A stretch of DNA of 64,000 nucleotides. It comes from an uncultured Pelagibacteraceae bacterium. GTDB lineage: Bacteria > Pseudomonadota > Alphaproteobacteria > Pelagibacterales > Pelagibacteraceae. Positions within the stretch are counted from its first letter, which is position 1. Each line of letters starts with the position of its first letter. The translations under genes were made by a program, and so were the position numbers. The notes beneath the pieces were generated by a model that did no database searches, had not been told where the DNA came from, and worked only from the letters and a program-made list of their open reading frames with translations. Shown piece after piece: positions 1-64,000 of this stretch. Location of the stretch: contig CACALX010000006.1 in NCBI GenBank assembly GCA_902533445.1, positions 1 through 64,000 of the forward strand, read 5' to 3'.

Positions 1-2
1 AT

Positions 3-116
3 GGTCGGACAGTTTATGATGCTAACGAAGGTGAAAGATTTTTACAAGGTTGCTATATAGACTACGATAGTACTGAAGGAAAATTAGGACACTTAAAAAG
101 AAAGTTTAATCTGTAG
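3..116 (+). CDS. Gamma-butyrobetaine dioxygenase-like protein, C-terminal fragment
   Basis: Only the last 37 codons are in the window; the gene begins upstream. The open frame runs from base 3 to a TAG at 114-116 and reads GRTVYDANEGERFLQGCYID near its start. Fe(II)/2-oxoglutarate dioxygenases of the gamma-butyrobetaine hydroxylase/TauD group end in a similar way, with an HGR near the last iron ligand and a terminal 'LQGCY-D' segment. Such enzymes hydroxylate gamma-butyrobetaine or trimethyllysine in carnitine metabolism, which would suit the methylated-amine genes further along. The 3' end overlaps the convergent flavoprotein gene by 11 bases. Identification rests on a short fragment, so the substrate is uncertain. 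Confidence 0.6.
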   Translation, partial: GRTVYDANEGERFLQGCYIDYDSTEGKLGHLKRKFNL

Positions 117-693
117 AAATATTTTCTATTTGAGCTTCAGCATCTCTAATTGATTTTTCATAGTCTAAAGCCATTTGATCAGCACTAATTACTTCGACTT
201 TTTCTATTCCAAAAAAATTTAAAATAAATTTTAACCAAGGCGTCAAAAAATCTTCAGAGCTATTTAGTTTTGTTCCACCAGAAGTGATTACAAGATAAGC
301 TTTTTTATTTTTTAACAACCCTTCTCTTCTACCATTGGGTTTAAATTTAAAGGTTTCCCCTATTCTTGCAGCTAAGTCTGACCAAGCTTTAAGAGTTGCG
401 GGTGGTCCGTAATTATATATTGGAGCTGAAATTATAATAATATCACTCTCTTTTAATTCTTTTACAAACTTGTTAGAAAGTTCAAACATTTTCTTATGTT
501 CTTCAGTTTGATCTTTCTCGTCAATTTTCATTCCAGATTCTGTTAAGCCGCTTACAAAAAGCATTTCATCATCCAAATCTCTATAAATTACTTCGTCTTC
601 AGGTTTTTTTATTTTTTCTAAAAGTTTTTTTGCTAATGCTCTTGATGTTGAGCCTTTTTTTCTAGCACTTGAATCTATTTGATAAATTTTCAT
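106..693 (-). CDS. FMN-dependent NAD(P)H azoreductase/quinone reductase-like protein
   Basis: A 195-residue flavodoxin-fold protein. It starts MKIYQIDSSAR, the first beta strand and phosphate-binding loop of AzoR-type FMN:NADH reductases, and carries the family segment SAPIYNYGPPATLKAWSD near residue 90, followed by a 'VITSGGT' loop. Enzymes of this family reduce quinones or azo compounds in the cytoplasm by two-electron transfer. A GTG at 702 would add three residues, but the ATG at 691-693 matches the family start and leaves a 9-base gap after ccdA, so I chose the ATG. It is probably the last gene of the ppc-ccdA run. The physiological substrate cannot be read from sequence. Confidence 0.75.
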   Translation of the reverse strand: MKIYQIDSSARKKGSTSRALAKKLLEKIKKPEDEVIYRDLDDEMLFVSGLTESGMKIDEKDQTEEHKKMFELSNKFVKELKESDIIIISAPIYNYGPPATLKAWSDLAARIGETFKFKPNGRREGLLKNKKAYLVITSGGTKLNSSEDFLTPWLKFILNFFGIEKVEVISADQMALDYEKSIRDAEAQIENISTD

Positions 694-701
694 AAAACAC
701 A

Positions 702-1409
702 CTAACCAAAATTTTGCATAAAAGGAAAGATTTTAATTATATAAAAACCAACTGCTTGCAATTGATTGGTTAAAATCAAAATTCCAGTTATTAATAAAGT
801 TATTCCACCTATTTTTGATATTAAATTAATATTCTTCTTAAAGTTTTTAGAAAATAATAAAAATCTTTGAATTAAATATCCTGATAAAACAAAAGGTATA
901 GCCAAACCTAAAGAATAAAAAATTAACATTATGACTGCTTTTGATAATGTTTCTTCAATAGATGCTAAAGCTAAAATTGATCCTAAAATTGGACCAATAC
1001 ATGGTGTCCAACCAAAACCAAAAGCAACACCAATCACATATGGAAAAAGAATATTTCTAGATTCTTTTGCATCAAATCTTTTTTCAAAGTTTAAATACGA
1101 AATATTAATAATTCCAATTAATTGGAGAGAAAAAATTACAATTATAATTCCAGCTAAAATTCTTAATATTTCTGAATTTTGCAAAAGTGCTTGTCCTAAA
1201 AAAGATGCAGATGCTCCTAAGATAACAAACACAGTTGAAAACCCTAGACAAAATAAAACCAATGGGAAAATATTTGTTTGTTTTTTATTTAAAATTTCTT
1301 GTAGCGACTGACCTGAGATATAAGAAATGTATCCAGGGATTAAGGGTAAAACACAGGGAGATAAAAAACTTATTAACCCTGCTCCAAAAGCAATTAAATA
1401 TTCAATCAT
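702..1409 (-). CDS. ccdA: Cytochrome c biogenesis protein CcdA
   Basis: A 235-residue inner-membrane protein with about six hydrophobic segments. The two redox cysteines typical of CcdA/DsbD transmembrane domains are visible in FLSPCVLPLIPGY (about residue 18) and GWTPCIGPILGS (about residue 135). CcdA passes electrons from cytoplasmic thioredoxin across the membrane to periplasmic thiol proteins that keep apocytochrome c heme-binding cysteines reduced. Several c-type cytochromes are encoded further along (18615, 21913). The gene starts immediately after the ppc stop codon, with no gap, so it is probably co-transcribed with ppc. Confidence 0.9.
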   Translation of the reverse strand: MIEYLIAFGAGLISFLSPCVLPLIPGYISYISGQSLQEILNKKQTNIFPLVLFCLGFSTVFVILGASASFLGQALLQNSEILRILAGIIIVIFSLQLIGIINISYLNFEKRFDAKESRNILFPYVIGVAFGFGWTPCIGPILGSILALASIEETLSKAVIMLIFYSLGLAIPFVLSGYLIQRFLLFSKNFKKNINLISKIGGITLLITGILILTNQLQAVGFYIIKIFPFMQNFG

Positions 1410-4100
1410 CTATCCAGTGTTTTTCATTGCCGCAGAAATTCCTGCAATAGATGTCATTAAAGCATCGTCTAAATATTTCTTATCTGAATTTTTATATTTT
1501 TTATTTGTTAATTTATTCATTATATTGGCCTGAAGAATGTTTAGCATCTCAGTGTAGTTGTTTCTGATAAATATCGCTTTTCTAAACTCTTTCCTCTCTT
1601 TTATAACTTCTTTTGGGGTAATTTTATTGTGCAATTTGACCAATGCATCAAATTGAAACCTTAATCTTTTTCCAATTCTTATCAAAGATTGATCAGCTAA
1701 ATTATTTTCATAAATCACTGATATTTCAGGATCAACTTTTGAAATCACCATGTCCAAAATATCCATTGTTGATACAAAATAAGGCCAGTTCCTCTCCATG
1801 TCTGTTAGAGTTTTTTTAAACTTTTTAATCGATCCATATCTCAAAGCCTCAGTTGTGCCAAGCCAACCAGGAAGCATTAATCTAATTTGTGTCCATGCAA
1901 ATACCCAAGGAATAGCTCTTAAACTTTGAATATTATCAACATTTTTTCTCTTAGTGGGTCTTGAACCAATTGCGAGTTTTCCAAGAGATTTATGCGGTGT
2001 AACAGTTTTAAAATATCTGATAAAATCTTCACTTTGATTTAAATACTTTCGGTAAGCAGATGTAGAAATCTCAGACATTTTTTGAATAAGCTCTCGCCAA
2101 TTTGGTTTAGATCTAGGAGGTGGATTTAAAGTAGCCTCCATTACTGCACCGATATAACTACATAGGTTGTATTCAGCTAAAGGTTTGTATCCATATTTTT
2201 GCTGTATCACCTCTCCTTGATCAGTAATTCTAATTTTTCCATTTACTGTTCCAGATGGTTGAGATTTTAGAGTTGCCTGAATTGGTCCTCCTCCTCTTCC
2301 TGGAGATCCTCCTCTTCCATGGAAAAATACAAGATCTATTTTATATTTTTTAGCTAAATTTCTAAGTTCTTCTTGCAGTTTATACTGATGCCAACTTGCG
2401 GATAGTTTTCCTGCATCTTTACTAGAGTCTGAATATCCAATCATTACCTCTTGTTTTGAATTGATCATTTTTCTGTACCAAGGAAGTTTAAATAAATTTT
2501 GCATAACACCTTTGGCATTCTTTAAATCATCTAAAGTTTCAAAAAGTGGTACCACTCTTAACAAATTCTTTGTATCAGCCTGTAACTGCAATAAATAAAC
2601 AGATAAAATATCAGATGCTTTTGAAGTCATTGAAATTACATAAGCGCCCATACATTGGTCTGGCTCTTTAGATATTTGCTTAAATGTTTTCCAAACTTCT
2701 AAATTCTCTTTGTCTCTTAATTTAATTTTGTTAACAAAAGTTTTTTTTTGTTTTATTAAATTATTAAGTAATTTAATTTTCTTCTCTTCAGGTAATTGTG
2801 AATAATTAATTTTATTTTTCTTTTTAACTATTTCATTTAAAAGTTTTTCATGTCTATCAGACTCTTGTCTGATATCTAATCTTGCTAAATTTATTCCAAA
2901 ACATCTAACTCTTCTTATCAAATCCAACAAATCTGCATTTGCTATATGTTGACCTTTGTTCATGTTCAGGGAAGTTCTAACTTCTCTTAATGGATTTATA
3001 ATTTCGTACTTATCTTTTAATAATTTATTTTCATCTAATGGTTTATTATAATTTATATGTGCCTCAATTAGTTGATGCGTTCTTCTTGCTTTATCTCTTA
3101 AAGGCCTCAAATAAACTCTATAAGGTTCAAAACTATTTCCAGTAACTTTTTTGATTGCTTGTGAACATTTTTCCATTGACAAATCTTGAATTAATTTTGT
3201 GAGTTCTCTTTCGTATAACTTTGCAGCTTGCCATCTTGAAAATAAAATTACTTTTTTTGTTACTTCAGATGTAACATTTGGATTTCCATCTCTATCTCCA
3301 CCCATCCACGAACCAAATTGAATAGGATTAAAGTTTCTAGGAAGGTCTTTATTTAAATTTTTTCTGAAAATATCATTTAACCTTTTATAAACTCTTGGAA
3401 TTGTATCCCACAAACTATCTTCTATTACAGCCAAGCCCCATTTAGCTTCATCAAGTGCTGATGGTTTGGTTCTTTTTAATTCATCAGTTTTCCAAATAAT
3501 GGCTATCTCCGAATACAGTTTTCGATCTATTTCAATAATCTTTGAGGGGTATTTTTTATAAAGATGACGTTGTTCCATCAAAGTGGTTAAATTTGCGTAT
3601 TTTTGAATTAGCGTTCTTCTCTTAACTTCTGTTGGATGTGCGGTGAGAACTATTCCAATATCAAGTTTTGTTGCCTGATCATAAATTTTTTTGTCAGAGA
3701 TTTTTTTATTTTTAAATAGATTATTAATAATATCCTCAATAAATAGATTTTGTTTTTTGCCCTTAAAATATGGATTATCGTATTCATTGAGTTTTCTAGA
3801 AGCATCTAACGACTCAGCTAAATTCATTAAATTAAGAATGTGTGAAAAAGCTCTAGTAACTTTAAAAGTAATTTCAGGCGAAAGCTTTCTTATATCTTTT
3901 GAAATTTTGGAAAATACTTTACTTTTATTTTTATCTAATAAGGTGTTTTTAGATAATAATCTTAATCGCTCAACGATATTGAAAAATTTTGTGCCTTCTT
4001 GATCTTTAATTACTCTTCCAAGAAAAGTTCCTAATAATCTTATATCTTCTCTTAAAAGCTTAGTAGGTATTCGCTCATAGTAAAGATCTCTTTGCTTCAT
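1410..4100 (-). CDS. ppc: Phosphoenolpyruvate carboxylase
   Basis: An 896-residue protein, full length for the family. It makes oxaloacetate from PEP and bicarbonate and so refills the TCA cycle. The catalytic histidine motif TAHPTEVKRRTL is at about residue 153, GSWMGGDRDGNPN at about 263, and the glycine-rich mobile loop FHGRGGSPGRGGGP at about residue 590, preceded by IGYSDSSKDAG. The first codons overlap the 3' end of the upstream lactonase-like gene by 26 bases, and ccdA follows without a gap. Translational coupling is likely. Confidence 0.96.
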   Translation of the reverse strand: MKQRDLYYERIPTKLLREDIRLLGTFLGRVIKDQEGTKFFNIVERLRLLSKNTLLDKNKSKVFSKISKDIRKLSPEITFKVTRAFSHILNLMNLAESLDASRKLNEYDNPYFKGKKQNLFIEDIINNLFKNKKISDKKIYDQATKLDIGIVLTAHPTEVKRRTLIQKYANLTTLMEQRHLYKKYPSKIIEIDRKLYSEIAIIWKTDELKRTKPSALDEAKWGLAVIEDSLWDTIPRVYKRLNDIFRKNLNKDLPRNFNPIQFGSWMGGDRDGNPNVTSEVTKKVILFSRWQAAKLYERELTKLIQDLSMEKCSQAIKKVTGNSFEPYRVYLRPLRDKARRTHQLIEAHINYNKPLDENKLLKDKYEIINPLREVRTSLNMNKGQHIANADLLDLIRRVRCFGINLARLDIRQESDRHEKLLNEIVKKKNKINYSQLPEEKKIKLLNNLIKQKKTFVNKIKLRDKENLEVWKTFKQISKEPDQCMGAYVISMTSKASDILSVYLLQLQADTKNLLRVVPLFETLDDLKNAKGVMQNLFKLPWYRKMINSKQEVMIGYSDSSKDAGKLSASWHQYKLQEELRNLAKKYKIDLVFFHGRGGSPGRGGGPIQATLKSQPSGTVNGKIRITDQGEVIQQKYGYKPLAEYNLCSYIGAVMEATLNPPPRSKPNWRELIQKMSEISTSAYRKYLNQSEDFIRYFKTVTPHKSLGKLAIGSRPTKRKNVDNIQSLRAIPWVFAWTQIRLMLPGWLGTTEALRYGSIKKFKKTLTDMERNWPYFVSTMDILDMVISKVDPEISVIYENNLADQSLIRIGKRLRFQFDALVKLHNKITPKEVIKERKEFRKAIFIRNNYTEMLNILQANIMNKLTNKKYKNSDKKYLDDALMTSIAGISAAMKNTG

Positions 4101-4986
4101 TACTTAAAATAAATTTTTTTTGTAAAACTCCTTTTGTGTTTGTTTTTACACCAAAAAAGAATCCTGAATATCTAAATTTTCGCAAATCAGCCTTGTCCAT
4201 TCCTTTTGTAGCTGTTGAAACGTACAGTTCTTGATTATTCTTACCACCAAATGCACAATTAGTAATATTTTTTGCTGGAAAATGAATTCTATGAATTAAT
4301 TTTGCTCTACTATTAAATACTGAGACGCACGCCCCACGAAAATGTGCAACCCATAAATTTTTATTTTTATCTACAGTCATTCCATCTGGAACTCCTTCTT
4401 CAGGAGTTAACTTTTTAAATATTTTTTTACTAATTATTTTATTATTTTTATTTATCTTTATTTTATAGATAGTTTTTTTAGGACTATCAGTGTGGTAAAA
4501 ATTATATTGATCGATAAATGCTGGGCCATTTGTAATTCTATAATTTTTATCAACTCTAGTTAATTTAAGATTTTTATCTAATTTATACAAAGATCCTTTT
4601 TCAATTTTTCTCTCCAGGTTATCCATAGTTCCAAACCAAAGATTTCCAGCAGGATCTGTTTTACCATCGTTTGTTCTATTTAATTTTATTTCAGGTTCTA
4701 TGGGTATCGATTTTAAAACTTTTTTTGATTTTAAATTTTGAATTCTTATTTCACCTTGTAATCCTAAAATAAATATATGATCTCTTACATGAGCAATGAA
4801 ACCTATCTCTTTATTAACTTTATATATTTTCTTTTTTTTATTTTTAATATTTAAAGAACAAATTTTCTTTTTCTTTATATCTACAAAATAAATAGAATTA
4901 TGCTCCTTGACCCAAAGTGTACCTTCACCTAAAGTACATCTTATTTTCCAAATTGGTTTAGGCTCTGTAGTTTTAATTTTATTCAT
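4075..4986 (-). CDS. SMP-30/gluconolactonase family lactonase
   Basis: A 303-residue beta-propeller protein of the SMP-30/regucalcin/gluconolactonase family. The metal-binding positions seen in this family are present: Glu in LGEGTLW (about residue 20), Asn in RITNGPAF (about 154) and Asp in VPDGMTVD (about 203). The expected reaction is hydrolysis of a sugar-acid lactone to the open acid in the cytoplasm. It lies last in the sugar-acid catabolic run and overlaps the enolase-superfamily gene by 8 bases, which supports a lactonase step before dehydration. It has no signal peptide. The substrate sugar is not determined by the sequence. Confidence 0.8.
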   Translation of the reverse strand: MNKIKTTEPKPIWKIRCTLGEGTLWVKEHNSIYFVDIKKKKICSLNIKNKKKKIYKVNKEIGFIAHVRDHIFILGLQGEIRIQNLKSKKVLKSIPIEPEIKLNRTNDGKTDPAGNLWFGTMDNLERKIEKGSLYKLDKNLKLTRVDKNYRITNGPAFIDQYNFYHTDSPKKTIYKIKINKNNKIISKKIFKKLTPEEGVPDGMTVDKNKNLWVAHFRGACVSVFNSRAKLIHRIHFPAKNITNCAFGGKNNQELYVSTATKGMDKADLRKFRYSGFFFGVKTNTKGVLQKKFILSNEAKRSLL

Positions 4987-6151
4987 TTACTTCATACTCC
5001 TTAATAAAGTCCTCATTTGGGTTTATACCAATGCCTACATTGTCTGTCACTGATGCAAATCCATTATTGTTTTTAACTTGATCTAAAATTGAAAAATTCT
5101 CTTTTGGTAGATCTGTAATAAAGATATTTTTCTCTGTTGTATCAAATTCTAGCATAGATTTTGTTGGAAATAATCCCCCTGGCATATCTGGTTGTGCAGT
5201 CAATAAATGAAGATTTACTGCTATACTTACAGCAGATCCCCAAACATGATTAATTACAGGAACAAAGTTAGCTTGCGCTAAGGCTGAAACTTTTAAATAT
5301 TCTGTAATACCCCCTAATCCACATACCTCTGGTTGAGCTATATCAATGCACTCATTAGTTATTAATTTATTCCATCCATACTTTGTAAATTCAGCTTCAC
5401 CTCCAGCAACACTGGTTGATATATTTTTTTTCAATTCGCGGTAACTATTGTAATCTTCAGGAGCAACAGGTTCTTCAAACCAATAAATATCTAGCTCATC
5501 AAGTCCTTTTCCGACATAAAGAGCATCTTTCAAATTATAAGCATGGTTAGCATCCACCATTAATCTAAAATCTTTACCTATAGAATTCCTAACTGCTTGA
5601 ACTAACTTTAAATCTTCTTTTGGACCTAATCCAACCTTCATTTTCATAGCTTTAAAGTTTTTTGATTTAATTTGTTTTGCTTCTACTTCAAACAATGGAA
5701 TTAGCTCATCAACTGATTTTTTTTGTAACATCATTCCATATCCATATACAGGAACTTCATTATTACATTTTCCACCAACAAGTTGATAAAGAGGAGAGTT
5801 TGTTTTTTTTCCTAAGATATCCCATAAAGCTATGTCAACTCCTGACAAAGCTTGTATTGGCATTCCTTTTTGACCACTATCTCTTAAAAGATTGTAAACT
5901 TTTTGCCAGATATGTTCTTTATTCAAAGGATTTTCACCTATTATTAAAGGCTGAATTACCTTTTCAACAATGAACTTATTGGCTAAAGCAATATTACCTG
6001 GACCAAAACATTCGCCCCATCCGGTAATACCTTCGTCAGTTTGTACTTCGACTAAATGAGCTGTTCTATGTTTATAATATTGTTGTGAATAACCTAATTC
6101 TTTCTCTAACTCATATTTAAGTACATGACTTTTAATAGAAGTTATTTTCAC
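4979..6151 (-). CDS. Enolase-superfamily (mandelate racemase/muconate lactonizing type) sugar-acid enzyme
   Basis: A 390-residue protein with the N-terminal capping domain (residues 1-130) and TIM-like barrel of the MR/MLE group. Visible active-site residues are the KxK pair in AMKMKVG (K170, K172), metal ligands D200 (MVDAN), E226 (FEEP) and E252 (AGGEAE), and H302 (INHVWG). The segment LLRDSGQKGMPIQALSGVDI resembles D-galactarolactone cycloisomerase (Gci) and related acid-sugar enzymes. Reactions in this family include dehydration of an acid sugar to a 2-keto-3-deoxy acid, or lactone cycloisomerisation. It sits between the lactonase and FAH hydrolase genes. I cannot tell fuconate from galactarate or related substrates. 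Confidence 0.85.
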   Translation of the reverse strand: MKITSIKSHVLKYELEKELGYSQQYYKHRTAHLVEVQTDEGITGWGECFGPGNIALANKFIVEKVIQPLIIGENPLNKEHIWQKVYNLLRDSGQKGMPIQALSGVDIALWDILGKKTNSPLYQLVGGKCNNEVPVYGYGMMLQKKSVDELIPLFEVEAKQIKSKNFKAMKMKVGLGPKEDLKLVQAVRNSIGKDFRLMVDANHAYNLKDALYVGKGLDELDIYWFEEPVAPEDYNSYRELKKNISTSVAGGEAEFTKYGWNKLITNECIDIAQPEVCGLGGITEYLKVSALAQANFVPVINHVWGSAVSIAVNLHLLTAQPDMPGGLFPTKSMLEFDTTEKNIFITDLPKENFSILDQVKNNNGFASVTDNVGIGINPNEDFIKEYEVNE

Positions 6152-6157
6152 AAAAAA

Positions 6158-7000
6158 TTACAAAGCAACTACTTTAGAGTTTTGCTCTCCTAAATTTTCA
6201 ATTGATAATCTCATTGTATCACCAGCTTTTAAGAATTGTTGTGGTTTCATTCCCATACCAACTCCTGGAGGTGTGCCAGTTGTAATTATATCACCCGGCT
6301 GTAATGACATGAATTTACTTAAATAAGATACAATAACGTTAACATTAAAGATCATTGTATTAGTATTTCCAGTCTGCATTCTTTGACCGTTAACATCTAA
6401 ACTCATTTTTAAATTATTGATATCGGCAATTTCATCTTTTGTTACTAAATAAGGTCCAATTGGTCCATACGTGTCATGAGATTTTCCTTTAACCCATTGA
6501 CCCATTTTTTCTATTTGCCATTCTCTTTCACTAATATCGTTTACCAAACAATATCCTAAGATGTGTTCTTGTGATTGAGCTTCTGAAATATGTTTTGTAT
6601 GTTTTCCAATTACAATTCCTAATTCTACTTCCCAGTCTAATTTTTTTGAACCAGACACAATTTCGATATCATCGTTAGGACCATTAATACAGCTTGTTGC
6701 TTTCATAAAAGTAATTGGCTCAGATGGAACTTCTGCTCCTGTTTCGGCAGCGTGATCTGAAAAGTTTAAACCAATTGCAACAAACTTTCCTGGTTTTGTA
6801 ATACATGAACCAATTCTTTCACTTGAAGATATCTCTGGAAGACTTGCTATATCAGCACTTTGTAATTTTGAGATACTTTCAAAATTTAAATGATCAGGAT
6901 TTAAATCTGAAATATGTGAACTGATATCTCTAATTTTACCATCTTTGTCTAAAGCTGCTGGTTTTTCTTGTCCTTTTTGACCTACTCTTAATAATTTCAT
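6158..7000 (-). CDS. Fumarylacetoacetate hydrolase family protein, likely 2,4-diketo-3-deoxy-sugar acid hydrolase
   Basis: A 280-residue FAH-family enzyme. The start MKLLRVGQKGQEKPAALDKD resembles the group annotated as ureidoglycolate lyase or 2,4-diketo-3-deoxy-L-fuconate hydrolase. Metal ligands are visible in DWEVELGIVIG (two Glu) and LVNDISERE (Asp), and the C-terminal GDIITTGTPPGVGMG loop is typical. In the oxidative L-fuconate route this enzyme splits the diketo acid into pyruvate and L-lactate. The directly upstream SDR gene encodes the expected preceding dehydrogenase, which is the main reason for this assignment. Genuine ureidoglycolate lyase is less likely, as no purine-breakdown genes are near. 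Confidence 0.82.
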   Translation of the reverse strand: MKLLRVGQKGQEKPAALDKDGKIRDISSHISDLNPDHLNFESISKLQSADIASLPEISSSERIGSCITKPGKFVAIGLNFSDHAAETGAEVPSEPITFMKATSCINGPNDDIEIVSGSKKLDWEVELGIVIGKHTKHISEAQSQEHILGYCLVNDISEREWQIEKMGQWVKGKSHDTYGPIGPYLVTKDEIADINNLKMSLDVNGQRMQTGNTNTMIFNVNVIVSYLSKFMSLQPGDIITTGTPPGVGMGMKPQQFLKAGDTMRLSIENLGEQNSKVVAL

Positions 7001-7021
7001 AATTGTCCTTTTGTTATTAAA

Positions 7022-7765
7022 TTATATTGAAATTCCACCATCAACAGAAATTGTAGTACCTGTTGTAAATGTTGCATCATCACTTGCTAGATAAACTGCA
7101 ACTGCAGCAATTTCTTCTGCAGTTCCTAATCTTCCCATTGGTTGTCTTGCAATAAAGTCTTTTTTTGCCTGAACTGGATCTGGGCTCTGGTTTACTCTGT
7201 CTTGCCAAGATGGTGAAAAAACTGTTCCAGGAGCAATTGAATTACATCTGATATTTTGTTTTACAAAGTCAGCTGCAATTGCTTTAGTTAAACCTATCAC
7301 AGCACCTTTTGTTGTCCCGTAAACAAATCTATTAGGAAATCCTTTTAAGCTTGAAGCACATGAAGATACATTAATTATGCTTCCACCATTTTGTTTTACC
7401 ATCAATGGTAATATCGCCTTACACATAAAATACATTGATTTGACATTTACATTTGATGAGAAATCCCAATCTTTTTCATCACATTCAAGAATTGTTCCGT
7501 GGTGAACAAATCCAACTGCATTAAATAATACATCTACTTTATCAAGAGTTTTGGTAAATTTTAAGATAGCGTTGTTATCAGTTGAGTCTAATTTGATAAC
7601 TTTGATATCTGGATATTCCTTATTTAATTCTGCTAATGTTTTATCGTTTAAATCTGTAGCTGTTACGTGAGCTCCTTCTTTATGAAATGCAATTGCTGTT
7701 GCTTTTCCAATTCCTTGTCCTGCTGCTGTTACAACAATTTGTTTCCCATTTAGTCTTCCGCTCAT
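7022..7765 (-). CDS. Short-chain dehydrogenase, likely 2-keto-3-deoxy-sugar acid dehydrogenase
   Basis: A 247-residue classical SDR with the NAD-binding loop TAAGQGIG near residue 14, an Asp after the second strand (ATDLND), catalytic Ser in INVSSCAS, and the YxxxK pair in YGTTKGAV. The N-terminus SGRLNGKQIVVTAAGQGIG is close to 2-keto-3-deoxy-L-fuconate dehydrogenases, which oxidise the C4 hydroxyl to give the diketo acid that the neighbouring FAH enzyme cleaves. Its ATG overlaps the stop of the upstream hydroxyacid dehydrogenase gene, indicating one operon. The exact substrate is inferred from context. Confidence 0.82.
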   Translation of the reverse strand: MSGRLNGKQIVVTAAGQGIGKATAIAFHKEGAHVTATDLNDKTLAELNKEYPDIKVIKLDSTDNNAILKFTKTLDKVDVLFNAVGFVHHGTILECDEKDWDFSSNVNVKSMYFMCKAILPLMVKQNGGSIINVSSCASSLKGFPNRFVYGTTKGAVIGLTKAIAADFVKQNIRCNSIAPGTVFSPSWQDRVNQSPDPVQAKKDFIARQPMGRLGTAEEIAAVAVYLASDDATFTTGTTISVDGGISI

Positions 7766-8631
7766 TTCTTATTTATCCTTTCTATCTCGTTATAAAGTGA
7801 ACTGTGATCAGTGTTACCATGACCATTATCAACTAAAGTCTTATACATTTCTTTAACTAAATTTGAAATAGGTAAATGAGTATTATAAGAATTTGCACAT
7901 TCTAAAATATTATTCATATCTTTCAAATGCGTATAAGTCTTACCCTTAGGACTAAAATCTTTATCAATCATTCTTTTTCCATGTGTTTGAAGTATTTTAC
8001 TATCAGCCCATCCACCTGAAAGAGCTTTGATTAATTTATTTGGATCTGCTCCAGCCTTTTCACACAATGTTATGGCTTCAGCAACAGCACCTATTGTAAC
8101 CCCAACAATAATTTGATTTGCTAGTTTTGATACTTGTCCACTTCCAATGGGTCCAACTAATGTTGGGTTTCCCATTGCCTTTAAAATTTTTTCAGAATTA
8201 TCAAATACGCTTTGTTCTCCTCCAACCATGATAGCTAGTGATGCCTCTTCTGCTCCAATTGTGCCTCCTGAAACTGGAGCATCTAAATAATTTACATTTT
8301 TTGATTTTAAATTAGTTACGTGTTTTATTGCTGTCGTTGGTTTTACAGAACTCATATCTATAACTGTTGAGCCTGGTTTTAAGTTGTCTAAAAATTCTGT
8401 ACTAGAAGTTATTGCATCTACTGCAGTATCATCGGTTAACATAGTAATAACAAAATCACTGTCCTTAACTACATCACTAATTGATTTTGAAATTTCTGCA
8501 CCGAACTCTTTTAGTGGTTCTGCTTTTTCGATTGATCGATTAAAGGCTTTTAATTTATTTCCAGATTTTAATATATTTTTAGCCATTGGAAGGCCCATCA
8601 GGCCTGTTCCAATAAATCCAATTGTTATCAT
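7762..8631 (-). CDS. NAD-dependent beta-hydroxyacid dehydrogenase (3-hydroxyisobutyrate / tartronate semialdehyde reductase family)
   Basis: A 289-residue protein with the Rossmann motif GFIGTGLMGLPMAKN at residue 5, the substrate-binding DAPVSGGTIGAE loop at about 116, and the catalytic lysine in SKLANQIIVG at about 170. These are the signature elements of the 3-hydroxyisobutyrate dehydrogenase/GarR family. In a sugar-acid locus, a tartronate-semialdehyde reductase-like role (to D-glycerate) is plausible. It overlaps the SDR by 4 bases and follows dctM closely. A second member of the family is at 16929-17786, and the two differ considerably, so they may act on different intermediates. Confidence 0.85.
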   Translation of the reverse strand: MITIGFIGTGLMGLPMAKNILKSGNKLKAFNRSIEKAEPLKEFGAEISKSISDVVKDSDFVITMLTDDTAVDAITSSTEFLDNLKPGSTVIDMSSVKPTTAIKHVTNLKSKNVNYLDAPVSGGTIGAEEASLAIMVGGEQSVFDNSEKILKAMGNPTLVGPIGSGQVSKLANQIIVGVTIGAVAEAITLCEKAGADPNKLIKALSGGWADSKILQTHGKRMIDKDFSPKGKTYTHLKDMNNILECANSYNTHLPISNLVKEMYKTLVDNGHGNTDHSSLYNEIERINKK

Positions 8632-9950
8632 GGTTTAGGTTTAAATTCGTGGAAATTTTGTGTCATTGCTTCAGGAAAGAACATAACACATGCTAATACA
8701 ATTAACTGAATTACTATAAACGGAGCAAAACCTCTAAAGATATCTGTTAAAGATATGTGTGGTGGAGCAACCGATTTTAAATAGAAAGCGGCGGGCCCAA
8801 ATGGTGGGCTTAAATATGAAACTTGCATGTTCACACAGAATAATATTCCAAACCAAATCGGATCAAAACCAAGTGCAATTACAATTGGTAAAAATACCGG
8901 CATTGCTAATAATACAATTCCAACCCAATCCATGAATGCTCCCATGATTAAGAACATAATCTGCATCATGAAAATTAAATACATTGGTTTCAAATCATAA
9001 GCTAAAATTGTTTCCGCAACATATTTCGGGCCACCAGCAAGAGAATAAGCTCCTGCTAAAACTGTTGCACCAAAAGTAATTGTCAAAATAGTTCCAGATG
9101 CTTTAAATGTTCTTGTCAATGCATCTTTAAATAAAAACCATGTCAGTTCTTTTCTTGCAAAAATAATAATTAAAGTAGCAACAACACCCATTCCTGCAGC
9201 TTCAGTAATACCAGTCATTCCAGAATAAATTGAACCTAATACAATAATTACAATTCCTATTGGTGGAAGAAGACCTGGAAGATAAGACATTTTTTCTTTT
9301 AAAGTTAAAGCCGGCTCATCACTTAGTGGAGCTAAATGAGGTTGTAACCTTGTTCTAATAAGTATGTATGTAATAATTAAACCTGAAATCATTAAACCTG
9401 GAACAATTGCTTCTTGAAATAACATCGTAATAGAAGTCTCTGTTGTTAATCCATAAATAATTAAAACAATTGATGGAGGTATCATTGTTCCTAAAGATCC
9501 AGATGCACAAATAATACCAATAGACATGTCTTGATCATATTTAAGTCTTAACATTTGAGGTAATGCAATTAATCCTAATAAAACTATTTCTCCTCCAATA
9601 ATTCCGCTCATTGCAGCCATGATGGTTGCCATGATTGCAGTAACTACACCTACTCCACCTCTAGTTTTTCTTAACCACGCGTTTAAAGCATCATAAAGAT
9701 CTCGTGCAATATTCGAGCGTTCAAGCAAGGAGGCCATAAAGATAAACAAGGGCACTGATAAAAATGAATAAGTAACAACCAGTGAGTAATACCTTGAAAG
9801 CAATATTCCTAATGCATGCTCACCTATGTATAAAAATACAAGTACTGCACCCATGAAACCTGATGCAAATCCCATTGGAACACCAATAGATATCAGTGCT
9901 AATAATCCAACTATTAATATTATCGAGAGTGTTCCTATTTCAAATTCCAT
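8628..9950 (-). CDS. dctM: TRAP transporter large permease subunit DctM
   Basis: A 440-residue inner-membrane protein with about 12 hydrophobic helices. Family segments include SVPLFIFMASLLERSNIARDLYD near residue 62, SGIIGGEIVLLGLIALPQM, and GSLGTMIPPSIVLIIYGL near residue 150. TRAP carriers use a sodium gradient with a periplasmic binding protein to import carboxylates. It follows dctQ with a 1-base gap and ends inside the start of the hydroxyacid dehydrogenase gene. The surrounding enzymes suggest the cargo is a sugar acid. Confidence 0.95.
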   Translation of the reverse strand: MEFEIGTLSIILIVGLLALISIGVPMGFASGFMGAVLVFLYIGEHALGILLSRYYSLVVTYSFLSVPLFIFMASLLERSNIARDLYDALNAWLRKTRGGVGVVTAIMATIMAAMSGIIGGEIVLLGLIALPQMLRLKYDQDMSIGIICASGSLGTMIPPSIVLIIYGLTTETSITMLFQEAIVPGLMISGLIITYILIRTRLQPHLAPLSDEPALTLKEKMSYLPGLLPPIGIVIIVLGSIYSGMTGITEAAGMGVVATLIIIFARKELTWFLFKDALTRTFKASGTILTITFGATVLAGAYSLAGGPKYVAETILAYDLKPMYLIFMMQIMFLIMGAFMDWVGIVLLAMPVFLPIVIALGFDPIWFGILFCVNMQVSYLSPPFGPAAFYLKSVAPPHISLTDIFRGFAPFIVIQLIVLACVMFFPEAMTQNFHEFKPKP

Positions 9951-9951
9951 C

Positions 9952-10521
9952 TTACTTTAATTCTTTAGAAGGGTCGTATTGTTTCTCTTTTGGATTTCTC
10001 CAATCAATGATTAGGTTATTTACAGATTGAACTGCAATAAGAAATACACATAAAAGTGTAAGTGGTTTCATTGTAGCTGGAATTGGAGGATCCCAATAAG
10101 TTGCAAATCTCTCCCAGGTAGTGAAAGATCTGTGTGCATCTTCCCATCCACCATAAATTACTGCTGTAGCAAAAAGAACAATAATAATTGTACTTATTAG
10201 ATCAAAAATTCTCTGTGTTGGTCTACTAACCCAATCATATAACAATACTATTCTAATATGGCTTCTTAACCTTGTAGCATATATTCCACCAACTAAATAA
10301 CAAACACCCGCAAGCCACAAACATAATTCATTTGCCCACAAAGTTGGTTTAAATAAAACATATCGCATAAAAATTTCATACATCATCACAATTACAATTA
10401 TAGGAATTAAATATTTAACTGTGTGACTTAAAATTAAGGAAACTCTATCAATCCAATTTATTGGAAAATCATCTTTACTCGCTACTTTTTCATTTTGTTC
10501 TTGTAACTCTTTATCAATCAT
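9952..10521 (-). CDS. dctQ: TRAP transporter small permease subunit DctQ
   Basis: A 189-residue protein with four predicted transmembrane helices and the DctQ-type segment EIFMRYVLFKPTLWANELCLWLAG near residue 45, where a Trp-x-x-Glu pair is conserved in the family. It is the small integral subunit that pairs with DctM. Its start lies 58 bases downstream of the dctP stop codon, and that gap is almost entirely a perfect hairpin (10543-10570). Confidence 0.92.
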   Translation of the reverse strand: MIDKELQEQNEKVASKDDFPINWIDRVSLILSHTVKYLIPIIVIVMMYEIFMRYVLFKPTLWANELCLWLAGVCYLVGGIYATRLRSHIRIVLLYDWVSRPTQRIFDLISTIIIVLFATAVIYGGWEDAHRSFTTWERFATYWDPPIPATMKPLTLLCVFLIAVQSVNNLIIDWRNPKEKQYDPSKELK

Positions 10522-10542
10522 TGAGTAAAAATTTTAAATTAA

Positions 10543-10570
10543 TTTGAAGGGCCTTTTCAGGCCCTTCAAA
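10543..10570 (-). terminator. Perfect 12-bp hairpin between dctP and dctQ (attenuator or 3' stabiliser)
   Basis: Bases 10543-10554 are the exact reverse complement of 10559-10570, with a 4-base loop. The core is GAAGGGCC/GGCCCTTC, strikingly GC-rich for this genome. In the direction of transcription (minus) the stem follows the dctP stop codon and is followed by a T-rich but interrupted tract, so partial termination or protection of the dctP message is more likely than a complete stop. Read on the plus strand it is followed by seven T, but no plus-strand gene ends here. Confidence 0.8.
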
Positions 10571-10579
10571 ATTTTTTTA

Positions 10580-11596
10580 TTACATAATACCGTTAGCTTT
10601 CATGTAAGCTGTATGTATTTCTATAAGTGCCGCAGCTTCAGGAGATTTTTTCTTCCATTCTTCCCACGCACCAAGAGCAGCTTGTCTAAACTTAAGTCTA
10701 TCTTCTCTAGACCAGTCATGAAGAGTAACACCCATTTCATTTAAAGCTTTAACAGCTTCTGCGTTTTTTCTCTCAACTAAGCTAGTAATAGTTCTTCCAG
10801 CGATTTCTATACCTGCTTTCATTGCGCCTTTTTCATGAGGCTTTAACTTGTTCCATACTTTTGTGTTACAAGCTAAGTGGTCAGCCGGCATAGAGTGGAA
10901 ACCTGGGTATGTAGCATATTTGTTTTGCTCATAGTGTCCACCAGCATAGTTAGTTGCTAAAGATGAATAGTCAGCACCATCGATTAGACCAGTTTGTAAA
11001 GCTGTAGGAACTTCACCAAAGTCCATAACGATTGGCTTCGCACCTAAAGTTGTAAAGATCATACTTTCCATTCCTGGAGGTGATCTAAATTTAAAGTCTT
11101 TCAATGAAGCAACATCTGGAATTGGTCTACTAGATATTAAAGACTCGTGTCCTGGTATCCACCAACCAATTAAAGTCATTCCATATTTATTGTATAATGC
11201 ATCAACAGCTTCTTGAGCTCCTGGGAAATTCAGGAATTCATATTGTTGGTATGGGTTATCGTATCCACCCATTACATCACCTGCAAATTGGAACGCTGCA
11301 TTTTTACCAGTTTGGTAACCAGCACCAGTCATATCACAATCAATAATTCCAGTTTGTGCAGAGTTAAATACTTCAGCAGATTTTCCTGTTACTGAAGATG
11401 AGTAGAACATTTCAATTTTCAAGCTTCCACCAGAAAAATTTTCTACATTCTTTGCGAACTGAGCCGCAACTTCACCATTTGGTGAACTAGCAGTAAAGTG
11501 AGTTTCAATCTTTAAAGTCTTTGCATTTGCAGAGCCAAATAAAGCAACTGAAACCATAGCCACCGCTGCTAAAGTTTTAGATATTAGTTTAAACAT
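10580..11596 (-). CDS. dctP: TRAP transporter periplasmic solute-binding protein DctP
   Basis: A 338-residue protein with a Sec signal peptide (MFKLISKTLAAVAMVSVALFG, cut after SANA). The mature protein starts KTLKIETHFTASSPNG. The DFKFRSPPGMES segment near residue 165 holds the arginine that binds the substrate carboxylate in TRAP binding proteins, and LQTGLIDGADYSS is the usual downstream motif. Codon use is richer in G/C third positions than in neighbours, as expected of a highly expressed binding protein. A purine-rich Shine-Dalgarno sequence (AGAGAGGAAG) precedes the ATG. The ligand is probably a sugar acid, judged only from the neighbouring enzymes. Confidence 0.93.
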   Translation of the reverse strand: MFKLISKTLAAVAMVSVALFGSANAKTLKIETHFTASSPNGEVAAQFAKNVENFSGGSLKIEMFYSSSVTGKSAEVFNSAQTGIIDCDMTGAGYQTGKNAAFQFAGDVMGGYDNPYQQYEFLNFPGAQEAVDALYNKYGMTLIGWWIPGHESLISSRPIPDVASLKDFKFRSPPGMESMIFTTLGAKPIVMDFGEVPTALQTGLIDGADYSSLATNYAGGHYEQNKYATYPGFHSMPADHLACNTKVWNKLKPHEKGAMKAGIEIAGRTITSLVERKNAEAVKALNEMGVTLHDWSREDRLKFRQAALGAWEEWKKKSPEAAALIEIHTAYMKANGIM

Positions 11597-11662
11597 TATC
11601 TTCCTCTCTCGTTTATGTTTTTTTAAATAAGAGAAAGTAAAACATAAATGATTTTCTATTTC

Positions 11663-11680
11663 AATTAAATCGGTTTAATT
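11663..11680. promoter_or_regulatory. Imperfect palindrome upstream of dctP (possible operator)
   Basis: AATTAAA and TTTAATT flank a central TCGG, giving an 18-base near-palindrome 83 bases upstream of the dctP start codon, next to an AT-rich stretch containing TATAAT-like hexamers. A central CG inside A/T arms resembles operators of LacI-family sugar regulators, but no LacI-type gene is in the window. Such palindromes can arise by chance in this AT-rich DNA. Confidence 0.3.
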
Positions 11681-11731
11681 ATTATATATAGAAATTATAT
11701 ATATTTTATAAATACATAGATTAGAATTGTT

Positions 11732-12700
11732 CTAAACTACTTCTGAAATCAAAGGTTTTTCATTAAAAAAACAATAAATATTGTCTACAGCCATCATGCT
11801 CATTGCTAGACGAGTTTCATGTGTGGCACTACCGACGTGAGGAAGGACAAAACAATTTTCTAATTTTAAATATCTATTATCTAAATTTGGTTCATTATTA
11901 AATACATCTAAGCCGGCTGCATAAATTTTTTTATTTTCTAGTGCATCAATCAATGCATCATCATCAATTGTTGAACCTCTTGATGTGTTTATAACAACCG
12001 CATGTTTTGGCAATAAGCTAATTGTATCTTTATTAAGAATGTATTTTGTTTCTGTGGTAGCTGGTGTGTGTATGCTTACAAAATCACAGTTTGGTAACAT
12101 TGAATTTAAATCTGAATAATATTTCGCACCATCTTCTAAATCTGCAGACAATTGATTTCTATTATAATAAATTATTTTCATTCCAAATGCTTTTGCACTT
12201 TTAGCAGCCATTCTTCCTATTCGTCCCATACCAATAATACCTAAAGTTTTGCCAGTGACTGAATTACCAATCATAAATTTAGTTAAGTCAGGTTTTTGAT
12301 TTTTCCAATTATCAGTTCTAACTAAATTATAAGCTTCACCAATTCTTCTTGATGCAGCTAATATTAAAAGAATAGTTAGTTCTGCAACAGCTTCGTTTAA
12401 CACGTTAGGTGTATTGGTAACTTTTATTTTTTTTTCTAAAGCAGAGTTAACAGAGATATTATCATAACCTACTCCTACCTGAGCAATGATTTTTAATTTA
12501 CCATTTAGATTATTGAAAAAATTTTCTCCGATTTTATCAAACCCTGTAGAAATCATCCCATCATATTCGTTTATAATCTCAATTAACTCACTTTCTGGAA
12601 TTGGCTCGTCTTTTGGATTTAATGTTACATCAAATTCATTGCTTAATTTTTCTTCTGCTAAATCTGAAATTTTTCTAGAAACTAATATCTTAGGTTTCAT
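11732..12700 (-). CDS. D-isomer-specific 2-hydroxyacid dehydrogenase (glyoxylate/hydroxypyruvate reductase-like)
   Basis: A 322-residue protein with the NAD-binding motif GIIGMGRIGRMAAK near residue 155. The catalytic triad positions are visible as Arg in VVINTSRGST (about 231), Glu in FNNEPNLD (about 262), and His in VLPHVGSATHE (about 283). The family reduces 2-keto acids such as glyoxylate or hydroxypyruvate with NAD(P)H. Located between the IlvD/EDD dehydratase (abutting start/stop) and dctP, it may reduce a short keto acid released from sugar-acid cleavage. The promoter of dctP lies in the 135-base gap downstream. Confidence 0.88.
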   Translation of the reverse strand: MKPKILVSRKISDLAEEKLSNEFDVTLNPKDEPIPESELIEIINEYDGMISTGFDKIGENFFNNLNGKLKIIAQVGVGYDNISVNSALEKKIKVTNTPNVLNEAVAELTILLILAASRRIGEAYNLVRTDNWKNQKPDLTKFMIGNSVTGKTLGIIGMGRIGRMAAKSAKAFGMKIIYYNRNQLSADLEDGAKYYSDLNSMLPNCDFVSIHTPATTETKYILNKDTISLLPKHAVVINTSRGSTIDDDALIDALENKKIYAAGLDVFNNEPNLDNRYLKLENCFVLPHVGSATHETRLAMSMMAVDNIYCFFNEKPLISEVV

Positions 12701-14485
12701 TTAATGTGAGTCTCTAGGTAAACCTTTTGTATGAGACACATCTAAATATTTTCCTCTTGAATTAATACACGCACCATCGTCTACCTGGGTTACAGTATTT
12801 CTGAATATTTCTTGCCATGGAGTTTGATTATTTTCTTTAAATTTCTTCCTATTTTTTCTTCGTTTTTTAAACTCTCCTACTGATATTAATAGGTCAACTC
12901 TACGTTTATTAAGATTTATTTTAATTTTGTCACCTGTTTTAACTATTCCTAAATCTCCTCCAACAGCAGATTCTGGAGAAACATGAAGAATCGAAGGACT
13001 TGCAGATGTACCACTCTGTCTTCCGTCGCCCAGTGTTGGAAGTGTATTTATACCTTTTTTTAAAAGTCTATCAGGCGGTTGCATATTTATAACCTCTGCT
13101 GATCCGGGGTATCCAACAGGCCCGCAGCCTCTAACAATTAGTATTGAGTTTTCGTCTATCTTTAATTTTTTATCATTAAGTCTTTTGTGATAATCCTCAG
13201 GACCTTCAAAAACTATAGCTTTACACTCAAAAGTATTGGGGTGTTTAGGATTTGATAAGTATCTATCTCTAAATTCTTTACCGATTACAGAAGTTTTCAT
13301 TATTGCTGATGAAAAAAAATTACTTTTTAAAACTAAAAAACCAGCATTTTCAGCTAAAGAATCTTTGAAAGATTTTATCACGTCTTTATCCACACTAACT
13401 TTTCTTCTTAAATTTTGACCAACTGTTTTGCCTGTAACGGTCATAATATTCGTATGAATTTTTTTATTTTTTATTAGTTCCTTCATAACAGCAGGTATTG
13501 CTCCTGCTCTATGAAAACTTTCCATTAAATATTCACCTGCAGGCTGACAATTAACAAGTAAGGGAATATCATGTCCAAGTTTTTGCCAATCAGATAAATC
13601 AAATTTAATTCCCATGTGTTTTGCAATTGCGCTTAAATGAATTGTGCAATTACTTGATCCACCTATTGCACTTGCAACCACGACTGCATTTTCAAATGCT
13701 TTACGTGTCATAATTTTCGATGGTGTTAAGTCCTCATAAACCATTTCAACAATTCTTTTTCCAGTCTCATATGAAATTTGTTCTCTTTCTCTGTAAGGTG
13801 CAGGAATTACAGCACCGCCAGGTAAAGACATTCCTAAAGCTTCAGCAACTGAATTCATTGAAGATGCGGTTCCCATGGTATTACAATGACCAGCACTTGG
13901 TGCTGATGATGCTGCCATTTCCATAAATTCTTCGTAATTAATATCTCCTTTGGCTAACATTTTTCTTGCTTCCCAAACTACCATTCCTGATCCAGCGAGT
14001 TTTCCTTTATAAATTCCATCTAACATGGGACCACCTGAAAGAACTATTGCAGGAATATTTACTGTAGCTGCTGCCATTAAAGCTGCAGGGGTAGTTTTAT
14101 CACAACCTGTTGTTAAAATAACTCCATCAATTGGATAACCATACAAAACTTCTACTAAAGATAAATAAGATAAATTTCTATCCAACATTGCTGTTGGTCT
14201 TTTTCCAGTTTCTTGAATAGGATGAGTTGGGAATTCCATTGGAATACCTCCAGCTCTTCTAATCCCATCTTTAATTCTTTTAGATAAAGATATGAAATGT
14301 CTGTTACAAGGAGAAAGATCACTACCTGATTGAGCAATACCTATAATTGGATTTCCAGATTGCAATTCTTTTCTCGTAAGACCGTAGTTTAAATATCTTT
14401 CCAAATATAATGCAGTCATATCTGGATTTTTTGGATTGTTGAACCACTGCTGACTTCTGAAGGCTTTTTTTCTTTTTTTAGGCAT
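12701..14485 (-). CDS. IlvD/EDD family iron-sulfur dehydratase (sugar-acid dehydratase)
   Basis: A 594-residue member of the dihydroxyacid/6-phosphogluconate/aldonate dehydratase family. Three cysteines in the usual cluster-binding positions are visible: C60 (SDLSPCNRHF), C128 (TTGCDKTTP) and C201 (SAGHCNTMGT). The length and the N-terminus SQQWFNNPKNPDMTALYLER fit the pentonate/aldonate dehydratase branch rather than biosynthetic IlvD, as does the absence of branched-chain biosynthesis genes nearby. The expected product is a 2-keto-3-deoxy acid. It is the first gene of the minus-strand catabolic run and is divergent from uxaA with a 47-base shared promoter region. Confidence 0.88.
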   Translation of the reverse strand: MPKKRKKAFRSQQWFNNPKNPDMTALYLERYLNYGLTRKELQSGNPIIGIAQSGSDLSPCNRHFISLSKRIKDGIRRAGGIPMEFPTHPIQETGKRPTAMLDRNLSYLSLVEVLYGYPIDGVILTTGCDKTTPAALMAAATVNIPAIVLSGGPMLDGIYKGKLAGSGMVVWEARKMLAKGDINYEEFMEMAASSAPSAGHCNTMGTASSMNSVAEALGMSLPGGAVIPAPYREREQISYETGKRIVEMVYEDLTPSKIMTRKAFENAVVVASAIGGSSNCTIHLSAIAKHMGIKFDLSDWQKLGHDIPLLVNCQPAGEYLMESFHRAGAIPAVMKELIKNKKIHTNIMTVTGKTVGQNLRRKVSVDKDVIKSFKDSLAENAGFLVLKSNFFSSAIMKTSVIGKEFRDRYLSNPKHPNTFECKAIVFEGPEDYHKRLNDKKLKIDENSILIVRGCGPVGYPGSAEVINMQPPDRLLKKGINTLPTLGDGRQSGTSASPSILHVSPESAVGGDLGIVKTGDKIKINLNKRRVDLLISVGEFKKRRKNRKKFKENNQTPWQEIFRNTVTQVDDGACINSRGKYLDVSHTKGLPRDSH

Positions 14486-14496
14486 AAATTTTAATA

Positions 14497-14526
14497 TTGG
14501 TTTGCAAGAAATAATAGTTATATAAT
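14497..14526 (+). promoter_or_regulatory. Candidate promoter for uxaA, probably giving a leaderless mRNA
   Basis: TTGGTT at 14497-14502 and a consensus TATAAT at 14521-14526 are separated by 18 bases. The ATG of uxaA is at 14533, six bases after the -10 box, which is where transcription would be expected to begin, so the message may lack a 5' leader. No Shine-Dalgarno sequence precedes the ATG. This is inference from the sequence only. Confidence 0.45.
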
Positions 14527-14532
14527 ATTTTA

Positions 14533-16038
14533 ATGAATAATCTAATAGTTTTAAATGGCAATGACAATGTTGGCGTAAGTCAATTTATCATACCAGAAAA
14601 AACTAAAATTGAAGGTCAAGATATAAGTACTTTAAATCCAATCCCTTTTGGTCATAAAGTATGTTTAAAAGAGATTAAAAAAGGTGATCCTATTATTAAA
14701 TATGATCAAATTATTGGATTTGCTTTAAATGATATTAAGCCTGGAGAACATGTTCACTCTCATAATTTAGAATTTAGAGAGTTTAAAAGAGATTTTAAAG
14801 TAACTGATAAATCAAATAATATTGAAGAAAAAGTAGATACTTTCTTCAATGGAATATTAAGAGATAACGGTCAAGTAGCTACAAGAAATTATATTGGAAT
14901 AGTTAGTACCGTTAATTGCTCTGCAACAGTTACTAAAATGATTGTTGAAAAAATAAAATATTCAGAAATTTTAAAAGATTATCCAAATATAGATGGAATT
15001 GTGCCTATTACTCATTCAACAGGATGTGGGATGAATACACAGAGTGAAGGAATGCAAATTTTTCAAAGAACAATTGATGGTTTTAAAAATCATCCAAATT
15101 TTTCTCATGTTTTTGTTATTGGTTTGGGTTGTGAATGTGCTCAAGTAAGTCTATTTGACGAGTCTCTTAAAAAGCACAACAGAATTCACTTCTTAACTAT
15201 CCAAGATGAAGGTGGAACTAAAAAAATTGTTGATAAAGTATTATCTCAAATAAAAAACCTTTTAACTGAAGCAAATAATATTCAAAGAACTTCACAACCA
15301 GTAAGTCATCTAACTTTAGCTCTTCAATGTGGTGGTTCTGATGGATATTCGGGAATTACAGCTAACCCTGCATTGGGAATTGCTGCTGATCTTTTAGTTA
15401 AAAAAGGTGGAAGTTCAATTTTATCTGAAACTCCAGAAATTTATGGAGCAGAACATTTATTAATTAACAGAGCTAATTCACAACAAACTGCAGATAAATT
15501 AATAAAAAGAATTGAATGGTGGAGACATTATACAAGTATTAACAATAGTTCTATGGACAACAACCCAGCACCAGGAAATAAAAAAGGTGGACTTACAACT
15601 ATTTTAGAAAAATCTTTAGGAGCAGTTGCAAAAGGAGGAAACTCAATTTTACAAGATGTATTAAATTATGCTGAACCTCTTAAAAATAAAGGTTTCAATT
15701 TTATGGATTCACCTGGATATGATCCAGTATCTGTTACAGGGCAAGTTGCATCAGGTGCAAATGTAATTTGTTTTACAACTGGACGAGGATCTTGTTTTGG
15801 ATGTAAGCCAGTACCAAGTTTGAAACTCTCAACTAATTCAGCAATGTTTGAAAGAATGTCAGAAGATATGGACATAAACTGTGGAACAATTGCTGAAGGA
15901 AAAGAAAAAGTTGAAGAAGTTGGTCAAAAAATATTTGAACTAGTAGTAAATACTGCATCAGGAAATAAATCAAAAAGCGAAATCAATGGCTACGGTGACG
16001 AGGAGTTTAATCCTTGGCAAGTAGGCGTTGTGATGTAA
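14533..16038 (+). CDS. uxaA: UxaA-type altronate/galactarate dehydratase
   Basis: A 501-residue protein with an N-terminal SAF domain (residues 1-90, ending around LNDIKPGEHVHSHNLEF) fused to the C-terminal GD/AH dehydratase domain. The latter shows STVNCSATVTK, HSTGCGMNTQSEG, LGCECAQV, LQCGGSDGYSGITANPALG and TTGRGSCFGCKPVPSLKLSTN. These are hallmarks of altronate and galactarate dehydratases, which remove water from an acid sugar to give a 2-keto-3-deoxy acid. It is the third unrelated dehydratase of this locus. The actual substrate (altronate, galactarate or another acid) is not resolved by sequence. Confidence 0.9.
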   Translation: MNNLIVLNGNDNVGVSQFIIPEKTKIEGQDISTLNPIPFGHKVCLKEIKKGDPIIKYDQIIGFALNDIKPGEHVHSHNLEFREFKRDFKVTDKSNNIEEKVDTFFNGILRDNGQVATRNYIGIVSTVNCSATVTKMIVEKIKYSEILKDYPNIDGIVPITHSTGCGMNTQSEGMQIFQRTIDGFKNHPNFSHVFVIGLGCECAQVSLFDESLKKHNRIHFLTIQDEGGTKKIVDKVLSQIKNLLTEANNIQRTSQPVSHLTLALQCGGSDGYSGITANPALGIAADLLVKKGGSSILSETPEIYGAEHLLINRANSQQTADKLIKRIEWWRHYTSINNSSMDNNPAPGNKKGGLTTILEKSLGAVAKGGNSILQDVLNYAEPLKNKGFNFMDSPGYDPVSVTGQVASGANVICFTTGRGSCFGCKPVPSLKLSTNSAMFERMSEDMDINCGTIAEGKEKVEEVGQKIFELVVNTASGNKSKSEINGYGDEEFNPWQVGVVM

Positions 16039-16051
16039 AAAATTTCCTAAA

Positions 16052-16915
16052 GTGCAAAATCAAACATCGTTATTTAACGTAATTTTATTAGCTGCAGGCG
16101 GTTTCTTTATGTTTGTTTGTATGGATTCTACTGCAAAATATCTTGGGACTGTAATGCCAATTACTCAAGCAATATGGGGAAGATTTTTTTTCCACTTAGT
16201 TTCTTTAATCATATTTTTTTTAATTTTTAAACCCAAAGTAAATTTAAAAAAAAATTTTAAAGTTCAAATAATTAGATCGATATTGATGGTCACTGCTACC
16301 ACATTTATGTTTTATTCTTTACAGAAATTTGACCTAGTAGATATTTATGTTGTTTTCTTTACAGCTCCATTAATTGTATCTTTATTATCTGCATATTTTT
16401 TAAAAGATATTTTAAGTACGAAAGGTATACTTTTAATGTTATTGAGCTTTGGTTCAATTATTTATTCGTTAGGTCCAAGTATGAGAATATTTAGTTTAGA
16501 TTTAATATTCCCAATTGTGCCCCCAATCTGCTGGGCTCTTTATCAATTTTTTACAAAAGTTGTCTCAGGTGATAATGATCCATTTGCAGCAATTTTTTAT
16601 ACTTCAATTTTAGGAGCAATAATTTTTAGTGTTTTTATTTTTTTTAATTGGGTGCCATTAGAGAAAAATATTTTTTGGCTTTATTTAATAATTCTTGGTG
16701 TAGCTGGTTTTGTCAGTCACTCTTTAATTATTTATGCAATTCAACTATCTAATTTATCATTTGTTACTAATTTTCAATACTCACAATTAGTTTGGTCTAC
16801 AATTATTAATTTCTTAATTTTCGGGGTGCCCTTTGACTATAATAAAATAGTTGGTGTTATCGGAATAATTGTTTTTGGTATAATGTTTATAAGAACTGAA
16901 GGTAAAAAAAGTTAA
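16052..16915 (+). CDS. DMT superfamily (EamA-type) permease
   Basis: A 287-residue membrane protein with about ten hydrophobic helices and two EamA repeats. It starts at GTG 14 bases after the uxaA stop codon, giving MQNQTSLFNVILLAAGGFFM. The segment CMDSTAKYLG and the SVVWSTI-like helix SQLVWSTIINFLIFG resemble S-adenosylmethionine/drug-metabolite transporter-type carriers. Its place between uxaA and a hydroxyacid dehydrogenase suggests movement of a sugar acid or an end product, but DMT specificity cannot be predicted. The GTG start is chosen because no in-frame ATG occurs before the first helix. Confidence 0.85.
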   Translation: MQNQTSLFNVILLAAGGFFMFVCMDSTAKYLGTVMPITQAIWGRFFFHLVSLIIFFLIFKPKVNLKKNFKVQIIRSILMVTATTFMFYSLQKFDLVDIYVVFFTAPLIVSLLSAYFLKDILSTKGILLMLLSFGSIIYSLGPSMRIFSLDLIFPIVPPICWALYQFFTKVVSGDNDPFAAIFYTSILGAIIFSVFIFFNWVPLEKNIFWLYLIILGVAGFVSHSLIIYAIQLSNLSFVTNFQYSQLVWSTIINFLIFGVPFDYNKIVGVIGIIVFGIMFIRTEGKKS

Positions 16916-16928
16916 ATTAGGAGGTTGG

Positions 16929-17786
16929 ATGAAAAATATTGGTTTTATTGGTGTTGGCTATATGGGTTATGGGATTGCTAAAAACATCATTAAGCACAAA
17001 AATAATCTTTTTGTAATAGCTAACAAAAATCGTAAACCTATCGAAAAGATAGTAAGTGAAGGAGCTGAAGAAGTTAAATCTTTTGAGGATTTTGCATCTA
17101 AAAATTTAGATGCTTTATTTATGTGTGTTACCAACACACCTATTGCAAAATCTATTTCAGAAAAATTATCAAATATTTTAAGTGATAAAACAATTGTCAT
17201 TGATATTACTACTCATAATAAAACTGGCTCTATTGAAACTGAGGCAATTTTTAAATCAAATAATATTAACTACGTTGAATGTCCTGTAATGGGAGGACCT
17301 GTTCAAGCAGAAGAAGGTGTCTTAGGCGGTATCGTTGGAGCATCAGATGATAATTTTAAAATAGCAGAGCCTTATTTTAATATATTCTGTAAAGATTATT
17401 TTCATTTCGGAACTGTTGGCATGGGTGCAAAATCAAAACTTTTAAACAATTTTTTAACTTTAGGAAATGCTGCATTGATAAACCATATGGCTAAAAGTGC
17501 TAAAGAGATGAGTTTAGATTTAAAAAAAGTATTTGATGTTGCAAAACTTGGTTCAGGAAATTCTGCAGCATTAATTAGAATTTTTGATAATTTGCTAAAG
17601 GGTGATTACACAGGATTTAAATTTACTGCAAACAACTCTGTTAAAGATTTAACTTATATTCAAGATCTTTTAAAAGATTTTCCTGAAGCTGAAAAAGTTG
17701 CTGAACTAAATAAAAATTATTTTCAAAAAGCTGTTGATGATGGTTACGGAGAAAATTTTATTAGTGAATTAATTAATAAAAAATAA
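16929..17786 (+). CDS. NAD-dependent beta-hydroxyacid dehydrogenase (second copy)
   Basis: A 285-residue member of the 3-hydroxyisobutyrate dehydrogenase family with the Rossmann motif GFIGVGYMGYGIAKN, the CPVMGGPVQAEEG substrate loop at about residue 118, and the lysine in AKSKLLNNFLTLGNA at about 174. A strong Shine-Dalgarno sequence (AGGAGG) precedes the ATG by a few bases. It ends the uxaA operon. In this context it may reduce a semialdehyde produced from the sugar acid. Divergence from the 7762-8631 homologue argues against simple duplication. Confidence 0.83.
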   Translation: MKNIGFIGVGYMGYGIAKNIIKHKNNLFVIANKNRKPIEKIVSEGAEEVKSFEDFASKNLDALFMCVTNTPIAKSISEKLSNILSDKTIVIDITTHNKTGSIETEAIFKSNNINYVECPVMGGPVQAEEGVLGGIVGASDDNFKIAEPYFNIFCKDYFHFGTVGMGAKSKLLNNFLTLGNAALINHMAKSAKEMSLDLKKVFDVAKLGSGNSAALIRIFDNLLKGDYTGFKFTANNSVKDLTYIQDLLKDFPEAEKVAELNKNYFQKAVDDGYGENFISELINKK

Positions 17787-17845
17787 TTGAGGGAAGTTAA
17801 ATAAGATATCGGGAATCTACTAAAGCAGTAGGTTGTATTCAACTT

Positions 17846-17872
17846 ATTTATTTGCATTAAATGCAAATAAAT
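17846..17872. repeat. Perfect 13-bp inverted repeat with a one-base centre
   Basis: ATTTATTTGCATT (17846-17858) is followed by A and then its exact reverse complement (17860-17872). It lies 60 bases after the second hydroxyacid dehydrogenase gene. The left arm overlaps CTTATTTA at 17843-17850, which could instead pair with TAAATAAG at 17798-17805, so the two structures exclude each other. It could be a protein-binding palindrome, the 3' end signal of the uxaA operon, or part of a switching RNA. Confidence 0.75.
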
Positions 17873-17888
17873 TTATTGAAAATAATTT

Positions 17889-17951
17889 TGATATAATTAC
17901 CTTTTTAGATGAAGGAGGTTTATGTTAAAATTACTACCACCTGATACTTAG
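17889..17951 (+). other. Mini-ORF (nine codons) with extended -10 promoter and strong Shine-Dalgarno
   Basis: TGaTATAAT at 17889-17897 resembles an extended -10 promoter. GAAGGAGG at 17911-17918 is well spaced from an ATG at 17922 that opens a nine-codon frame, MLKLLPPDT, with TAG at 17949-17951. AGGAGGT (17913-17919) can pair with ACCACCT (17936-17942), six of seven positions, so the ribosome site could be masked by its own coding sequence. I know of no family for this peptide. It may be a leader peptide, or a feature of a small RNA running on to the hairpin at 18025-18063. Confidence 0.35.
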
Positions 17952-18024
17952 CTGAAGTTCTTTCGATATCAAAAAACTTAAAGTAATAAAATCCGTTTGG
18001 ATTTAATGCCAAAGAGGCGATAAA

Positions 18025-18063
18025 AAGGGAGCTCTTTAGGTATCAACTAAAGAGCGAACCCTT
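18025..18063 (-). terminator. Rho-independent terminator of the 18071-19082 genes
   Basis: GCTCTTTAG (18031-18039) pairs with CTAAAGAGC (18047-18055), and AAGGG (18025-18029) with CCCTT (18059-18063) around a small internal loop. Read on the minus strand the stem follows the 18071 stop codon and is directly followed by a run of T (TTTTTA), a classic intrinsic terminator. Read on the plus strand it is followed by A-rich sequence, so it would terminate less well. Confidence 0.8.
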
Positions 18064-18070
18064 AAAAAAA

Positions 18071-18592
18071 TTAATTTTTAGAATTTAATATTTCTAGTGG
18101 AAGTGGTGCTTCAGGATATTTTTTTTCACACAACTTTTCATAAATTTCACAAAATTTAAAAATTTTTTTTACAACTTCGTTTTCATCTTTTGAGTTTAAT
18201 TTTGAAATTAGTTTATCTCGATCTTTTTCTAACTCTTTAATTTGTTCGCCTGAAAAAAATTCTCCAGTTTCTATTTCCCAGTAAGTATCCTCTAATTCTA
18301 CATCACTTAATTCATTTAATTTTTTTTGTAACATTATAATTGTTTCATCATCAGTTTCTGTGTTTCTCATAGGAGAATTTTTTAATTTACCCAAACATTT
18401 GTCTCTTAAACCATCAATAAAATGATCGTAAGGTTTTCCTAAACTTAATTCTCTAAAATGATTACTAACAAAATATTTTTTGATTGCTAAATCTGTAGAA
18501 ATTTTTTCTTTACCCTTAATTATTGCTACTTGAACATATATCTCTTGGGAAACATATTCCTCAATATGTTCAATTACAGATTTTGGGATCAT
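18071..18592 (-). CDS. Conserved hypothetical protein, 173 aa
   Basis: I do not recognise the family. The protein is acidic and highly charged, with no signal peptide or membrane segment. It is predicted mostly helical, with a heptad-like stretch around residues 84-140 (IIMLQKKLNELSDVELED and EQIKELEKDRDKLISKL). A C-terminal cysteine pair lies in KFCEIYEKLCEKKYPE. It follows the cytochrome c' gene by 22 bases and ends in the terminator at 18025-18063, so the two are probably co-transcribed. Confidence 0.6.
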   Translation of the reverse strand: MIPKSVIEHIEEYVSQEIYVQVAIIKGKEKISTDLAIKKYFVSNHFRELSLGKPYDHFIDGLRDKCLGKLKNSPMRNTETDDETIIMLQKKLNELSDVELEDTYWEIETGEFFSGEQIKELEKDRDKLISKLNSKDENEVVKKIFKFCEIYEKLCEKKYPEAPLPLEILNSKN

Positions 18593-18614
18593 TAATTATT
18601 TCTAAGGCTTTAGT

Positions 18615-19082
18615 TTAGCGTGTTGCTCTATATTTAGAATGGCATGCCTTGCAGTTTGCCCATATTAGTTTACCAAGAGTTCCTCTAATATCATCTACAT
18701 CTTCTATAATGGAAGTGAGTTTTATCATGTCGTCAGCAGATTTTTGCATTAATGCATTGAAAGCATCTTTTTCTTCCCAAATTATAGGTAGTGCCTCTGT
18801 TTTAAATCCTTCTTTAGAATTTTCTGGAAATAGATCTAACAGTGTAATGTAATTTTCATTCATTTCTTTCATTAGCTCTATTGCTTTATCAAAATCTCCA
18901 TTTGAAGAAAAAGACTGTACCCTCTTTGCGGTACTAGAATTTTTACTAAATAGAACTTTTCTACTTTTAATAATATCCTCTACTGACAATTCTGCATTGG
19001 CTAATGTGGCAGAAATTACCATTATTAAAGATAAGATTACTGTACCAAAGATCTTCTTGGTATGTTTTAATATACTATGCAT
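18615..19082 (-). CDS. Cytochrome c'-type protein
   Basis: A 155-residue periplasmic protein with a signal peptide (hydrophobic core TVILSLIMVISATLANA, cut before ELSVED) and a single heme-binding motif CKACHSKYR at the extreme C-terminus, about residue 146. A four-helix-bundle length with the CxxCH near the end is diagnostic of cytochromes c'. These bind a high-spin heme and act in NO handling or as electron carriers. The divergent neighbour is a cytochrome b561, a common partner of cytochrome c'. The start codon overlaps that of the neighbour within ATGCAT (19077-19082). Confidence 0.88.
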   Translation of the reverse strand: MHSILKHTKKIFGTVILSLIMVISATLANAELSVEDIIKSRKVLFSKNSSTAKRVQSFSSNGDFDKAIELMKEMNENYITLLDLFPENSKEGFKTEALPIIWEEKDAFNALMQKSADDMIKLTSIIEDVDDIRGTLGKLIWANCKACHSKYRATR

Positions 19083-19604
19083 GTTAAGAACTCTTTAACA
19101 GAATACGGATTTATTTCCAAGTCTCTGCATTGGCTAAGTGCAATTTTACTTTTGATACAAATTCCTCTTGGCTTTTATTTAGTAGATTTAGATTTTGGAG
19201 AGGAAAGAATAACTATTGAAAATATACATGTGACAATTGGGCTTGGGATATTTTACGTTATAATTTTTAGGTTACTTAATAATTTAATTAACCCTGTTCC
19301 AAAGTTAGGACCTGCTACTTTTATAGGACAAAGGTTTATTGCTAAACTCAATCATTTATTATTATACATCGCAGTCTTATCAATAACCATATCGGGAATA
19401 TTGAAGAAACTCTTCAATGGTGAGCCTCTGGTGATTTTTTTAAAAGAAATAAAAATACAAGACAATTTTGAACTTGCTGATCAATTTTATAATATTCATA
19501 TTATATCAAACTATGTACTTATTGGTTTAGTTGCCTTACATGTAAGTGCTGTAATAATTCATAAATTATTCTTTAAAGAAAATTTATTAAAAAAAATATT
19601 ATAA
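19077..19604 (+). CDS. Cytochrome b561 family membrane protein
   Basis: A 175-residue protein with four hydrophobic helices. Histidines in the family positions are seen in KSLHWLSAILLL (about residue 17), NIHVTIGLGIFYV (about 53), YNIHIISNYVL (about 141) and ALHVSAVIIHKLF (about 157). Prokaryotic cytochrome b561 binds two b hemes and moves electrons from ubiquinol to periplasmic acceptors, here plausibly the divergent cytochrome c'. The ATG at 19077 is the only start upstream of the first helix, and the usual family beginning (KN..-YG) follows at once. No Shine-Dalgarno sequence is evident. Confidence 0.88.
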   Translation: MHVKNSLTEYGFISKSLHWLSAILLLIQIPLGFYLVDLDFGEERITIENIHVTIGLGIFYVIIFRLLNNLINPVPKLGPATFIGQRFIAKLNHLLLYIAVLSITISGILKKLFNGEPLVIFLKEIKIQDNFELADQFYNIHIISNYVLIGLVALHVSAVIIHKLFFKENLLKKIL

Positions 19605-19620
19605 TAATTTATCATCAGAC

Positions 19621-20937
19621 ATGGAAAAATCATCTATTGGATATATTCTAAAATTATCTATTCCAATATTTTTTGCCAACCTAGCTATTCCCTTAGTTGC
19701 AATTATAGATACATCTTTAATGGGTAACTTAGGTAATGTTTCTTATTTATCTGCAACTTCTGTTGCGGCAAATTTATTTTCAATGATTTTTTGGAGTTTT
19801 GGATTTCTAAGAATGGGAACTGTTGGTATGGTCTCGCAAGCAAATGGAGCTAAAAATTATAAGGAAATTCTAAATATTATATTAAGAAATTTGTTATTTG
19901 TAATTATTCTTTCTATTGTTTTGTTTTTTGCTCAAAATTTAATTCTTAAAATAAGTCTACAAATATTTAATCTAAATTCACAAACTACTATTTTTTATGA
20001 GGAATATTTTAAAATTAGAATTTATTCAGCTCCCGGAGAACTTACTCTTTATATTATCACAGGTCTTTTTGTTGGTTTACAAAAAACAAAAATTTCAAGT
20101 ATTTCAGTAGGTTTTTTCTCAATATTAAATATCATACTGAGTATAATTTTCGTAACTCAATACAATTTAAATATCAAAGGTGTTGCTTATGGAACTCTTT
20201 TTTCTGGGATAATTACCTCTACTGTATTTTTAATTTATACTTTTTTTTATTTAAACAGGCTTACAAAGATTAATTTTATAATAAAGGAAATTGTTGATTT
20301 AAATAAATTAAAAAATATTTTTAATATTAATTTTAATATTTTTATTCGGACTATATTACTAACTTTTTCTTTTTTATGGTTCACATACCTTGGATCAAAA
20401 ATTGGAGAAGAATATATCGCTGCTAATGCAATATTAATTAATCTCGTCTTTCTATCAGCATTCATTTTAGATGCTTATGCATTTTCAACTGAAGGAATTA
20501 TTGGTTATTCTTTGGGTAAAAAAGATAAAAATTTATTTAGTTCTATTGTAAAAAATTCATTTATTTTAAGTTCAGTTACAAGCTTAGGTATTTCTATTGT
20601 GTATTATTTTATTCATAAGAATGTTATTTTTATGATGTCTGATATTGATTTAATAAGATCTTTAAGTTTAGATTATTCTATTTGGATGATTATTTTGCCT
20701 TTTTTTTCATCTTTTTGTTATCAATTTGATGGTATTTTTATTGGAGCCTCTCAAACAAAAGAAATTAGAAACGCTATGTTTTTTTCTGTTTCTTTATATT
20801 TATTAATTTCTTTAGTTCTCACAAATTATATTTCAAATGATGGAGTGTGGATATCGTTAACAATATTTATGATCTTGAGAGCTTTGTCTTTATATTATTA
20901 TTTAAACAGGATTTATTTAAGATTTAATGGCAACTAA
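19621..20937 (+). CDS. MATE family efflux protein (DinF-like)
   Basis: A 438-residue membrane protein with about 12 helices. The start (ILKLSIPIFFANLAIPLVAIID) and the segments GFLRMGTVGMVSQANGAKNY (about residue 60) and IIGYSLGKKDKN fit MATE/DinF sodium- or proton-driven multidrug exporters. It begins 16 bases after the cytochrome b561 gene on the same strand. The 3' end overlaps the convergent DUF4396 gene by 14 bases. Confidence 0.88.
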   Translation: MEKSSIGYILKLSIPIFFANLAIPLVAIIDTSLMGNLGNVSYLSATSVAANLFSMIFWSFGFLRMGTVGMVSQANGAKNYKEILNIILRNLLFVIILSIVLFFAQNLILKISLQIFNLNSQTTIFYEEYFKIRIYSAPGELTLYIITGLFVGLQKTKISSISVGFFSILNIILSIIFVTQYNLNIKGVAYGTLFSGIITSTVFLIYTFFYLNRLTKINFIIKEIVDLNKLKNIFNINFNIFIRTILLTFSFLWFTYLGSKIGEEYIAANAILINLVFLSAFILDAYAFSTEGIIGYSLGKKDKNLFSSIVKNSFILSSVTSLGISIVYYFIHKNVIFMMSDIDLIRSLSLDYSIWMIILPFFSSFCYQFDGIFIGASQTKEIRNAMFFSVSLYLLISLVLTNYISNDGVWISLTIFMILRALSLYYYLNRIYLRFNGN

Positions 20938-21364
20938 TACCAAATTTCTTTAATCTCCAATAATTATAAGGCCATGGAGTTAAGAAACCAACAATAAGCA
21001 TTATTGGCACCACCCACCATGTTAACATGGCTCCACCTGTTAGAAGATAATCTGTTAAATTCATTGCAACTTCCATGCTAACCATAGAAATAAAACTCAT
21101 GCCCAAAGCCGTCTTTAAAGCATCTTTAAAATTAAAATTTTGTTTAATTAAAATTATGGTCTCTAAAATAATACTTGTAATCAAACCATTAATTATTGCT
21201 AAAGTCATGATAGCTAAAACTGGCCAGGGAATTCCTGTTATTTGGAAATACAATATAGTTCCAAAGTCACCAATTGCACATCCTAATAAACACCAGGCAG
21301 TATTTTTGGCACTTCTTCTCCAAGTATGTTTGCAAGACCAATTAAAATTAACAGTGCTTTCCAT
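20924..21364 (-). CDS. DUF4396 family membrane protein
   Basis: A 146-residue protein with four hydrophobic helices. The segments KNTAWCLLGCAIGDFG near the start, MEVAMNLTDYLL in the middle, and TPWPYNYWRLKKFG near the end match the DUF4396 pattern (conserved C-x-x-G-C-A-I-G and a Met-Glu helix). The function is unknown. Such proteins are often encoded beside copper or heme proteins, and here a cupredoxin gene lies 15 bases upstream, which suggests a role in metal or redox homeostasis. That role is inference only. Confidence 0.72.
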   Translation of the reverse strand: MESTVNFNWSCKHTWRRSAKNTAWCLLGCAIGDFGTILYFQITGIPWPVLAIMTLAIINGLITSIILETIILIKQNFNFKDALKTALGMSFISMVSMEVAMNLTDYLLTGGAMLTWWVVPIMLIVGFLTPWPYNYWRLKKFGISCH

Positions 21365-21379
21365 ATAAAAAAAAATTTT

Positions 21380-21874
21380 TTAATTAATTTCTACTTTTGC
21401 AATCATTCCTACATCGTAGTGACCTGGGACATTGCAGGCTATTTCTATGTTAGATACATTTTCAAATTTCCAAATTAAATCTTTACTCTTCTTTGGCTCC
21501 AACAGAACACTATTAGTATGACTATGAGCCATAGATTTGTCCATCATAGACATTTTGTCAATGCTATCAGCTAATATTATTTCCATCTCAACCAATTTTT
21601 GCATTTCAGATTGATGATCTTTGTGCATAGTCTGATTGGCAATATTAAATTCATGCACTAATTCACCAACATTCTCTACCTCAAATTTTATAGTCTCACC
21701 AGATTGAACTTTAAAAGAATTTGGTTCAAAATAATTATCATACATTAAAACTTTAATTATTCTTGTAACGTCTTCTTGTTTTCCTTTTTTACCAATCTTC
21801 ATACTTTTATCAGCTAGCGCAGTCGAAATTGATACAGTGAATGTAATTAATATTATAAAAAAATGTTTGAACAT
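21380..21874 (-). CDS. Periplasmic cupredoxin (plastocyanin-like)
   Basis: A 164-residue exported protein with a signal peptide (hydrophobic stretch HFFIILITFTVSISTALA). Type 1 copper ligands are visible: His in GELVHEFNIAN (about residue 76), then Cys, His and Met in IACNVPGHYDVGMIA near the C-terminus. A Met/His-rich insert between the ligands (MHKDHQSEM, MSMMDKSMAHSHTN) could bind additional copper. It may carry electrons or store copper in the periplasm. It is grouped with DUF4396 and cytochrome c genes. Confidence 0.88.
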   Translation of the reverse strand: MFKHFFIILITFTVSISTALADKSMKIGKKGKQEDVTRIIKVLMYDNYFEPNSFKVQSGETIKFEVENVGELVHEFNIANQTMHKDHQSEMQKLVEMEIILADSIDKMSMMDKSMAHSHTNSVLLEPKKSKDLIWKFENVSNIEIACNVPGHYDVGMIAKVEIN

Positions 21875-21912
21875 GATTGTGATATAGCTAATTAAATCAA
21901 AAATTCAATACA

Positions 21913-22347
21913 TCAATTAAGCTTTAGTTGATATTCGTAATTTTCTTTAGACCAATAAGATTTCATATAAGCTAATATACTATCAATTTTTTGGTTAGAT
22001 AATTTATCTTCAAATCCAATCATTTTTCCTTCATAATTTTTTACTAATTTAGCTAATCCATACTTAATTATTGCATGTAGTGTCTTATCATCATGATGCC
22101 ATGTGTGTCCAGTTCCATTTAAAGGAGGTGCTTTTCTGTGACCATCTTCATCTAAACCTTTCCAATTCTTTGCTCCAGATAAATTAATCATGTGACATGA
22201 AGCACAATTCTGTTCATATAATATTTTACCTCTTTTAATCATCATTTTAGAATCTGTAGTAATCGGGAAATGATTATGTGCAAAAGTAATATTTGATAAA
22301 AATAATAGAACTATAAAAATTTTAAAAATATTTATAAATTTTATCAT
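21913..22347 (-). CDS. Single-heme cytochrome c
   Basis: A 144-residue class I c-type cytochrome with a signal peptide (MIKFINIFKIFIVLLFLSNITFA) and one heme motif, CASCHM. A candidate axial Met lies in YEGKMIGFEDKLSNQ, followed by the C-terminal helix ILAYMKSYW. I prefer the ATG at 22345-22347. An ATG ten codons upstream would overlap the preceding gene by 20 bases and spoil the signal peptide. It is placed between the persulfide-dioxygenase-like gene and the cupredoxin, and probably serves as a periplasmic electron carrier. The HGMP-like segment is absent, so the exact subclass is unclear. Confidence 0.88.
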   Translation of the reverse strand: MIKFINIFKIFIVLLFLSNITFAHNHFPITTDSKMMIKRGKILYEQNCASCHMINLSGAKNWKGLDEDGHRKAPPLNGTGHTWHHDDKTLHAIIKYGLAKLVKNYEGKMIGFEDKLSNQKIDSILAYMKSYWSKENYEYQLKLN

Positions 22348-22357
22348 TCTAAATAAA

Positions 22358-23374
22358 TTAATTAATATTAAATCCATGTTTTTTCCATTTTTCTAAACCA
22401 CCAATTAAGTGAAAGCAGTTACCAAAATTATATGATTTAGAAATTTGAACTGCCAAAGTAGATCTGTGTCCATGAGCACAGTAAAAAAGAATTTTTTTAT
22501 TTTTTAAACTAACTTTATTTTTTTCAATGTAATCATGCATAGAAGGAAATGGGACTATATTACTGTTATCTAGTTTACCTTCTTTATCTATTTCATTTTG
22601 TTCTCTTAAATCTATCAGAACTGTGTTTTTCTCTTTTTTAATTTTGTTAAACTCCTCTGGCTCAATTCCATTGTTTACTTTTTGACGGTTTAAATCAATG
22701 CCTAACTTAAGATTACTTGGAACTGCAACATCCATCATTTTAGGATCTGGTAAATTTAAATTATTCATAATATCCACGTACTCTTCTACTGATTTTACCT
22801 GTAATCTTGGATTAAATTGTCTCTCTTCTAAAATGGTGCTTACCATTTCTCCTTTATAATCATGTGCTGGATAAACTAGAGTTTGATCAGGTAGTTTTAA
22901 TAATTTGTTAAATATTGAATTATAAGAGTCTTTAGGATCACCGTTTTGAAAATCTGTTCTACCTGTACCTCTAATTAATAATGTATCTCCTGTAAAAACT
23001 CTATCACCCATCAAAAAACTAAAGCTCTCAGAAGTATGACCAGGTGTATATAAAGCTTGGAGATCAATTCCATCTATTTTGATTATCTCTTCATCTGATA
23101 CTCTCATTGCAACTACATCGGCAGGAGTTTTATTGCCCATAACAGTTACACAATTAGTTTTATCTCTTAGTTCAGCAATTCCAGAGATATGATCTGCGTG
23201 AATATGGGTATCTATAACTTTTACTAATTTTAAATCTAATTGATTTAACAAATTAATATACTGATCAACTTTCTCTAATACAGGATCAATTATTAAAGCT
23301 TCACGTCCCCTTCCTGAAGCAATTAAATAAGTATAAGTGCTAGAAACACTATCGAATATTTGTCTAAATATCAT
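22358..23374 (-). CDS. Metallo-beta-lactamase/rhodanese fusion, persulfide dioxygenase-like
   Basis: A 338-residue protein. Residues 1-220 form an ETHE1-type metallo-beta-lactamase domain with the metal motif THIHADHISG (about residue 56), a further His in YTPGHTSESF (about 110), an Asp in FTGDTLLIRGTGRTDF, and His in VYPAHDYKG. Residues 240-338 form a rhodanese domain with the active-site loop YCAHGHRS. ETHE1/Blh proteins oxidise glutathione persulfide to sulfite using iron and oxygen, and the fused rhodanese supplies or removes sulfur. It starts 1 base after the azlD stop codon. It could support sulfide or sulfur-amino-acid detoxification. Confidence 0.86.
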   Translation of the reverse strand: MIFRQIFDSVSSTYTYLIASGRGREALIIDPVLEKVDQYINLLNQLDLKLVKVIDTHIHADHISGIAELRDKTNCVTVMGNKTPADVVAMRVSDEEIIKIDGIDLQALYTPGHTSESFSFLMGDRVFTGDTLLIRGTGRTDFQNGDPKDSYNSIFNKLLKLPDQTLVYPAHDYKGEMVSTILEERQFNPRLQVKSVEEYVDIMNNLNLPDPKMMDVAVPSNLKLGIDLNRQKVNNGIEPEEFNKIKKEKNTVLIDLREQNEIDKEGKLDNSNIVPFPSMHDYIEKNKVSLKNKKILFYCAHGHRSTLAVQISKSYNFGNCFHLIGGLEKWKKHGFNIN

Positions 23375-23375
23375 T

Positions 23376-23684
23376 TTAGATAAATATCAAAAACCAATAA
23401 GAAATTAAACCAGACAAAATAGTTGCGATTATATTTCTTGAAAAATAACCAACAATTACAGCAAAAATTGCAGCAAATATTTTAGGGTCATCCATTTCGA
23501 TAAACTGACCGTAGTCATCTATAAAAATTCCTGGAAAAATTATTGCTGGAAATACTGCTGATGGAACATAAGCTAACACAGCTTTTATTTTATCTCCCAA
23601 CATGTCTTTACTCACTAGGGCTACCATCGTCATTCTAGTAAAGTAAGTTAATAATCCTGCAACAATAATTGATAACCAAGTCAT
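23376..23684 (-). CDS. azlD: AzlD family branched-chain amino acid exporter subunit
   Basis: A 102-residue, highly hydrophobic protein with about four helices and the AzlD-type segments LTYFTRMTMVAL and LAYVPSAVFPAIIFP. AzlD is the small partner of AzlC in branched-chain amino acid export. The start is 1 base after the azlC stop codon, as is usual for this pair. Confidence 0.88.
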   Translation of the reverse strand: MTWLSIIVAGLLTYFTRMTMVALVSKDMLGDKIKAVLAYVPSAVFPAIIFPGIFIDDYGQFIEMDDPKIFAAIFAVIVGYFSRNIIATILSGLISYWFLIFI

Positions 23685-23685
23685 T

Positions 23686-24372
23686 TTATTTTTTTAACCT
23701 CAATATTAAAGCTGCAACAAACAAAGCAAGTATAGGTGAAATAATTATATAAGATCTAAATGGAGCATCATAAAATAATAATGAACTCAATCCACATACA
23801 ATCATTACAATTAGGTGATCAATTTTTTTTAAATCTTGTATCACAATTGCTATAAACGTAAGAGGAATTGCAAATTTTAAACCAAGTTCTTCTGGAACAA
23901 ATGAACCTAAAATAATCCCTGACAATGTAGCAATTTGCCAACAAACCCACATTGTGCAACCTGTACCAATCAAATGATAATGTAAGTACTGCTCAGATTT
24001 ATTTTTTTTAAAAAATTTATTTGACTCTGCAAAACCTTGATCAACAATAATATAAGAGATTAATAATTTTTTAATTAATGATAGTTTTTCTAAGTACTCT
24101 GATAAGACCGCACCATATAAAAGATGTCTTGAATTAATAACTCCTACGGATGTTGCTGCTATCAATCCAGATGCACCCCCTGATAATAATTGTAAAAAAA
24201 CAATTTGTGATGCGCCACCAAAAATTATTATAGACATTGCATAAACTAATAATGGGTCAAATCCTAATTCAACACCGATAGCTCCACAGATTATTCCAAA
24301 TGGAATCACAGACAACATATGTGGAGAAATATCCAACATGCCTCTAGTAAATAATTGTTTTTTTGTAAGCAT
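23686..24372 (-). CDS. azlC: AzlC family branched-chain amino acid exporter subunit
   Basis: A 228-residue membrane protein. The motif IPFGIICGAIGVELGFDPL near residue 22, MSIIIFGGASQIVFLQLL and VGVINSRHLLYGAVLSEYL are typical of AzlC. Together with AzlD it forms an exporter of branched-chain amino acids or analogues. It is preceded by the fbpABC genes in the same direction with a 14-base gap, so it may be read through from the iron operon. Confidence 0.88.
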   Translation of the reverse strand: MLTKKQLFTRGMLDISPHMLSVIPFGIICGAIGVELGFDPLLVYAMSIIIFGGASQIVFLQLLSGGASGLIAATSVGVINSRHLLYGAVLSEYLEKLSLIKKLLISYIIVDQGFAESNKFFKKNKSEQYLHYHLIGTGCTMWVCWQIATLSGIILGSFVPEELGLKFAIPLTFIAIVIQDLKKIDHLIVMIVCGLSSLLFYDAPFRSYIIISPILALFVAALILRLKK

Positions 24373-24386
24373 TTAATTGGGTTCTA

Positions 24387-25445
24387 TTAAAAACAAACTA
24401 TGTGATCAATATTTATCGGTCGTTTAATTCCAAATTTTTCATCAATTTCATGTTGATGGACGTGATGCGAATGGACAAAAACAGGAATTAATAAATCACT
24501 ACTAGTTTTTAAAGTATATATAAAATTTGTTCCTCTAAACTTTCTATCTACTACTTCTAATTTTAAATTGCTTTTATCGTCATGTTCTAAATCTTCTGGC
24601 TGTAACAATAACTGTACTTTAGATCCTTTTGGATAATGTTTTGTAAAATTACCTTTAATAGTTCCTAAATCATCATTTTCTAAAGTATTTTCGTCCGTAA
24701 CTTTTGCTGGAATTAATATCCCTCTGTTTAAAAAATTGACTACATCAACAGAATTTGGAAAGTGATACACATTATAAGGATCATCAAATTGTTTAAGTTC
24801 TCCGTCTAAAATAATTCCACATTTGTTACCTAAATAGAATGCTTCGTATGAGTCGTGAGTAACAATTATTGTTGTAATTTTTAAATCTTTTAAAATTTGC
24901 TTTAATTTTACTTGTATTTCCTCCTTAAAACTTTGATCAATATTCGATAATGGTTCATCTAATAATAATAAGTCTGGATTTGACAGTAAAGATCTAGCTA
25001 ATGAGGCTCTTTGTGCTTCACCAGAGCTAATTTCGTGAGGATATTTTTCTAAGATTTTTTCTAAATGAAGAAATTTCACTATTTCTTTAAAATTTAGACC
25101 TTTTTTCTTTTTTTTATTTCTCTCAGCTCCAAAATTAATATTTTCCATAACATTGTAATGAGGAAATAGAGAGTTATCTTGAAAAGCCAAAGATATATTT
25201 CTATCCTCAGGTTCAACATGGCTTTGTTTAGATGAAATAATTTTATTTTTTAAAATAATTTTACCAGAGTGAATTTTTTCAAGGCCAGCTATTGTTCTTA
25301 AAATTGTAGTTTTTCCAATTCCAGAAGGGCCTAGCAAACAAACTATGTCTCCTTCATTTTCAATATTAAATGAAACGTTGGTTACTTTATTTTTAGAGCT
25401 TGCAGTAAAAGTAACATTCTCAATTTCTAAAAAGTTATTTCTCAT
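24387..25445 (-). CDS. fbpC: Fe(III) ABC transporter ATP-binding protein
   Basis: A 352-residue ATPase. It shows Walker A GPSGIGKTTILR (about residue 38), the Q loop LAFQDNSLFPHYNV, the signature ISSGEAQRASLARSLL in place of LSGGQ, Walker B LLLLDEPLSNID and the switch His in IIVTHDSYEAF. Residues 240-352 form a TOBE-type regulatory domain like that of FbpC/PotA. It energises uptake through FbpB. It starts 1 base after the fbpB stop codon. Confidence 0.88.
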   Translation of the reverse strand: MRNNFLEIENVTFTASSKNKVTNVSFNIENEGDIVCLLGPSGIGKTTILRTIAGLEKIHSGKIILKNKIISSKQSHVEPEDRNISLAFQDNSLFPHYNVMENINFGAERNKKKKKGLNFKEIVKFLHLEKILEKYPHEISSGEAQRASLARSLLSNPDLLLLDEPLSNIDQSFKEEIQVKLKQILKDLKITTIIVTHDSYEAFYLGNKCGIILDGELKQFDDPYNVYHFPNSVDVVNFLNRGILIPAKVTDENTLENDDLGTIKGNFTKHYPKGSKVQLLLQPEDLEHDDKSNLKLEVVDRKFRGTNFIYTLKTSSDLLIPVFVHSHHVHQHEIDEKFGIKRPINIDHIVCF

Positions 25446-25446
25446 T

Positions 25447-27057
25447 TTATTTATCTTTAAACATATACTTAGATGTAATTAAAATAAAAATACTTGCAAT
25501 CATAATAAGTATTAATGAAGGTGCGGCGGCAGCTTCCAGTAAATCTTGTGAAGCAAATATATATGCTTGGGTGGCAAATGTTTCAAAATTAAAAGGACGC
25601 ATAATTAATGTAATTGGTAATTCTTTGATTATTTCGATAGATAACAATATAGTAATTAATAGGACTGAGTTTTTAAGATAAGGAATATGAATATTTAAAA
25701 AAGTCTCTAGTTTTGAATAACCTAATAGATATGCACTTTCATCAATTGAGTAATTAATTTTTAAATATCCAGATTTAATACCGTTGTTAGCTAAAGAATA
25801 AAATCTTACAAAATAAACAATTACTAAACCAAGTATAGATCCAATAAAAATTTGTTTTATATCAAAAAAATAAAAAACATTTTCATCAAACCAAGAAATA
25901 AAAGTTATGAAAGCCACAGCTAATATTATGCCTGGTATTGCGTAACCAGTAATTGAAAAAGTTGTTAGTATGTTTAAAAAATTATTTTTGCTAATTCTAT
26001 TTCCATAATTTGATACGAAAGATAAAAATATTAAAAGAAAGCCTGATAAGAAGACTAATATCAATGTGTTTGATAATAATTCTATAATATTTAAATCTAA
26101 AAAATGTTTTGGAAATTTAATTGTCCAGTAAAGCATTTGCAAAACTGGGAATATAAAGCTTGCAAGAAATACAAATGAACAAAATATTATTGCCAATAAA
26201 GATTTATAACCAGTTAATTGCTTCAAAGTTTTAGTTTTAAAATTTCCTTTAGCAGGTGAATGGTACTGTGCTTTTTTTCTAGATATGTTTTCTAAAAAAA
26301 ATAATCCAAATATGAAAATTAAAAGAAAAAAAGATATTCGGTTTGCTAAAGCCAAATCATCAAAAGATATCCATGAATCATAAATTCCAGTGGTTAAAGT
26401 CGATATTCCAAAAAAAGATACTGCACCAAAATCTGATAAAGTCTCCATAGCAACTAAAGATAATCCAGCAATAATTGCTGGTCTTGCCGACGGTAAAATA
26501 ATATTAAAAAATGTTTTTTTTGTTGAAAAACCAAGGTTTTTACCAAGTTCTAGCAAATTTTGAGATTGATAATGAAATGAGGTTCTTGTTAACACATAAA
26601 CATAACCAAATAGTGAAAATGAAATTGAAATTATAGCTCCTAGCATTCCATCAAATTTAGGTAAAACAGTATTGTAATTTCCATCACCAAATAATTTTTT
26701 CATAATTGAAAAAGCTGTTCCATAGTTTTCAAAAAAAGCAGTTAATGAATATGCATAGATATAAGCTGGAACTGCAAAAGATAAAATTAAAACCCATTTA
26801 AAAAAATTAACTCCAGGGAATTTATAAAATGAAACTAAATAAGCAGATCCTACACCAATTACAAAAGTTGTAGTTAAAACTCCAATTACAAGAATTATTG
26901 AATTGAAAATATATTCAAACAAAAATGTATTTTTAACTATTGATAAATACTCACCAGTTGGCTCAAAAAAACTGCTAAATACAGTTACAATCGGTATCGC
27001 AACTATCATAGAAATGAGCAAAGAGCTCAAAAACCAAATATTAATTTTATTACCCAT
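25447..27057 (-). CDS. fbpB: Fe(III) ABC transporter permease (double-domain)
   Basis: A 536-residue membrane protein with two binding-protein-dependent permease domains of about six helices each, as in FbpB/SfuB. The first EAA-like loop is ELGKNLGFSTKKTFFNIILPSARPAI (near residue 170), the second DESAYLLGYSKLETFLNIHIPYLKNS (near residue 440). It forms the inner-membrane channel for iron delivered by FbpA. It is separated from fbpA by a 71-base gap occupied by a compound hairpin. Confidence 0.9.
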   Translation of the reverse strand: MGNKINIWFLSSLLISMIVAIPIVTVFSSFFEPTGEYLSIVKNTFLFEYIFNSIILVIGVLTTTFVIGVGSAYLVSFYKFPGVNFFKWVLILSFAVPAYIYAYSLTAFFENYGTAFSIMKKLFGDGNYNTVLPKFDGMLGAIISISFSLFGYVYVLTRTSFHYQSQNLLELGKNLGFSTKKTFFNIILPSARPAIIAGLSLVAMETLSDFGAVSFFGISTLTTGIYDSWISFDDLALANRISFFLLIFIFGLFFLENISRKKAQYHSPAKGNFKTKTLKQLTGYKSLLAIIFCSFVFLASFIFPVLQMLYWTIKFPKHFLDLNIIELLSNTLILVFLSGFLLIFLSFVSNYGNRISKNNFLNILTTFSITGYAIPGIILAVAFITFISWFDENVFYFFDIKQIFIGSILGLVIVYFVRFYSLANNGIKSGYLKINYSIDESAYLLGYSKLETFLNIHIPYLKNSVLLITILLSIEIIKELPITLIMRPFNFETFATQAYIFASQDLLEAAAAPSLILIMIASIFILITSKYMFKDK

Positions 27058-27060
27058 TTT

Positions 27061-27120
27061 AACTAAGTACTAGTGGTATAAAGTAGGGTAATAAACTTTA
27101 TACCAAAAGTACTTAGTGTT
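27061..27120 (-). terminator. Compound hairpin between fbpA and fbpB
   Basis: The inner stem GGTATAAAGT (27075-27084) pairs perfectly with ACTTTATACC (27095-27104), with a 10-base loop. The outer stem AACTAAGTACT (27061-27071) pairs with AGTACTTAGT (27108-27117) plus flanking TT. The 60-base structure fills the gap after the fbpA stop codon. No uninterrupted T tract follows on the minus strand, so it may stabilise the fbpA message or attenuate transcription into fbpB rather than end it. Confidence 0.78.
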
Positions 27121-27128
27121 AACCTCTT

Positions 27129-28148
27129 TTATTTCCAACCAGACATTAACATTACCTCTAATGCATCAGCCTGATTTTTTTTATAGTCTCCAACTTTTGT
27201 TTTTAAATCCTGTTTAAAATTTTCACCCATTTTTTTTATTAGAGGGTGTGGTTCAACACCGTCTATCATTGGGTATTCAAATGTATTGTTTACTATATGC
27301 TGTTGTGCTTCTTCTGTTAAAAGAAATTCTAGTAATTTTTTAGCATTATCGGGATTAGGACTATTTTTTAAAACACCTCCACCACTTATATTCATATGTG
27401 TCCCTCTATCATTTTGATTTGGAAAATAAGGTAAGACCTTTTGAGCAGCTTCTTTTTGATCTTCTCCTTTTTGACCAGATAACATCAAAGCATAGTAATA
27501 AGTGTTTGCTATGGCCAAATCAGCTTCACCTGCAGCAACTGCTAAAATTTGAGCTCTATCATTTCCTTTAGGATTTCTTGCAAAATTTGAAACTAATTTT
27601 TTTGCCCATTCTAAAGTTTGTTCTTTACCATTATTTTTGATTAATGATGCAACAAGAGATTGATTGTAAATATTATTAGATTTTCTAATTACAATTTTTC
27701 CTTTCCATTTTGGATCTGACAAACTTTCATAAGTTATCCCTTTTAAATCTTCTGCACTTACTCTTTCTGGCGAATAATAAATAATTCTCGCTCTTTTGGC
27801 GATACCTGTCCAATTATCAGATCTAAAGTTTACTGGCACTGAAGCTTCAATTTGCTCTGACATAGAGTTCTGAAACATCCCTTTTGCATCAAATGTACCT
27901 AATCTTCCAGCATCTGCTGTAATATATAAATCAGCTTTGGAGTCTTTTCCTTCTTCAGTAATTCTTTTTTGCAACGCTTTGTCTTTACCTGAAACTACGT
28001 TAACTTTTATACCTGTTTTGTTGGTAAACTTTTCATACAACTGAATGTCGGAGTCGTAATGTCTTGCACTAAAAACATTTACTTCACCAGCTAAGCTCAT
28101 TTTGGCAAAGAAAAATAAAATTAATGCTAACAATGTTATTTTTTTCAT
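27129..28148 (-). CDS. fbpA: Fe(III) ABC transporter periplasmic binding protein
   Basis: A 339-residue FbpA/FutA-type protein. The signal peptide is MKKITLLALILFFFAKMSLA and the mature protein starts GEVNVFSARHYDSD, the common beginning of iron-binding proteins. The tyrosine pair that binds ferric iron is visible in AIANTYYYALM (about residue 224). I chose the ATG at 28146-28148. A longer frame reaching 28199 would add a charged N-terminus ahead of the signal peptide and run through the Fur-like palindrome. Expression is probably iron-repressed through the palindromes at 28184-28221. Confidence 0.9.
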   Translation of the reverse strand: MKKITLLALILFFFAKMSLAGEVNVFSARHYDSDIQLYEKFTNKTGIKVNVVSGKDKALQKRITEEGKDSKADLYITADAGRLGTFDAKGMFQNSMSEQIEASVPVNFRSDNWTGIAKRARIIYYSPERVSAEDLKGITYESLSDPKWKGKIVIRKSNNIYNQSLVASLIKNNGKEQTLEWAKKLVSNFARNPKGNDRAQILAVAAGEADLAIANTYYYALMLSGQKGEDQKEAAQKVLPYFPNQNDRGTHMNISGGGVLKNSPNPDNAKKLLEFLLTEEAQQHIVNNTFEYPMIDGVEPHPLIKKMGENFKQDLKTKVGDYKKNQADALEVMLMSGWK

Positions 28149-28183
28149 TTGTATCTTTTTCTTTACCCTAGTTTGTTTGCGAA

Positions 28184-28198
28184 TGAGAATTATTCTCA
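28184..28198. promoter_or_regulatory. Fur-type operator palindrome 1 upstream of fbpA
   Basis: TGAGAATTATTCTCA is a perfect 7-1-7 inverted repeat. It matches the known Fur core pattern TGAtAATnATTaTCA at all but the two symmetric positions. It lies 36 bases upstream of the fbpA start codon. Iron-loaded Fur (or another iron regulator) bound here would block transcription of fbpABC. Confidence 0.8.
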
Positions 28199-28221
28199 AT
28201 GCGAATGATTATCAATCGCAT
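28199..28221. promoter_or_regulatory. Second iron-regulator palindrome adjacent to the first
   Basis: ATGCGA (28199-28204) and TCGCAT (28216-28221) bracket an inner TGAT-T-ATCA. The 23-base element is symmetric at ten of eleven positions per arm and contains a Fur-like core. It directly abuts palindrome 1, so two regulator dimers could bind side by side, and a -35-like TTGATA on the minus strand lies inside it. Regulation is inferred from pattern and from the downstream iron transporter. Confidence 0.65.
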
Positions 28222-28274
28222 AAATTGACGCATATTTCAAGACTTTTTTTATTATTGCTAAATATAGGAAATTT

Positions 28275-29162
28275 TTATTTCCAGTCGCCTATTTTACTAA
28301 ATAAGAAATTTCTAAATGCTTGAACTCTAGCAGTATTTTTTAATGACTGAGGATAAACAAAGTGCGCTTCTGTTATTGGCCCCTCTACTTTCGGAAGTAC
28401 TTTAATTACGTTGTATGAATTTGATACTAAATATTCTGGAAGTGCAGCCAATCCTACCCCTGACTCTACTGCTAACAAAAGCCCCATTACACTATTTACC
28501 TTCATGATTGATTTTCTTTTTTTACCATCATGCATGCCAATTTTTAGTGCCCAGTCTGGATTATAAACTGGAGATGGCGCTCCTTTTCCAAATGAAATAA
28601 ATTTATGTTTATTTAAATCATTTATTGTCTTTGGCATTCCATTTTTTTCTAAGTACTTATTTGATCCATAAATATAATATTTAATATCAACTAGCTTTTT
28701 TTGAATATAATTAAGCTGTTTTGGCCTTCTCATGAAAATTCCAATATCAGCCTGTCTTGTACTTAAATCTAATTCTTTATCATCAAAGACTAATTCAATC
28801 TCAATCTCTGGATTAAGTCTCATAAATTCTTGAATTCTAGGCGTTAACCAGTGAGTACCGAAACTTCTTACTGTTGTTATAGTTAGTTTTCCTGTTGGTT
28901 TATTCTTCTGATCACCTAGAGATGTTTCGACTTCTTTTAACTTACTTATTACTTCATGAGCAGTTTTAAAAACATATTCACCATTTTCTGTAAGTGTTAA
29001 TCCTCTTGCGTGTCTTTCAAAAAGCTGTACTTTTAGATCTTGCTCTAAGGACTGTATCTGTCTACTGATTGCAGATTGGCTGAGGTTTAAATTTATAGTA
29101 GCATTTGTAAAACTTCCAGCTTCCGCAACTGCATGAAAAATTTTTAATTTATCCCAATCCAT
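28275..29162 (-). CDS. LysR family transcriptional regulator
   Basis: A 295-residue protein. The N-terminal winged helix-turn-helix (residues 1-65) reads GSFTNATINLNLSQSAISRQ, the typical LysR recognition helix. The rest is a two-lobed effector domain. It abuts the acuI gene (stop and start overlap at 29162), suggesting joint transcription, and ends 126 bases before fbpA. It could regulate acuI or the neighbouring genes. The effector is not predictable. Confidence 0.9.
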   Translation of the reverse strand: MDWDKLKIFHAVAEAGSFTNATINLNLSQSAISRQIQSLEQDLKVQLFERHARGLTLTENGEYVFKTAHEVISKLKEVETSLGDQKNKPTGKLTITTVRSFGTHWLTPRIQEFMRLNPEIEIELVFDDKELDLSTRQADIGIFMRRPKQLNYIQKKLVDIKYYIYGSNKYLEKNGMPKTINDLNKHKFISFGKGAPSPVYNPDWALKIGMHDGKKRKSIMKVNSVMGLLLAVESGVGLAALPEYLVSNSYNVIKVLPKVEGPITEAHFVYPQSLKNTARVQAFRNFLFSKIGDWK

Positions 29163-30163
29163 TATTTATTTACATCCACTAATACTCTTCCAGAAATTTC
29201 ACCTTTTAAAATTTTAGGATAAGTTTCAATTAGCTCCTCTAAACCTGCTGTTAAAACTGATTTTTCAAGCAATTCAAAATCAATTAATTTTGAGGCTTCA
29301 CCCCACATAAATTCTCTTCTTTTTATGCTGCAATTAGCAGAGTCCATTCCCCAAACCTTAATACCTCTTAACATAAAAGGAAGTATATTGGTGTTAAGTT
29401 CATTACTATTTGCATTTCCACATACAGCTATAATTCCATTGGGCTTTGTTTGTGCAATTGCGTTTGCTAAAATTTTTCCTCCAACAGTGTCTACAACTCC
29501 GTCCCATAAACCTTTATCTATTGGTCTTGGGTCTTTATCAAATTCAGCTCTATTTATAATGTTTTTTGCACCTAAGGATTTTAAATAATCTGACTTACTT
29601 TCTTTTCCAGATACTGCTGTTACATTGTAACCTAATTTTGTTAAAGCCATTATCGCAACACTTCCAACACCTCCAGTTGCACCTGTTACTAAAACATCGT
29701 TAACTTTTTCTCCAAGCAAAATACTTTCTCTTGCTTGAATTGCAAAAGCACTCATTAAAGAAGTTAAGCCTGCAGTTCCTAAAATCATTGCCTGCTTGCT
29801 GCTTAAGCTATCAGGTTTTTTAACTAGGAAATCTGCGTTGACTTTTGCTATCTGAGAATAACCACCAAAAAATACTTCTCCAACTCTAAAACCAGTTAAT
29901 ATTACTTCGTCACCTGATTTAAATTTTGAATTTTCACTTTCAATTACTTTTCCTGAAAAATCTATTCCTGGTATGTGCGGATACTCCTTTACTAGTCTTC
30001 CACCATTCTTTAGAATCATTCCATCTTTAAAATTTAAATCAGAATATTCTACCTGAACAGTTACATCCCCATGTTTTAAAAAACTTCTATCTAAAGATTT
30101 TACTTCTCTAGAAAAATTTTCACCTTCTTGATTAAGAACTATTGCTTTGAATTGATCAGACAC
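29162..30163 (-). CDS. acuI: Acrylyl-CoA reductase (AcuI/YhdH family)
   Basis: A 333-residue zinc-free medium-chain oxidoreductase. It has the AcuI/YhdH start (FKAIVLNQEG), YSDLNFKDGMILKNGG at about residue 40, HIPGIDFSGKV, and the NADPH-binding stretch VTGATGGVGSVAIMALTKLGY at about 155. AcuI reduces toxic acrylyl-CoA to propionyl-CoA during DMSP breakdown, and in marine bacteria it accompanies DMSP lyase or demethylase genes. A DddP-like gene is about 14 kb away (43923-45158). The gene starts 1 base after the folE stop codon. Confidence 0.83.
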   Translation of the reverse strand: MSDQFKAIVLNQEGENFSREVKSLDRSFLKHGDVTVQVEYSDLNFKDGMILKNGGRLVKEYPHIPGIDFSGKVIESENSKFKSGDEVILTGFRVGEVFFGGYSQIAKVNADFLVKKPDSLSSKQAMILGTAGLTSLMSAFAIQARESILLGEKVNDVLVTGATGGVGSVAIMALTKLGYNVTAVSGKESKSDYLKSLGAKNIINRAEFDKDPRPIDKGLWDGVVDTVGGKILANAIAQTKPNGIIAVCGNANSNELNTNILPFMLRGIKVWGMDSANCSIKRREFMWGEASKLIDFELLEKSVLTAGLEELIETYPKILKGEISGRVLVDVNK

Positions 30164-30164
30164 T

Positions 30165-30785
30165 TTAATCTTTTAGCGTAGTGCTAATAAATCGTAAATA
30201 TCTATTTTGAAAACTTAAATCCTCTTTAAATTGACCTAAATAATAATTTGTTACTGTAGTTGCTTGTTCTTTTTTAATTCCTCTCATAGTCATACACTGA
30301 TGAGTTGAATCTATTGTAACTGCAACGCCTTTGGCATCTAATGATTCCATTAAAGTATTTGCAATTTGCATTGTAAGTCTCTCTTGAGTTTGAAGTCTTT
30401 TAGAAAATACCTCAACTACTCTTGCAAGTTTACTTAAACCTACGACTCTTTCTTTCGGAATATAAGCAACATGAGCTTTTCCAATAATTGGTGCCATGTG
30501 ATGTTCGCAATGACTTTGAACAGAAATATTTTTTTGGACAACCATGTCATCATATCCCTCTACGTCACCAAAAGTTTTATCCAAAATTTTATTTGGATCT
30601 TCTTTATAACCTTTAAAATATTCTTTAAATGCTTTAACAACTCTTTTTGGAGTTTCTAATAAACCCTCTCTATTTGGGTCTTCACCCATCCATGTTAAAA
30701 TTGTTATAAAAGCTTCTTCAGCATCTTTGTCTGAAAATTGCTTATTTTCATTTAACTTGTTGTCTGTGTCTTTTACTAATTTCAT
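30165..30785 (-). CDS. folE: GTP cyclohydrolase I
   Basis: A 206-residue enzyme, usual length. The zinc-binding residues are in HCEHHMAPI (about residue 105) and HQCMTMRG (about residue 172). It converts GTP to dihydroneopterin triphosphate, the first step of folate synthesis. Folate supply matters here because several tetrahydrofolate-linked demethylation genes lie in the same window. It is divergent from hisI across a 77-base intergenic region that must hold both promoters. Confidence 0.96.
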   Translation of the reverse strand: MKLVKDTDNKLNENKQFSDKDAEEAFITILTWMGEDPNREGLLETPKRVVKAFKEYFKGYKEDPNKILDKTFGDVEGYDDMVVQKNISVQSHCEHHMAPIIGKAHVAYIPKERVVGLSKLARVVEVFSKRLQTQERLTMQIANTLMESLDAKGVAVTIDSTHQCMTMRGIKKEQATTVTNYYLGQFKEDLSFQNRYLRFISTTLKD

Positions 30786-30862
30786 AGCGGCTTTTTATAC
30801 AGTAATTACCTAATTTTAAAAATATTTATTATATCTAGATATGTGCTACATAATCACCTTTT

Positions 30863-31330
30863 ATGTTCAAAAAAAGAGAAAATATCTATGATATCGAGGA
30901 AGGAAATCTTCTTTCTCCAAAATTTGATAATGATGGCTTAATACCTGTCATTACTATGTGTTCAAAAACCAAAGATATTTTAATGCACGGCTATATGAAT
31001 GTTGAAGCATTAAAAAAAACAATTGAAACTAAAGAAGCTCACTACTTTAGTAGATCTAGAAAAGCAATCTGGCACAAAGGTAAAACAAGTGGTTTTATTC
31101 AAAAAGTAACTGAAATCAGAATTGATGATGATCAAGACTCAATTTGGTTAACAGTTGATATAGGAGATGGTGCTAGTTGCCATGTTGGATATAGATCTTG
31201 CTTTTACAGATCTATTCCAATGGGACCAATTGATAATGGACGTAAAGTAGAAATGAAATTTCTTGAAAAAGAAAAAAAATTTGATCCTGAAGAAGTTTAT
31301 AAAGGGCAACCAAATCCAACTAAGATATAA
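30863..31330 (+). CDS. hisI: Phosphoribosyl-AMP cyclohydrolase
   Basis: A 155-residue cytoplasmic enzyme of histidine synthesis, the stand-alone HisI form without the HisE domain. Signature segments are MHGYMNVEALKKTIETKEAHYFSRS (about residue 40), WHKGKTSG, and the zinc-binding cysteines in GASCHVGYRSCFYRS (about residue 112). No other his genes are adjacent. The following 2OG oxygenase gene starts 4 bases after its stop codon. Confidence 0.94.
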   Translation: MFKKRENIYDIEEGNLLSPKFDNDGLIPVITMCSKTKDILMHGYMNVEALKKTIETKEAHYFSRSRKAIWHKGKTSGFIQKVTEIRIDDDQDSIWLTVDIGDGASCHVGYRSCFYRSIPMGPIDNGRKVEMKFLEKEKKFDPEEVYKGQPNPTKI

Positions 31331-31334
31331 AACT

Positions 31335-31982
31335 ATGTCTGAACAAGTAAATTATCAGGTAATAAGAAGTTTTGGTCCATCAGTTTTTAAAGTTAAAATT
31401 CCGGACTCAATATTAAATCATTTAAATAGTTATGTTGAAGAAATTATTCAAAATAAAAAAAAACAAGCAGAACTAAACTGGGCACACAAATTAGCTGGAG
31501 ATGTTACTGAAGAATTTATTTTAGAAAAAGAAATTATCGAAAAAAGTGGGTGGTTAAAATTTTTATCTATTTGTGTTCAAAAATGGATAGGTATAGAAAC
31601 TCAAAAAAAAATTACAAAATTTAATGTAGATCGATCATGGATAGTAAGGCAATTTCAAAATGAATATAATCCAACTCACTGGCATAATGGTCATATCTCT
31701 GGGGCAGGTTTTTTAAAATTACCTAAAAGTTTTGGAGATCATAAACAAAAAGGTAAAGATAGCGATTACTCAGGAGGAAAATTACAATTAATTCATGGCT
31801 CCAGAATGTTTTTATGCGATTCTACACTAACTATCAAACCTGAAGTTGGAGATTTTTATTTTTTTCCAAATTATTTAATGCACACTGTTTATCCTTTTAA
31901 AAACACAAATGAAGAGAGAAGATCTATTTCATTTAATGCAACTATAGACAACAATATTTATGATGTTTATGGAGGAAATTAA
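31335..31982 (+). CDS. Putative Fe(II)/2-oxoglutarate oxygenase (2OG-FeII_Oxy_5-like)
   Basis: A 215-residue protein. The central and C-terminal part shows the pattern of a small dioxygenase family common in marine bacteria and their phages: PTHWHNGHISGAGFLKLP (iron-ligand region), GGKLQLIHGS, PEVGDFYFFPNYLMHTVYPF, then RRSISFNATID. I place the start at the ATG at 31335, since a longer frame would overlap hisI by 68 bases. Function is unknown; relatives hydroxylate proteins or small metabolites. The first iron ligand assignment (HWHNGH) is not certain. Confidence 0.72.
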   Translation: MSEQVNYQVIRSFGPSVFKVKIPDSILNHLNSYVEEIIQNKKKQAELNWAHKLAGDVTEEFILEKEIIEKSGWLKFLSICVQKWIGIETQKKITKFNVDRSWIVRQFQNEYNPTHWHNGHISGAGFLKLPKSFGDHKQKGKDSDYSGGKLQLIHGSRMFLCDSTLTIKPEVGDFYFFPNYLMHTVYPFKNTNEERRSISFNATIDNNIYDVYGGN

Positions 31983-32349
31983 AAAACAAAAAAATGTTCT
32001 AGGCGAAGATCTAGAAGAATGCTCCAATGATCCATTAACAGGTTGGTTTCGCGATGGTTGTTGTAATACTGACGAGAATGATCATGGACTACATACAGTT
32101 TGTGCTAAAGTTACTACCGAATGCTTAGAGTGGATGAAAGAAGCAGGTAACGATTTAATTACTCCACATCCTGAATTTGGGTTTCCAGGTTTAAAAGATG
32201 GAGATGGATGGTGTCTGTGTGCTAGTTGGTATGCAAGAGCAGTTGAAGCCGGTAAAGGATGTCCAATATTTTTGAAAAGAACTCACGAAAACACTCTTAA
32301 ATATGTACCTATTCAAACTTTAAAAAAGTTTGCAATAGATTTGTCCTAA
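31969..32349 (+). CDS. DUF2237 family protein
   Basis: A small cytoplasmic protein of about 126 residues. It matches the DUF2237 pattern: NVLGEDLEECSNDPLTGWFRDGCC near the start, then HTVCAKVTTECLEWMKEAGNDL, FGFPGLKDGDGWCLCASWYARA and a C-terminal VYLKRTHE-like HENTLKYV. Many conserved cysteines suggest redox or metal chemistry, but no function is established. An ATG at 31969 gives a 14-base overlap with the upstream oxygenase gene; starts at 31960 or 31963 are also possible. Confidence 0.85.
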   Translation: MEEIKKQKNVLGEDLEECSNDPLTGWFRDGCCNTDENDHGLHTVCAKVTTECLEWMKEAGNDLITPHPEFGFPGLKDGDGWCLCASWYARAVEAGKGCPIFLKRTHENTLKYVPIQTLKKFAIDLS

Positions 32350-32350
32350 T

Positions 32351-33970
32351 TTACATATTTCCATATCTTGGTCCGCCGCCACCTTCTGGTGTCACCCAAG
32401 TTATGTTTTGTGAAGGCTCTTTAATATCGCAAGTTTTACAGTGAATACAATTTTGCGAATTAATTACAAACTTATTAACATCATTTTCTTTCTGCACTTC
32501 GTATACTCCAGCAGGACAATATCTTTGTGCAGGTTCATCAAATTTTTCTAAAGTGTATTTAATTGGTAAATCAGGATCTTTAAGTTGTAAATGGACAGGT
32601 TGATTATCAGCATGATTAGTTCCTGTTAGATAAACTGAACTAGTTTTATCAAAAGTTATTACATTATCGTACTTTGGATAATCTATTTTGGGCATTTGAC
32701 TGGCGGGTTTTAGTGTTTCATGATCTGCGTGTTTATGTTTAAGAGTGAACGGAAGCTTTCCTCTAAACAAAATTTGATCAATTCCTGTAAAGATAATCCC
32801 CAAAATTAATCCCCAACTAAAACTAGGTTTTACATTTCGGGCCTCAAATAATTCTTTATATAACCAGCTATTTTTAAATTTATCTTCATAATTAGATAAA
32901 TCTTTATTTTCTTTTAAGTGTTCATTAATAGTTTCGGCTGCAATCATTCCACTTTTCATTGCAGTATGAGAGCCTTTAATTTTAGGCATATTTAATGTAC
33001 CAGCATCACATCCTACTAGTAAGGCACCTGGCATAAACATTTTAGGTAAACTTTGAAATCCTCCCTCAATTAATGCTCTTGCACCATATGAAATTCTTTT
33101 TCCTCCCTGTATTATTTTTTTAATTGCCGGATGAGTTTTAAATCTTTGAAACTCATCATATGGAGATAAATGGGGATTTTTGTAATCCAATCCAATTACA
33201 TAGCCTAAAAACACTTGTTTATTTTCAGCGTGATACATAAAGCTTCCACCATAAGTGTTGTTATCAAGTGGCCATCCAGCCGTATGCATGACTAATCCTT
33301 CTTCATGATTTTTTTCATCTATTTCCCAAATTTCTTTAAAACCAATTCCATATTGCTGAGGATCTTTTCCTTTACTTAGTTCAAATTTTTGAATTAATTG
33401 TTTTCCTAAATGGCCTCTGCAACCTTCAGCAAAAACTGTTACTTTTCCTAAAAGCTCAATGCCTGGTTCAAAACTATCTTTTTTGTTACACTCTTTATCT
33501 ATACCCATATCTTGAGTGGCTACTCCTTTAACAGACCCGTCATCGTTATACAAAATTTCACTTGCTGGGAAACCTGGAAAAATTTCTACACCCAATGCTT
33601 CTGCTTGTTCAGCTAACCATCTACATAAGTTAGCTAAACTAATAATATAATTTTTATGATTTTGTTGAACTGCTGGCAAAAGCCAAGTTGGCCAACTTAA
33701 AGATTTTGTTTTTCCTAAGAATAAAAATTTTTCTTTTGTTACTTTTGTTTTAATTGGTGAGTTAAGTTCTCTCCAGTTAGGTAATAACTCATCTAGAGCT
33801 TTTGTTTCAAAAACATTCCCACTCAAAATATGCGCTCCTATTTCTGAAGCTTTTTCCAGCAAACAAACATTTAAATTTGAATCTAATTGTTTTAATTTAA
33901 TTGCAGTTGCTAATCCTGATGGGCCACCACCAATGATTACAACATCATATTCCATAGATTCTCTAGACAT
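32351..33970 (-). CDS. Electron transfer flavoprotein-ubiquinone oxidoreductase
   Basis: A 539-residue membrane-associated flavoprotein. It has the FAD-binding VVIIGGGPSGLATAIKLK at the start, LLEKASEIGAHILSGNVFE, and the C-terminal 4Fe-4S cluster cysteines in NCIHCKTCDIKEPSQNI. It passes electrons from reduced ETF to ubiquinone. The genes for both ETF subunits and a dimethylglycine dehydrogenase-like enzyme lie directly upstream in the same direction, so one operon can connect demethylation to respiration. Confidence 0.95.
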   Translation of the reverse strand: MSRESMEYDVVIIGGGPSGLATAIKLKQLDSNLNVCLLEKASEIGAHILSGNVFETKALDELLPNWRELNSPIKTKVTKEKFLFLGKTKSLSWPTWLLPAVQQNHKNYIISLANLCRWLAEQAEALGVEIFPGFPASEILYNDDGSVKGVATQDMGIDKECNKKDSFEPGIELLGKVTVFAEGCRGHLGKQLIQKFELSKGKDPQQYGIGFKEIWEIDEKNHEEGLVMHTAGWPLDNNTYGGSFMYHAENKQVFLGYVIGLDYKNPHLSPYDEFQRFKTHPAIKKIIQGGKRISYGARALIEGGFQSLPKMFMPGALLVGCDAGTLNMPKIKGSHTAMKSGMIAAETINEHLKENKDLSNYEDKFKNSWLYKELFEARNVKPSFSWGLILGIIFTGIDQILFRGKLPFTLKHKHADHETLKPASQMPKIDYPKYDNVITFDKTSSVYLTGTNHADNQPVHLQLKDPDLPIKYTLEKFDEPAQRYCPAGVYEVQKENDVNKFVINSQNCIHCKTCDIKEPSQNITWVTPEGGGGPRYGNM

Positions 33971-33993
33971 AATCTAATTTTTAACTGTAAGGA

Positions 33994-34947
33994 TTATTTT
34001 TGTATAGTGTTTAATTTGTTCAGCTCTTCCATGAACTGAGGCAAAGCTTCAAAGAGATCTGCTTCAAGACCATAATCAGCCACACTAAAAATTGGAGCTT
34101 CACCATCCTTATTAATTGCAACAATAACTTTACTTTCTTTCATGCCCGCTAAATGCTGAATTGCGCCTGATATTCCAACAGCTATGTATAAATCAGGCAC
34201 AACAACTTTTCCAGTTTGCCCAACTTGATGATCATTGCTTATATAACCTGCATCAACTGCAGCTCTTGATGCTCCAATAGCTGCTCCAAGCTTATCAGCA
34301 ATTTCGGTAATTAATTTAAAGTTATCTCCACTTTGCATTCCTCTTCCACCTGACACAACAATTCTTGCTGTACCAAGTTCAGGTCTGTCAGATTTAATTT
34401 CTTCTCTTTTTACAAATTTTGTATTTGAAAATTCTTCACCAGCATCAATTTTCTCAATTGGTGCTGAACCTCCTGAGCTTTCACAAGGTTCAAATGAAGT
34501 TGGTCTAATAGTTACACATTTTTTATTATCATTACTTCTAACTGTTGCAAAAGCATTCCCAGCATAAATTGGTCTAACAAAAGTATCAGATGATATTACT
34601 TTTATAATGTCACTAACTTGTGAAGTATCAAGATGAGCTGCAATCCTTGGCATTAAATTTTTACCGAATGTATTTGCTGAACAAATAATATGAGAATAAT
34701 TTTCTGCTAGCTTAAAAACAACTGGTGCATAGTTTTCTGCAGTGAAATTTTCATAATGTGCTGCTTCAACACTTAACACTTTTTTAATTACTGGAAGTTC
34801 AGATAGCTGTTTTGATGCCTCTTCACTATTATTTCCAATTATCACAGCGTGAACTTCACTATCAATTTGTGAAGCTGCTGTAGCTGCATTTAGTGTAAAC
34901 GGTCTTAACTCTTTATTATTATGTTCTGCTATAAGTAAAACTGCCAT
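33994..34947 (-). CDS. etfA: Electron transfer flavoprotein alpha subunit
   Basis: A 317-residue protein. The C-terminal FAD site is visible as VVSGGRGMQSGDNFKLI, ASRAAVDAGYISNDHQVGQTGKVV, and a GISGAIQHLAGM stretch. It forms a heterodimer with EtfB that takes electrons from flavin dehydrogenases. The stop codon of etfB and the start of etfA overlap at one base, indicating translational coupling. Confidence 0.96.
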   Translation of the reverse strand: MAVLLIAEHNNKELRPFTLNAATAASQIDSEVHAVIIGNNSEEASKQLSELPVIKKVLSVEAAHYENFTAENYAPVVFKLAENYSHIICSANTFGKNLMPRIAAHLDTSQVSDIIKVISSDTFVRPIYAGNAFATVRSNDNKKCVTIRPTSFEPCESSGGSAPIEKIDAGEEFSNTKFVKREEIKSDRPELGTARIVVSGGRGMQSGDNFKLITEIADKLGAAIGASRAAVDAGYISNDHQVGQTGKVVVPDLYIAVGISGAIQHLAGMKESKVIVAINKDGEAPIFSVADYGLEADLFEALPQFMEELNKLNTIQK

Positions 34948-35696
34948 TATATTACCTTTGCCTCATTTTTTAATTTTTGAACTAATTCTGCTACATTAGC
35001 CACTTTAATACCTGCTTTTCTTTTTGGTGGCTCTTCTACTTTAATTTGCTCTACCCTTGGAGAAGTATCAACACCTAAATCAGATGCAGAAATTTCTTCA
35101 ATTGGTTTTTTCTTCGCTTTCATAATATTTGGAAGAGAAGCGTATCGTGGTTCGTTTAATCTTAAATCACAAGTTACGATAGCAGGAACATTTATTTCAA
35201 TCGTTTCAAGTCCCTCATCAATTTCTCTAGTAACTTCTAGTTTGTTATCTTTTATATCAATCTTTGATGCAAAAGTTGCTTGTGGCCAATTTAATAATGC
35301 ACTTAACATTTGACCTGTTTGATTACAATCATCATCAATTGCCTGTTTACCCATAAAAACTAAATCTGGTTTTTCTTTTTCAACAACCTTTTGCAAAATT
35401 TTTGAAACAGCTAATGGTTCTAGTATTCCATCTGCTTTGACATGAATTCCTCTATCCGCACCAACTGCTAAAGCTTTTCTAACAGTTTCTTGTGCTTTTT
35501 CCTCACCGACAGTAATTGCAACTACCTCTGTTGCCTTTCCTACTTCTTTAATTTTCACCGCTTCTTCAATTGCATTATCATCTGGTGGATTAGTTGACAT
35601 TTTTACATTGTCTGTAACAACACCAGTGCCATCTTCTTTAACTCTAATTTGAACGTTGTAATCAATAACTCTTTTTACTGCTACTAAGATTTTCAT
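34947..35696 (-). CDS. etfB: Electron transfer flavoprotein beta subunit
   Basis: A 249-residue protein with [19 protein letters not shown] at the N-terminus, the [10 protein letters not shown] segment near residue 43, VGADRGIHV, and the C-terminal region reaching [15 protein letters not shown]. EtfB binds AMP and pairs with EtfA. The start overlaps the end of the dehydrogenase gene at 35696 by one base, tying the pair to that dehydrogenase. Confidence 0.96.
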
Positions 35697-38128
35697 TAAG
35701 CTCTCAATAAATTGTTTTCTGAATCATACGGACTTTCATCTAGAACTGTAGCGTCAAACATTTCACCCAATATATCAACTTGTAATTTGTCGCCCACATT
35801 AGAACAATCAGGTTTTACCATCGCAAGAGCTATTGATTTATCTAATCTAAATCCAAACTCTCCGCCTGTTGCTCTTCCAACCACTTTACCGTCTTTAAAT
35901 ATAGGGTTATTTCCCAAAACATCTGCATCTTTAGTATTGTGAACTTCTAAAGTTACTAATTTATTATCAAAACCTTTTTCTCTCCATTTATTAAGTGCTT
36001 CTAAACCAATAAAGTTTCCTTTATTTGGATGAACAAATCTATCTAGTCCTGATTCATATGGAGAATATTCAATCGACAATTCTGTTCCTACTAATTTGTA
36101 AGATTTTTCTACTCTTAAACTATTCATTGCTCTGATACCGAATGGTTTAATTCCTAAATCTTTACCAGTTTCCATTAATTTATCAAAAATATGATTTTGA
36201 TACTCGATTGGATGATGAAGTTCCCATCCAAGTTCACCAACAAAATTTACTCTCATGGCATTAACTGGCGCATATCCTACATTCACATTTTTTGCAGTCA
36301 GCCATTTAAAGTTTTCATTAGAAAAATCATCTGTTGAAACTTTTTGCATTAGTTGTCTTGCTTTAGGACCAGCTACTACCAATACACCTGTACTATTTGT
36401 TAAATCTTCAAAAATTACAGATCCGTCATCTGGCATCCATTTTTGAATCCAGTCATGATCTAATCTTAAATTTGCTCCAGCTGATACTAAGTAGTAACTA
36501 TTCTCGGCTTCTTTCATGATTGTAAATTCTGAATGCACACCACCTTTGGTATTTAATGCATGACATAGATTTATTCTTCCAATCTTTTTTGGAAGTTTGT
36601 TTGCAACTAAATAGTCTAAAAACTCTTCTGCTTTAGGTCCTCTTATTCTACATTTTGCAAAAGCAGTCATATCTAAAATACCAACATTTTCTTTTACGTT
36701 TTGACATTCCTTTTTAATTGCATCAAACCATTTTGATCTTCTAAATGACCAATCATCCTTTTGCTCCATTCCATCTGTTGCAAAAAAATTAGGTCTTTCC
36801 CATCCAAATTTTTGACCAAAAACTGCTCCTAAATTTTTCATTCTTTCGTAACATGGAGCTGTTCTTAAAGGTCTAGCTGCCGGTCTTTCTTCATCTGGAT
36901 AGTGAACTATAAATACATGGCTGTACGCTTCTTCATTTTTAGCTTTCAAATAAGATTTAGTTGCATAGTTTCCATATCGTCGTGGCTCAACTCCCAACAT
37001 ATCTATTGTTGGTTCTCCATCTACAATCCATTCAGCAAGTTGCCAACCGGCACCACCTGCTGCAGTTATTCCAAAACTATGACCCTCATTAATCCAAAAA
37101 TTCTTAGGTCCCCAAGCAGGTCCAACAATTGGATTTCCATCAGGTGTATAACAAATTGCACCGTTATAAACTTTCTTAACTCCAACTTCTCCAAAGGCAG
37201 GAACTCTATGTATAGCTCCTTCAATGTGTGGAGCTAATCTATCTAAATCTTCCTGAAATAATTCGTATTCAGAATTCTTTGATGGTCCTTCAACATAACA
37301 AGCTGGTGCACCATCTTCATAAGGTCCTAAAATTAATCCACCTGCTTCTTCTCTCATATACCATCTGCTGTCACTATCTCTTAAAACCCCCATTTCTGGT
37401 AAACCATCTTTTTTTCTTTGTTGAATAGCAGGGTGTGGTTCAGTTACGATGTATTGATGTTCAACAGGAATGACCGGAATATCTAATCCAACCATTTCAC
37501 CAGTTTGCCTTGCAAAATTTCCAGAACAAGAAATTACATGTTCACACTCAATTGATCCTTTATCTGTTTCAACAATCCATCCATCTTTTGTTTGTCTCAT
37601 TGATATAACAGTTGTGTTCCTATAAATCTCAGCTCCTCTATTTCTTGCGCCAGTAGCTAAAGCTTGTGTTAAATCTGCAGGTTGGATGTATCCATCTTCT
37701 GGGTGTTGAATTGCTCCAACTAAATCATCTGTATGACACAGGGGCCATATTTCTTTTACTTGTTGTGGAGTTAAAAATTTTACATCCACTCCAATTGTCC
37801 TAGCAACACCTGCGTACTGATGGTACTCATCCATTCTATCTTTCGTACTTGCTAAACGAATATTTGAAACAACACTAAAGCCAACATTTTTTCCAGTTTC
37901 TTCTTCTAAAGTTTTATAAAGATTTACCGCGTACTTATGGAGCTGACCTACAGAGTAACTCATATTAAACAAAGGCAATAAACCTGCAGCATGCCACGTT
38001 GAACCAGAGGTTAACTCTTTTCTCTCAACGAGCACTACATCTGACCAACCCTTTTTTGCTAAATGGTAAAGAGCACTTACACCTACAACTCCGCCACCAA
38101 CAACTACGACTTTAGTTTTTGTTTTCAT
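35696..38128 (-). CDS. Dimethylglycine/sarcosine dehydrogenase-like flavoprotein (FAD + GcvT domains), copy 1
   Basis: An 810-residue two-module enzyme. The N-terminal half is a DAO-type FAD oxidoreductase ([21 protein letters not shown], then [17 protein letters not shown], whose His-x-Ala segment carries the usual covalent flavin site). The C-terminal half is a GcvT-like tetrahydrofolate-binding domain ([44 protein letters not shown]). Such enzymes oxidatively remove a methyl group from dimethylglycine or sarcosine and pass the one-carbon unit to tetrahydrofolate. Its linkage to etfBA and ETF:QO gives the electron acceptor. Dimethylglycine is the most likely substrate but is not proven. Confidence 0.87.
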
Positions 38129-38185
38129 TTCGTGATTCCTACTAAATTTTTATTAGTAACGAAACAAAAATGTATCTGGGGATAA

Positions 38186-38659
38186 TCAAATTGAGCTACC
38201 AAGAGGAATTGGACTTGAGACCATTGTGGTCATCCAGCAATCTTTTAAAACTCCTTCGTCTGTATATTTTTCAACCTGCCAATTGAACTTATGATAAATC
38301 TTATCCTTATCTAAAATGATGACCTCAAATTGAGCCCATTTGTCACTACTGCCAAGTTCTGTGATAGTGTGGCTTAGATGATTAATCATCATTTTATAGG
38401 AGGCTCCTTTGATCATTCGCTTAAAATTACCTAAGGGACCTGTTACTCTTTTATTGTTAGGGTGAGCAAAGGTCCAGGTTTGTTCTATCCCTCTATCTTT
38501 ATATTCTAAATCATTTTGTTTGAGACCATTAAGTTGAATTTCAACAACTTCTTTTGGAGTAATATTTTTGTTTGGGTTTATCAACTCTGAATATGAATAA
38601 ACAGTAGTTAATAATAGAATAAATAAAGTACTAAATATTATTTGCAGTTTTTCTAACAT
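38186..38659 (-). CDS. DUF4864 family exported protein
   Basis: A 157-residue protein with an N-terminal hydrophobic signal (IIFSTLFILLLTTVYSYS). Segments PKEVVEIQLNGLKQND, GIEQTWTFAHPNNKRVTGPLGNF and FNWQVEKYTDEGVLKDCWMTTMVSSP match the DUF4864 family. It probably resides in the periplasm. Its function is unknown. It overlaps the upstream flavodoxin-fold gene by 29 bases. Confidence 0.8.
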   Translation of the reverse strand: MLEKLQIIFSTLFILLLTTVYSYSELINPNKNITPKEVVEIQLNGLKQNDLEYKDRGIEQTWTFAHPNNKRVTGPLGNFKRMIKGASYKMMINHLSHTITELGSSDKWAQFEVIILDKDKIYHKFNWQVEKYTDEGVLKDCWMTTMVSSPIPLGSSI

Positions 38660-39200
38660 CTTCTAAGAACTCTTGTCTTTTTGAGTTACCTACAAAAGGT
38701 ACCGCAAAATATCTTCGATAGGTAATGTTATATATGCCACACATATGAAATACCCCTCTTTTCAATCTTCTAATAGGTAAATTTAAAAAAAATGTGGTTA
38801 TAGCTAGTCTCGGTGAACCATATGTACAAAAAATTACAGCTTTTTTATTTCTTAAATTGCCAATTGGATAACCATAGTTTCCAACAAGTTGTTTAAATCT
38901 AAATGCCCAGGGTGGTGCCAATACTTTATCAATCCATCCTTCAACTATCGCTGGCATTCTAAAATTCCATATTGGTGCAACTAATACAATTGTATCGCAC
39001 TCTTCTATTCTCTTACGATGATCTAAAACTTCAGCACTTGGCTCTTCTCCGGCAAATACAGGATCAAATTTTTCCTTATATAAATCTACAACGTCTACTT
39101 TGTTACCTTTTAATTCGGAGTGTTTTATAAATTCATTTTTAATTGCTGCGTTAAACGAATTCTCATTGTAATGACCGTAAACTAAGAAAATTTTCTTCAT
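38631..39200 (-). CDS. Flavodoxin-fold NAD(P)H dehydrogenase (quinone reductase family)
   Basis: A 189-residue protein with the start KKIFLVYGHYNENSFNAAI, typical of the NQO1/KefF/MdaB group, followed by LVAPIWNFRMPAIVEGWIDKVL (about residue 73) and a FCTYGSP flavin loop. It is expected to bind FMN or FAD and reduce quinones in the cytoplasm. Its role in this neighbourhood is unclear. A 46-base AT-rich gap separates it from the carrier gene upstream. Confidence 0.8.
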   Translation of the reverse strand: MKKIFLVYGHYNENSFNAAIKNEFIKHSELKGNKVDVVDLYKEKFDPVFAGEEPSAEVLDHRKRIEECDTIVLVAPIWNFRMPAIVEGWIDKVLAPPWAFRFKQLVGNYGYPIGNLRNKKAVIFCTYGSPRLAITTFFLNLPIRRLKRGVFHMCGIYNITYRRYFAVPFVGNSKRQEFLEDVRKTANNI

Positions 39201-39246
39201 GATTTTTAATTAACAAAAAAAAACAAAAAAACTATAAAATTATTGA

Positions 39247-40857
39247 TTATTCTGAAGTTTTGTACTTACTATAGTTAATTATATAGACAAATAAAATAGG
39301 CAAAATAAGCGTTAGTAAAGTTACTACAATTAACAATATCCCTAGTTCCGAATAATCTGCAGTAGTTTGGATTTCACCTGAAACTTTATCTTTCACTTCT
39401 CTAGTAACTGTAAAAATTTGATTTAAATATTTAGTTCCTAAAGCACTTGCTGAAAGAGCCAAATTTGTGAAAGAAGCAAAAACTGCAAAAAAAGTTGCTT
39501 TAAGATGTGAAGGAGCATTTTTAGCAATCCAAGCTAATAATGGGATCATTGATACTTGTCCCAATGGAGACTCAAGTGCTGTATTAAGTATCGCTATAAA
39601 TTTAGCATCAACTACACCTCCAGTTAATGAGGCAGTCCAGTTATGAAATCCGTAGTACATTCCAACACTTGGTAAAAATAAAATTGCACCAGCTATACTT
39701 AATACAACAATAATTTTTGCAATTGAGTTATTAGCCATAAATGGTCTTAGTAAAACTATTCCAGCCAATGTTAAAATTGAAGCTAGTAAAGATAAAATTG
39801 AAAAAAATTGTTCGTTAAAACCAAGTTCATCAATTTCAAACCAAGTTAAACCAGGCCCAGGCCCAGGCATTGCTCTAAATATAAAGATAATTACCGCAGT
39901 ACCAACAATTGTTAACCTCAAATTCTCTGGTAACTCTTTGATGAGTTTAAACATCAAAAATAAAATTATGATAACCGAACCGATAAAAACAATCTCTTGA
40001 GCAAAAGGAACTTTGAAAGATCCAATAGACAAAGTGAAAATAACAAATATTAAACTTCCTCCGAGTATCCACCAATTAATTTTAGTTTTCTCAGATCCTC
40101 TTTCCTCTTTAAGTTCAAGTCCTTTAGATTTTAAATTTTGAATTTGTTTATTCCTTAAATATTTTGCTAAAAATACTCCTAAGATTGAAACAACTGGGAT
40201 AACTAATGCATATATATAAATTTTACCGTATAGAGCAATTTTAGCAGTTTGTTCTAGGCTATCTACATCTCTAAATAAAATTACATTTACCAAAGCTACC
40301 AAAACTGTTCCGCCAATAATTGCAAATCGACCAAGAGTTTGCATTGTAGTATGCATGATCTTAACTTGATCTTTACTATAATCGTTTCCACTCTCATCGG
40401 TTAGTGGCACAGCTTCAACAGTCATAGCATCAGCAACGACATCTTGAATTACATAACCAACAGGAGCTAAAATTACACTGATTACAAACCATGTCTCAAC
40501 GGTGAAAATTTCTGACATGTCTTCTGTATGAATTATAAGCCCATACATAATAAGTAAACTTAATGCGATTAAAGAGGCACCAAAGTAAACCATATAATTT
40601 TTTCTATCCCATATGAGATCAACTAAATGTCCTAGAGGCATTTTTAATGCCCATGGAATTCCAGCCCAAAATCCAAGTCCAGCTAAAAAGGCTGCAGATA
40701 AATTTAAGTAGTCTTTAACAAAAAAAGTTCCAACTATTCCAGTTAATCCAGAAATACCAGCTGCAACATAAACCATCAAAGGAGGTAAATAAGTCCATTT
40801 AAATTGTCGACCTAAATCTAAAAAAGTACCGTCTAAAAATTTTAAAACTTTATTCAT
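39247..40857 (-). CDS. Major facilitator superfamily transporter (BT1/AmpG-like)
   Basis: A 536-residue membrane protein with about 12-14 helices. The N-terminal LPPLMVYVAAGISGLTGIVGTFFVKDYLNLS, the LGFWAGIPWALKMPLGHLVDLIW segment near residue 80, and YVIQDVVADAMTVEAVPL resemble the folate-biopterin/AmpG-like branch of MFS carriers. The substrate is not predictable. If it carried pterins or folates, that would suit the one-carbon genes nearby, but this is speculative. A 4-base gap separates it from the CoA-binding protein gene. Confidence 0.72.
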   Translation of the reverse strand: MNKVLKFLDGTFLDLGRQFKWTYLPPLMVYVAAGISGLTGIVGTFFVKDYLNLSAAFLAGLGFWAGIPWALKMPLGHLVDLIWDRKNYMVYFGASLIALSLLIMYGLIIHTEDMSEIFTVETWFVISVILAPVGYVIQDVVADAMTVEAVPLTDESGNDYSKDQVKIMHTTMQTLGRFAIIGGTVLVALVNVILFRDVDSLEQTAKIALYGKIYIYALVIPVVSILGVFLAKYLRNKQIQNLKSKGLELKEERGSEKTKINWWILGGSLIFVIFTLSIGSFKVPFAQEIVFIGSVIIILFLMFKLIKELPENLRLTIVGTAVIIFIFRAMPGPGPGLTWFEIDELGFNEQFFSILSLLASILTLAGIVLLRPFMANNSIAKIIVVLSIAGAILFLPSVGMYYGFHNWTASLTGGVVDAKFIAILNTALESPLGQVSMIPLLAWIAKNAPSHLKATFFAVFASFTNLALSASALGTKYLNQIFTVTREVKDKVSGEIQTTADYSELGILLIVVTLLTLILPILFVYIINYSKYKTSE

Positions 40858-40861
40858 AAAA

Positions 40862-41296
40862 TTAATTACTCAAAACCGGGAAAGCCTGTCTTATTTTTAA
40901 AAAAAATTTTTGATATTCCATTTTGGTACATTTATTTTCTACATATTCTATATTATTTTTTTCTACTAGTTGCTTGGCATTTTCGTCTCTTATTCCAAGT
41001 TGCAACCATAATACTTTAGCGCCAATTTTTACTGTATCCTCTGCTATACCAAAAGCTTCTTTGGAAGGTCTAAACACATCTACAATGTCTATAGGATATT
41101 TGATCTCTGTTATCGAAGCATAAACTTCCTCACCTAAAATTTTTTTACCCTTGGCTGAGGGGTTAACTGGATAAACTTTATAACCATACTCTTGCATATA
41201 TTTCATGACTATGGTTGACGTTTTTTTTAAATCACTACTAACACCAACCATTGCAATAGATTTAGAATTTTCTAAAATTCTCTTTATGTCACTCAT
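40862..41296 (-). CDS. CoA-binding domain protein (YccU family)
   Basis: A 144-residue protein consisting of a single Rossmann-like CoA-binding domain. The visible segments are SIAMVGVSSDLKKTSTIV near the start, YKVYPVNPSAKGKKILGEEVYAS, and VLWLQLGIRDENA. It lacks the ligase domains of succinyl-CoA synthetases. Its role is unknown; it is often encoded beside CoA-linked enzymes, and an enoyl-CoA hydratase gene is close upstream here. Confidence 0.85.
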   Translation of the reverse strand: MSDIKRILENSKSIAMVGVSSDLKKTSTIVMKYMQEYGYKVYPVNPSAKGKKILGEEVYASITEIKYPIDIVDVFRPSKEAFGIAEDTVKIGAKVLWLQLGIRDENAKQLVEKNNIEYVENKCTKMEYQKFFLKIRQAFPVLSN

Positions 41297-41303
41297 TCAA
41301 TTA

Positions 41304-41501
41304 TTAATTTTCTTTTTTAATTTGTTCTTCACAGAACTTTCTTGCTTCATTCAAATCAGTAATTTTAGTCTCAGATAATTTTTGACTTCCTGCAATACAA
41401 GCATCTACTGCTCTTTTAAGATTATGATCTTTAAAATTTAATACAAAGTACATTCCAAAAATAACAAATAAAATAATGAGAATATTTTTTTTATTCTTCA
41501 T
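41304..41501 (-). CDS. Small single-helix membrane or exported protein, 65 aa
   Basis: It has a positively charged start (MKNKKN) and one hydrophobic segment (ILIILFVIFGMYFVLNF), then a charged tail with two cysteines (VDACIAGSQK and ARKFCEEQIKKEN) spaced about 32 residues apart that could form a disulfide in the periplasm. I do not recognise the family. It lies between an enoyl-CoA hydratase gene (2-base gap) and the CoA-binding gene (7-base gap), so it is part of the same transcript. Confidence 0.6.
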   Translation of the reverse strand: MKNKKNILIILFVIFGMYFVLNFKDHNLKRAVDACIAGSQKLSETKITDLNEARKFCEEQIKKEN

Positions 41502-41503
41502 TA

Positions 41504-42283
41504 TTACTCATGTTTCCAGTTTGGTTGTCTTTTTTCTAAAAAGGCTGAAATACCTTCTTTGGCATCCATTGCCATCATATTAACAGTCATCATTTTGCTA
41601 GTGTAAGCATAAGCTTTACTTAAAGGCATTTCTAATTGTTTATAAAAAGCTTGTTTTCCAATTTTAATGGTCAAATTTGATTTAGATGCAATTTTTTTTG
41701 CAATTTTTAAAACTTCATCATTTAATTTTGAATTAGGAAAATGATCATTTATTAAACCAATTTCTTTTGCATAATTTGCTTTAATAGGTTCTCCAGTTAA
41801 CAGCATTTGCATCATTGGTTTACGATTAATTTTTCTACTAACAGCAACCATTGGTGTGCTACAAAATAATCCAATGTTTACACCTGGTGTTGCAAATAAA
41901 GAGTCTTTTGCACTATATGCGAGATCACAACTTGCAACTAACTGACAGCCTGCTGCAAAAGCAGCGCCATGAACCTTAGCAATAACTGGTTTTTTTCCCT
42001 CAACAATTTGCAACATAACCTTGGAGCAAAGATTAAATAACTTTTGATATTTATCTTTATTTTTTAGACTTCTAACTTCTTTTAGATTGTGACCAGCGCT
42101 AAATCCTTTACCTGCGCCCTCTATGATTATTACTTTAGTTTTTTTATCAGCATCTAATTTTTTTAATGCCTTTAATAAATCTAAAAGATTTTTGAATGAT
42201 AAAGAGTTATAAGTTTTTGGTTCATCAATAATAATTGATGAAATCTCAGAATAAATTCTCTTTATTTTAATATTACTAGTCAT
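41504..42283 (-). CDS. Enoyl-CoA hydratase/isomerase family protein
   Basis: A 259-residue crotonase-fold enzyme. The oxyanion-hole segments are EGAGKGFSAGHNLKEV (about residue 60) and VHGAAFAAGCQLVASCDLAYSA (about residue 104). A Glu in the usual second catalytic position (GCNIGLF-like GVNIGLFCS) is not evident, so the exact chemistry is open. ECHDC3-like proteins share this layout. It starts directly at the stop of the dioxygenase gene. It may hydrate an acyl-CoA arising from osmolyte breakdown, but this is only inference. Confidence 0.82.
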   Translation of the reverse strand: MTSNIKIKRIYSEISSIIIDEPKTYNSLSFKNLLDLLKALKKLDADKKTKVIIIEGAGKGFSAGHNLKEVRSLKNKDKYQKLFNLCSKVMLQIVEGKKPVIAKVHGAAFAAGCQLVASCDLAYSAKDSLFATPGVNIGLFCSTPMVAVSRKINRKPMMQMLLTGEPIKANYAKEIGLINDHFPNSKLNDEVLKIAKKIASKSNLTIKIGKQAFYKQLEMPLSKAYAYTSKMMTVNMMAMDAKEGISAFLEKRQPNWKHE

Positions 42284-43135
42284 TTAATCAGTTAATCCGT
42301 CGGATCTAGCCTGATTTCTTTCTATATGAATTGGTAAAACTTTACCATAAATTGCTTTTGAGTGTTCTGGGGTATTAACTCTATAAGGGTCTAAGACATA
42401 AGCTGGAATACACATATACCTAGATTTTTGACCTTCTACTTTTGTTACTCTATGCAAAGTAAATCTTCCTTTAAAAATTTGAAGATCTCCAGGTCGTAAT
42501 TTAAGCTGTCTTACTCTTGATCTATCTCCTTCTAAAACTTTTTTAACCTCATCAAAATTTTCGTTTCCTGGCGCTCTAATATTTGGACAATATTCAAAAA
42601 CACCTCCTTTTTCAGGTTTCTGAATCATCAAGCTTAGAGTGAATTCACAACTATCAAAATGCCAAGGAAGAATTCCATCTGGTTTCATAACATTGTACGC
42701 ATGACAAGCCAAAGGGTCCGCCCATCTATAAATAGGGGAAATACCTAAACATGCAGAAACAAATTTTAAAAGTTCTTCTGTTTCATAAAGATATTTCATT
42801 TCTGAATTTTTTGGGAAACAATTTGAATTTAAATATCCATTATACCTCTCCATAAAATTTCTCTTTGGATGTTTTTCAGGTAAGCTTGTGTCATCTTTAG
42901 CATAAAGATATGCATTGATGCTTTCTTTTGACATATAAACTTCATCAAGTTGTTTTTCCAATTCTGTATTAATTACCTTTAAAGATTTAGGCAAAATAAA
43001 ATTTGTAATAGTTGAACAACTATATTGGTCTAATTCTTCCTTACATTTTTTTACTAAATTTTTAATGATTGGAGAATTTAAATCGTGAATAGGATATTTT
43101 TTTAAATCGACAATAGTGTTTAATCTATCGTTCAT
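42284..43135 (-). CDS. Fe(II)/2-oxoglutarate dioxygenase, phytanoyl-CoA hydroxylase-like
   Basis: A 283-residue protein. The iron triad is visible: H159 and D161 in LPWHFDSCEF, H228 in FTLHRVTKV, with R239 in QKSRYMC at the position that usually binds 2-oxoglutarate. HxD (not HxG) indicates a hydroxylase rather than a halogenase. The fold after residue 140 fits a double-stranded beta helix. It is followed by an enoyl-CoA hydratase gene and preceded by a nucleotidyltransferase gene at 6 bases. The substrate is unknown. Confidence 0.76.
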   Translation of the reverse strand: MNDRLNTIVDLKKYPIHDLNSPIIKNLVKKCKEELDQYSCSTITNFILPKSLKVINTELEKQLDEVYMSKESINAYLYAKDDTSLPEKHPKRNFMERYNGYLNSNCFPKNSEMKYLYETEELLKFVSACLGISPIYRWADPLACHAYNVMKPDGILPWHFDSCEFTLSLMIQKPEKGGVFEYCPNIRAPGNENFDEVKKVLEGDRSRVRQLKLRPGDLQIFKGRFTLHRVTKVEGQKSRYMCIPAYVLDPYRVNTPEHSKAIYGKVLPIHIERNQARSDGLTD

Positions 43136-43141
43136 TAAAGG

Positions 43142-43516
43142 TTATTTTAATTTACCCTCTTCTCTCATTTTAGCTCTAATTTTAGTAGCTGAAATTTTTT
43201 GAGTTTCTTCATCGAGAACTATTTCCTCAATTCTATATCCAACACCTCTTCCATAACAAATATTTGTAATATTAGGTACAACCATGATTTTAAATCTACC
43301 TTCAAACTCAGGATTTAATCTTTCTTCAATATTTTTTTTTACAGTTTCAAAATCAAATGGATTATCATCCACTCCTTGTACATCTCTTATTTGAATACAA
43401 ACTTGTCCTGTTTTTTTAATTATCTCTTTGAACAAGGCATAGTGCCCATCATGAAATGGTTGCCATCTTCCTAACATTTGCGCTGTAGGTTTTTTATTAT
43501 CCCATTGATATGTCAT
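43142..43516 (-). CDS. Nucleotidyltransferase of the HxGH family
   Basis: A 124-residue protein. GRWQPFHDGHYALFKEII near residue 17 is the nucleotide-binding HxGH motif of adenylyl- and cytidylyltransferases, and the C-terminal ISATKIRAKMREEGK contains the second (ISSTxxR-like) motif. It should transfer AMP or CMP from a nucleotide triphosphate to a phosphorylated acceptor. The start overlaps the stop of the P-loop kinase gene by 4 bases, which suggests that the kinase makes the phosphorylated substrate. Confidence 0.82.
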   Translation of the reverse strand: MTYQWDNKKPTAQMLGRWQPFHDGHYALFKEIIKKTGQVCIQIRDVQGVDDNPFDFETVKKNIEERLNPEFEGRFKIMVVPNITNICYGRGVGYRIEEIVLDEETQKISATKIRAKMREEGKLK

Positions 43517-43923
43517 TTTTTAATCTCCTCAATTATTAACGGCGCCCATTTCTTAGCATCCTGAGTTGTTACATGGTAGTCAAAATTTTTTGGATTAACA
43601 AACATTTGATTGGTATCTTCAAATCTACATTTCTTTATTGTATCTACCCAAATTCTAAAATCTGCTGGAAACATACTTCTTGCCTCTGGTGTAGGAGCAA
43701 CAAAGTCTGCAATTACAAAATGACCGTCACCCTTTAATTTTAGAGCAAATTCTGCCATTCTTTTAGCTTGTCTTACTCTACCTTCCTCTGAAAAATCCCA
43801 ATCATCAGCTGCTTTTCTAACTTCATCAGCATTTAATCTTTTAGCATTTAAAAGAGGTGCCATTTCATCTGATAGAGTTGTTTTGCCTGCACCAGGTAAT
43901 CCCATTACTAAAATTATTTTCAT
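43513..43923 (-). CDS. P-loop kinase related to adenylylsulfate kinase
   Basis: A 136-residue protein. Walker A is GLPGAGKTTLSDEMA at residue 7, followed by LNADEVRKAADDWDFSEEGRVRQAKRMAEFA, which resembles the APS-kinase LDGDxxR and helical region, and then VIADFVAPTPEARSMF. It is shorter than true CysC and no sulfate-assimilation genes are near, so it probably phosphorylates another small molecule. It abuts the M24/DddP-like gene at 43923. Confidence 0.78.
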   Translation of the reverse strand: MKIILVMGLPGAGKTTLSDEMAPLLNAKRLNADEVRKAADDWDFSEEGRVRQAKRMAEFALKLKGDGHFVIADFVAPTPEARSMFPADFRIWVDTIKKCRFEDTNQMFVNPKNFDYHVTTQDAKKWAPLIIEEIKK

Positions 43924-45158
43924 TAAATGTCTTCTAACGGATGATGGGACATTAATTCAAGTCCATTTTCGCCAATTAGGTATTGTTGCTCAAGTTTAAC
44001 ACCTTCTTTACCACCTACTTTACCAATATAGCTCTCAACTGTTATGGTCATATTTTTTTGAAACGTTCCACCACGCTCACCACCATCTGTTGGATATCTA
44101 ATTGCAGGCCACTCATCACATAAACCAATTCCATGAACCATTACTGAGTATCGGTTTGGATAATATTCCTTAGGTAATACCCAGGATTTTTCTGTAAATT
44201 CCCTAAAATTCACTCCATTTTTTATTAATCTAGAATTAAAGTCTATTTGCTCCATAGCCATTGAATATAATTTTTTTTGTTCATCATTAAATTTATTTCC
44301 TACAACAAAAGCTCTAGAAATATCTGCACAATATCCATAAGGGCCTACCATATCCGTATCAAAAGCAACTATTTCTCCTTGTTGAATAACTTTATTACTA
44401 CTTTCTTGCATCCATGGATTTGTTCTTTCACCAGAAGATAAAATCCTACACTCAATCCATTCACCTCCATTTTCAATGTTTGTTTTATGTAGAATTGACC
44501 ACAATTCATCTTCTGTCATTCCAGGTTTGAGATCAGATCTCATCTTAGATACACCTTTTTCTGCAACTTCTATTGCTGCTTTCATACAAGTTAATTCATC
44601 AGGTGATTTTATTAATCTTGCTTGTTCTAAAATTAATTTTGCATCTACAACTTCAATACCTTCTTTATTTAAAGCTGCAACCGCAGGACCATTTAAAACA
44701 TCGATTGCAATTTTTTTTGATTTAAAATAATTGTTTGATAAATCTTTTACTTCATTTATCCATTTTGATAATTGTAAATTTGCCTGGTCTCCATTGCTAA
44801 AATAATCCCATGTGATTGCGGGTCTTATTTCATCAATTAGATTTAAATGCTTTGATAATATTTCACAATTAAAATATTCATAAAGAATTGTTGGCCCATT
44901 GACTGGAACAAAACAATATCTTGTTAAATTATGCATATTATAGACACTCATGTTGACTGTATCTAAAGCATAACGAACATTCACTGGATCAAATAGAATA
45001 CAAGCCTCTAAATTGTTTTTAACCAATTCTTTTCTAACCCTATCTAAACGATATGATCTTAACTTATCGAAATCAATCTCGTCTTCTCTTAATCTTTTTT
45101 TAGTAATAAAATTTTGCCTTGGTTTAATTTCTGGAGCTATTTTTCTTTTAAATTTCAT
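43923..45158 (-). CDS. dddP: DddP-like M24 metalloprotein, putative DMSP lyase
   Basis: A 411-residue member of the M24 (creatinase/prolidase fold) family. Residues equivalent to the DddP metal site are all present: D267, D269 (FDTDMVG), D279 (ADISR), H342 (MVHGIG), E375 (TVESY) and E390 (KLEQQ). The two residues assigned catalytic roles in Roseobacter DddP, a Tyr five before and an Asp six after the His, are also present (Y337, D348). Long stretches (FDPVNVRYALDTVNM, GGEWIECRILSSGERTNPW, HGIGLCDEWP) match my recollection of DddP closely. DddP cleaves DMSP to dimethyl sulfide and acrylate. A related M24 hydrolase with another substrate remains possible. Confidence 0.75.
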   Translation of the reverse strand: MKFKRKIAPEIKPRQNFITKKRLREDEIDFDKLRSYRLDRVRKELVKNNLEACILFDPVNVRYALDTVNMSVYNMHNLTRYCFVPVNGPTILYEYFNCEILSKHLNLIDEIRPAITWDYFSNGDQANLQLSKWINEVKDLSNNYFKSKKIAIDVLNGPAVAALNKEGIEVVDAKLILEQARLIKSPDELTCMKAAIEVAEKGVSKMRSDLKPGMTEDELWSILHKTNIENGGEWIECRILSSGERTNPWMQESSNKVIQQGEIVAFDTDMVGPYGYCADISRAFVVGNKFNDEQKKLYSMAMEQIDFNSRLIKNGVNFREFTEKSWVLPKEYYPNRYSVMVHGIGLCDEWPAIRYPTDGGERGGTFQKNMTITVESYIGKVGGKEGVKLEQQYLIGENGLELMSHHPLEDI

Positions 45159-45176
45159 GATTTTATAAATAATATA

Positions 45177-45548
45177 TTAAAATTCATAAAAAGTATATTT
45201 CGCTAAAATTTCCTCACCTGGTTCAATATCTTTTAATGAAACTAAATAAAAATACTTTAAATTATTATTGTTTTTATCTTCAGGTGTCTCTTTGATTTTC
45301 TCTTGAATATTCTGACCAAAGTCATATTTAGGGAAAGTGTTTGATGATAATTTAGTTACATTTGGATTTTTTGAGTGATTATAGAAACCACCAAGAGGAG
45401 TTCTAATATACATGTCTTGAAAATCATCGTCTTTCACATGTGATATCCCTATAAAAGAATTTTTCTTAATTTTGGTTTTAGAAAATAAGCCCAAACCATC
45501 AATTTTTGAGTCTTTTATTGTAAGATTTTTTGGCAACGGTCTATACAT
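45177..45548 (-). CDS. Small SET domain protein
   Basis: A 123-residue protein covering little more than a SET domain: SKIDGLGLFSKTKIKKNSFIG at residue 13, a NHSKNPNVTK motif (about residue 56) that corresponds to the SAM-binding NHS-x-x-PN pattern, and the C-terminal DIEPGEEILAKYTFYEF. SET proteins methylate lysines in proteins. Those in free-living bacteria are uncommon and mostly uncharacterised. It overlaps the upstream methyltransferase gene by 8 bases. Confidence 0.82.
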   Translation of the reverse strand: MYRPLPKNLTIKDSKIDGLGLFSKTKIKKNSFIGISHVKDDDFQDMYIRTPLGGFYNHSKNPNVTKLSSNTFPKYDFGQNIQEKIKETPEDKNNNNLKYFYLVSLKDIEPGEEILAKYTFYEF

Positions 45549-46176
45549 CTTTCGTAACCTTGTACAAACCTAACCAAGCATTTACATCTTTGCTTGCAAT
45601 ATAATCAGATTTAAAAAATTCTACTTCTTCCCATTTATTATTTTGTTTTAGTAAATCAATTTTTTTATCAAATCCATACTCTTCATGAATTCCTTCATTT
45701 ATAGTAAAGCAAATCAATCCATCTGGTTTTGTTATTCTTATAAACTCATCCAATGCATTCGGTTTTACATGCCCAAAAGTAAATGTTCCAACGCACATAA
45801 CTCCACCATAGAAGTTGTCCTCAACTTCAATTGGTTGATTTAAATCAACCTTCATTAATTTTTGATAAAGATCTTTTGGTACAGTATCTAGTAAAGTTTG
45901 AGATAAATCGGCTCCATGAAAATTTTTAAAACTGTATTTTTTAAGTTCCAGACCAACTAAACCTGTTCCACATCCAGCATCAAAAATTAAAGTATCTTTA
46001 TTTTTCTCATATTTGTTAAATGTTTCTGCAGTTTCTTTAGGTCCTGTATAGTTCCAATCAAACATGTCTTTATTGTATTTATCTTTGTCTCCCCACTCAT
46101 CGTAGTACTTCATAACTTCATCAGTAGTTTTAAGCTTATAAATTGGAATTTTGTTTCCTACGTCTTTTTGAGCCAT
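45541..46176 (-). CDS. Class I SAM-dependent methyltransferase
   Basis: A 211-residue protein. The SAM-binding motif I is LIFDAGCGTGLVGLELKKY (about residue 62), motif II GADLSQTLLDTV, and a later FDRITKPDGL-like FIRITKPDGLICFTINEG. The overall layout resembles the METTL27 group of methyltransferases. It starts at the stop codon of the dehydrogenase gene (sharing base 46176) and overlaps the SET gene, suggesting a functional pair. The acceptor is unknown. Confidence 0.83.
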   Translation of the reverse strand: MAQKDVGNKIPIYKLKTTDEVMKYYDEWGDKDKYNKDMFDWNYTGPKETAETFNKYEKNKDTLIFDAGCGTGLVGLELKKYSFKNFHGADLSQTLLDTVPKDLYQKLMKVDLNQPIEVEDNFYGGVMCVGTFTFGHVKPNALDEFIRITKPDGLICFTINEGIHEEYGFDKKIDLLKQNNKWEEVEFFKSDYIASKDVNAWLGLYKVTKDV

Positions 46177-48581
46177 TAGCCTCTCATTTTTTGACCACTT
46201 GGATCATAAAGTGGTTCTTTAATTATTGAACAATTAAATAAATCTCCGTTTATCTCTACTTGAATTTTATTTTCAGATTTAATGCTTTTTTGATCAACAA
46301 AAGTAAAAGCTACACTTTTATTTACAAAATGAGCAAAACCACCTGAAGTTACATAACCAATACTTTGATCTCCATTCATTACCGCCTCATTATTTGTTAC
46401 ATCAATATCATTTGTTTCAACAATTAAAGGTATAAGTTTGTTTGAAGAATTTTCATTTTGTGCACTTTCTTTACCAATAAACTCTTTATCCCAATTAATA
46501 AAAGCATCTAGGCCTGTCTCTTTTGCAGTAAAATCTGGTCTATAATCTAATGTCCAAGCTCCCCAATTTTTCTCCAACCTCATCGACATTAATGCTCTTC
46601 CACCAAAGGGTTTAATATTAAATTCTTTGCCAGCTTCCATTAATTCTTCATAAAGTTTTAATTGATAATGAGGTGCCACATAAATTTCATATCCAAGTTC
46701 ACCAGTAAATGAAATTCTATTTATTATTGCTGGAACTCCCCCAACAAACATTCTTCTGGAGTCTCTAAATTTAAATTTTTCATTTGAAACATCGTCTCTT
46801 ACGATTTTTTCTAAAACCTTTCTTGAGTTAGGTCCTGCAATAGACAATCCATGATACTCATCAGATCTATTAGAATAACTTAAATTAAATTTATCTAAAT
46901 GACTCTCAAACCAACGTCTGTGCATTTCTTGAGCAGCTCCAGAACCAAATACCATGAATTCATCTTCATCCAAACAAGCAACAGTTAAATCTCCACACAA
47001 TTTTCCTCTATAAGATAACATTGGTGATAAAGATATTCTTCCAGGTTTTGGTAGTCTTCCGGCCATTATATGATCTAAAAATTTTCTGGTATCAGGTCCT
47101 TTGAACTCATGTTTTGAAAAGTTAGCAACTTCAATTAAACCAACATTCTCTCTAACATTAATAACTTCTTTTGACACATAGTCGTGTGATCTTGATCTTT
47201 TAATTGTAGGTTCTTCATGAGCATCTTCTTTACTTTTTGCAAACCACAACACATTTTCCAATCCAAAACTGTCCCCCATTACAGCTCCTTGATTAACAAA
47301 ACGATCGTATAGCGTAGTAGTTTTTTGCTTTCTTCCCTTTGGTAAAGTTTCATTAGGAAATGTCATAATAAATCTTCGTTCATAATTTTCTGAAGACTTT
47401 ATTGTTCCATATTGAGGGGATGCATAATCTCCAAATCTTGCAACATCCATAGCCCAAACATCAATTGAAGGTTCGCCATCAATAATCCATTCAGCAATAC
47501 ATTTTCCAACACCACCCCCTTGGCAAAATCCAGCCATCACACCAACTGCAACCCAATAATTTTTCATTCCTGGTACTGGACCAATAAGAGGACTTCCATC
47601 TGGACCAAAGGTAAAAGGACCATTTACTATATTTTTTATTCCTGCACGCTCTAATGCTGGCATTCTCTCAAAACCAATTGCTAATCGATCTTCAATATTA
47701 TCTAATTTTGGCTCCAGTAATTCATGTCCAAAATTCATTGGAGTTCCCTCTACTTTCCAAGGAGTTGATTTTGGTTCATAAGTTCCAAGCAACATTCCTT
47801 TTCCTTCTTGTCTAAAGTAAATATTTCCCTCAAAATCTGTTCCAATAGGCAATCTTTGGTCACCCATTGCTTCAATTTCTGGAATAGGTTCTGTGATTAA
47901 ATAATGATGTTCCATGGGTTGAACTGGAAGATTTAATCCTGCTAATTGGCCAACTTCTCTTGCCCAAAGTCCTCCTGCATTAATTACTATTTCAGCATTT
48001 ATATTTCCTTTTTCGGTAAAGACATCCCAAGTTCCATCTTCTTTTTGTTTCGTATCTTTCACGACAGTGTGAGTGTAATATTTTCCACCATGAACTTTTG
48101 CAGCTTTTGCAAAAGCATAAGTAACTCCTGATGGATCTACTTCACCATCAATAGGATCCCATAAAGCTAACAAATATCTAGAGGGATCAATTAAAGGATG
48201 TTTCTTTTTTACTTCTTCTAAAGAAATAAACTCTTGATCAAGCCCCATGTATCTTGCTTTGGATCTTTCTCTCTTTAAATAATCAGCCCAAACTTCATTT
48301 GAAGCTAAATAAAAACCTCCACTAGGTTTAAATCCTGTTGAATGACCAGATTCTTTTTCTATCTCTTTATAAAGACCTATTGTGTAAGCCATCATCCGAG
48401 AGATATTTGGGTCAGAAGAAATTACATGAACATTTCCAGCAGCATGCCACGAAGAACCTGAAGTTAATTCATTTCTTTCAAGTAAAATACAATCTTTTAA
48501 TCCAAATTTTGATAAATGGTAAAGAATAGAACATCCTACTACACCACCACCTATGATTACAACTTTGGCATGCTTTTCCAT
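46176..48581 (-). CDS. Dimethylglycine/sarcosine dehydrogenase-like flavoprotein (FAD + GcvT domains), copy 2
   Basis: An 801-residue enzyme with the same architecture as the 35696-38128 protein: FAD-binding VVIIGGGVVGCSILYHLSKFG, NELTSGSSWHAAGNVHVISSD at residue 40, and a GcvT-like second half (RENVGLIEVANFSKHEFKG, GLSIAGPNSRKVLEK, FTGELGYEIYV). It probably oxidises an N-methylated glycine derivative. It abuts bhmT on one side and a methyltransferase gene on the other. Divergence from copy 1 suggests the two handle successive steps (dimethylglycine and sarcosine) or different substrates. Confidence 0.87.
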   Translation of the reverse strand: MEKHAKVVIIGGGVVGCSILYHLSKFGLKDCILLERNELTSGSSWHAAGNVHVISSDPNISRMMAYTIGLYKEIEKESGHSTGFKPSGGFYLASNEVWADYLKRERSKARYMGLDQEFISLEEVKKKHPLIDPSRYLLALWDPIDGEVDPSGVTYAFAKAAKVHGGKYYTHTVVKDTKQKEDGTWDVFTEKGNINAEIVINAGGLWAREVGQLAGLNLPVQPMEHHYLITEPIPEIEAMGDQRLPIGTDFEGNIYFRQEGKGMLLGTYEPKSTPWKVEGTPMNFGHELLEPKLDNIEDRLAIGFERMPALERAGIKNIVNGPFTFGPDGSPLIGPVPGMKNYWVAVGVMAGFCQGGGVGKCIAEWIIDGEPSIDVWAMDVARFGDYASPQYGTIKSSENYERRFIMTFPNETLPKGRKQKTTTLYDRFVNQGAVMGDSFGLENVLWFAKSKEDAHEEPTIKRSRSHDYVSKEVINVRENVGLIEVANFSKHEFKGPDTRKFLDHIMAGRLPKPGRISLSPMLSYRGKLCGDLTVACLDEDEFMVFGSGAAQEMHRRWFESHLDKFNLSYSNRSDEYHGLSIAGPNSRKVLEKIVRDDVSNEKFKFRDSRRMFVGGVPAIINRISFTGELGYEIYVAPHYQLKLYEELMEAGKEFNIKPFGGRALMSMRLEKNWGAWTLDYRPDFTAKETGLDAFINWDKEFIGKESAQNENSSNKLIPLIVETNDIDVTNNEAVMNGDQSIGYVTSGGFAHFVNKSVAFTFVDQKSIKSENKIQVEINGDLFNCSIIKEPLYDPSGQKMRG

Positions 48582-49621
48582 TAATATTTTATTTCCTTGT
48601 TTACTTCTTTCAAAGATTTATCAGTACCGTGATGAAAATGTTTACTCATGTCTGGCATGTATTTCATTGAAATTGGTTTTTTACCAATCGCAACTGACAT
48701 TTCTCTAACGTGGTGAGCCTCAGCGCCACAACATATTCCAATAAAATTTATTTTATTTTTTACACAATCTTTTGCAAATTCTGCCATTTCAAATCTATTA
48801 CAAAACAAATTATCTAAAGCAACTGGAAATGCATTTCCACCAGGAATACAGTCACATCCGTGATCAGTGATATTTAAGAAACCAGGTTCTTCTTCAGTAG
48901 TTCTGTAAGGGACAGGAAGTCCTGATACATGGCATGAAACTTTGTCTCTAACTTTTTTTAAAAGCTTCATTGTCATCTCGGGTCCTCTGTAACAATTTAA
49001 TCCAACAACATCAGCACCTAAGTCTTCCATCATCTTGCATGCATCTTCAGCACTATGTCCTTCTCTAGTTTTGTCTCCTCTAGGAATTGCAAAATTACAA
49101 ACTGCAATAAGTTCAGCATCTTTAATTGCTTTTAATGCAATTTTCATTTCATCAGTCCAACTTATTGTTTCGGCAATAACAAAGTCAACACCAGCTTCTT
49201 TTGCCCAAGCTACTTGTTCTTCATACATTTGTTGACACTGTTTATGAGTATTTGCATCACCAGGATCAAATACATTGGTGTTTGCTACATCTCCACATAC
49301 CAGCAAATCTAAATCTTTAAACTCAGCTGCAGCATCTTTTGCAATTTTGAGTGCATTTTTTTGCATTGGTTCTAATAAATGTTCTTTGCCAATTATTCTA
49401 AGCTTTTCTCTATGACCGTAATAAGTAAATGCCTGAACAACATCTGAACCTGCTCTAATAAATTCTCTATGTAATTGTGTTACTACCTCAGGATGTTCTA
49501 AAACTACTTCTGGAACAAATGGACCCGCTGAAAGATAACCTCTTCTTTCCATTGCAAAAAGATAGCCCTCAGCACACATTATTGGACCTTCATTTAATCT
49601 TGTAATTAGATCTTTTTTCAT
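48581..49621 (-). CDS. bhmT: Betaine-homocysteine S-methyltransferase
   Basis: A 346-residue homocysteine methyltransferase-fold protein. Zinc-binding cysteines are visible in VVGLNCYRGP (about residue 214) and FIGICCGAEAHHVR (about residue 297). The beginning LITRLNEGPIMCAEGYLFAMERRGYLSAGPFVPEVVLEHPE has the BHMT pattern. It would transfer a methyl group from glycine betaine to homocysteine, giving methionine and dimethylglycine. The neighbouring dehydrogenase and divergent betaine-type transporter fit this. No leader of riboswitch size precedes it, since the Rieske oxygenase gene ends 11 bases upstream. Confidence 0.84.
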   Translation of the reverse strand: MKKDLITRLNEGPIMCAEGYLFAMERRGYLSAGPFVPEVVLEHPEVVTQLHREFIRAGSDVVQAFTYYGHREKLRIIGKEHLLEPMQKNALKIAKDAAAEFKDLDLLVCGDVANTNVFDPGDANTHKQCQQMYEEQVAWAKEAGVDFVIAETISWTDEMKIALKAIKDAELIAVCNFAIPRGDKTREGHSAEDACKMMEDLGADVVGLNCYRGPEMTMKLLKKVRDKVSCHVSGLPVPYRTTEEEPGFLNITDHGCDCIPGGNAFPVALDNLFCNRFEMAEFAKDCVKNKINFIGICCGAEAHHVREMSVAIGKKPISMKYMPDMSKHFHHGTDKSLKEVNKEIKY

Positions 49622-49632
49622 AATTTACCCTC

Positions 49633-50820
49633 TCATTTTGTTAAGTTGGTTGCAACCCACTTATGAAACATCAAAGTAGGAGTATCCATTACAGGTGAAA
49701 AATTCCCACCATTGTAAGCTGGGGAATTTCGCCCGTTTTGCATTCCTTCTATTGCAGTCACATCTTCATTCATAACTTCTTGCCAAAATGCAAAATTTTT
49801 TTCTCTTATAAGTTTAAACTCATCACTGGAGGCGCTTTCGTCTCCAACATAATATAATTCAAAATGTTCTTTAGTTTGATTGTTAGAAATTGGCTCTAAC
49901 CAAAATGCATAGAAATGATCAATATGTATTCCTAACATTACGTTTGGATATAATGATACATATTCAGATTTTTCAGAAAGTTCAGTTGGCCAGTTAGGAA
50001 AGCATTTAAATTTAATGTTTCCGTCGAACTGTTGTGAATATTTATTACTTCCTTGTCCTGAAAAATTAAAATTCTCATCTTCAATGTGATAGTGATCTGA
50101 AATATTTGAAACTTTATTTAGTTCTGGATGTATCCACGGTAAATGATAGCTTTCACAATAATTTTCAATTGCAAATTTCCAATTACTATTAACTGTCATA
50201 TTAAAATATCCGTTATCAGTCGAATGTCTTATTAATTTTTGATCTTTTTTAGAAATAAACTTAGACCATCTATCCTCTAGAGGTTTAATAAAATCTTCAA
50301 ATGGTTTTGCATTAGAATTAATATTTATGAAGATTAAATCCATCCAAACTTTTGATTTTATCTCTTTTAGGTTGCTATTGTTTTTATCAAACCCTTCAAT
50401 CTCATGTTTTCCAAGTCCTCCTATGTGTGGTGTAACAGTTAATTTTCCATTAAAATCATAGGACCAAGAATGATAAGGGCATCTAATTACATTTTTTAAC
50501 TTACATTCCTGATCAACTAATTTAAAACCTCTATGACTACAAACATTATGAAAAACTTTTACTTCGTTCTCTTTGTTTCTAACCGTTAGTATTGGTATCC
50601 CTAAAAGATTAAAAGGCTTTGCATCACCAGGATTTGGAACAGAGCTTGCAACACCAATCATTGTCCAATTATTTTTAAAAACTTTTTCTTTCTCAAATTC
50701 TAAATAGTCATCATTTAAATAACATTCATTTGGCAATCCATGTGCTTTTTCTATTGGATTTTTAACAACTTCTATTTTTTTAGGATCTAAGATGTCTGAT
50801 AATTTTTTATTTAAATTCAT
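49633..50820 (-). CDS. Rieske-type oxygenase alpha subunit (glycine betaine/carnitine/choline monooxygenase-like)
   Basis: A 395-residue protein. The Rieske 2Fe-2S ligands are C94 and H96 (VCSHRGFK) and C114 and H117 (RCPYHSWSY). The mononuclear iron site is visible in ENYCESYHLPWIHPEL, with the bridging acidic residue before it. In choline monooxygenase-, GbcA- and CntA-type enzymes this subunit attacks quaternary N-methyl compounds. Its position next to bhmT and divergent from proX supports a betaine-like substrate. A separate reductase is required but is not encoded nearby. A consensus AGGAGG precedes the ATG at 50824-50829. Confidence 0.85.
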   Translation of the reverse strand: MNLNKKLSDILDPKKIEVVKNPIEKAHGLPNECYLNDDYLEFEKEKVFKNNWTMIGVASSVPNPGDAKPFNLLGIPILTVRNKENEVKVFHNVCSHRGFKLVDQECKLKNVIRCPYHSWSYDFNGKLTVTPHIGGLGKHEIEGFDKNNSNLKEIKSKVWMDLIFININSNAKPFEDFIKPLEDRWSKFISKKDQKLIRHSTDNGYFNMTVNSNWKFAIENYCESYHLPWIHPELNKVSNISDHYHIEDENFNFSGQGSNKYSQQFDGNIKFKCFPNWPTELSEKSEYVSLYPNVMLGIHIDHFYAFWLEPISNNQTKEHFELYYVGDESASSDEFKLIREKNFAFWQEVMNEDVTAIEGMQNGRNSPAYNGGNFSPVMDTPTLMFHKWVATNLTK

Positions 50821-51090
50821 AAACCTCCTTTAATTAATTAAAAAATTAATTTTTAGGTTTAAAAATTACGACTCTCTAATAATGATTTGTTGAAAAACTG
50901 TTTTGCAATTTAAAATATAAACAAACTCTTTGAAACAAAAATTTGCTGAAAATTTCATAATAAAACCATAACTAAATTTATTGCACAGTTAAAGACAATT
51001 TAACTTCAACTTATGATTGAATTTAATTTGCAATATTTCTCTCAATATGTTCAATTTGATTTTTAAATGAATCAAATATTGGGAGATATA
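50821..51090. promoter_or_regulatory. Divergent promoter region between Rieske oxygenase and proX
   Basis: This 270-base AT-rich gap separates two divergent osmolyte operons and must hold both promoters. The Rieske gene has AGGAGG at 50824-50829. proX has GGGAGA at 51081-51086 just before the ATG at 51091. Short AT palindromes occur near 50830-50860 (AATTAATT arms). I see no protein-coding frame and no structure of a known riboswitch class. Confidence 0.6.
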
Positions 51091-52101
51091 ATGAAAATTA
51101 AAAGAATACTTCTTTCCCTAGCTGTTGTTTTTGGTCTTACTTCTTTTGGAAGTGTGGCTAATGCAGCTTGTGGAACTATAACAATCGCTAATATGAACTG
51201 GGCTTCAGCAAACTTAATGGCTGAAGTTGATAAAATCATACTAGAAGAAGGATATGGATGTACTGTTGAATTGGTGCCAGGTGCAACTCAGCCAACTTTT
51301 GCATCTATGCAAGAAAAAGGTGAACCAGATGTTGCTCCAGAGTTTTGGGCAAATGCTGCTAAAAGAGAGTTAGAAGCAGCTGTTGCTGAAGGTAAACTTC
51401 ATTCAATTAATAAAGCACCAATCACTGGACTTGGTGAAGGTTGGTGGGTATTACCTGCTACTTTAGAAAAGCATCCTGAATTAACGACTGCTGATGCAAT
51501 CTTAGAAAGACCTGATCTATTCCCTCACCCAGAGGACCCTTCAAAAGGTGGATTCCATATTTGCCCTCCAGGATGGAACTGTGAATTAAGTAACAGAAAC
51601 CATTTTAGAGCTTGGGGTATGGAAGAAAAAGGTTGGATGATAGTAGAAACTGGCTCTGCTGCAGGACTTGATGGTTCAATTGCTAAGGCAGCAGAAAGAG
51701 GTGAAAACTGGTTTGGTTACTACTGGTCGCCAACTGCTATTATAGGTAAATACAACATGCAAGCTGTAGATATGGGTGAGTATGCTGGTAAAGATAACTG
51801 GGATAATTGTTTGTCAAAACCAGAGCAAGAATGTGCTAACCCTTTAAAATCTTCATGGGTAAAATCTGAAGTATATACTGTTGCAACTGATAACTACAAA
51901 AAAACAGCTGGAAAAGAAGGTATGAAGTATCTTGAAAACAGAACTTACCCAGGTCCAGTAATGAACGGTATGTTGGTTTGGATGGGTGAAAACCAAGCAG
52001 AAGGTGCAGATGCTGCAATTGAATTCCTAAAAACACAAGAAGATGTTTGGACTAAATGGGTTTCAAGTGATGCTGCTGCAAAAATAAAAAAAGCACTTTA
52101 A
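51091..52101 (+). CDS. proX: Glycine betaine/proline-type ABC transporter binding protein
   Basis: A 336-residue protein. The signal peptide is MKIKRILLSLAVVFGLTSFG, cut after SVANA. The mature OpuAC-type domain begins CGTITIANMNWASANLMAEV and contains aromatic-rich segments (APEFWANAA, GEGWWVLPA, ENWFGYYWSPTAI) that can form the aromatic box for a quaternary ammonium group. I use the ATG at 51091, which has GGGAGA upstream; an ATG at 51067 would add eight residues before the signal peptide. Regular codon use and high Ala/Glu content suggest strong expression. Confidence 0.88.
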   Translation: MKIKRILLSLAVVFGLTSFGSVANAACGTITIANMNWASANLMAEVDKIILEEGYGCTVELVPGATQPTFASMQEKGEPDVAPEFWANAAKRELEAAVAEGKLHSINKAPITGLGEGWWVLPATLEKHPELTTADAILERPDLFPHPEDPSKGGFHICPPGWNCELSNRNHFRAWGMEEKGWMIVETGSAAGLDGSIAKAAERGENWFGYYWSPTAIIGKYNMQAVDMGEYAGKDNWDNCLSKPEQECANPLKSSWVKSEVYTVATDNYKKTAGKEGMKYLENRTYPGPVMNGMLVWMGENQAEGADAAIEFLKTQEDVWTKWVSSDAAAKIKKAL

Positions 52102-52113
52102 ATTAATGTTATT

Positions 52114-52141
52114 ATCGAACCCGTTGTAAAACGGGTTCGAT
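52114..52141 (+). terminator. Perfect 12-bp hairpin with GTAA loop between proX and proW
   Basis: ATCGAACCCGTT (52114-52125) and its exact reverse complement (52130-52141) close a GTAA loop, a stable GNRA-type tetraloop in RNA. The sequence after the stem is T-rich but broken (TAGTTTAAG), so it may partially terminate or protect the proX message rather than stop transcription before proW, which starts 17 bases later. Confidence 0.8.
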
Positions 52142-52158
52142 TAGTTTAAGTATAATTT

Positions 52159-53046
52159 ATGGATTTCTTTACTAAAATTCCTGTAATGGATAGAACAGCT
52201 TTAAGAGAGCTTAAAAAAGGTATTGATTTTAGTTTTAAAGAATTTTCAAGAGCCTATGGAGATGGAATAGAAGGTTTTTTTGATCCCCTATTATATTTTT
52301 TAATTTGGCTCGAAAAACTTTTAGTAAATAGTCCTTGGCCTATTATTATTGCAGTTTTTGCCCTATTAGCATGGATAGGTTCAAGAAGTATAAAATTAAC
52401 TATTGGGACGATGGTTTGCTTTTTGATAATTGGATATTTTGGAATGTGGAAAAACTGTATGGCTACAGTTGCTATTATATCAGTTTCGACTTTAGTTTGT
52501 ATTGTTGTTGGTATTCCAATAGGAATTTTAATGTCAAAGTCACAAAGAGCAGAAAAAGCAATTTTACCAATATTAGATATGATGCAAACTATTCCAAGTT
52601 TCGTTTATTTAATTCCTATTATCATGCTACTTGGTATAGGAAAAGTTCCAGGTCTATTGGCAGTTTGTATTTATGCCTTACCCCCAATTGTAAGACTAAC
52701 CAATCTGGGGATTAGAGAGGTGGATAAAGAAACTTTAGAGGCAAGCGAGGCTTTTGGGGCAACCCCAATACAAAAACTAAGGTCTGTTCAAATTCCTCTT
52801 TCATTGCCCACAATATTTGCGGGCATTAACCAAACAATTATGATGGCTTTAGCAATGGTAGTTATAGCATCGATGATTGGTGTTAGAGGTCTAGGAGTGC
52901 CTATTTTACAGGCTATTTCTAACCAATATTTGGCGTTGGGAATGATGAATGGTTTAGCAATTGTAGCCTTAGCAATTATCTTTGACAGGGTCACTCAGCA
53001 GTACGGCCAAAGAATTCAAAAGCACAGAGGTCAGCTTAAAAAGTAG
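52159..53046 (+). CDS. proW: Glycine betaine/proline-type ABC transporter permease
   Basis: A 295-residue membrane protein. The N-terminal extension before the first helix and the EAA loop EASEAFGATPIQKLRSVQIPLSL (about residue 195) match ProW/OpuAB permeases. Other segments are GIPIGILMSKSQRAEKAILPILDMMQTIP and MIGVRGLGVPI. It works with ProX. An ATP-binding subunit (ProV/OpuAA) would be expected next to it but is absent; the following gene encodes a MetF-like enzyme. Confidence 0.88.
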   Translation: MDFFTKIPVMDRTALRELKKGIDFSFKEFSRAYGDGIEGFFDPLLYFLIWLEKLLVNSPWPIIIAVFALLAWIGSRSIKLTIGTMVCFLIIGYFGMWKNCMATVAIISVSTLVCIVVGIPIGILMSKSQRAEKAILPILDMMQTIPSFVYLIPIIMLLGIGKVPGLLAVCIYALPPIVRLTNLGIREVDKETLEASEAFGATPIQKLRSVQIPLSLPTIFAGINQTIMMALAMVVIASMIGVRGLGVPILQAISNQYLALGMMNGLAIVALAIIFDRVTQQYGQRIQKHRGQLKK

Positions 53047-53106
53047 ACCAATTGTCATAATCGAATTTTCTAGACTCATATTTCAAAATCAATAAAGATC
53101 CAAAAT

Positions 53107-53835
53107 ATGAATTTTTCTTTGGAGATTAGTCCTAAAACAGATCTTGAAACTGTACCTCCACTAAGTGATGTTTATATCACTATGCTTCCAGGAGGAGATT
53201 ATAAAGAAACCGCAGATAAAGCAGTAGAACTTGTTAAAAAAGGATTTAATCCAGTTCCACATTTTCCAGCAAGATCAATGCATGATGATAGTGAACTAAA
53301 AGATTATGTTACAAGATGCAAAGATGGAGGAGTGAAGCAAGCACTAATTATTGGTGGAGGAAGAGAGCCTCTTGGAAAATTTGATAGTTCATTTCAACTT
53401 TTAGAAACAGGTTATTTTGAAAAAATGAAAATAGGAATAGCTGGACATCCTGAAGGGAGTCCTGATATATCCGACACAGATTTAGAAAAAGCAATGATAA
53501 ATAAAAAGCCTTACGCTGATTATATAGTAACACAGTGGTTATTAGATCCTCAGCCTATCATTGATTTTATTTCTAAACAAAGCGTACCAGTGCATGTTGG
53601 AATAACTGGGCCCTTGAAAATATCTAGCTTAATTAAATTTGCTAATATCGTTGGGGCAAAAAATTCCTTAAACTTTCTTAAATCTAATTTTAGTAGGGCG
53701 TTAGATTTATTAAAACCTAAAGACCCTAATGATTTAATTGGGAAAGTTAAATCGCACACTGATAACTTCCACATTTATACATTCGGCGGCTTGAAGGAAA
53801 CTAACAAGTGGTTGAGGGAGAATAGTTATGTCTAA
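53107..53835 (+). CDS. metF: Methylenetetrahydrofolate reductase-like protein
   Basis: A 242-residue TIM-barrel protein, shorter than typical MetF (about 290). The family layout is visible: the N-terminal SLEISPKTD, VYITMLPGGDYKETAD (about residue 24), FNPVPHFPARSMHDD, KQALIIGGGRE, IGIAGHPEGSPD, then YIVTQWLLDPQPIIDF. MetF interconverts methylene- and methyl-tetrahydrofolate using FAD. Its stop overlaps the start of the demethylase-like gene by 8 bases, so it is a strong candidate to process methyl-tetrahydrofolate produced by that enzyme. Confidence 0.8.
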   Translation: MNFSLEISPKTDLETVPPLSDVYITMLPGGDYKETADKAVELVKKGFNPVPHFPARSMHDDSELKDYVTRCKDGGVKQALIIGGGREPLGKFDSSFQLLETGYFEKMKIGIAGHPEGSPDISDTDLEKAMINKKPYADYIVTQWLLDPQPIIDFISKQSVPVHVGITGPLKISSLIKFANIVGAKNSLNFLKSNFSRALDLLKPKDPNDLIGKVKSHTDNFHIYTFGGLKETNKWLRENSYV

Positions 53836-55186
53836 TGAATTTGACTATACTAAATTAAAACATGTTACTTCTGTTGATCAGTCAGACAGAGAAGTACCAT
53901 ACAACTTAAGACAAAGTGGGCCAACAAAAGTTGAAATGTTAATTTCAACAAGGGTAAGAAAATCACCTTATTGGCATTTATCAATGCAGGCAGGTTGTTG
54001 GAGAGCAACGGTATACAATCGTATTTATCACCCAAGAGGCTATGTAAAACCTGAAGATGGTGGAGCTATGGTTGAATACGATGCTATCGTAAACCATGTA
54101 ACAATGTGGAACGTTGCTGTTGAAAGACAAATAAGAGTTAAAGGTCCAGATGCAGAAAAATTTACTGATTATGTGATCACTAGAGATGCAACTAAAATTT
54201 CACCAATGAGAGCAAGATATGTAATTTTATGTAATGCATACGGTGGAGTTTTAAATGATCCAATTCTTTTAAGAATATCTGAAGATGAATTTTGGTTTTC
54301 GTTATCAGATTCTGATATCGGAATGTATCTTCAAGGTGTAAATGCAGATGGCAGATTTGATTGTACAATTGAAGAAATTGATGTGAGCCCAGTTCAAATT
54401 CAAGGTCCTAAATCAAAAGCATTGATGAAAGATTTGTGTGGAGATCAAGTAGATTTTGACAACATGCCTTTCTATGGATTAGCTGAAGCTAAAATTGGCG
54501 GAAGAGATGTTGTAATTTCACAATCTGGTTTCTCAGGAGAAGCTGGTTATGAAATTTATCTAAGAAACTCTACTTTATATGCTGAAGATATGTGGAATGC
54601 TGTACTTGAAGCTGGAAAAAAACATAGCTTAATGGTTATTGCTCCCGCTCACCACAGAAGAATTCAAGCGGGTATTCTTTCATGGGGACAAGATATGGAT
54701 CAACAGCACAATCCGTTCCAATGTAATTTGGGTTATCAAGTTTCTTTATCTGGAAAAGGAGAATGGAACAAAACTGCAGATTATGTTGGTAAGGCTGCAC
54801 TGGAAAAGATGAAAGAAGAATTAAAAGCAGGTAAAAAACCATACAAACTTCAACTAGTTGGTATGGAATTAGGTGGTAAACCTATTGATAATTATGCACC
54901 TGACTTTTGGTTAGTTTCTCCTGAAAGTGGTGGAGATTCAGTAGGATTTTTAACATCACCATGGTGGCATCCTGAAAAGAAAACGAACATTGCAATGGGA
55001 TACGTTCCTTTTGATGGAACATTGAACGCAAATGGTTTTCCAAAAGGAAAAGTAGGAACTAAATTTAAAGTTCATTTACCTGCAGAATATTCAGAGACAC
55101 CAGGAACACCTGTTGATGCTGTAGTAGTGGATATTCCATTTAAAGAGTCTTTCAACGCAAATACAAGAGAAGTTGTAGAAGGCTAA
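53828..55186 (+). CDS. GcvT/DmdA/LigM-family tetrahydrofolate-dependent demethylase
   Basis: A 452-residue stand-alone aminomethyltransferase-fold protein. It has the GcvT pattern (VQIQGPKSKALMKDLCG, SQSGFSGEAGYEIYLR, a C-terminal beta-rich domain ending VVVDIPFKESFNANTREVVEG). It is longer than DmdA (about 370) and closer in length and C-terminus to LigM/DesA O-demethylases, which are also paired with metF. It probably moves a methyl group from an N-, O- or S-methylated substrate to tetrahydrofolate. Being downstream of a betaine-type transporter, an osmolyte is the likely methyl donor. It should not be called DmdA without further evidence. Confidence 0.78.
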   Translation: MSNEFDYTKLKHVTSVDQSDREVPYNLRQSGPTKVEMLISTRVRKSPYWHLSMQAGCWRATVYNRIYHPRGYVKPEDGGAMVEYDAIVNHVTMWNVAVERQIRVKGPDAEKFTDYVITRDATKISPMRARYVILCNAYGGVLNDPILLRISEDEFWFSLSDSDIGMYLQGVNADGRFDCTIEEIDVSPVQIQGPKSKALMKDLCGDQVDFDNMPFYGLAEAKIGGRDVVISQSGFSGEAGYEIYLRNSTLYAEDMWNAVLEAGKKHSLMVIAPAHHRRIQAGILSWGQDMDQQHNPFQCNLGYQVSLSGKGEWNKTADYVGKAALEKMKEELKAGKKPYKLQLVGMELGGKPIDNYAPDFWLVSPESGGDSVGFLTSPWWHPEKKTNIAMGYVPFDGTLNANGFPKGKVGTKFKVHLPAEYSETPGTPVDAVVVDIPFKESFNANTREVVEG

Positions 55187-55191
55187 ATCTA

Positions 55192-55223
55192 TTTTAGGGG
55201 GAGTTATTTAAACTCCCCTAAAA
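55192..55223 (+). terminator. Hairpin after the demethylase gene
   Basis: TTTTAGGGG (55192-55200) and AGTT (55202-55205) pair with AACT (55211-55214) and CCCCTAAAA (55215-55223), with one bulged G. The stem follows the stop codon by five bases and is followed by ATTCAATG, the start of the small ORF, so it lacks a T tract. It may act as an attenuator or message-end stabiliser between the demethylase and the small genes. Confidence 0.65.
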
Positions 55224-55227
55224 TTCA

Positions 55228-55338
55228 ATGACAAAAGGGTTTCTAATCGCAGTTTGCATTATTATTGCGATTGCTTTAATAGTATTCCCATTAATTGTTT
55301 CTTATAAAGCTCAAAAAAATAAAAAAGATAAAAATTAA
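55228..55338 (+). CDS. Small single-helix membrane protein, 36 aa
   Basis: The frame encodes 36 residues: MTKGFLIAV, then a strongly hydrophobic helix ending VFPLIVSY, then a basic tail KAQKNKKDKN. A stop-start overlap (TAATG) joins it to the next gene at 55338, which is good evidence that it is translated. I know of no named family. It could anchor in the inner membrane and assist the YIP1-like protein. Confidence 0.55.
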   Translation: MTKGFLIAVCIIIAIALIVFPLIVSYKAQKNKKDKN

Positions 55339-55883
55339 TGTTTGGTGAATTTTTAAATATCATTTTCAAGTCAATAAAATTAGATAAGAAGCTTTATTCT
55401 GATAACAGAAATTTTGGCGAATCTTCAATATATTTTGCAGGCTTAATAATGATTTTAGATGGAGTTGCTGGTGCAGTAGCAGCTAACACTGTCATTAAAA
55501 CTGCAATAGGAATGTCAGGTCTAACAGCAATAGTTACTTGGTTAATATGGGCGATCTTCATTTTTGTAATAGGTGTTAAACTTTTTCCAGATAAACAAAC
55601 TAAAGTATCATTTAAAAAAGTTCTAACCGCAGTTGGTTTTGCTCATGCTCCTGGTTTATTAAGATTTTTTGCAGTAACTCCAGATTTAATGATACCTATA
55701 ATTTTTCTTACTCAATTTTGGATTTTTGCAGGTTTAATCATTTCAACAAAAGAAATTTTAAATTTAAAATCTAATTTTAAATCTTTTGGTATAGTCTTAT
55801 TATCTTTTTTGATAATAGCTTTTCTATCAATTACTTTCGTGATGAGTAGAATGAACATGCTTCCAACTAATCAGATTAGCTAG
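55338..55883 (+). CDS. YIP1 family membrane protein
   Basis: A 181-residue protein with five hydrophobic helices. The pattern of an amphipathic start (MFGEFLNIIFKSIKLDKKLYSDNRN), ILDGVAGAVAA near residue 40, GVKLFPDKQTKVSFKKVLTAVGFAHAPGLL in the centre, and two closing helices fits bacterial YIP1-domain proteins. No function is established for these in bacteria. Its end overlaps the convergent 55-residue gene by 4 bases. Confidence 0.7.
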   Translation: MFGEFLNIIFKSIKLDKKLYSDNRNFGESSIYFAGLIMILDGVAGAVAANTVIKTAIGMSGLTAIVTWLIWAIFIFVIGVKLFPDKQTKVSFKKVLTAVGFAHAPGLLRFFAVTPDLMIPIIFLTQFWIFAGLIISTKEILNLKSNFKSFGIVLLSFLIIAFLSITFVMSRMNMLPTNQIS

Positions 55884-56047
55884 ATTGGAAAAATAGTTTT
55901 TGAAACTCTACAAGATTTACAAATTTTAAAACCAGTTAATATTAAATTTTGCGATACACTCTCATCCTCTTCTTTACACTCATCACAGATATTATTTAAA
56001 TCTTCAATGTAATCTTGGTCATGAATTTCATCAAAATTATCAGTCAT
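55880..56047 (-). CDS. 55-aa protein with two CxxC motifs (zinc-ribbon-like)
   Basis: The frame starts at ATG 56045-56047 and ends at TAG 55880-55882. It encodes an acidic N-terminal region (MTDNFDEIHDQDYIEDLNN), then CDEC at residues 21-24 and CKSC at residues 43-46, 18 residues apart, with a basic end. The spacing would suit a structural zinc site. The ATG lies inside the end of the DUF3726 gene (8-base overlap, ATGACTGA), a typical coupling arrangement. The family is not recognised. It completes a four-gene operon with the genes at 56040-59283. Confidence 0.62.
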   Translation of the reverse strand: MTDNFDEIHDQDYIEDLNNICDECKEEDESVSQNLILTGFKICKSCRVSKTIFPI

Positions 56048-56651
56048 TATCTGTTAGGCCTGCACCTGCCCCATCCTGTTTTAAACTCTCGGTTTCTTCA
56101 ACAAAAGTATCTTCAGACAATTTGTACAAATTCTTCCACTCTTCCTCCGAAAAGTTATCAATATTTTCCAGAAAACTGATCTCTAAATGATTTGCAACAG
56201 ATGGAAATTCGTTATTAGCAATATTAGAATAGATATTTAAATTTAAATTTAAAATAATTTCTTTTTTATCAAGATTTATGTGAATTTTTTTACCAATAAT
56301 TTCTGATGCTCTGCTTACAAAAGCTAAAAATATTGAAGGGTAAGCAACGTTATTAAGTTCTATTTTTTTTAAGAATTCTAAAGATTTTGATTGGTCTAAA
56401 AAACTAACACCGAGGATAATTGGACAATAAGATTTTGCTGAAGGTTGATTTTTTTCTAATATTAGATTTAAATTTTGAAAACTATTTTCTTTCCTTTCAG
56501 AAAAATATTTATTTATATCTTTAATTCCTGGTAGACCAAATGCCTCTAAAAGTCTTACACACTTTGCTGTTTCTTCAGCAACCCCCCATGAATATCCGCT
56601 AGCTTTAGTTGCTCTTTTAACAGTAGTTTCAATTTCACTTAATGATTTCAT
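56040..56651 (-). CDS. DUF3726 family protein
   Basis: A 203-residue cytoplasmic protein starting MKSLSEIETTVKRATKASGYSWGVAEETAK, the pattern of DUF3726, followed by LLEAFGLPG and, after a charged middle, KSYCPIILGVSFLDQS and YPSIFLAFVSRASEIIGKK. I chose the ATG at 56651; a longer frame reaching 56684 would overlap the upstream gene by 32 bases. The C-terminus has a glycine-rich DGAGAGLTDND tail, which also encodes the start of the next gene. The function is unknown. Confidence 0.75.
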   Translation of the reverse strand: MKSLSEIETTVKRATKASGYSWGVAEETAKCVRLLEAFGLPGIKDINKYFSERKENSFQNLNLILEKNQPSAKSYCPIILGVSFLDQSKSLEFLKKIELNNVAYPSIFLAFVSRASEIIGKKIHINLDKKEIILNLNLNIYSNIANNEFPSVANHLEISFLENIDNFSEEEWKNLYKLSEDTFVEETESLKQDGAGAGLTDND

Positions 56652-56652
56652 G

Positions 56653-58314
56653 TTAAATGTTATTTTTATAAACCCACTGCTCATCGTAATTTTTTAACTC
56701 ATGAGGTAATGGCGCTCCTTGAAACATACAAATTCTTAACCACTTGTCAGATCTCGGGTCAAATTTTAAAGCCCCAAAGAAAGATAGCTTCAATCTCAAC
56801 ATATCAATAGGCATTATGTTTTTACCAATTGTATTATCTTGAATTTCTGAATAAGGAAATTTTTCAACTATAAAAACTCTTCTAATAACATGTCTCAAAT
56901 TAGAGTTTTTTATTAAAAAGTCAGATACAGTTTGACTATTTTTAGAAACCAAAAGTATTTCATAAAGCTTTTTTATGTCCCTAGCTATGGCTAAAGGTTG
57001 TTCTAATTCAGAGCCATGTTCTTCAAATCTATCAGCTAATCTTGGCTCTTCTTTATTTTTTGAGATAAACCAAAAATTTTGATTATTTTCTTTTTTTTCA
57101 AAATTTATTTTTAAAATATTTGGATATTTTTTTTCAATTATATTTCTTAAATCTTCAACAGTTCTATGAGCTGGTATATTAAAATATTTTTCTTCATCAG
57201 AGCTCATTTCTTTTACTAAAGGTTCAGTTATTTCACTATATGGTTCCATCATAATGGACACTACATACTCAATACATTCTTCACACGTTTGTTTCTCAAG
57301 CAACTCATAAATACTGTTGAAAGGATATTCTCTTGTAAAATCAAAATCATTCTCAATAAATTTTAAAAATTTTTGAACATCTTTTAGTAGATTATTAATT
57401 TTTTTTTTTTGATACTCACTATCAGTGTTCCAGCTTGTGATATTTGTTAATGATTTTTTTACACAATCAACAAACAGTTCACTATCTTTTTTATTTACAT
57501 TTTGAATCTCTCTAATTTTTTTTAATGCTATTTCTCTACTTAAGATCCAGTTATTCAAAAGTGTTGGATGATTAACAATAAAAGGAGCCATTCCTAATCC
57601 AGTAGAATTTCCAATGCCTAAATTTTTACATATTTGCTCATCTAGTTTTATTGCTTTTTTTGGATTTTTATTAAAAGCAACATGATTAACCTGGTCAAAA
57701 GTGAACTGTCTTACAAGATAGACTAGCATCATTTCTAATCTAAATGGTCCGTTAATTTCCTCGCGATTTTTAATTCTAAACCTATCCGCTAAACCAAATT
57801 TACCAGAACCATAAACAGCAGTAGTTCTGTATAAATATCCAACTTTTGATAATAAATTTAAATCTGGTTGTAATCCTTGACTTAAATTCTCTGTTACATG
57901 ATTAAATAATCTTACGGATTTATTTGCTCTTGATAATGTAAGTTCTTTATAAGAAAGTCTTCCAACTTCTTGTTTAGGAACTTCATTTTTCAATCTTTCA
58001 ATATCTTTTTTACCTGGCACTCCATCATGAAGAGTAAAAGCTGCATCCCATTTAGTAGCTATAACTCTGTCTGATCTTTCTTCATCTTTAATATGATTTG
58101 CAAAACAAACTAAAGAATAAACTCTTTTGTCTTTTTTAAATGAATACACTGCCTCACCATAACCATTTTCATCTAAATTAAACAAATCTTGTTTATATTC
58201 CCAGTCTTTAAATTCATTCAAAAAACTTCTTAAAAAAGATAGTTTAGATTGATGAAAAGATCCCAAACGAGATAATTTCATAATAGTATTTGGATCTCTT
58301 AGTTCTATTTTCAT
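56653..58314 (-). CDS. Uncharacterised 553-aa protein of the M19/DUF3726 operon
   Basis: I do not recognise a named family. The protein is soluble, highly charged and probably mixed alpha/beta, with no signal peptide. Recognisable segments are AVYSFKKDKRVYSLVCFANHI (about residue 55), DAAFTLHDGVPGKKDIERL (about 90), YRTTAVYGSGKFGLADRFRIKN (about 160), FRLEMMLVYLVRQFTFDQVNHVAF, a TCEECIEYVV segment with CxxC, and FGALKFDPRSDKWLRICMFQGAPLPHEL near the end. It begins 3 bases after the dipeptidase-like gene and ends 1 base before the DUF3726 start. Its conserved HDG and DRF segments could be active-site elements. Confidence 0.65.
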   Translation of the reverse strand: MKIELRDPNTIMKLSRLGSFHQSKLSFLRSFLNEFKDWEYKQDLFNLDENGYGEAVYSFKKDKRVYSLVCFANHIKDEERSDRVIATKWDAAFTLHDGVPGKKDIERLKNEVPKQEVGRLSYKELTLSRANKSVRLFNHVTENLSQGLQPDLNLLSKVGYLYRTTAVYGSGKFGLADRFRIKNREEINGPFRLEMMLVYLVRQFTFDQVNHVAFNKNPKKAIKLDEQICKNLGIGNSTGLGMAPFIVNHPTLLNNWILSREIALKKIREIQNVNKKDSELFVDCVKKSLTNITSWNTDSEYQKKKINNLLKDVQKFLKFIENDFDFTREYPFNSIYELLEKQTCEECIEYVVSIMMEPYSEITEPLVKEMSSDEEKYFNIPAHRTVEDLRNIIEKKYPNILKINFEKKENNQNFWFISKNKEEPRLADRFEEHGSELEQPLAIARDIKKLYEILLVSKNSQTVSDFLIKNSNLRHVIRRVFIVEKFPYSEIQDNTIGKNIMPIDMLRLKLSFFGALKFDPRSDKWLRICMFQGAPLPHELKNYDEQWVYKNNI

Positions 58315-58317
58315 AAC

Positions 58318-59283
58318 TTAAATTGATTTATAAAAATTGTACCAATTATTTCCTAGTATCCCATGTGTCTCATTATCTGAAAATCCAATCTTTTTGAGAC
58401 CTTTTTCTATATTTGCAAATCCTCTTGAATCTTCAAACCAGTCAGGTTGTTTTGGAAATCCTGGTTTATTTTTTGATCCTTCTCCGTAATTTTTAATTTT
58501 AGTCCAAGTACCATTTCTCATCCACTCAACTACGCTGTCGGGTTGATCAAGGCAAAGATCTGAACCTATACCAATTTTACTTGCTCCCATAATTTCTGCG
58601 GTCTTTGCTACCATTGCACAAAAACTATCAACAGTGCAATTACTATTATCTTTCAAGTGATGTGGATATAAAGATAAACCTAACATTCCTCCACTATCAC
58701 TTAACATCTTAAGCAAATCTGAAGACTTGTTTCTTTTTGCAGCATGCCAAAAAGAAGGGTTTGCATGTGTAATCGCAATTGGTTTTTCACTTATTTCAAT
58801 TGCATCCATTGTGCTTTTTTCTGCAGAATGAGACATATCAATAGCGATACCTACTCTATTCATTTCTTTTATTGCTTCTCTTCCAAAATTAGTTACTCCA
58901 CTATCGATTTTTTCATAGCAACCAGTAGCAAGTAGAGATTGATTATTGTAAGTTAGCTGCATAAATCTACATCCAAGTTTATGAACTTTTTCAACCAAAC
59001 TTATATCATCCTCAATTGGTGAACAATTTTGAAAACCAAAAAATATTGCAGTTTTATTTTCAAGCTTTGCTTTTTCAATATCCTTAAAATTTTTTCCTAG
59101 AAATATAAGATCAGAATTTTCCTCAAAAATTTTTTCCCACTTATTTAATTCTGTTATTAGCTCATCATAATCTTCATGGTAAACTATAGTTACATGAACT
59201 GCATCTAAACCTGCTGCTCGATTTATTTCAAAAATTTTTCTAGACCAATTGCAATATTGCAAATTATCGATTCTAAAATTCAT
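58318..59283 (-). CDS. M19 (renal dipeptidase) family protein with altered metal site
   Basis: A 321-residue TIM-barrel amidohydrolase-type protein of the membrane dipeptidase family. The second-half metal and substrate residues are visible: H152 in IDMSHSAE, H173 in ITHANPSF, and D242 in GIGSDLCLD. However, the usual N-terminal HxD ligand pair is replaced by MNFRIDNLQYCNW, and the iEGG segment with the bridging Glu by FFGFQNCSPIED. It may be a specialised subfamily acting on a non-dipeptide substrate, or have lost one metal site. It is the first gene of the minus-strand operon ending at 55880. Confidence 0.8.
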   Translation of the reverse strand: MNFRIDNLQYCNWSRKIFEINRAAGLDAVHVTIVYHEDYDELITELNKWEKIFEENSDLIFLGKNFKDIEKAKLENKTAIFFGFQNCSPIEDDISLVEKVHKLGCRFMQLTYNNQSLLATGCYEKIDSGVTNFGREAIKEMNRVGIAIDMSHSAEKSTMDAIEISEKPIAITHANPSFWHAAKRNKSSDLLKMLSDSGGMLGLSLYPHHLKDNSNCTVDSFCAMVAKTAEIMGASKIGIGSDLCLDQPDSVVEWMRNGTWTKIKNYGEGSKNKPGFPKQPDWFEDSRGFANIEKGLKKIGFSDNETHGILGNNWYNFYKSI

Positions 59284-59375
59284 AACGGACTAAGATTAAT
59301 CAATCTAAATTGAAATACTATTAATTTTATTGAAATTTTTGATGAATTTTGAAATAAACTTTAAAACCATTTTTC

Positions 59376-59867
59376 ATGAAAAAAAATACTAATAAAAAAG
59401 TTTCAATAGTTATGGGTAGTCAATCAGACTACAAAACTATGCAATTAGCAGAAAAAACTCTCAAACAATTAGGTGTTTCGTTTGAAACTAAAATTGTTTC
59501 TGCTCACCGTACCCCAAAGAGAATGTATGATTTCGCATTAAAAGCAGAAAAAAATAATATCGGAGTAATTATTGCTGGTGCTGGTGGATCAGCACATTTA
59601 CCAGGAATGATTTCTGCGTTAACTCAAATTCCAGTTCTAGGGGTGCCAATTGAAAGTAAAAAATTAAAAGGTTTAGATAGTTTGCTTTCAATTGCTCAAA
59701 TGCCAAAAGGAATTCCTGTGGGTACTTTAGCAATTGGAGAAGATGGCGCAATTAATGCTGCATTACTTGCTGCTGAAATAATGGCTATTAATAATTCATC
59801 GATCAAAAATAAGTTAAAAAGTTGGCGATCAAAGCAAACTAAATCTGTTAAAAGAGCTCCAAAATAG
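59376..59867 (+). CDS. purE: N5-carboxyaminoimidazole ribonucleotide mutase
   Basis: A 163-residue class I PurE. SIVMGSQSDYKTM near the start is the substrate-binding loop, KIVSAHRTPKRM contains the catalytic His, and IIAGAGGSAHLPGM follows. It converts N5-CAIR to CAIR in purine synthesis. purK starts 2 bases after its stop codon. It is divergent from the M19-like gene across a 92-base promoter region. Confidence 0.97.
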   Translation: MKKNTNKKVSIVMGSQSDYKTMQLAEKTLKQLGVSFETKIVSAHRTPKRMYDFALKAEKNNIGVIIAGAGGSAHLPGMISALTQIPVLGVPIESKKLKGLDSLLSIAQMPKGIPVGTLAIGEDGAINAALLAAEIMAINNSSIKNKLKSWRSKQTKSVKRAPK

Positions 59868-59869
59868 AA

Positions 59870-60916
59870 ATGTCTAATATTACTCTTGGGATTATTGGGG
59901 GCGGCCAATTAGGAAGTATGCTTGCAATTGCTGCAAAAAAATTAGGAATAAAGATAATAATTTTTTGTGATGATTCAGAAGCGCCAGCTCAAAATTTTTG
60001 TGACGAATTTATTGGTGCAAAATATGACGATAAAGAAAAAATAAATGAATTTGTAAACAAAGTTGATATCGTAACTTATGAATTCGAAAACATTCCATAT
60101 GAAACATTAAATGATATCAATAAGTTAAAACCAGTCTTACCAAAACCTTCTGTAAATAGATTAATTCAACATAGGTTAGCAGAAAAAGATTTTGTAAATA
60201 AATTAAATATAAGAACGACTAGATACGTTTCAGTTGAAAATCAATCCGATATTGATGTCTTGGAAGATTTTTTACCAGGTATAATAAAAACTACGACATT
60301 GGGATATGATGGTAAAGGACAACATCCTATTTCATCATCAGAAGAATTAAAAAATCTTAAATTAGATTTATCAAGAGGATACATTTTAGAAAAATTAGTC
60401 AAACTTAAAAAAGAGATATCAATCATTATAACTAGGTTTAGTAACAATAAATATGAAATTTACGAACCTATAGAAAATACTCATGAAGATCAGATCTTAA
60501 AACACTCCAAAATACCAGCAGATATAAATGAAAAAATATTTAATCAATCTAAAGATTGGGCAATTCTTATTGCTGAAGAACTTAAATATGTTGGCACTCT
60601 ATGTGTAGAATTTTTTATAGATAGAAATGATAATCTCTATGTAAATGAAATTGCTCCAAGAGTTCATAATTCTGGACATTTAACAATTAATGCTTTTAAT
60701 GTAAGTCAATTTGAAAATCACATCAGAGCTGTTTGTGGACTTGAGCAGATACCTCTAAAAAAATTATCAAATGCAAAAATGATAAATCTACTAGGAGATC
60801 AAATATCTCAATACAGAAATTCTCCAAAACTTAAAGATAATGAATTCTTTTTTGATTATTTAAAAAAAGAAATTAAAGATAAAAGAAAAATGGGTCATAT
60901 CACAATTCTAGAATAA
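59870..60916 (+). CDS. purK: N5-carboxyaminoimidazole ribonucleotide synthase
   Basis: A 348-residue ATP-grasp enzyme. LGIIGGGQLGSMLAIAAKKLG at the start, VTYEFENIPYE, TTLGYDGKGQHPI and the metal-binding YVNEIAPRVHNSGHLT stretch near residue 260 are the PurK pattern. It carboxylates AIR using ATP and bicarbonate and feeds PurE. It lies in one operon with purE and the GNAT gene (1-base gap). Confidence 0.97.
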   Translation: MSNITLGIIGGGQLGSMLAIAAKKLGIKIIIFCDDSEAPAQNFCDEFIGAKYDDKEKINEFVNKVDIVTYEFENIPYETLNDINKLKPVLPKPSVNRLIQHRLAEKDFVNKLNIRTTRYVSVENQSDIDVLEDFLPGIIKTTTLGYDGKGQHPISSSEELKNLKLDLSRGYILEKLVKLKKEISIIITRFSNNKYEIYEPIENTHEDQILKHSKIPADINEKIFNQSKDWAILIAEELKYVGTLCVEFFIDRNDNLYVNEIAPRVHNSGHLTINAFNVSQFENHIRAVCGLEQIPLKKLSNAKMINLLGDQISQYRNSPKLKDNEFFFDYLKKEIKDKRKMGHITILE

Positions 60917-60917
60917 A

Positions 60918-61385
60918 ATGTTAAAATCAGTTGAAGGAAATTTTGATGATGCAGAAGTTCACAAGCTTTTAACCAAGCACTTTGTTGAACTTAGAGCTGC
61001 CTCGCCCGAGGGAAGTGCTCATGTTTTAGACATTCTTGGTCTTAAAGTTCCATCAATTAAATTTTGGAGTTTATATAATGATGATCAATTAATGGGATGT
61101 GGTGCATTAAAATTTTTAGATAAAGGACACGGAGAATTCAAATCAATCAGAATTCATGATAATTTTAGAAAAAAAGGACACGGTATTATTGTTATTAATC
61201 ATCTAATAAGTGAGGCAAAAAAATTAGATATTAAAAGATTAAGTATTGAAACAGGTGCTGGAGATTTTTTTATTCCTGCTAGAAAACTCTTTAAATCTTG
61301 TGGTTTTGAGCCTTGTGAACCTTTTGCTCATTATAAAGTAGATGTTAATTCTGTTTATTTGACTAAATTGATTGCTACAGATTGA
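60918..61385 (+). CDS. GNAT family N-acetyltransferase
   Basis: A 155-residue protein. The acetyl-CoA-binding region is IRIHDNFRKKGHGIIVINHLI (about residue 75), with ETGAGDFFIPARKLFKSCGFEPC near the end, a layout seen in the YsnE/PaiA-like acetyltransferases. The acceptor is unknown. It is probably co-transcribed with purEK. Confidence 0.85.
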   Translation: MLKSVEGNFDDAEVHKLLTKHFVELRAASPEGSAHVLDILGLKVPSIKFWSLYNDDQLMGCGALKFLDKGHGEFKSIRIHDNFRKKGHGIIVINHLISEAKKLDIKRLSIETGAGDFFIPARKLFKSCGFEPCEPFAHYKVDVNSVYLTKLIATD

Positions 61386-61507
61386 CAATAAGATTGGCTA
61401 ATCTCTCAATTTTGTTGACAAAACCCATTAAAATCTAAAGAAAGCCTAAATTACTTGATTAAAAATTTAAGTAATAATTAATATAACAAAAAGTAAGAAG
61501 AAATAAT

Positions 61508-61714
61508 ATGAGTCTAACAGGTAAAGTAAAATGGTTCAATCCAACCAAAGGTTTTGGTTTTATTGAAAGAGAAGACAAAGAAAAAGATGTGTTTGTACAT
61601 GTTTCAGCAGTAAGAGATGCTGGTATGAACGGTTTAGATGAGGGTCAAGCTTTGACTTTCGATGTTGAAGATGGTCCTAAAGGTCCTTCAGCAGTTAACT
61701 TAAAAACTGCATAA
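61508..61714 (+). CDS. cspA: Cold shock protein (CspA family)
   Basis: A 68-residue single cold-shock domain. The RNA-binding motifs are KGFGFIER (residues 15-22) and VFVHVSAV (about residues 28-35), and the start [16 protein letters not shown] is standard. It binds single-stranded RNA and acts as an RNA chaperone. A 122-base leader region precedes it and a long hairpin follows, as expected of an independently transcribed gene. Confidence 0.95.
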
Positions 61715-61729
61715 TTTCACACTTCCTAT

Positions 61730-61774
61730 TGGCTGAAAAAATTTTATTTTTTAATAAACAATTTTATTCAGCCA
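61730..61774 (+). terminator. Long hairpin after cspA
   Basis: TGGCTGAA (61730-61737) pairs with TTCAGCCA (61767-61774), and the adjacent AAAATT/AATTTT extends the stem with one bulged base around an AT-rich loop. It lies 16 bases after the cspA stop codon. No clear T run follows, so it may act as a 3' stabiliser or a weak terminator. Confidence 0.6.
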
Positions 61775-61851
61775 GTACCAGATCTTATAAAAAACAACTT
61801 TTAGTCAAAAAAATTAATTATATAAGTTGTATTTAAAATAATAAATAATTT

Positions 61852-62598
61852 ATGATCGGAATTTTAGGTGGAATGGGTACTCAAGCTGGTCTTGATTTTT
61901 GCAACAAGCTTGCAGTATTAAATAGAGGAAAAATTGATCAACAGTATCCTTTATTTGTTTTGTATAACAAATCAAATATTCCTGGAAGACCAGAGTCTAT
62001 AGGTACTCAAACAAAAAACTTATCAAATCTAAATACAAATAAATCGAATAAAACAAAATATAATAAAGTTTTAAAAAGTCTTCTTCAAGGTTGTAAGTTA
62101 TTAGAAAAAAATAAATGCAAATTTATCGTTATCCCATGTAATACAGCTCATTACTGGTTTGATGATCTACAAAAAAAAATAAATATTCCAATTATAAATA
62201 TGCCAAAAGAAGTTTTTAAATTTACAAAAAAGAATTGTAAAAAAAATTCAAAAGTTGGTTTATTGGCTACTGAGGGTACTTTAAAAACTGGAGTGTATAA
62301 TAAATTTTTTGATCAGAGTTATCAATTAGTTAACCCATCTAAAAATCTTCAAAAAAATTCAGTGAATAAAGCAATCAAATTTGTAAAAATGGGTAATGTT
62401 AGAGCTGCTGAAAAAGCTATCAAACCAGCTATAAAATATTTGCTAAAAATGAAATGTAAAAAAATAATTTTAGGTTGTACTGAGTTACCAATTGCAATAT
62501 TTGCCTTTAAATCATTCAAGAATATTAAATCTTCAAAAATATTTTTGGATCCAAATTTAATTCTTGCCCACTCTGCAATGCAGAAACACAAAAGATAA
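61852..62598 (+). CDS. Aspartate/glutamate racemase family protein
   Basis: A 248-residue enzyme. The start IGILGGMGTQAGLDFCNKL fits aspartate racemases. The catalytic cysteine pair is in VIPCNTAHYWF (about residue 96) and IILGCTELPIAIF (about residue 205). It interconverts L- and D-aspartate or a related acid. It is followed after 3 bases by a small unknown gene. Confidence 0.9.
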   Translation: MIGILGGMGTQAGLDFCNKLAVLNRGKIDQQYPLFVLYNKSNIPGRPESIGTQTKNLSNLNTNKSNKTKYNKVLKSLLQGCKLLEKNKCKFIVIPCNTAHYWFDDLQKKINIPIINMPKEVFKFTKKNCKKNSKVGLLATEGTLKTGVYNKFFDQSYQLVNPSKNLQKNSVNKAIKFVKMGNVRAAEKAIKPAIKYLLKMKCKKIILGCTELPIAIFAFKSFKNIKSSKIFLDPNLILAHSAMQKHKR

Positions 62599-62601
62599 AT
62601 C

Positions 62602-63039
62602 GTGACAACTAAAATTGATAAGCCCTACGTTTTAAGAGTTGCTGAACTAATATATTCTAAAATTATTGAGATAAAAAACCAAAATCCTGAAGTTACTAAC
62701 ATTCAAGCATTTGAGATTTTCATGACAACAAAAGATTATGATTTTATTAGCTCAGGAGAATTTCATGAAAACTGGATATCAGAATTAAAAGAAAACAATT
62801 TTATTGATAAAATTACAGGTAAGAAAATTAACGAAGAAACATTAAGACTTTTGGAAATTCAAAAAGACTCGATGGTTAAATTTTTGCTAAAGATACCAAA
62901 ATTATATTATACAAAAACTCATTTTCCTCTAGAAATATCTCAAAGAGCCTTTAATCATCTCTGGAGAGTTTGCGAAAGTTATGAAATGTGGTGTCAAGAA
63001 ACTAAGCAAACAAAATTAATTAAATTAAATCTTAATTAA
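62602..63039 (+). CDS. Hypothetical protein, 145 aa
   Basis: I do not recognise the family. The frame starts at GTG 62602, 3 bases after the racemase stop codon, and gives MTTKIDKPYVLRVAELIYSK. It is predicted mostly helical and soluble, with an aromatic-rich C-terminal half (FNHLWRVCESYEMWCQ). The close spacing suggests co-transcription with the racemase gene. Confidence 0.6.
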   Translation: MTTKIDKPYVLRVAELIYSKIIEIKNQNPEVTNIQAFEIFMTTKDYDFISSGEFHENWISELKENNFIDKITGKKINEETLRLLEIQKDSMVKFLLKIPKLYYTKTHFPLEISQRAFNHLWRVCESYEMWCQETKQTKLIKLNLN

Positions 63040-63046
63040 TTTAAAA

Positions 63047-63328
63047 TTATTTTTTTTTAACTTCCTTAAGTCCTTCAATAAATTGTTTTATATCAGCTAT
63101 AAAGTTGTTTGTGCCATTAGTTGTTTCAACAGTTTCTTTGAAATGTGTGATAGGATATTTACCTGTCTCTTTTTTAACAGCTTTATTAGCTCCATAATGA
63201 AAACCTGCTTGCGCAACATTTCCTGTGGAAATAATTGTCATTCCCGGACCAAGAAGAGCAGAAGATTGAAAACAACCTGTTAAAAAAATAAAACTAAAAA
63301 GAATAAAATATAATTTTAATTTTCTCAT
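63047..63328 (-). CDS. Small lipoprotein, about 93 aa
   Basis: The sequence MRKLKLYFILFSFIFLTGCFQ is a lipoprotein signal with lipobox LTGC, so the Cys would become the lipidated N-terminus. The short mature part contains GPGMTIISTGNVAQAGFHYG and a Lys-rich tail. An ATG at 63326-63328 is preferred over a TTG at 63343. The family is not identified. It converges on the 145-aa gene with a 7-base gap. Confidence 0.72.
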   Translation of the reverse strand: MRKLKLYFILFSFIFLTGCFQSSALLGPGMTIISTGNVAQAGFHYGANKAVKKETGKYPITHFKETVETTNGTNNFIADIKQFIEGLKEVKKK

Positions 63329-63437
63329 AGACAGATGCTTCAAAAGTTATACATCTGAAGTTTCAACTCAAGATAGAATTTGTTCAAATTGAGTTTTATT
63401 ATCGAGACTAAGAATATTATTAATTTATAACACAAAA

Positions 63438-64000
63438 ATGGCTAAAATTTTTCCATTTATTTTTATTCTACTTTGGTCATCAGCATTTATAACTACAAAA
63501 CCAATCATTGATTACAGCGATCCTTTTGCTGCATTAGCATTTAGATTTGCACTAGTGGCATTGGGTTTTTTAATTTTTTCTATTTATTCAAGGCAGAAAA
63601 TAATTGTAAGTAAAAAAAACTTTTTACAATCTTTTTTTAGTGGAGTTCTTTTTCATGGGTTTTATTTAGGAGGTGTTTTTTATTCAATTTCTATTGGAAT
63701 GCCTACTGGCCTTGCTGCTTTAATTGTTACACTTCAACCAATACTAACTAACGCATTAAGTGGACCAATACTAAAAGAAAAAGTTTCCGTTAAACAATGG
63801 GTAGGTGTTTTACTAGGATTTGTTGGAGCATCATTGGTTCTCGGTTTTGAAATTGGATCAAAAATTCCAACTGCTGGATTAATTGCAACCATTATAGCTT
63901 TGATAGCAATAACAAGTTCAACTCTTTGGCAAAAAACAATAAGCAACAACCTACCCTTATCAGTAAGTAATATGAACCAAGCACTTGGGGGTTTTTCATT
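63438..64000 (+). CDS. DMT superfamily (EamA) permease, truncated by window end
   Basis: The ATG at 63438 opens a frame that is still open at base 64000 (187 codons). It starts MAKIFPFIFILLWSSAFITT, with FAALAFRFALVALGF, then LIVTLQPILTNALSGPIL and WVGVLLGFVGASLVLG, the pattern of the first EamA repeat. About six helices are in the window. It probably exports an amino acid or other metabolite, but specificity is not predictable. Partial gene only. Confidence 0.9.
   Translation, partial: MAKIFPFIFILLWSSAFITTKPIIDYSDPFAALAFRFALVALGFLIFSIYSRQKIIVSKKNFLQSFFSGVLFHGFYLGGVFYSISIGMPTGLAALIVTLQPILTNALSGPILKEKVSVKQWVGVLLGFVGASLVLGFEIGSKIPTAGLIATIIALIAITSSTLWQKTISNNLPLSVSNMNQALGGFS

Follow-up and report, generated by a model that had tools for sequence, protein, structure and literature searches.

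A conserved SAR11 RNA combining three hairpins with a very short reading frame

The RNA rnTrpL reportedly arises by attenuation ahead of a biosynthetic operon. In Sinorhizobium meliloti it is a leader-type RNA of an alphaproteobacterium with a very short ORF, as is the RNA described here, and its leader peptide peTrpL is reported to act in trans (PMC7298713, excerpt). The SAR11 RNA differs from it in having neither a downstream gene nor a run of codons for one amino acid. In the short frame of the MgtL leader of mgtA, too, proline and acidic residues occur near the start, and pausing or drop-off of the ribosome changes the fate of the RNA (PMC11282234, excerpt). However, MgtL is cis-acting before mgtA and shows no sequence relationship to the SAR11 RNA, which has nothing to control in cis and a single acidic residue only. 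Small RNAs which stand alone and carry an ORF are represented by the dual-function RNA SgrS. A second example is VcdRP (PMC8672173, excerpt), and, as far as this excerpt goes, RNAs of this type have longer ORFs (29 amino acids in VcdRP) and known base-pairing targets, whereas the SAR11 mini-ORF comprises 6-11 codons.

One of the loci analyzed here (L032) lies near a gene for a protein which is presumably a member of the SOUL-like family, and for this reason the SAR11_0636 element was considered. This element, likewise an RNA candidate from SAR11 and thought to be separately transcribed, is located at 622388-622552 in P. ubique and forms a three-stem junction (PMC2704228, excerpt), whereas the RNA described here consists of three serial hairpins and an ORF and is found at 762691-762859 in a genome matching P. 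ubique. Identity of the two was therefore rejected. The same source lists the P. ubique region 762678-763012 with 335 nt, 27.76% GC and 76 BLAST hits, and its excerpt assigns no RNA to it (Meyer 2009; PMC2704228). In the matching genome, a 335-nt gap with 27.8% GC lies between ORFs ending at 762677 and 763013.

The genome which we take to be that of HIMB5 carries the RNA at 794991-795147. An RNA search in HIMB5, thus likewise in a SAR11 genome, yielded sORFs, a single sRNA and, with no function given, the two high-ranking candidates HRC-1 and HRC-2 (Stav 2019; PMC6429828, excerpt), and the part of its main text at hand contains no such motif or mechanism. Since the genome carries the RNA, the latter may be one of these candidates and perhaps has already been catalogued in the supplements. 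No description of this RNA was found in the published literature as judged by titles and abstract openings, nor in the excerpts of PMC5069720, PMC2864753, and PMC11109978.

Locus and distribution

The window, i.e., the whole stretch of 64,000 nucleotides that was analyzed, contains a gap of 284 bases in which a lone plus-strand unit is flanked by a gene with 3-hydroxyisobutyrate-dehydrogenase domains on the plus strand (16929-17786) and by a gene without a Pfam family on the minus strand (18071-18592), the latter being the nearest gene downstream of the RNA. The following features were assigned:

17814-17842, minus strand: divergent promoter-like element, TTGAAT (17842-17837), 17 nt, TAGATT (17819-17814), with a conserved core
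17876-17903, plus strand: likely promoter, TTGAAA (17876-17881), 16 nt, TACCTT (17898-17903), from sequence and relatives
17889-17897, plus strand: TGATATAAT, the extended -10 box of the earlier note, from sequence
17912-18063, plus strand: conserved RNA from the Shine-Dalgarno (SD) to the end of hairpin P3, from covariance-model matches, absent from Rfam
17912-17919, plus strand: SD AAGGAGGT, from sequence, GGAGG in 83/83 distinct model hits
17922-17951, plus strand: mini-ORF MLKLLPPDT-stop, from sequence, PP[D/E][T/I]-stop in 83/83 distinct model hits
17937-17951, plus strand: PPDT-stop, the end of the mini-ORF
17989-18004, plus strand: hairpin P1, two-sided changes in 6/6 pairs (model-fitted alignment)
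18008-18018, plus strand: hairpin P2, two-sided changes in 2/3 pairs (model-fitted alignment)
18025-18063, plus strand: hairpin P3 with an A / GAA internal loop, two-sided changes in 9/12 pairs (model-fitted) and 4/12 pairs (unfitted)

The box, the GGAGG site, the frame MLKLLPPDT, and the closing hairpin at 18025-18063 had been named in an earlier note on this DNA and are present where it placed them; P1 and P2 are two hairpins missing from its list. The window RNA (17909-18066) folds with -40.9 kcal/mol and a z-score of -4.4, and its three-hairpin part (17980-18066) reaches a z-score of -4.6, with none of 200 shuffles as good in either case. The linker between the mini-ORF and P1 is A/U-rich in the window. 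A search of the window against Rfam 15 gave no match above a gathering cut-off, the top sub-threshold matches being eukaryotic families far under it, and ARAGORN identified no tRNA or tmRNA in the window.

Using blastn with 17889-18070 as query, 70 of 201 genomes of the genus matched at E up to 3.3e-6, while at E up to 1 all 201 matched, mostly by chance. Seventy loci were fetched from genomes of the genus, some matching genomes not being among them; 66 of these loci match an iterated profile, the other four being chance hits. A covariance model (R1) was then widened twice (R2, R3). In the order-level sample, the RNA was identified in 27 of 38 genomes of the genus at E at or below 1.7e-23; the remaining 11 gave no match or E-values of 0.0044 to 0.079, which is due either to real loss or to divergence beyond the model. 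The genomes of the genus without a convincing copy include G529, G537, and G118, and several of the 11 are nearly complete. Furthermore, the model found the RNA in all six genomes of genus g233 and in four genomes of genus g2.

Outside the family, R1 matched none of 286 genomes and R3 one of 237 (E 0.0096, in coding DNA), which is not convincing, and the best E-value in the sister family of the order was 0.0104 in the order-level sample. Searches spanning more than 40 genomes apply stricter filters, by which weak matches are lost. A scan of genome records with a motif pattern gave at least 119 matches, and 119/119 of those listed belong to Pelagibacteraceae/Pelagibacterales; viral contigs gave no match to this pattern. 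Six weak hits (L213, L244, L245, L251, L253, and L254; E 0.001-0.01) lack the mini-ORF, resemble coding DNA and were rejected, and the weak rows L214-L221 and L226-L227 as well as those of the order-level sample were left out. Two weak hits in genus g227 (L250 and L252; E 1.7e-4 and 0.0012) show an SD-led mini-ORF reading MFMPIPDT and a different 3′ part, and are possible distant relatives with another 3′ domain. This part could adopt an H-type pseudoknot fold (AAGAGC, GGACCT, GCTCTT, AGGTCC) with a terminator-like, G-rich hairpin, and in L252 a plus-strand ORF is located close downstream.

Taken as a whole, the element is almost certainly a real, conserved RNA, which looks old. The preferred explanation, a free-standing structured small RNA gene of about 155-165 nt which doubles as a minimal mRNA, is about as likely as not.

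Hairpins and mini-ORF

Model-fitted alignments contain two-sided changes in 17 of the 21 hairpin pairs, a count which leans towards structure, to which the rows had been fitted. Two alignments were available, A1 with 42 of 63 distinct full-length sequences and A2 with 35. In A2, which was produced with MAFFT and not fitted to structure, 98.6% of the cells are paired; six pairs change on both sides, a number as high in 4/500 shuffles, and the covariation score was reached by 0/500. As far as alignments of relatives can tell, this shows that the three hairpins are maintained by compensatory change, and the covariation shows that the structure of the RNA matters.

P1 is nearly invariant in two sister genera, reading GAATTCATTTTTCTAAATGAATTC with an extra T at one locus (L211, L212, L222-L225, L242, L243, L248, and L249), whereas in the genus of the window it varies with compensation. 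Pairing of the P3 loop (AGGUAUCA) with the DT-stop codons (UGAUACUUAG) into a pseudoknot, for which ten pairs are possible in the window, was rejected, as the loop fails to follow the GAT/GAC codon across relatives (two alignments, judged by eye with no formal count).

The window mini-ORF consists of the codons ATG TTA AAA TTA CTA CCA CCT GAT ACT TAG. For the coding count, the first ATG after GGAGG was read in all 83 distinct covariance-model hits, a procedure that involves no codon-aware pattern; 157 distinct regions were excluded as coding proof because they had been picked with such a pattern. In every one of the 83 hits PP[D/E][T/I]-stop closes a frame of 6-11 codons. The two prolines are encoded by CCA (78) or CCG (5) and by CCT (80) or CCA (3), the acidic residue by GAC (40), GAT (35) or GAA (8), and the last residue by ACT (73), ACA (8) or ATT (2), followed by TAG (68), TAA (10) or TGA (5). 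Thus all four conserved sense codons vary at the third position, first- or second-position changes being confined to the two ATT cases, stop codons change only into stop codons, and the last five codons show silent or conservative changes only. The N-terminal residues differ between lineages in sequence and length, the sister-genera peptide being MSPPET or MSPPEI, and the distance between SD and ATG ranges from 0 to 11 nt with the frame intact throughout. Within these 83 hits, the codon changes show amino-acid-level conservation of the last four residues and of the stop, and the mini-ORF is very probably translated. Conservation was the check which the earlier note had named for ORF and hairpins, and both pass it, the frame end being kept in 83/83 and the hairpins covarying; of its nine codons, the last four and the stop are conserved, while the others vary.

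These data can also be read as a very small gene, in which the product would be a peptide M-x(1-7)-PP[D/E][T/I], with hairpins that serve solely to protect the mRNA. The conserved C-terminus, the strong SD, and the lack of a downstream gene would fit such a gene, but just four residues are conserved, the N-terminus shifting in sequence and length, and three covarying hairpins with conserved stem sequence exceed what the end of an mRNA needs, so that this explanation is considered unlikely, if worth keeping in mind.

Alternatively, a non-coding regulatory RNA could bind 30S subunits via its SD, the frame being a by-product of a CC-rich, SD-like sequence. The SD is indeed very strong, CCNCC is able to pair with GGAGG, and across the genus the surroundings of the stop (CTTAGCTG) are more conserved than coding would require. 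However, third-position changes in all four codons, exchanges of stop for stop, and a frame that survives variable spacing and peptide length in 83/83 hits are hard to reconcile with a by-product, which makes a purely non-coding RNA decidedly improbable.

The pairing between the SD and ACCACCT pointed out in the earlier note is possible, but in the window an A.A mismatch interrupts it centrally, and the piece with SD and ORF by itself has an ordinary stability (z 0.23, 104/200 shuffles as good). The SD is mostly paired in the folds of 79/79 distinct SD-to-stop fragments (mean 0.75), which is due to the presence of GG and CC, as the mean is still 0.73 when the sequence separating SD and PP is shuffled. 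A conserved switch in which the Pro-Pro codons mask the SD was therefore rejected, and a translation-dependent switch is not supported by SD masking that does no better than its shuffled control. The helix between SD and PP is almost invariant and hence uninformative either way. When the whole RNA is folded, the SD finds pairing partners in several different regions. Some of these folds, although not in every lineage, contain a hairpin in which the PPDT-stop codons pair with a CTGG located after the stop.

Genomic context and upstream elements

The nearest downstream gene is located on the opposite strand at 65/65 loci, the 66th ending at a contig end, and at 32/33 further loci, the two sets having a few genomes in common. 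The exception (L224) is a 68-codon ORF 240 bases on. With opposite-strand neighbors at nearly all loci, the RNA is no leader, and the regulated same-strand gene downstream that characterizes a cis-acting leader-peptide attenuator is absent. The convergent genes belong to several families across lineages, and the upstream gene changes in family and strand. At five of eight sister-genera loci as well as at L248 and L249, the convergent neighbor presumably is folD-like. Promoter-like upstream sequence stays with the RNA beside these different genes. The earlier note was therefore right in seeing an independent unit with no gene behind it on the same strand.

The RNA might instead serve the convergent gene, either through P3 as a bidirectional terminator or as an antisense regulator of the neighbor. 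Read on the minus strand of the window, P3 is a terminator-like site for gene 18071-18592, and at many loci the neighbor ends within a few bases of P3. Nevertheless, the family of the neighbor differs between lineages, T-rich tails follow P3 about equally often on the minus strand (17/83) and the plus strand (18/83) in a rough test, and the mini-ORF would be left unexplained; a service to the convergent gene is thus very unlikely. With a tail in only 18/83, P3 is no conserved plus-strand terminator either.

The extended -10 box of the earlier note exists in the window, but its TG form is confined to the window and its nearest relative, and the TATAAT core recurs in the lineage group of the window and not in other lineages. 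More widely kept is a TTGAAW -35 box with a weak TAnnTT hexamer 16-17 nt on: TTGA lies 15-18 nt from a TAnnTT-like hexamer, in 118/145 distinct upstream regions at 16 or 17 nt. This arrangement stands before the SD and thus probably places the 5′ end a few bases at most from AAGGAGG. From these upstream regions we infer that the RNA is transcribed from the TTGAAW-N16/17-TAnnTT promoter with its 5′ end just before the SD, and its genomic context would fit a stand-alone transcript.

In addition, a divergent block is located about 80 bases before the SD and reads TTGAAT(ACAACC)-17-TAnnnT on the minus strand. Its 10-base core occurs in 145/149 distinct upstream regions, whatever the upstream gene, and the hexamer 17 nt beyond it is nearly always TAnnnT. 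By this measure the divergent promoter-like element is part of the conserved locus.

Several side observations concern this region. In about half of the lineages, TTGAATACAACC of the divergent element has a forward copy at the -35 box of the RNA itself, and where both core copies are present, they lie 43 bases apart. In the window, a transcript from the divergent element would run antisense into gene 16929-17786. An inverted repeat of AT-rich sequence around TTTGCATTAAATGCAAA (17848-17875), situated between both promoter-like elements, matches itself on the other strand and is not common to most relatives. Of the 17 occurrences of the upstream 12-mer GGTTGTATTCAA in 12 genomes, 14 are at the RNA locus, and no regulon was found for it, the three remaining sites sharing no context.

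Finally, AT-rich DNA is rich in promoter-like sites (2 found vs. 2.3 in shuffles), but an untranscribed gap with a fortuitous SD, short frame, and hairpins is contradicted by cross-genus conservation, synonymous changes, and covariation, and is negligible as an explanation.

Possible mode of action and biological meaning

PPD or PPE is present in 83/83 distinct model hits and EF-P is encoded in 10/10 genomes checked, which are the marks of an EF-P-sensitive pausing ORF, i.e., a diprolyl motif followed by D/E in a genome with EF-P. Both triplets are among the EF-P-dependent pause sites of E. coli, and the same source describes PPX pausing as strongly context-dependent, which counts against pausing here (PMC4140641, excerpt). 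In MgtL, proline and acidic residues early in the frame lead to ribosome drop-off (PMC11282234, excerpt). Given these pause sites, the drop-off at MgtL, and the presence of EF-P, a translated small RNA with a pausing or releasing mini-ORF is favored. Furthermore, the kept parts are the residues nearest the peptidyl-transferase center together with the stop, while the N-terminus is free, which suggests the ribosome as the reader of the motif. The PIPDT of the possible g227 relatives is no diprolyl motif and would speak against a strict diprolyl rule.

In the proposed mechanism, a 5′ end just before the SD would allow a ribosome to load at once and to slow down at PP-[D/E]-[T/I]-stop. This motif is diprolyl and of the kind sensitive to EF-P, and the nascent chain carrying it would be too short for the length of the exit tunnel. 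The ribosome parked at the motif, or dropping off, would set the 5′ folding and the lifetime of the RNA, and the part with P1-P3 would be the output and act in trans, be it as an RNA or as a binding module. The RNA would work as an attenuator leader cut loose from its operon. As regards the parts of this reading, pausing may well be the point of the mini-ORF, with the balance tipping somewhat to the other side, and a trans-acting 3′ domain is given even odds. The complete scheme, a translation sensor and its output in one RNA, where the holding of a ribosome at PP[D/E][T/I]-stop decides on the activity of the three hairpins and not of a downstream gene, is put forward as a tentative and rather unlikely model.

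If the complete scheme were true, the RNA would be an attenuator without an operon, reporting the elongation state of the cell (EF-P, prolyl-tRNA or ion status) in trans; if pausing is true, leader-like sensing is possible without the gene of a leader. The mini-ORF offers a sharp test case, as conservation confined to the last four residues and the stop suggests a role of the ribosome and not of a peptide product, and the copy in the genome matching P. ubique HTCC1062 provides a defined target in a cultured strain. SAR11 bacteria are among the most abundant in the ocean. Their genomes are streamlined and have few regulators (PMC13198564, excerpt), so that a free-standing RNA which is kept in several genera likely matters to them.

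Follow-up and report, generated by a model that had tools for sequence, protein, structure and literature searches.

The trigonelline pathway TgnABCDE of Acinetobacter converts an N-methylpyridinium carboxylate by ring opening, an aldehyde dehydrogenase step and an amidohydrolase step. For the related degradation of homarine (N-methylpicolinate), a study from 2026 reportedly describes an operon, homABCDER, which is said to occur in Rhodobacterales, SAR11 and SAR116 and to yield N-methylglutamate and glutamate. Homarine is a major algal metabolite and SAR11 are among the most abundant cells in the sea, and homarine genes in SAR11 would tie a large flux of carbon and nitrogen to marker genes. 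A conserved homarine pathway of environmental bacteria that involves N-methylglutamate dehydrogenase (Mgd) is credited to Ferrer-Gonzalez et al. (2026, Nat Microbiol 11:1531-1546) in the passage of PMC13390433 that cites this work. TgnAB was judged unlikely to act on homarine (PMC8269262), and another ring-opening enzyme is therefore needed for this compound.

We analyzed a window of 64,000 nucleotides, the whole stretch of DNA under study, from an uncultured Pelagibacteraceae bacterium (contig CACALX010000006.1), in which the following genes form a tightly coupled unit:

58318..59283, minus strand: M19-fold amidohydrolase, membrane-dipeptidase-like with an atypical metal site, 321 aa, first gene of the unit (PF01244)
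56653..58314, minus strand: 553-aa core protein without Pfam, NCBIfam or PDB sequence match
56040..56651, minus strand: DUF3726 protein, 203 aa from the ATG at 56651 (PF12525)
55880..56047, minus strand: double-CxxC zinc-ribbon-like peptide, 55-aa ORF

This unit is probably the SAR11 version of an operon that degrades a quaternary N-methylated heterocycle, with homarine as the most likely compound, and that feeds carbon and nitrogen into N-methylglutamate; we name homarine on the basis of the reported operon homABCDER and of the linkage to Mgd. A sequence-only reading had taken the genes for a complex or pathway not yet described, which is probably wrong, since a homarine pathway with Mgd was published in 2026, as far as the citing passage of PMC13390433 conveys it. 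The same reading's four coupled minus-strand genes were reproduced in the window with their coordinates and joints, that is, gaps of 3 and then 1 bases and an overlap of 8 bases between the last pair. The start of the DUF3726 gene was taken as the ATG one base past the upstream stop (56651), and the longest ORF begins at 56684. Convergent with the unit, a membrane protein of a family without name is encoded at 55338-55883 (+), and the 3' end of its gene shares 4 bases with the gene for the CxxC peptide.

The order M19, 553-aa, DUF3726 and CxxC peptide was complete in 74 of 80 SAR11 loci with nearly identical joints, including the 8-base overlap between the DUF3726 and peptide genes, so that these homologues are clearly anything but rarely adjacent. 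In the remaining six loci, the peptide was not detected (four) or the contig ended before DUF3726 (two). The 553-aa gene was present in 169 of 247 genomes drawn from the order, and the nearest relatives of its product are all from SAR11, which places the window in Pelagibacteraceae. Outside SAR11, the 553-aa gene lies directly upstream of DUF3726 in all 20 proteobacterial loci, and an M19 gene lies within a few kb in all 20; these loci were picked by DUF3726 and hence show what DUF3726 travels with. When 398 genomes from the phylum were searched with a 553-aa profile instead, 29 were positive. Next to diverged 553-aa copies, a small DUF3726-type gene still follows in line and M19 is adjacent in some only, where the DUF3726-type calls were partly made by position and N-terminal sequence and few pass the E-value cut. 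A diverged 553-aa subfamily (L245-L249) has a shorter DUF3726-like partner of 172-188 aa and, in three cases, no M19 gene nearby; in two genomes (G083 and G099) the main 553-aa form is present alongside it. Relatives of the unit are found on plasmids in Phaeobacter, Sinorhizobium, Aminobacter, Vibrio, Caballeronia and Pseudomonas. The triad of M19, 553-aa and DUF3726 genes is common to SAR11, Rhodobacterales, Rhizobiales and Gammaproteobacteria, and it is retained in Sinorhizobium despite 24% identity. This deep co-conservation supports the initial idea of a functional unit of unknown-family proteins that probably acts on nitrogen-containing substrates.

The genomic context had been thought to give no obvious answer, but in relatives the unit is accompanied by Mgd-type soxBDAG genes, transporters of the betaine type, and genes for aldehyde dehydrogenase, Ldh2 and RidA. 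Within 8 kb in 26 non-SAR11 loci, we found genes for M19 in 26, for an aldehyde dehydrogenase in 19, for a LysR regulator in 17, for a BCCT transporter in 14 and for an Ldh2 protein in 9; RidA and PurU are further neighbours among relatives of the unit. The Phaeobacter operon comprises aldehyde dehydrogenase, M19, BCCT, 553-aa, DUF3726 and LysR genes, and these five structural genes plus the regulator presumably match homABCDER in number and kind. In Phaeobacter inhibens DSM 17395, the 553-aa, DUF3726 and M19 genes are PGA1_RS18830, RS18825 and RS18840. In this operon, the aldehyde dehydrogenase remains to be compared with known families by score. The Phaeobacter aldehyde dehydrogenase obtains top scores with 2,5-dioxovalerate/alpha-ketoglutarate-semialdehyde dehydrogenases, yet these remain under the respective cut-offs. 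In Aminobacter and Shinella, a ProXWV betaine transporter is encoded downstream of the unit in place of BCCT. The SAR11 unit differs from this Phaeobacter-type operon in that aldehyde dehydrogenase, BCCT and LysR are not linked to it, whereas the 55-aa CxxC peptide is extra. No BCCT gene was found near the unit in SAR11, nor any close SAR11 counterpart to the aldehyde dehydrogenase encoded in the operon (best match 33%); ProX and ProW homologues do occur near the SAR11 unit, and the window holds:

51067-52101, plus strand: OpuAC/ProX-like binding protein (PF04069)
52159-53046, plus strand: ABC permease (PF00528)

These betaine-type ABC transporter genes (51067..53046) are a possible uptake route.

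Such neighbours would suit any quaternary N-methyl compound, and in Phaeobacter, Pseudomonas sp. MPC6 and SAR11 the unit has a betaine-demethylase-type Rieske oxygenase next to it. Both observations are in line with the degradation of another N-methylated heterocycle or betaine (trigonelline, stachydrine/N-methylproline or another osmolyte), with Mgd being linked because methylamine or N-methylglutamate is released. We consider such a substrate rather unlikely, as trigonelline is already served by TgnAB in other bacteria, and as the published homarine pathway with Mgd (cited in PMC13390433) offers the simpler fit. On plasmid pSymB of Sinorhizobium meliloti (L155, 8223-19665), the distant triad (24% identity) is accompanied by an IclR regulator, an ABC transporter, a class-III aminotransferase and RidA, which suggests a second substrate. 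Trigonelline was set aside as the substrate of this relative: growth of S. meliloti on trigonelline depends on pSymA (PMC4207669), and the pSymB-encoded relative thus does not suffice for it.

Within 9 kb upstream of the unit and on the same strand, 61 of 80 SAR11 loci have a soxBDAG-type cluster, at a distance of 3.4-8.3 kb (about 5.6 kb in most), and 12 of the 19 loci without it have less than 2.3 kb of upstream sequence. On the contig studied here, this cluster lies just outside the analyzed stretch:

64290-69402 of the contig, just beyond the window: soxBDAG-type cluster, adjoining formate-THF ligase

Phaeobacter inhibens DSM 17395 and Aliiroseovarius likewise have a full soxBDAG-type cluster next to the operon, and in Shinella one lies just upstream of it. 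In a SoxA tree of 44 proteins (midpoint root; compositional bias was flagged by the program), the linked SAR11 copies join a Rhodobacterales clade together with the operon-linked Phaeobacter gene (support 97/98). Another member of this clade shares synteny with gmaS, mgsC, mgsB and mgsA-like genes, where the GmaS-type genes were assigned by position and profile; the second SAR11 SoxA paralogue is separate from the unit-linked SAR11 copies. Tree and synteny thus support that the unit-linked soxBDAG genes are the Mgd orthologue, which parallels the homarine pathway, where Mgd is reportedly involved as well. In the genus, 112 genomes were counted with both the 553-aa gene and the linked SoxA, 16 with the 553-aa gene only, 8 with SoxA only and 23 with neither (odds ratio 20, Fisher p 4e-11, not corrected for relatedness), as counted from lists of matches in which fragmentary orthologues may be missed. 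The association is weak in a sister family (f72): there, a close copy of Mgd is missing from most genomes that carry the 553-aa gene.

That the unit is so strongly linked to Mgd in SAR11, and so often present together with it, would also fit an accessory role within the methylamine (gamma-glutamylmethylamide/N-methylglutamate) pathway instead of a separate pathway, for example in the repair of an Mgd or Mgs by-product. We give this function a very low probability, because an Mgd cluster occurs in synteny with gmaS/mgs-like genes without the unit alongside (G226), and because in many genomes the unit comes with a transporter and a regulator of its own.

SAR11 has two soxBDAG sets, and Sun et al. 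(2011; PMC3160333) left open which one is Mgd; linkage and the SoxA tree suggest that it is the set beside formate-THF ligase, which we favour. Their soxB2D2A2G2 region (SAR11_1281-1284 of HTCC1062; PMC3160333) contains genes for formate-THF ligase, a glutamine-amidotransferase-like protein and an iron alcohol dehydrogenase, which also occur upstream of the unit, and a dipeptidase is not mentioned in that account. Beside formate-THF ligase, the window's genome also encodes a 262-aa protein (L195, 13205-13993, minus strand) without an NCBIfam match, which probably corresponds to the glutamine-amidotransferase-like SAR11_1286 of PMC3160333.

The first enzyme of the unit clearly belongs to the M19 fold: it matches Pfam PF01244 (Peptidase_M19) with 236 bits (cut-off 26) and has the 'amidohydrolase' 2i5g as closest solved chain (E 1.5e-55), while no NCBIfam family was matched. 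In renal dipeptidase, the canonical binuclear metal site is formed by HxD, a Glu, two His and an Asp. The unit's M19 protein has the fold and the two His of this metal site in common with renal dipeptidase, but lacks HxD and the bridging Glu, as does 2i5g. IDxLQY takes the place of the N-terminal HxD motif, and the bridging Glu has become Gln (Q85, GxQN) in the protein and its relatives. Both are replaced in 21 of 21 relatives and H152, H173 and D242 are invariant in the same 21, so that the changed metal ligands first noticed in the window hold throughout. As HxD and the bridging Glu are lost and two His and an Asp kept, the residue pattern makes it likely that the protein has one metal site at most. 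The M19 fold would be expected in an ordinary unit for peptide or cell-wall dipeptide hydrolysis, consisting of a dipeptidase with accessory proteins. Peptide hydrolysis was nevertheless rejected and appears hardly credible to us, because the family as a whole has lost zinc ligands that true dipeptidases possess; moreover, the genes around the unit encode betaine transporters, aldehyde dehydrogenase and Mgd, and not peptide uptake.

For the 553-aa protein, neither Pfam nor NCBIfam offers a family and the PDB contains no sequence relative, in agreement with its initial description as a protein without known function; a match to a known enzyme family, which would have spoken against the initial reading, is thus absent. 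Its AlphaFold2 model (pLDDT 86, pTM 0.89) gave no Foldseek match under E 0.3, and the best row of the fold comparison (VIA, Z 4.8) is at chance level, where a missing match is not proof of a new fold. About 100 columns are invariant among 21 relatives, and no fold or cofactor motif points to the chemistry of the protein.

The DUF3726 protein matches PF12525 with 73.3 bits (cut-off 22.1). Its model (pLDDT 81) aligned to 14 Ldh2-family entries with Z 8.3-9.7 over 172-179 of 203 residues (rmsd 6-10), and the next unrelated row had Z 3.2; the aligned chains are Ldh2, ureidoglycolate dehydrogenase and piperideine-2-carboxylate reductase. Weak support came from Foldseek (E 0.09) and from a weak sequence-profile match to Ldh2 at the N-terminus only. 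Going by the model, DUF3726 likely folds as a shortened Ldh2/piperideine-carboxylate reductase: it has the overall fold of the Ldh2 family (type-2 malate/lactate dehydrogenase, ureidoglycolate dehydrogenase, delta1-piperideine-2-carboxylate reductase), but with 203 aa it is about 130 residues shorter than the ~330 residues of these enzymes. The SHG segment of Ldh2 lines up by eye with PG/NG/GG in DUF3726. A literature search for DUF3726 or homABCDER gave no match. We propose the 553-aa protein as the catalytic subunit, with DUF3726 as its likely partner subunit. The 55-aa peptide retains its four Cys in 74 of 76 copies, and it had no match in non-SAR11 loci, being part of the SAR11 version of the unit only.

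To turn homarine into the five-carbon N-methylglutamate, the ring must be opened, an aldehyde oxidized, one carbon taken off the nitrogen and a C=N bond reduced. The last three of these steps suit the aldehyde dehydrogenase, the amidohydrolase and Ldh2, so that ring opening is left to the 553-aa and DUF3726 proteins, the constant parts without an assigned step. In the pathway we propose, homarine would be imported by the betaine-type transporter, whose linkage is seen in relatives and whose substrate would be homarine, and the 553-aa protein with its DUF3726 partner may then open the pyridinium ring. The ring-opened semialdehyde would be oxidized by the aldehyde dehydrogenase, the gene of which is linked in most non-SAR11 loci, before the M19 amidohydrolase might cut the remaining C-N amide, for example an N-formyl group. 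Where present, the Ldh2 reductase could reduce the C=N bond to give N-methylglutamate, with RidA clearing reactive imines. Mgd (soxBDAG) would finally turn N-methylglutamate into glutamate and methylene-THF, a reaction taken from the literature, and released formate could enter folate via the neighbouring formate-THF ligase. In SAR11, both the aldehyde dehydrogenase and the reductase would have to be encoded at distant sites.

The proposed steps of ring opening, aldehyde dehydrogenation and amide hydrolysis parallel those of TgnABCDE, but TgnB is a luciferase-like flavin monooxygenase and the unit is without one: no flavin-dependent monooxygenase domain was found among the unit genes in Pfam and NCBIfam. 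The 553-aa protein and the shortened Ldh2-like DUF3726 could, as a tentative suggestion on which we would not yet rely, form a new-fold enzyme that opens the N-methylpyridinium ring in SAR11 without a known flavin monooxygenase.

Elsewhere in the window, the minus-strand genes at 46176-50820 resemble a betaine demethylation cluster:

49633-50820, minus strand: Rieske oxygenase
48581-49621, minus strand: homocysteine S-methyltransferase-family protein
46176-48581, minus strand: FAD oxidoreductase/GcvT fusion

On the plus strand, 53107-55186 encodes an MTHFR-like protein and a DmdA-like aminomethyltransferase, the latter scoring under the DmdA cut-off, and this pair resembles SAR11_1264/1265 of HTCC1062 (PMC3160333).
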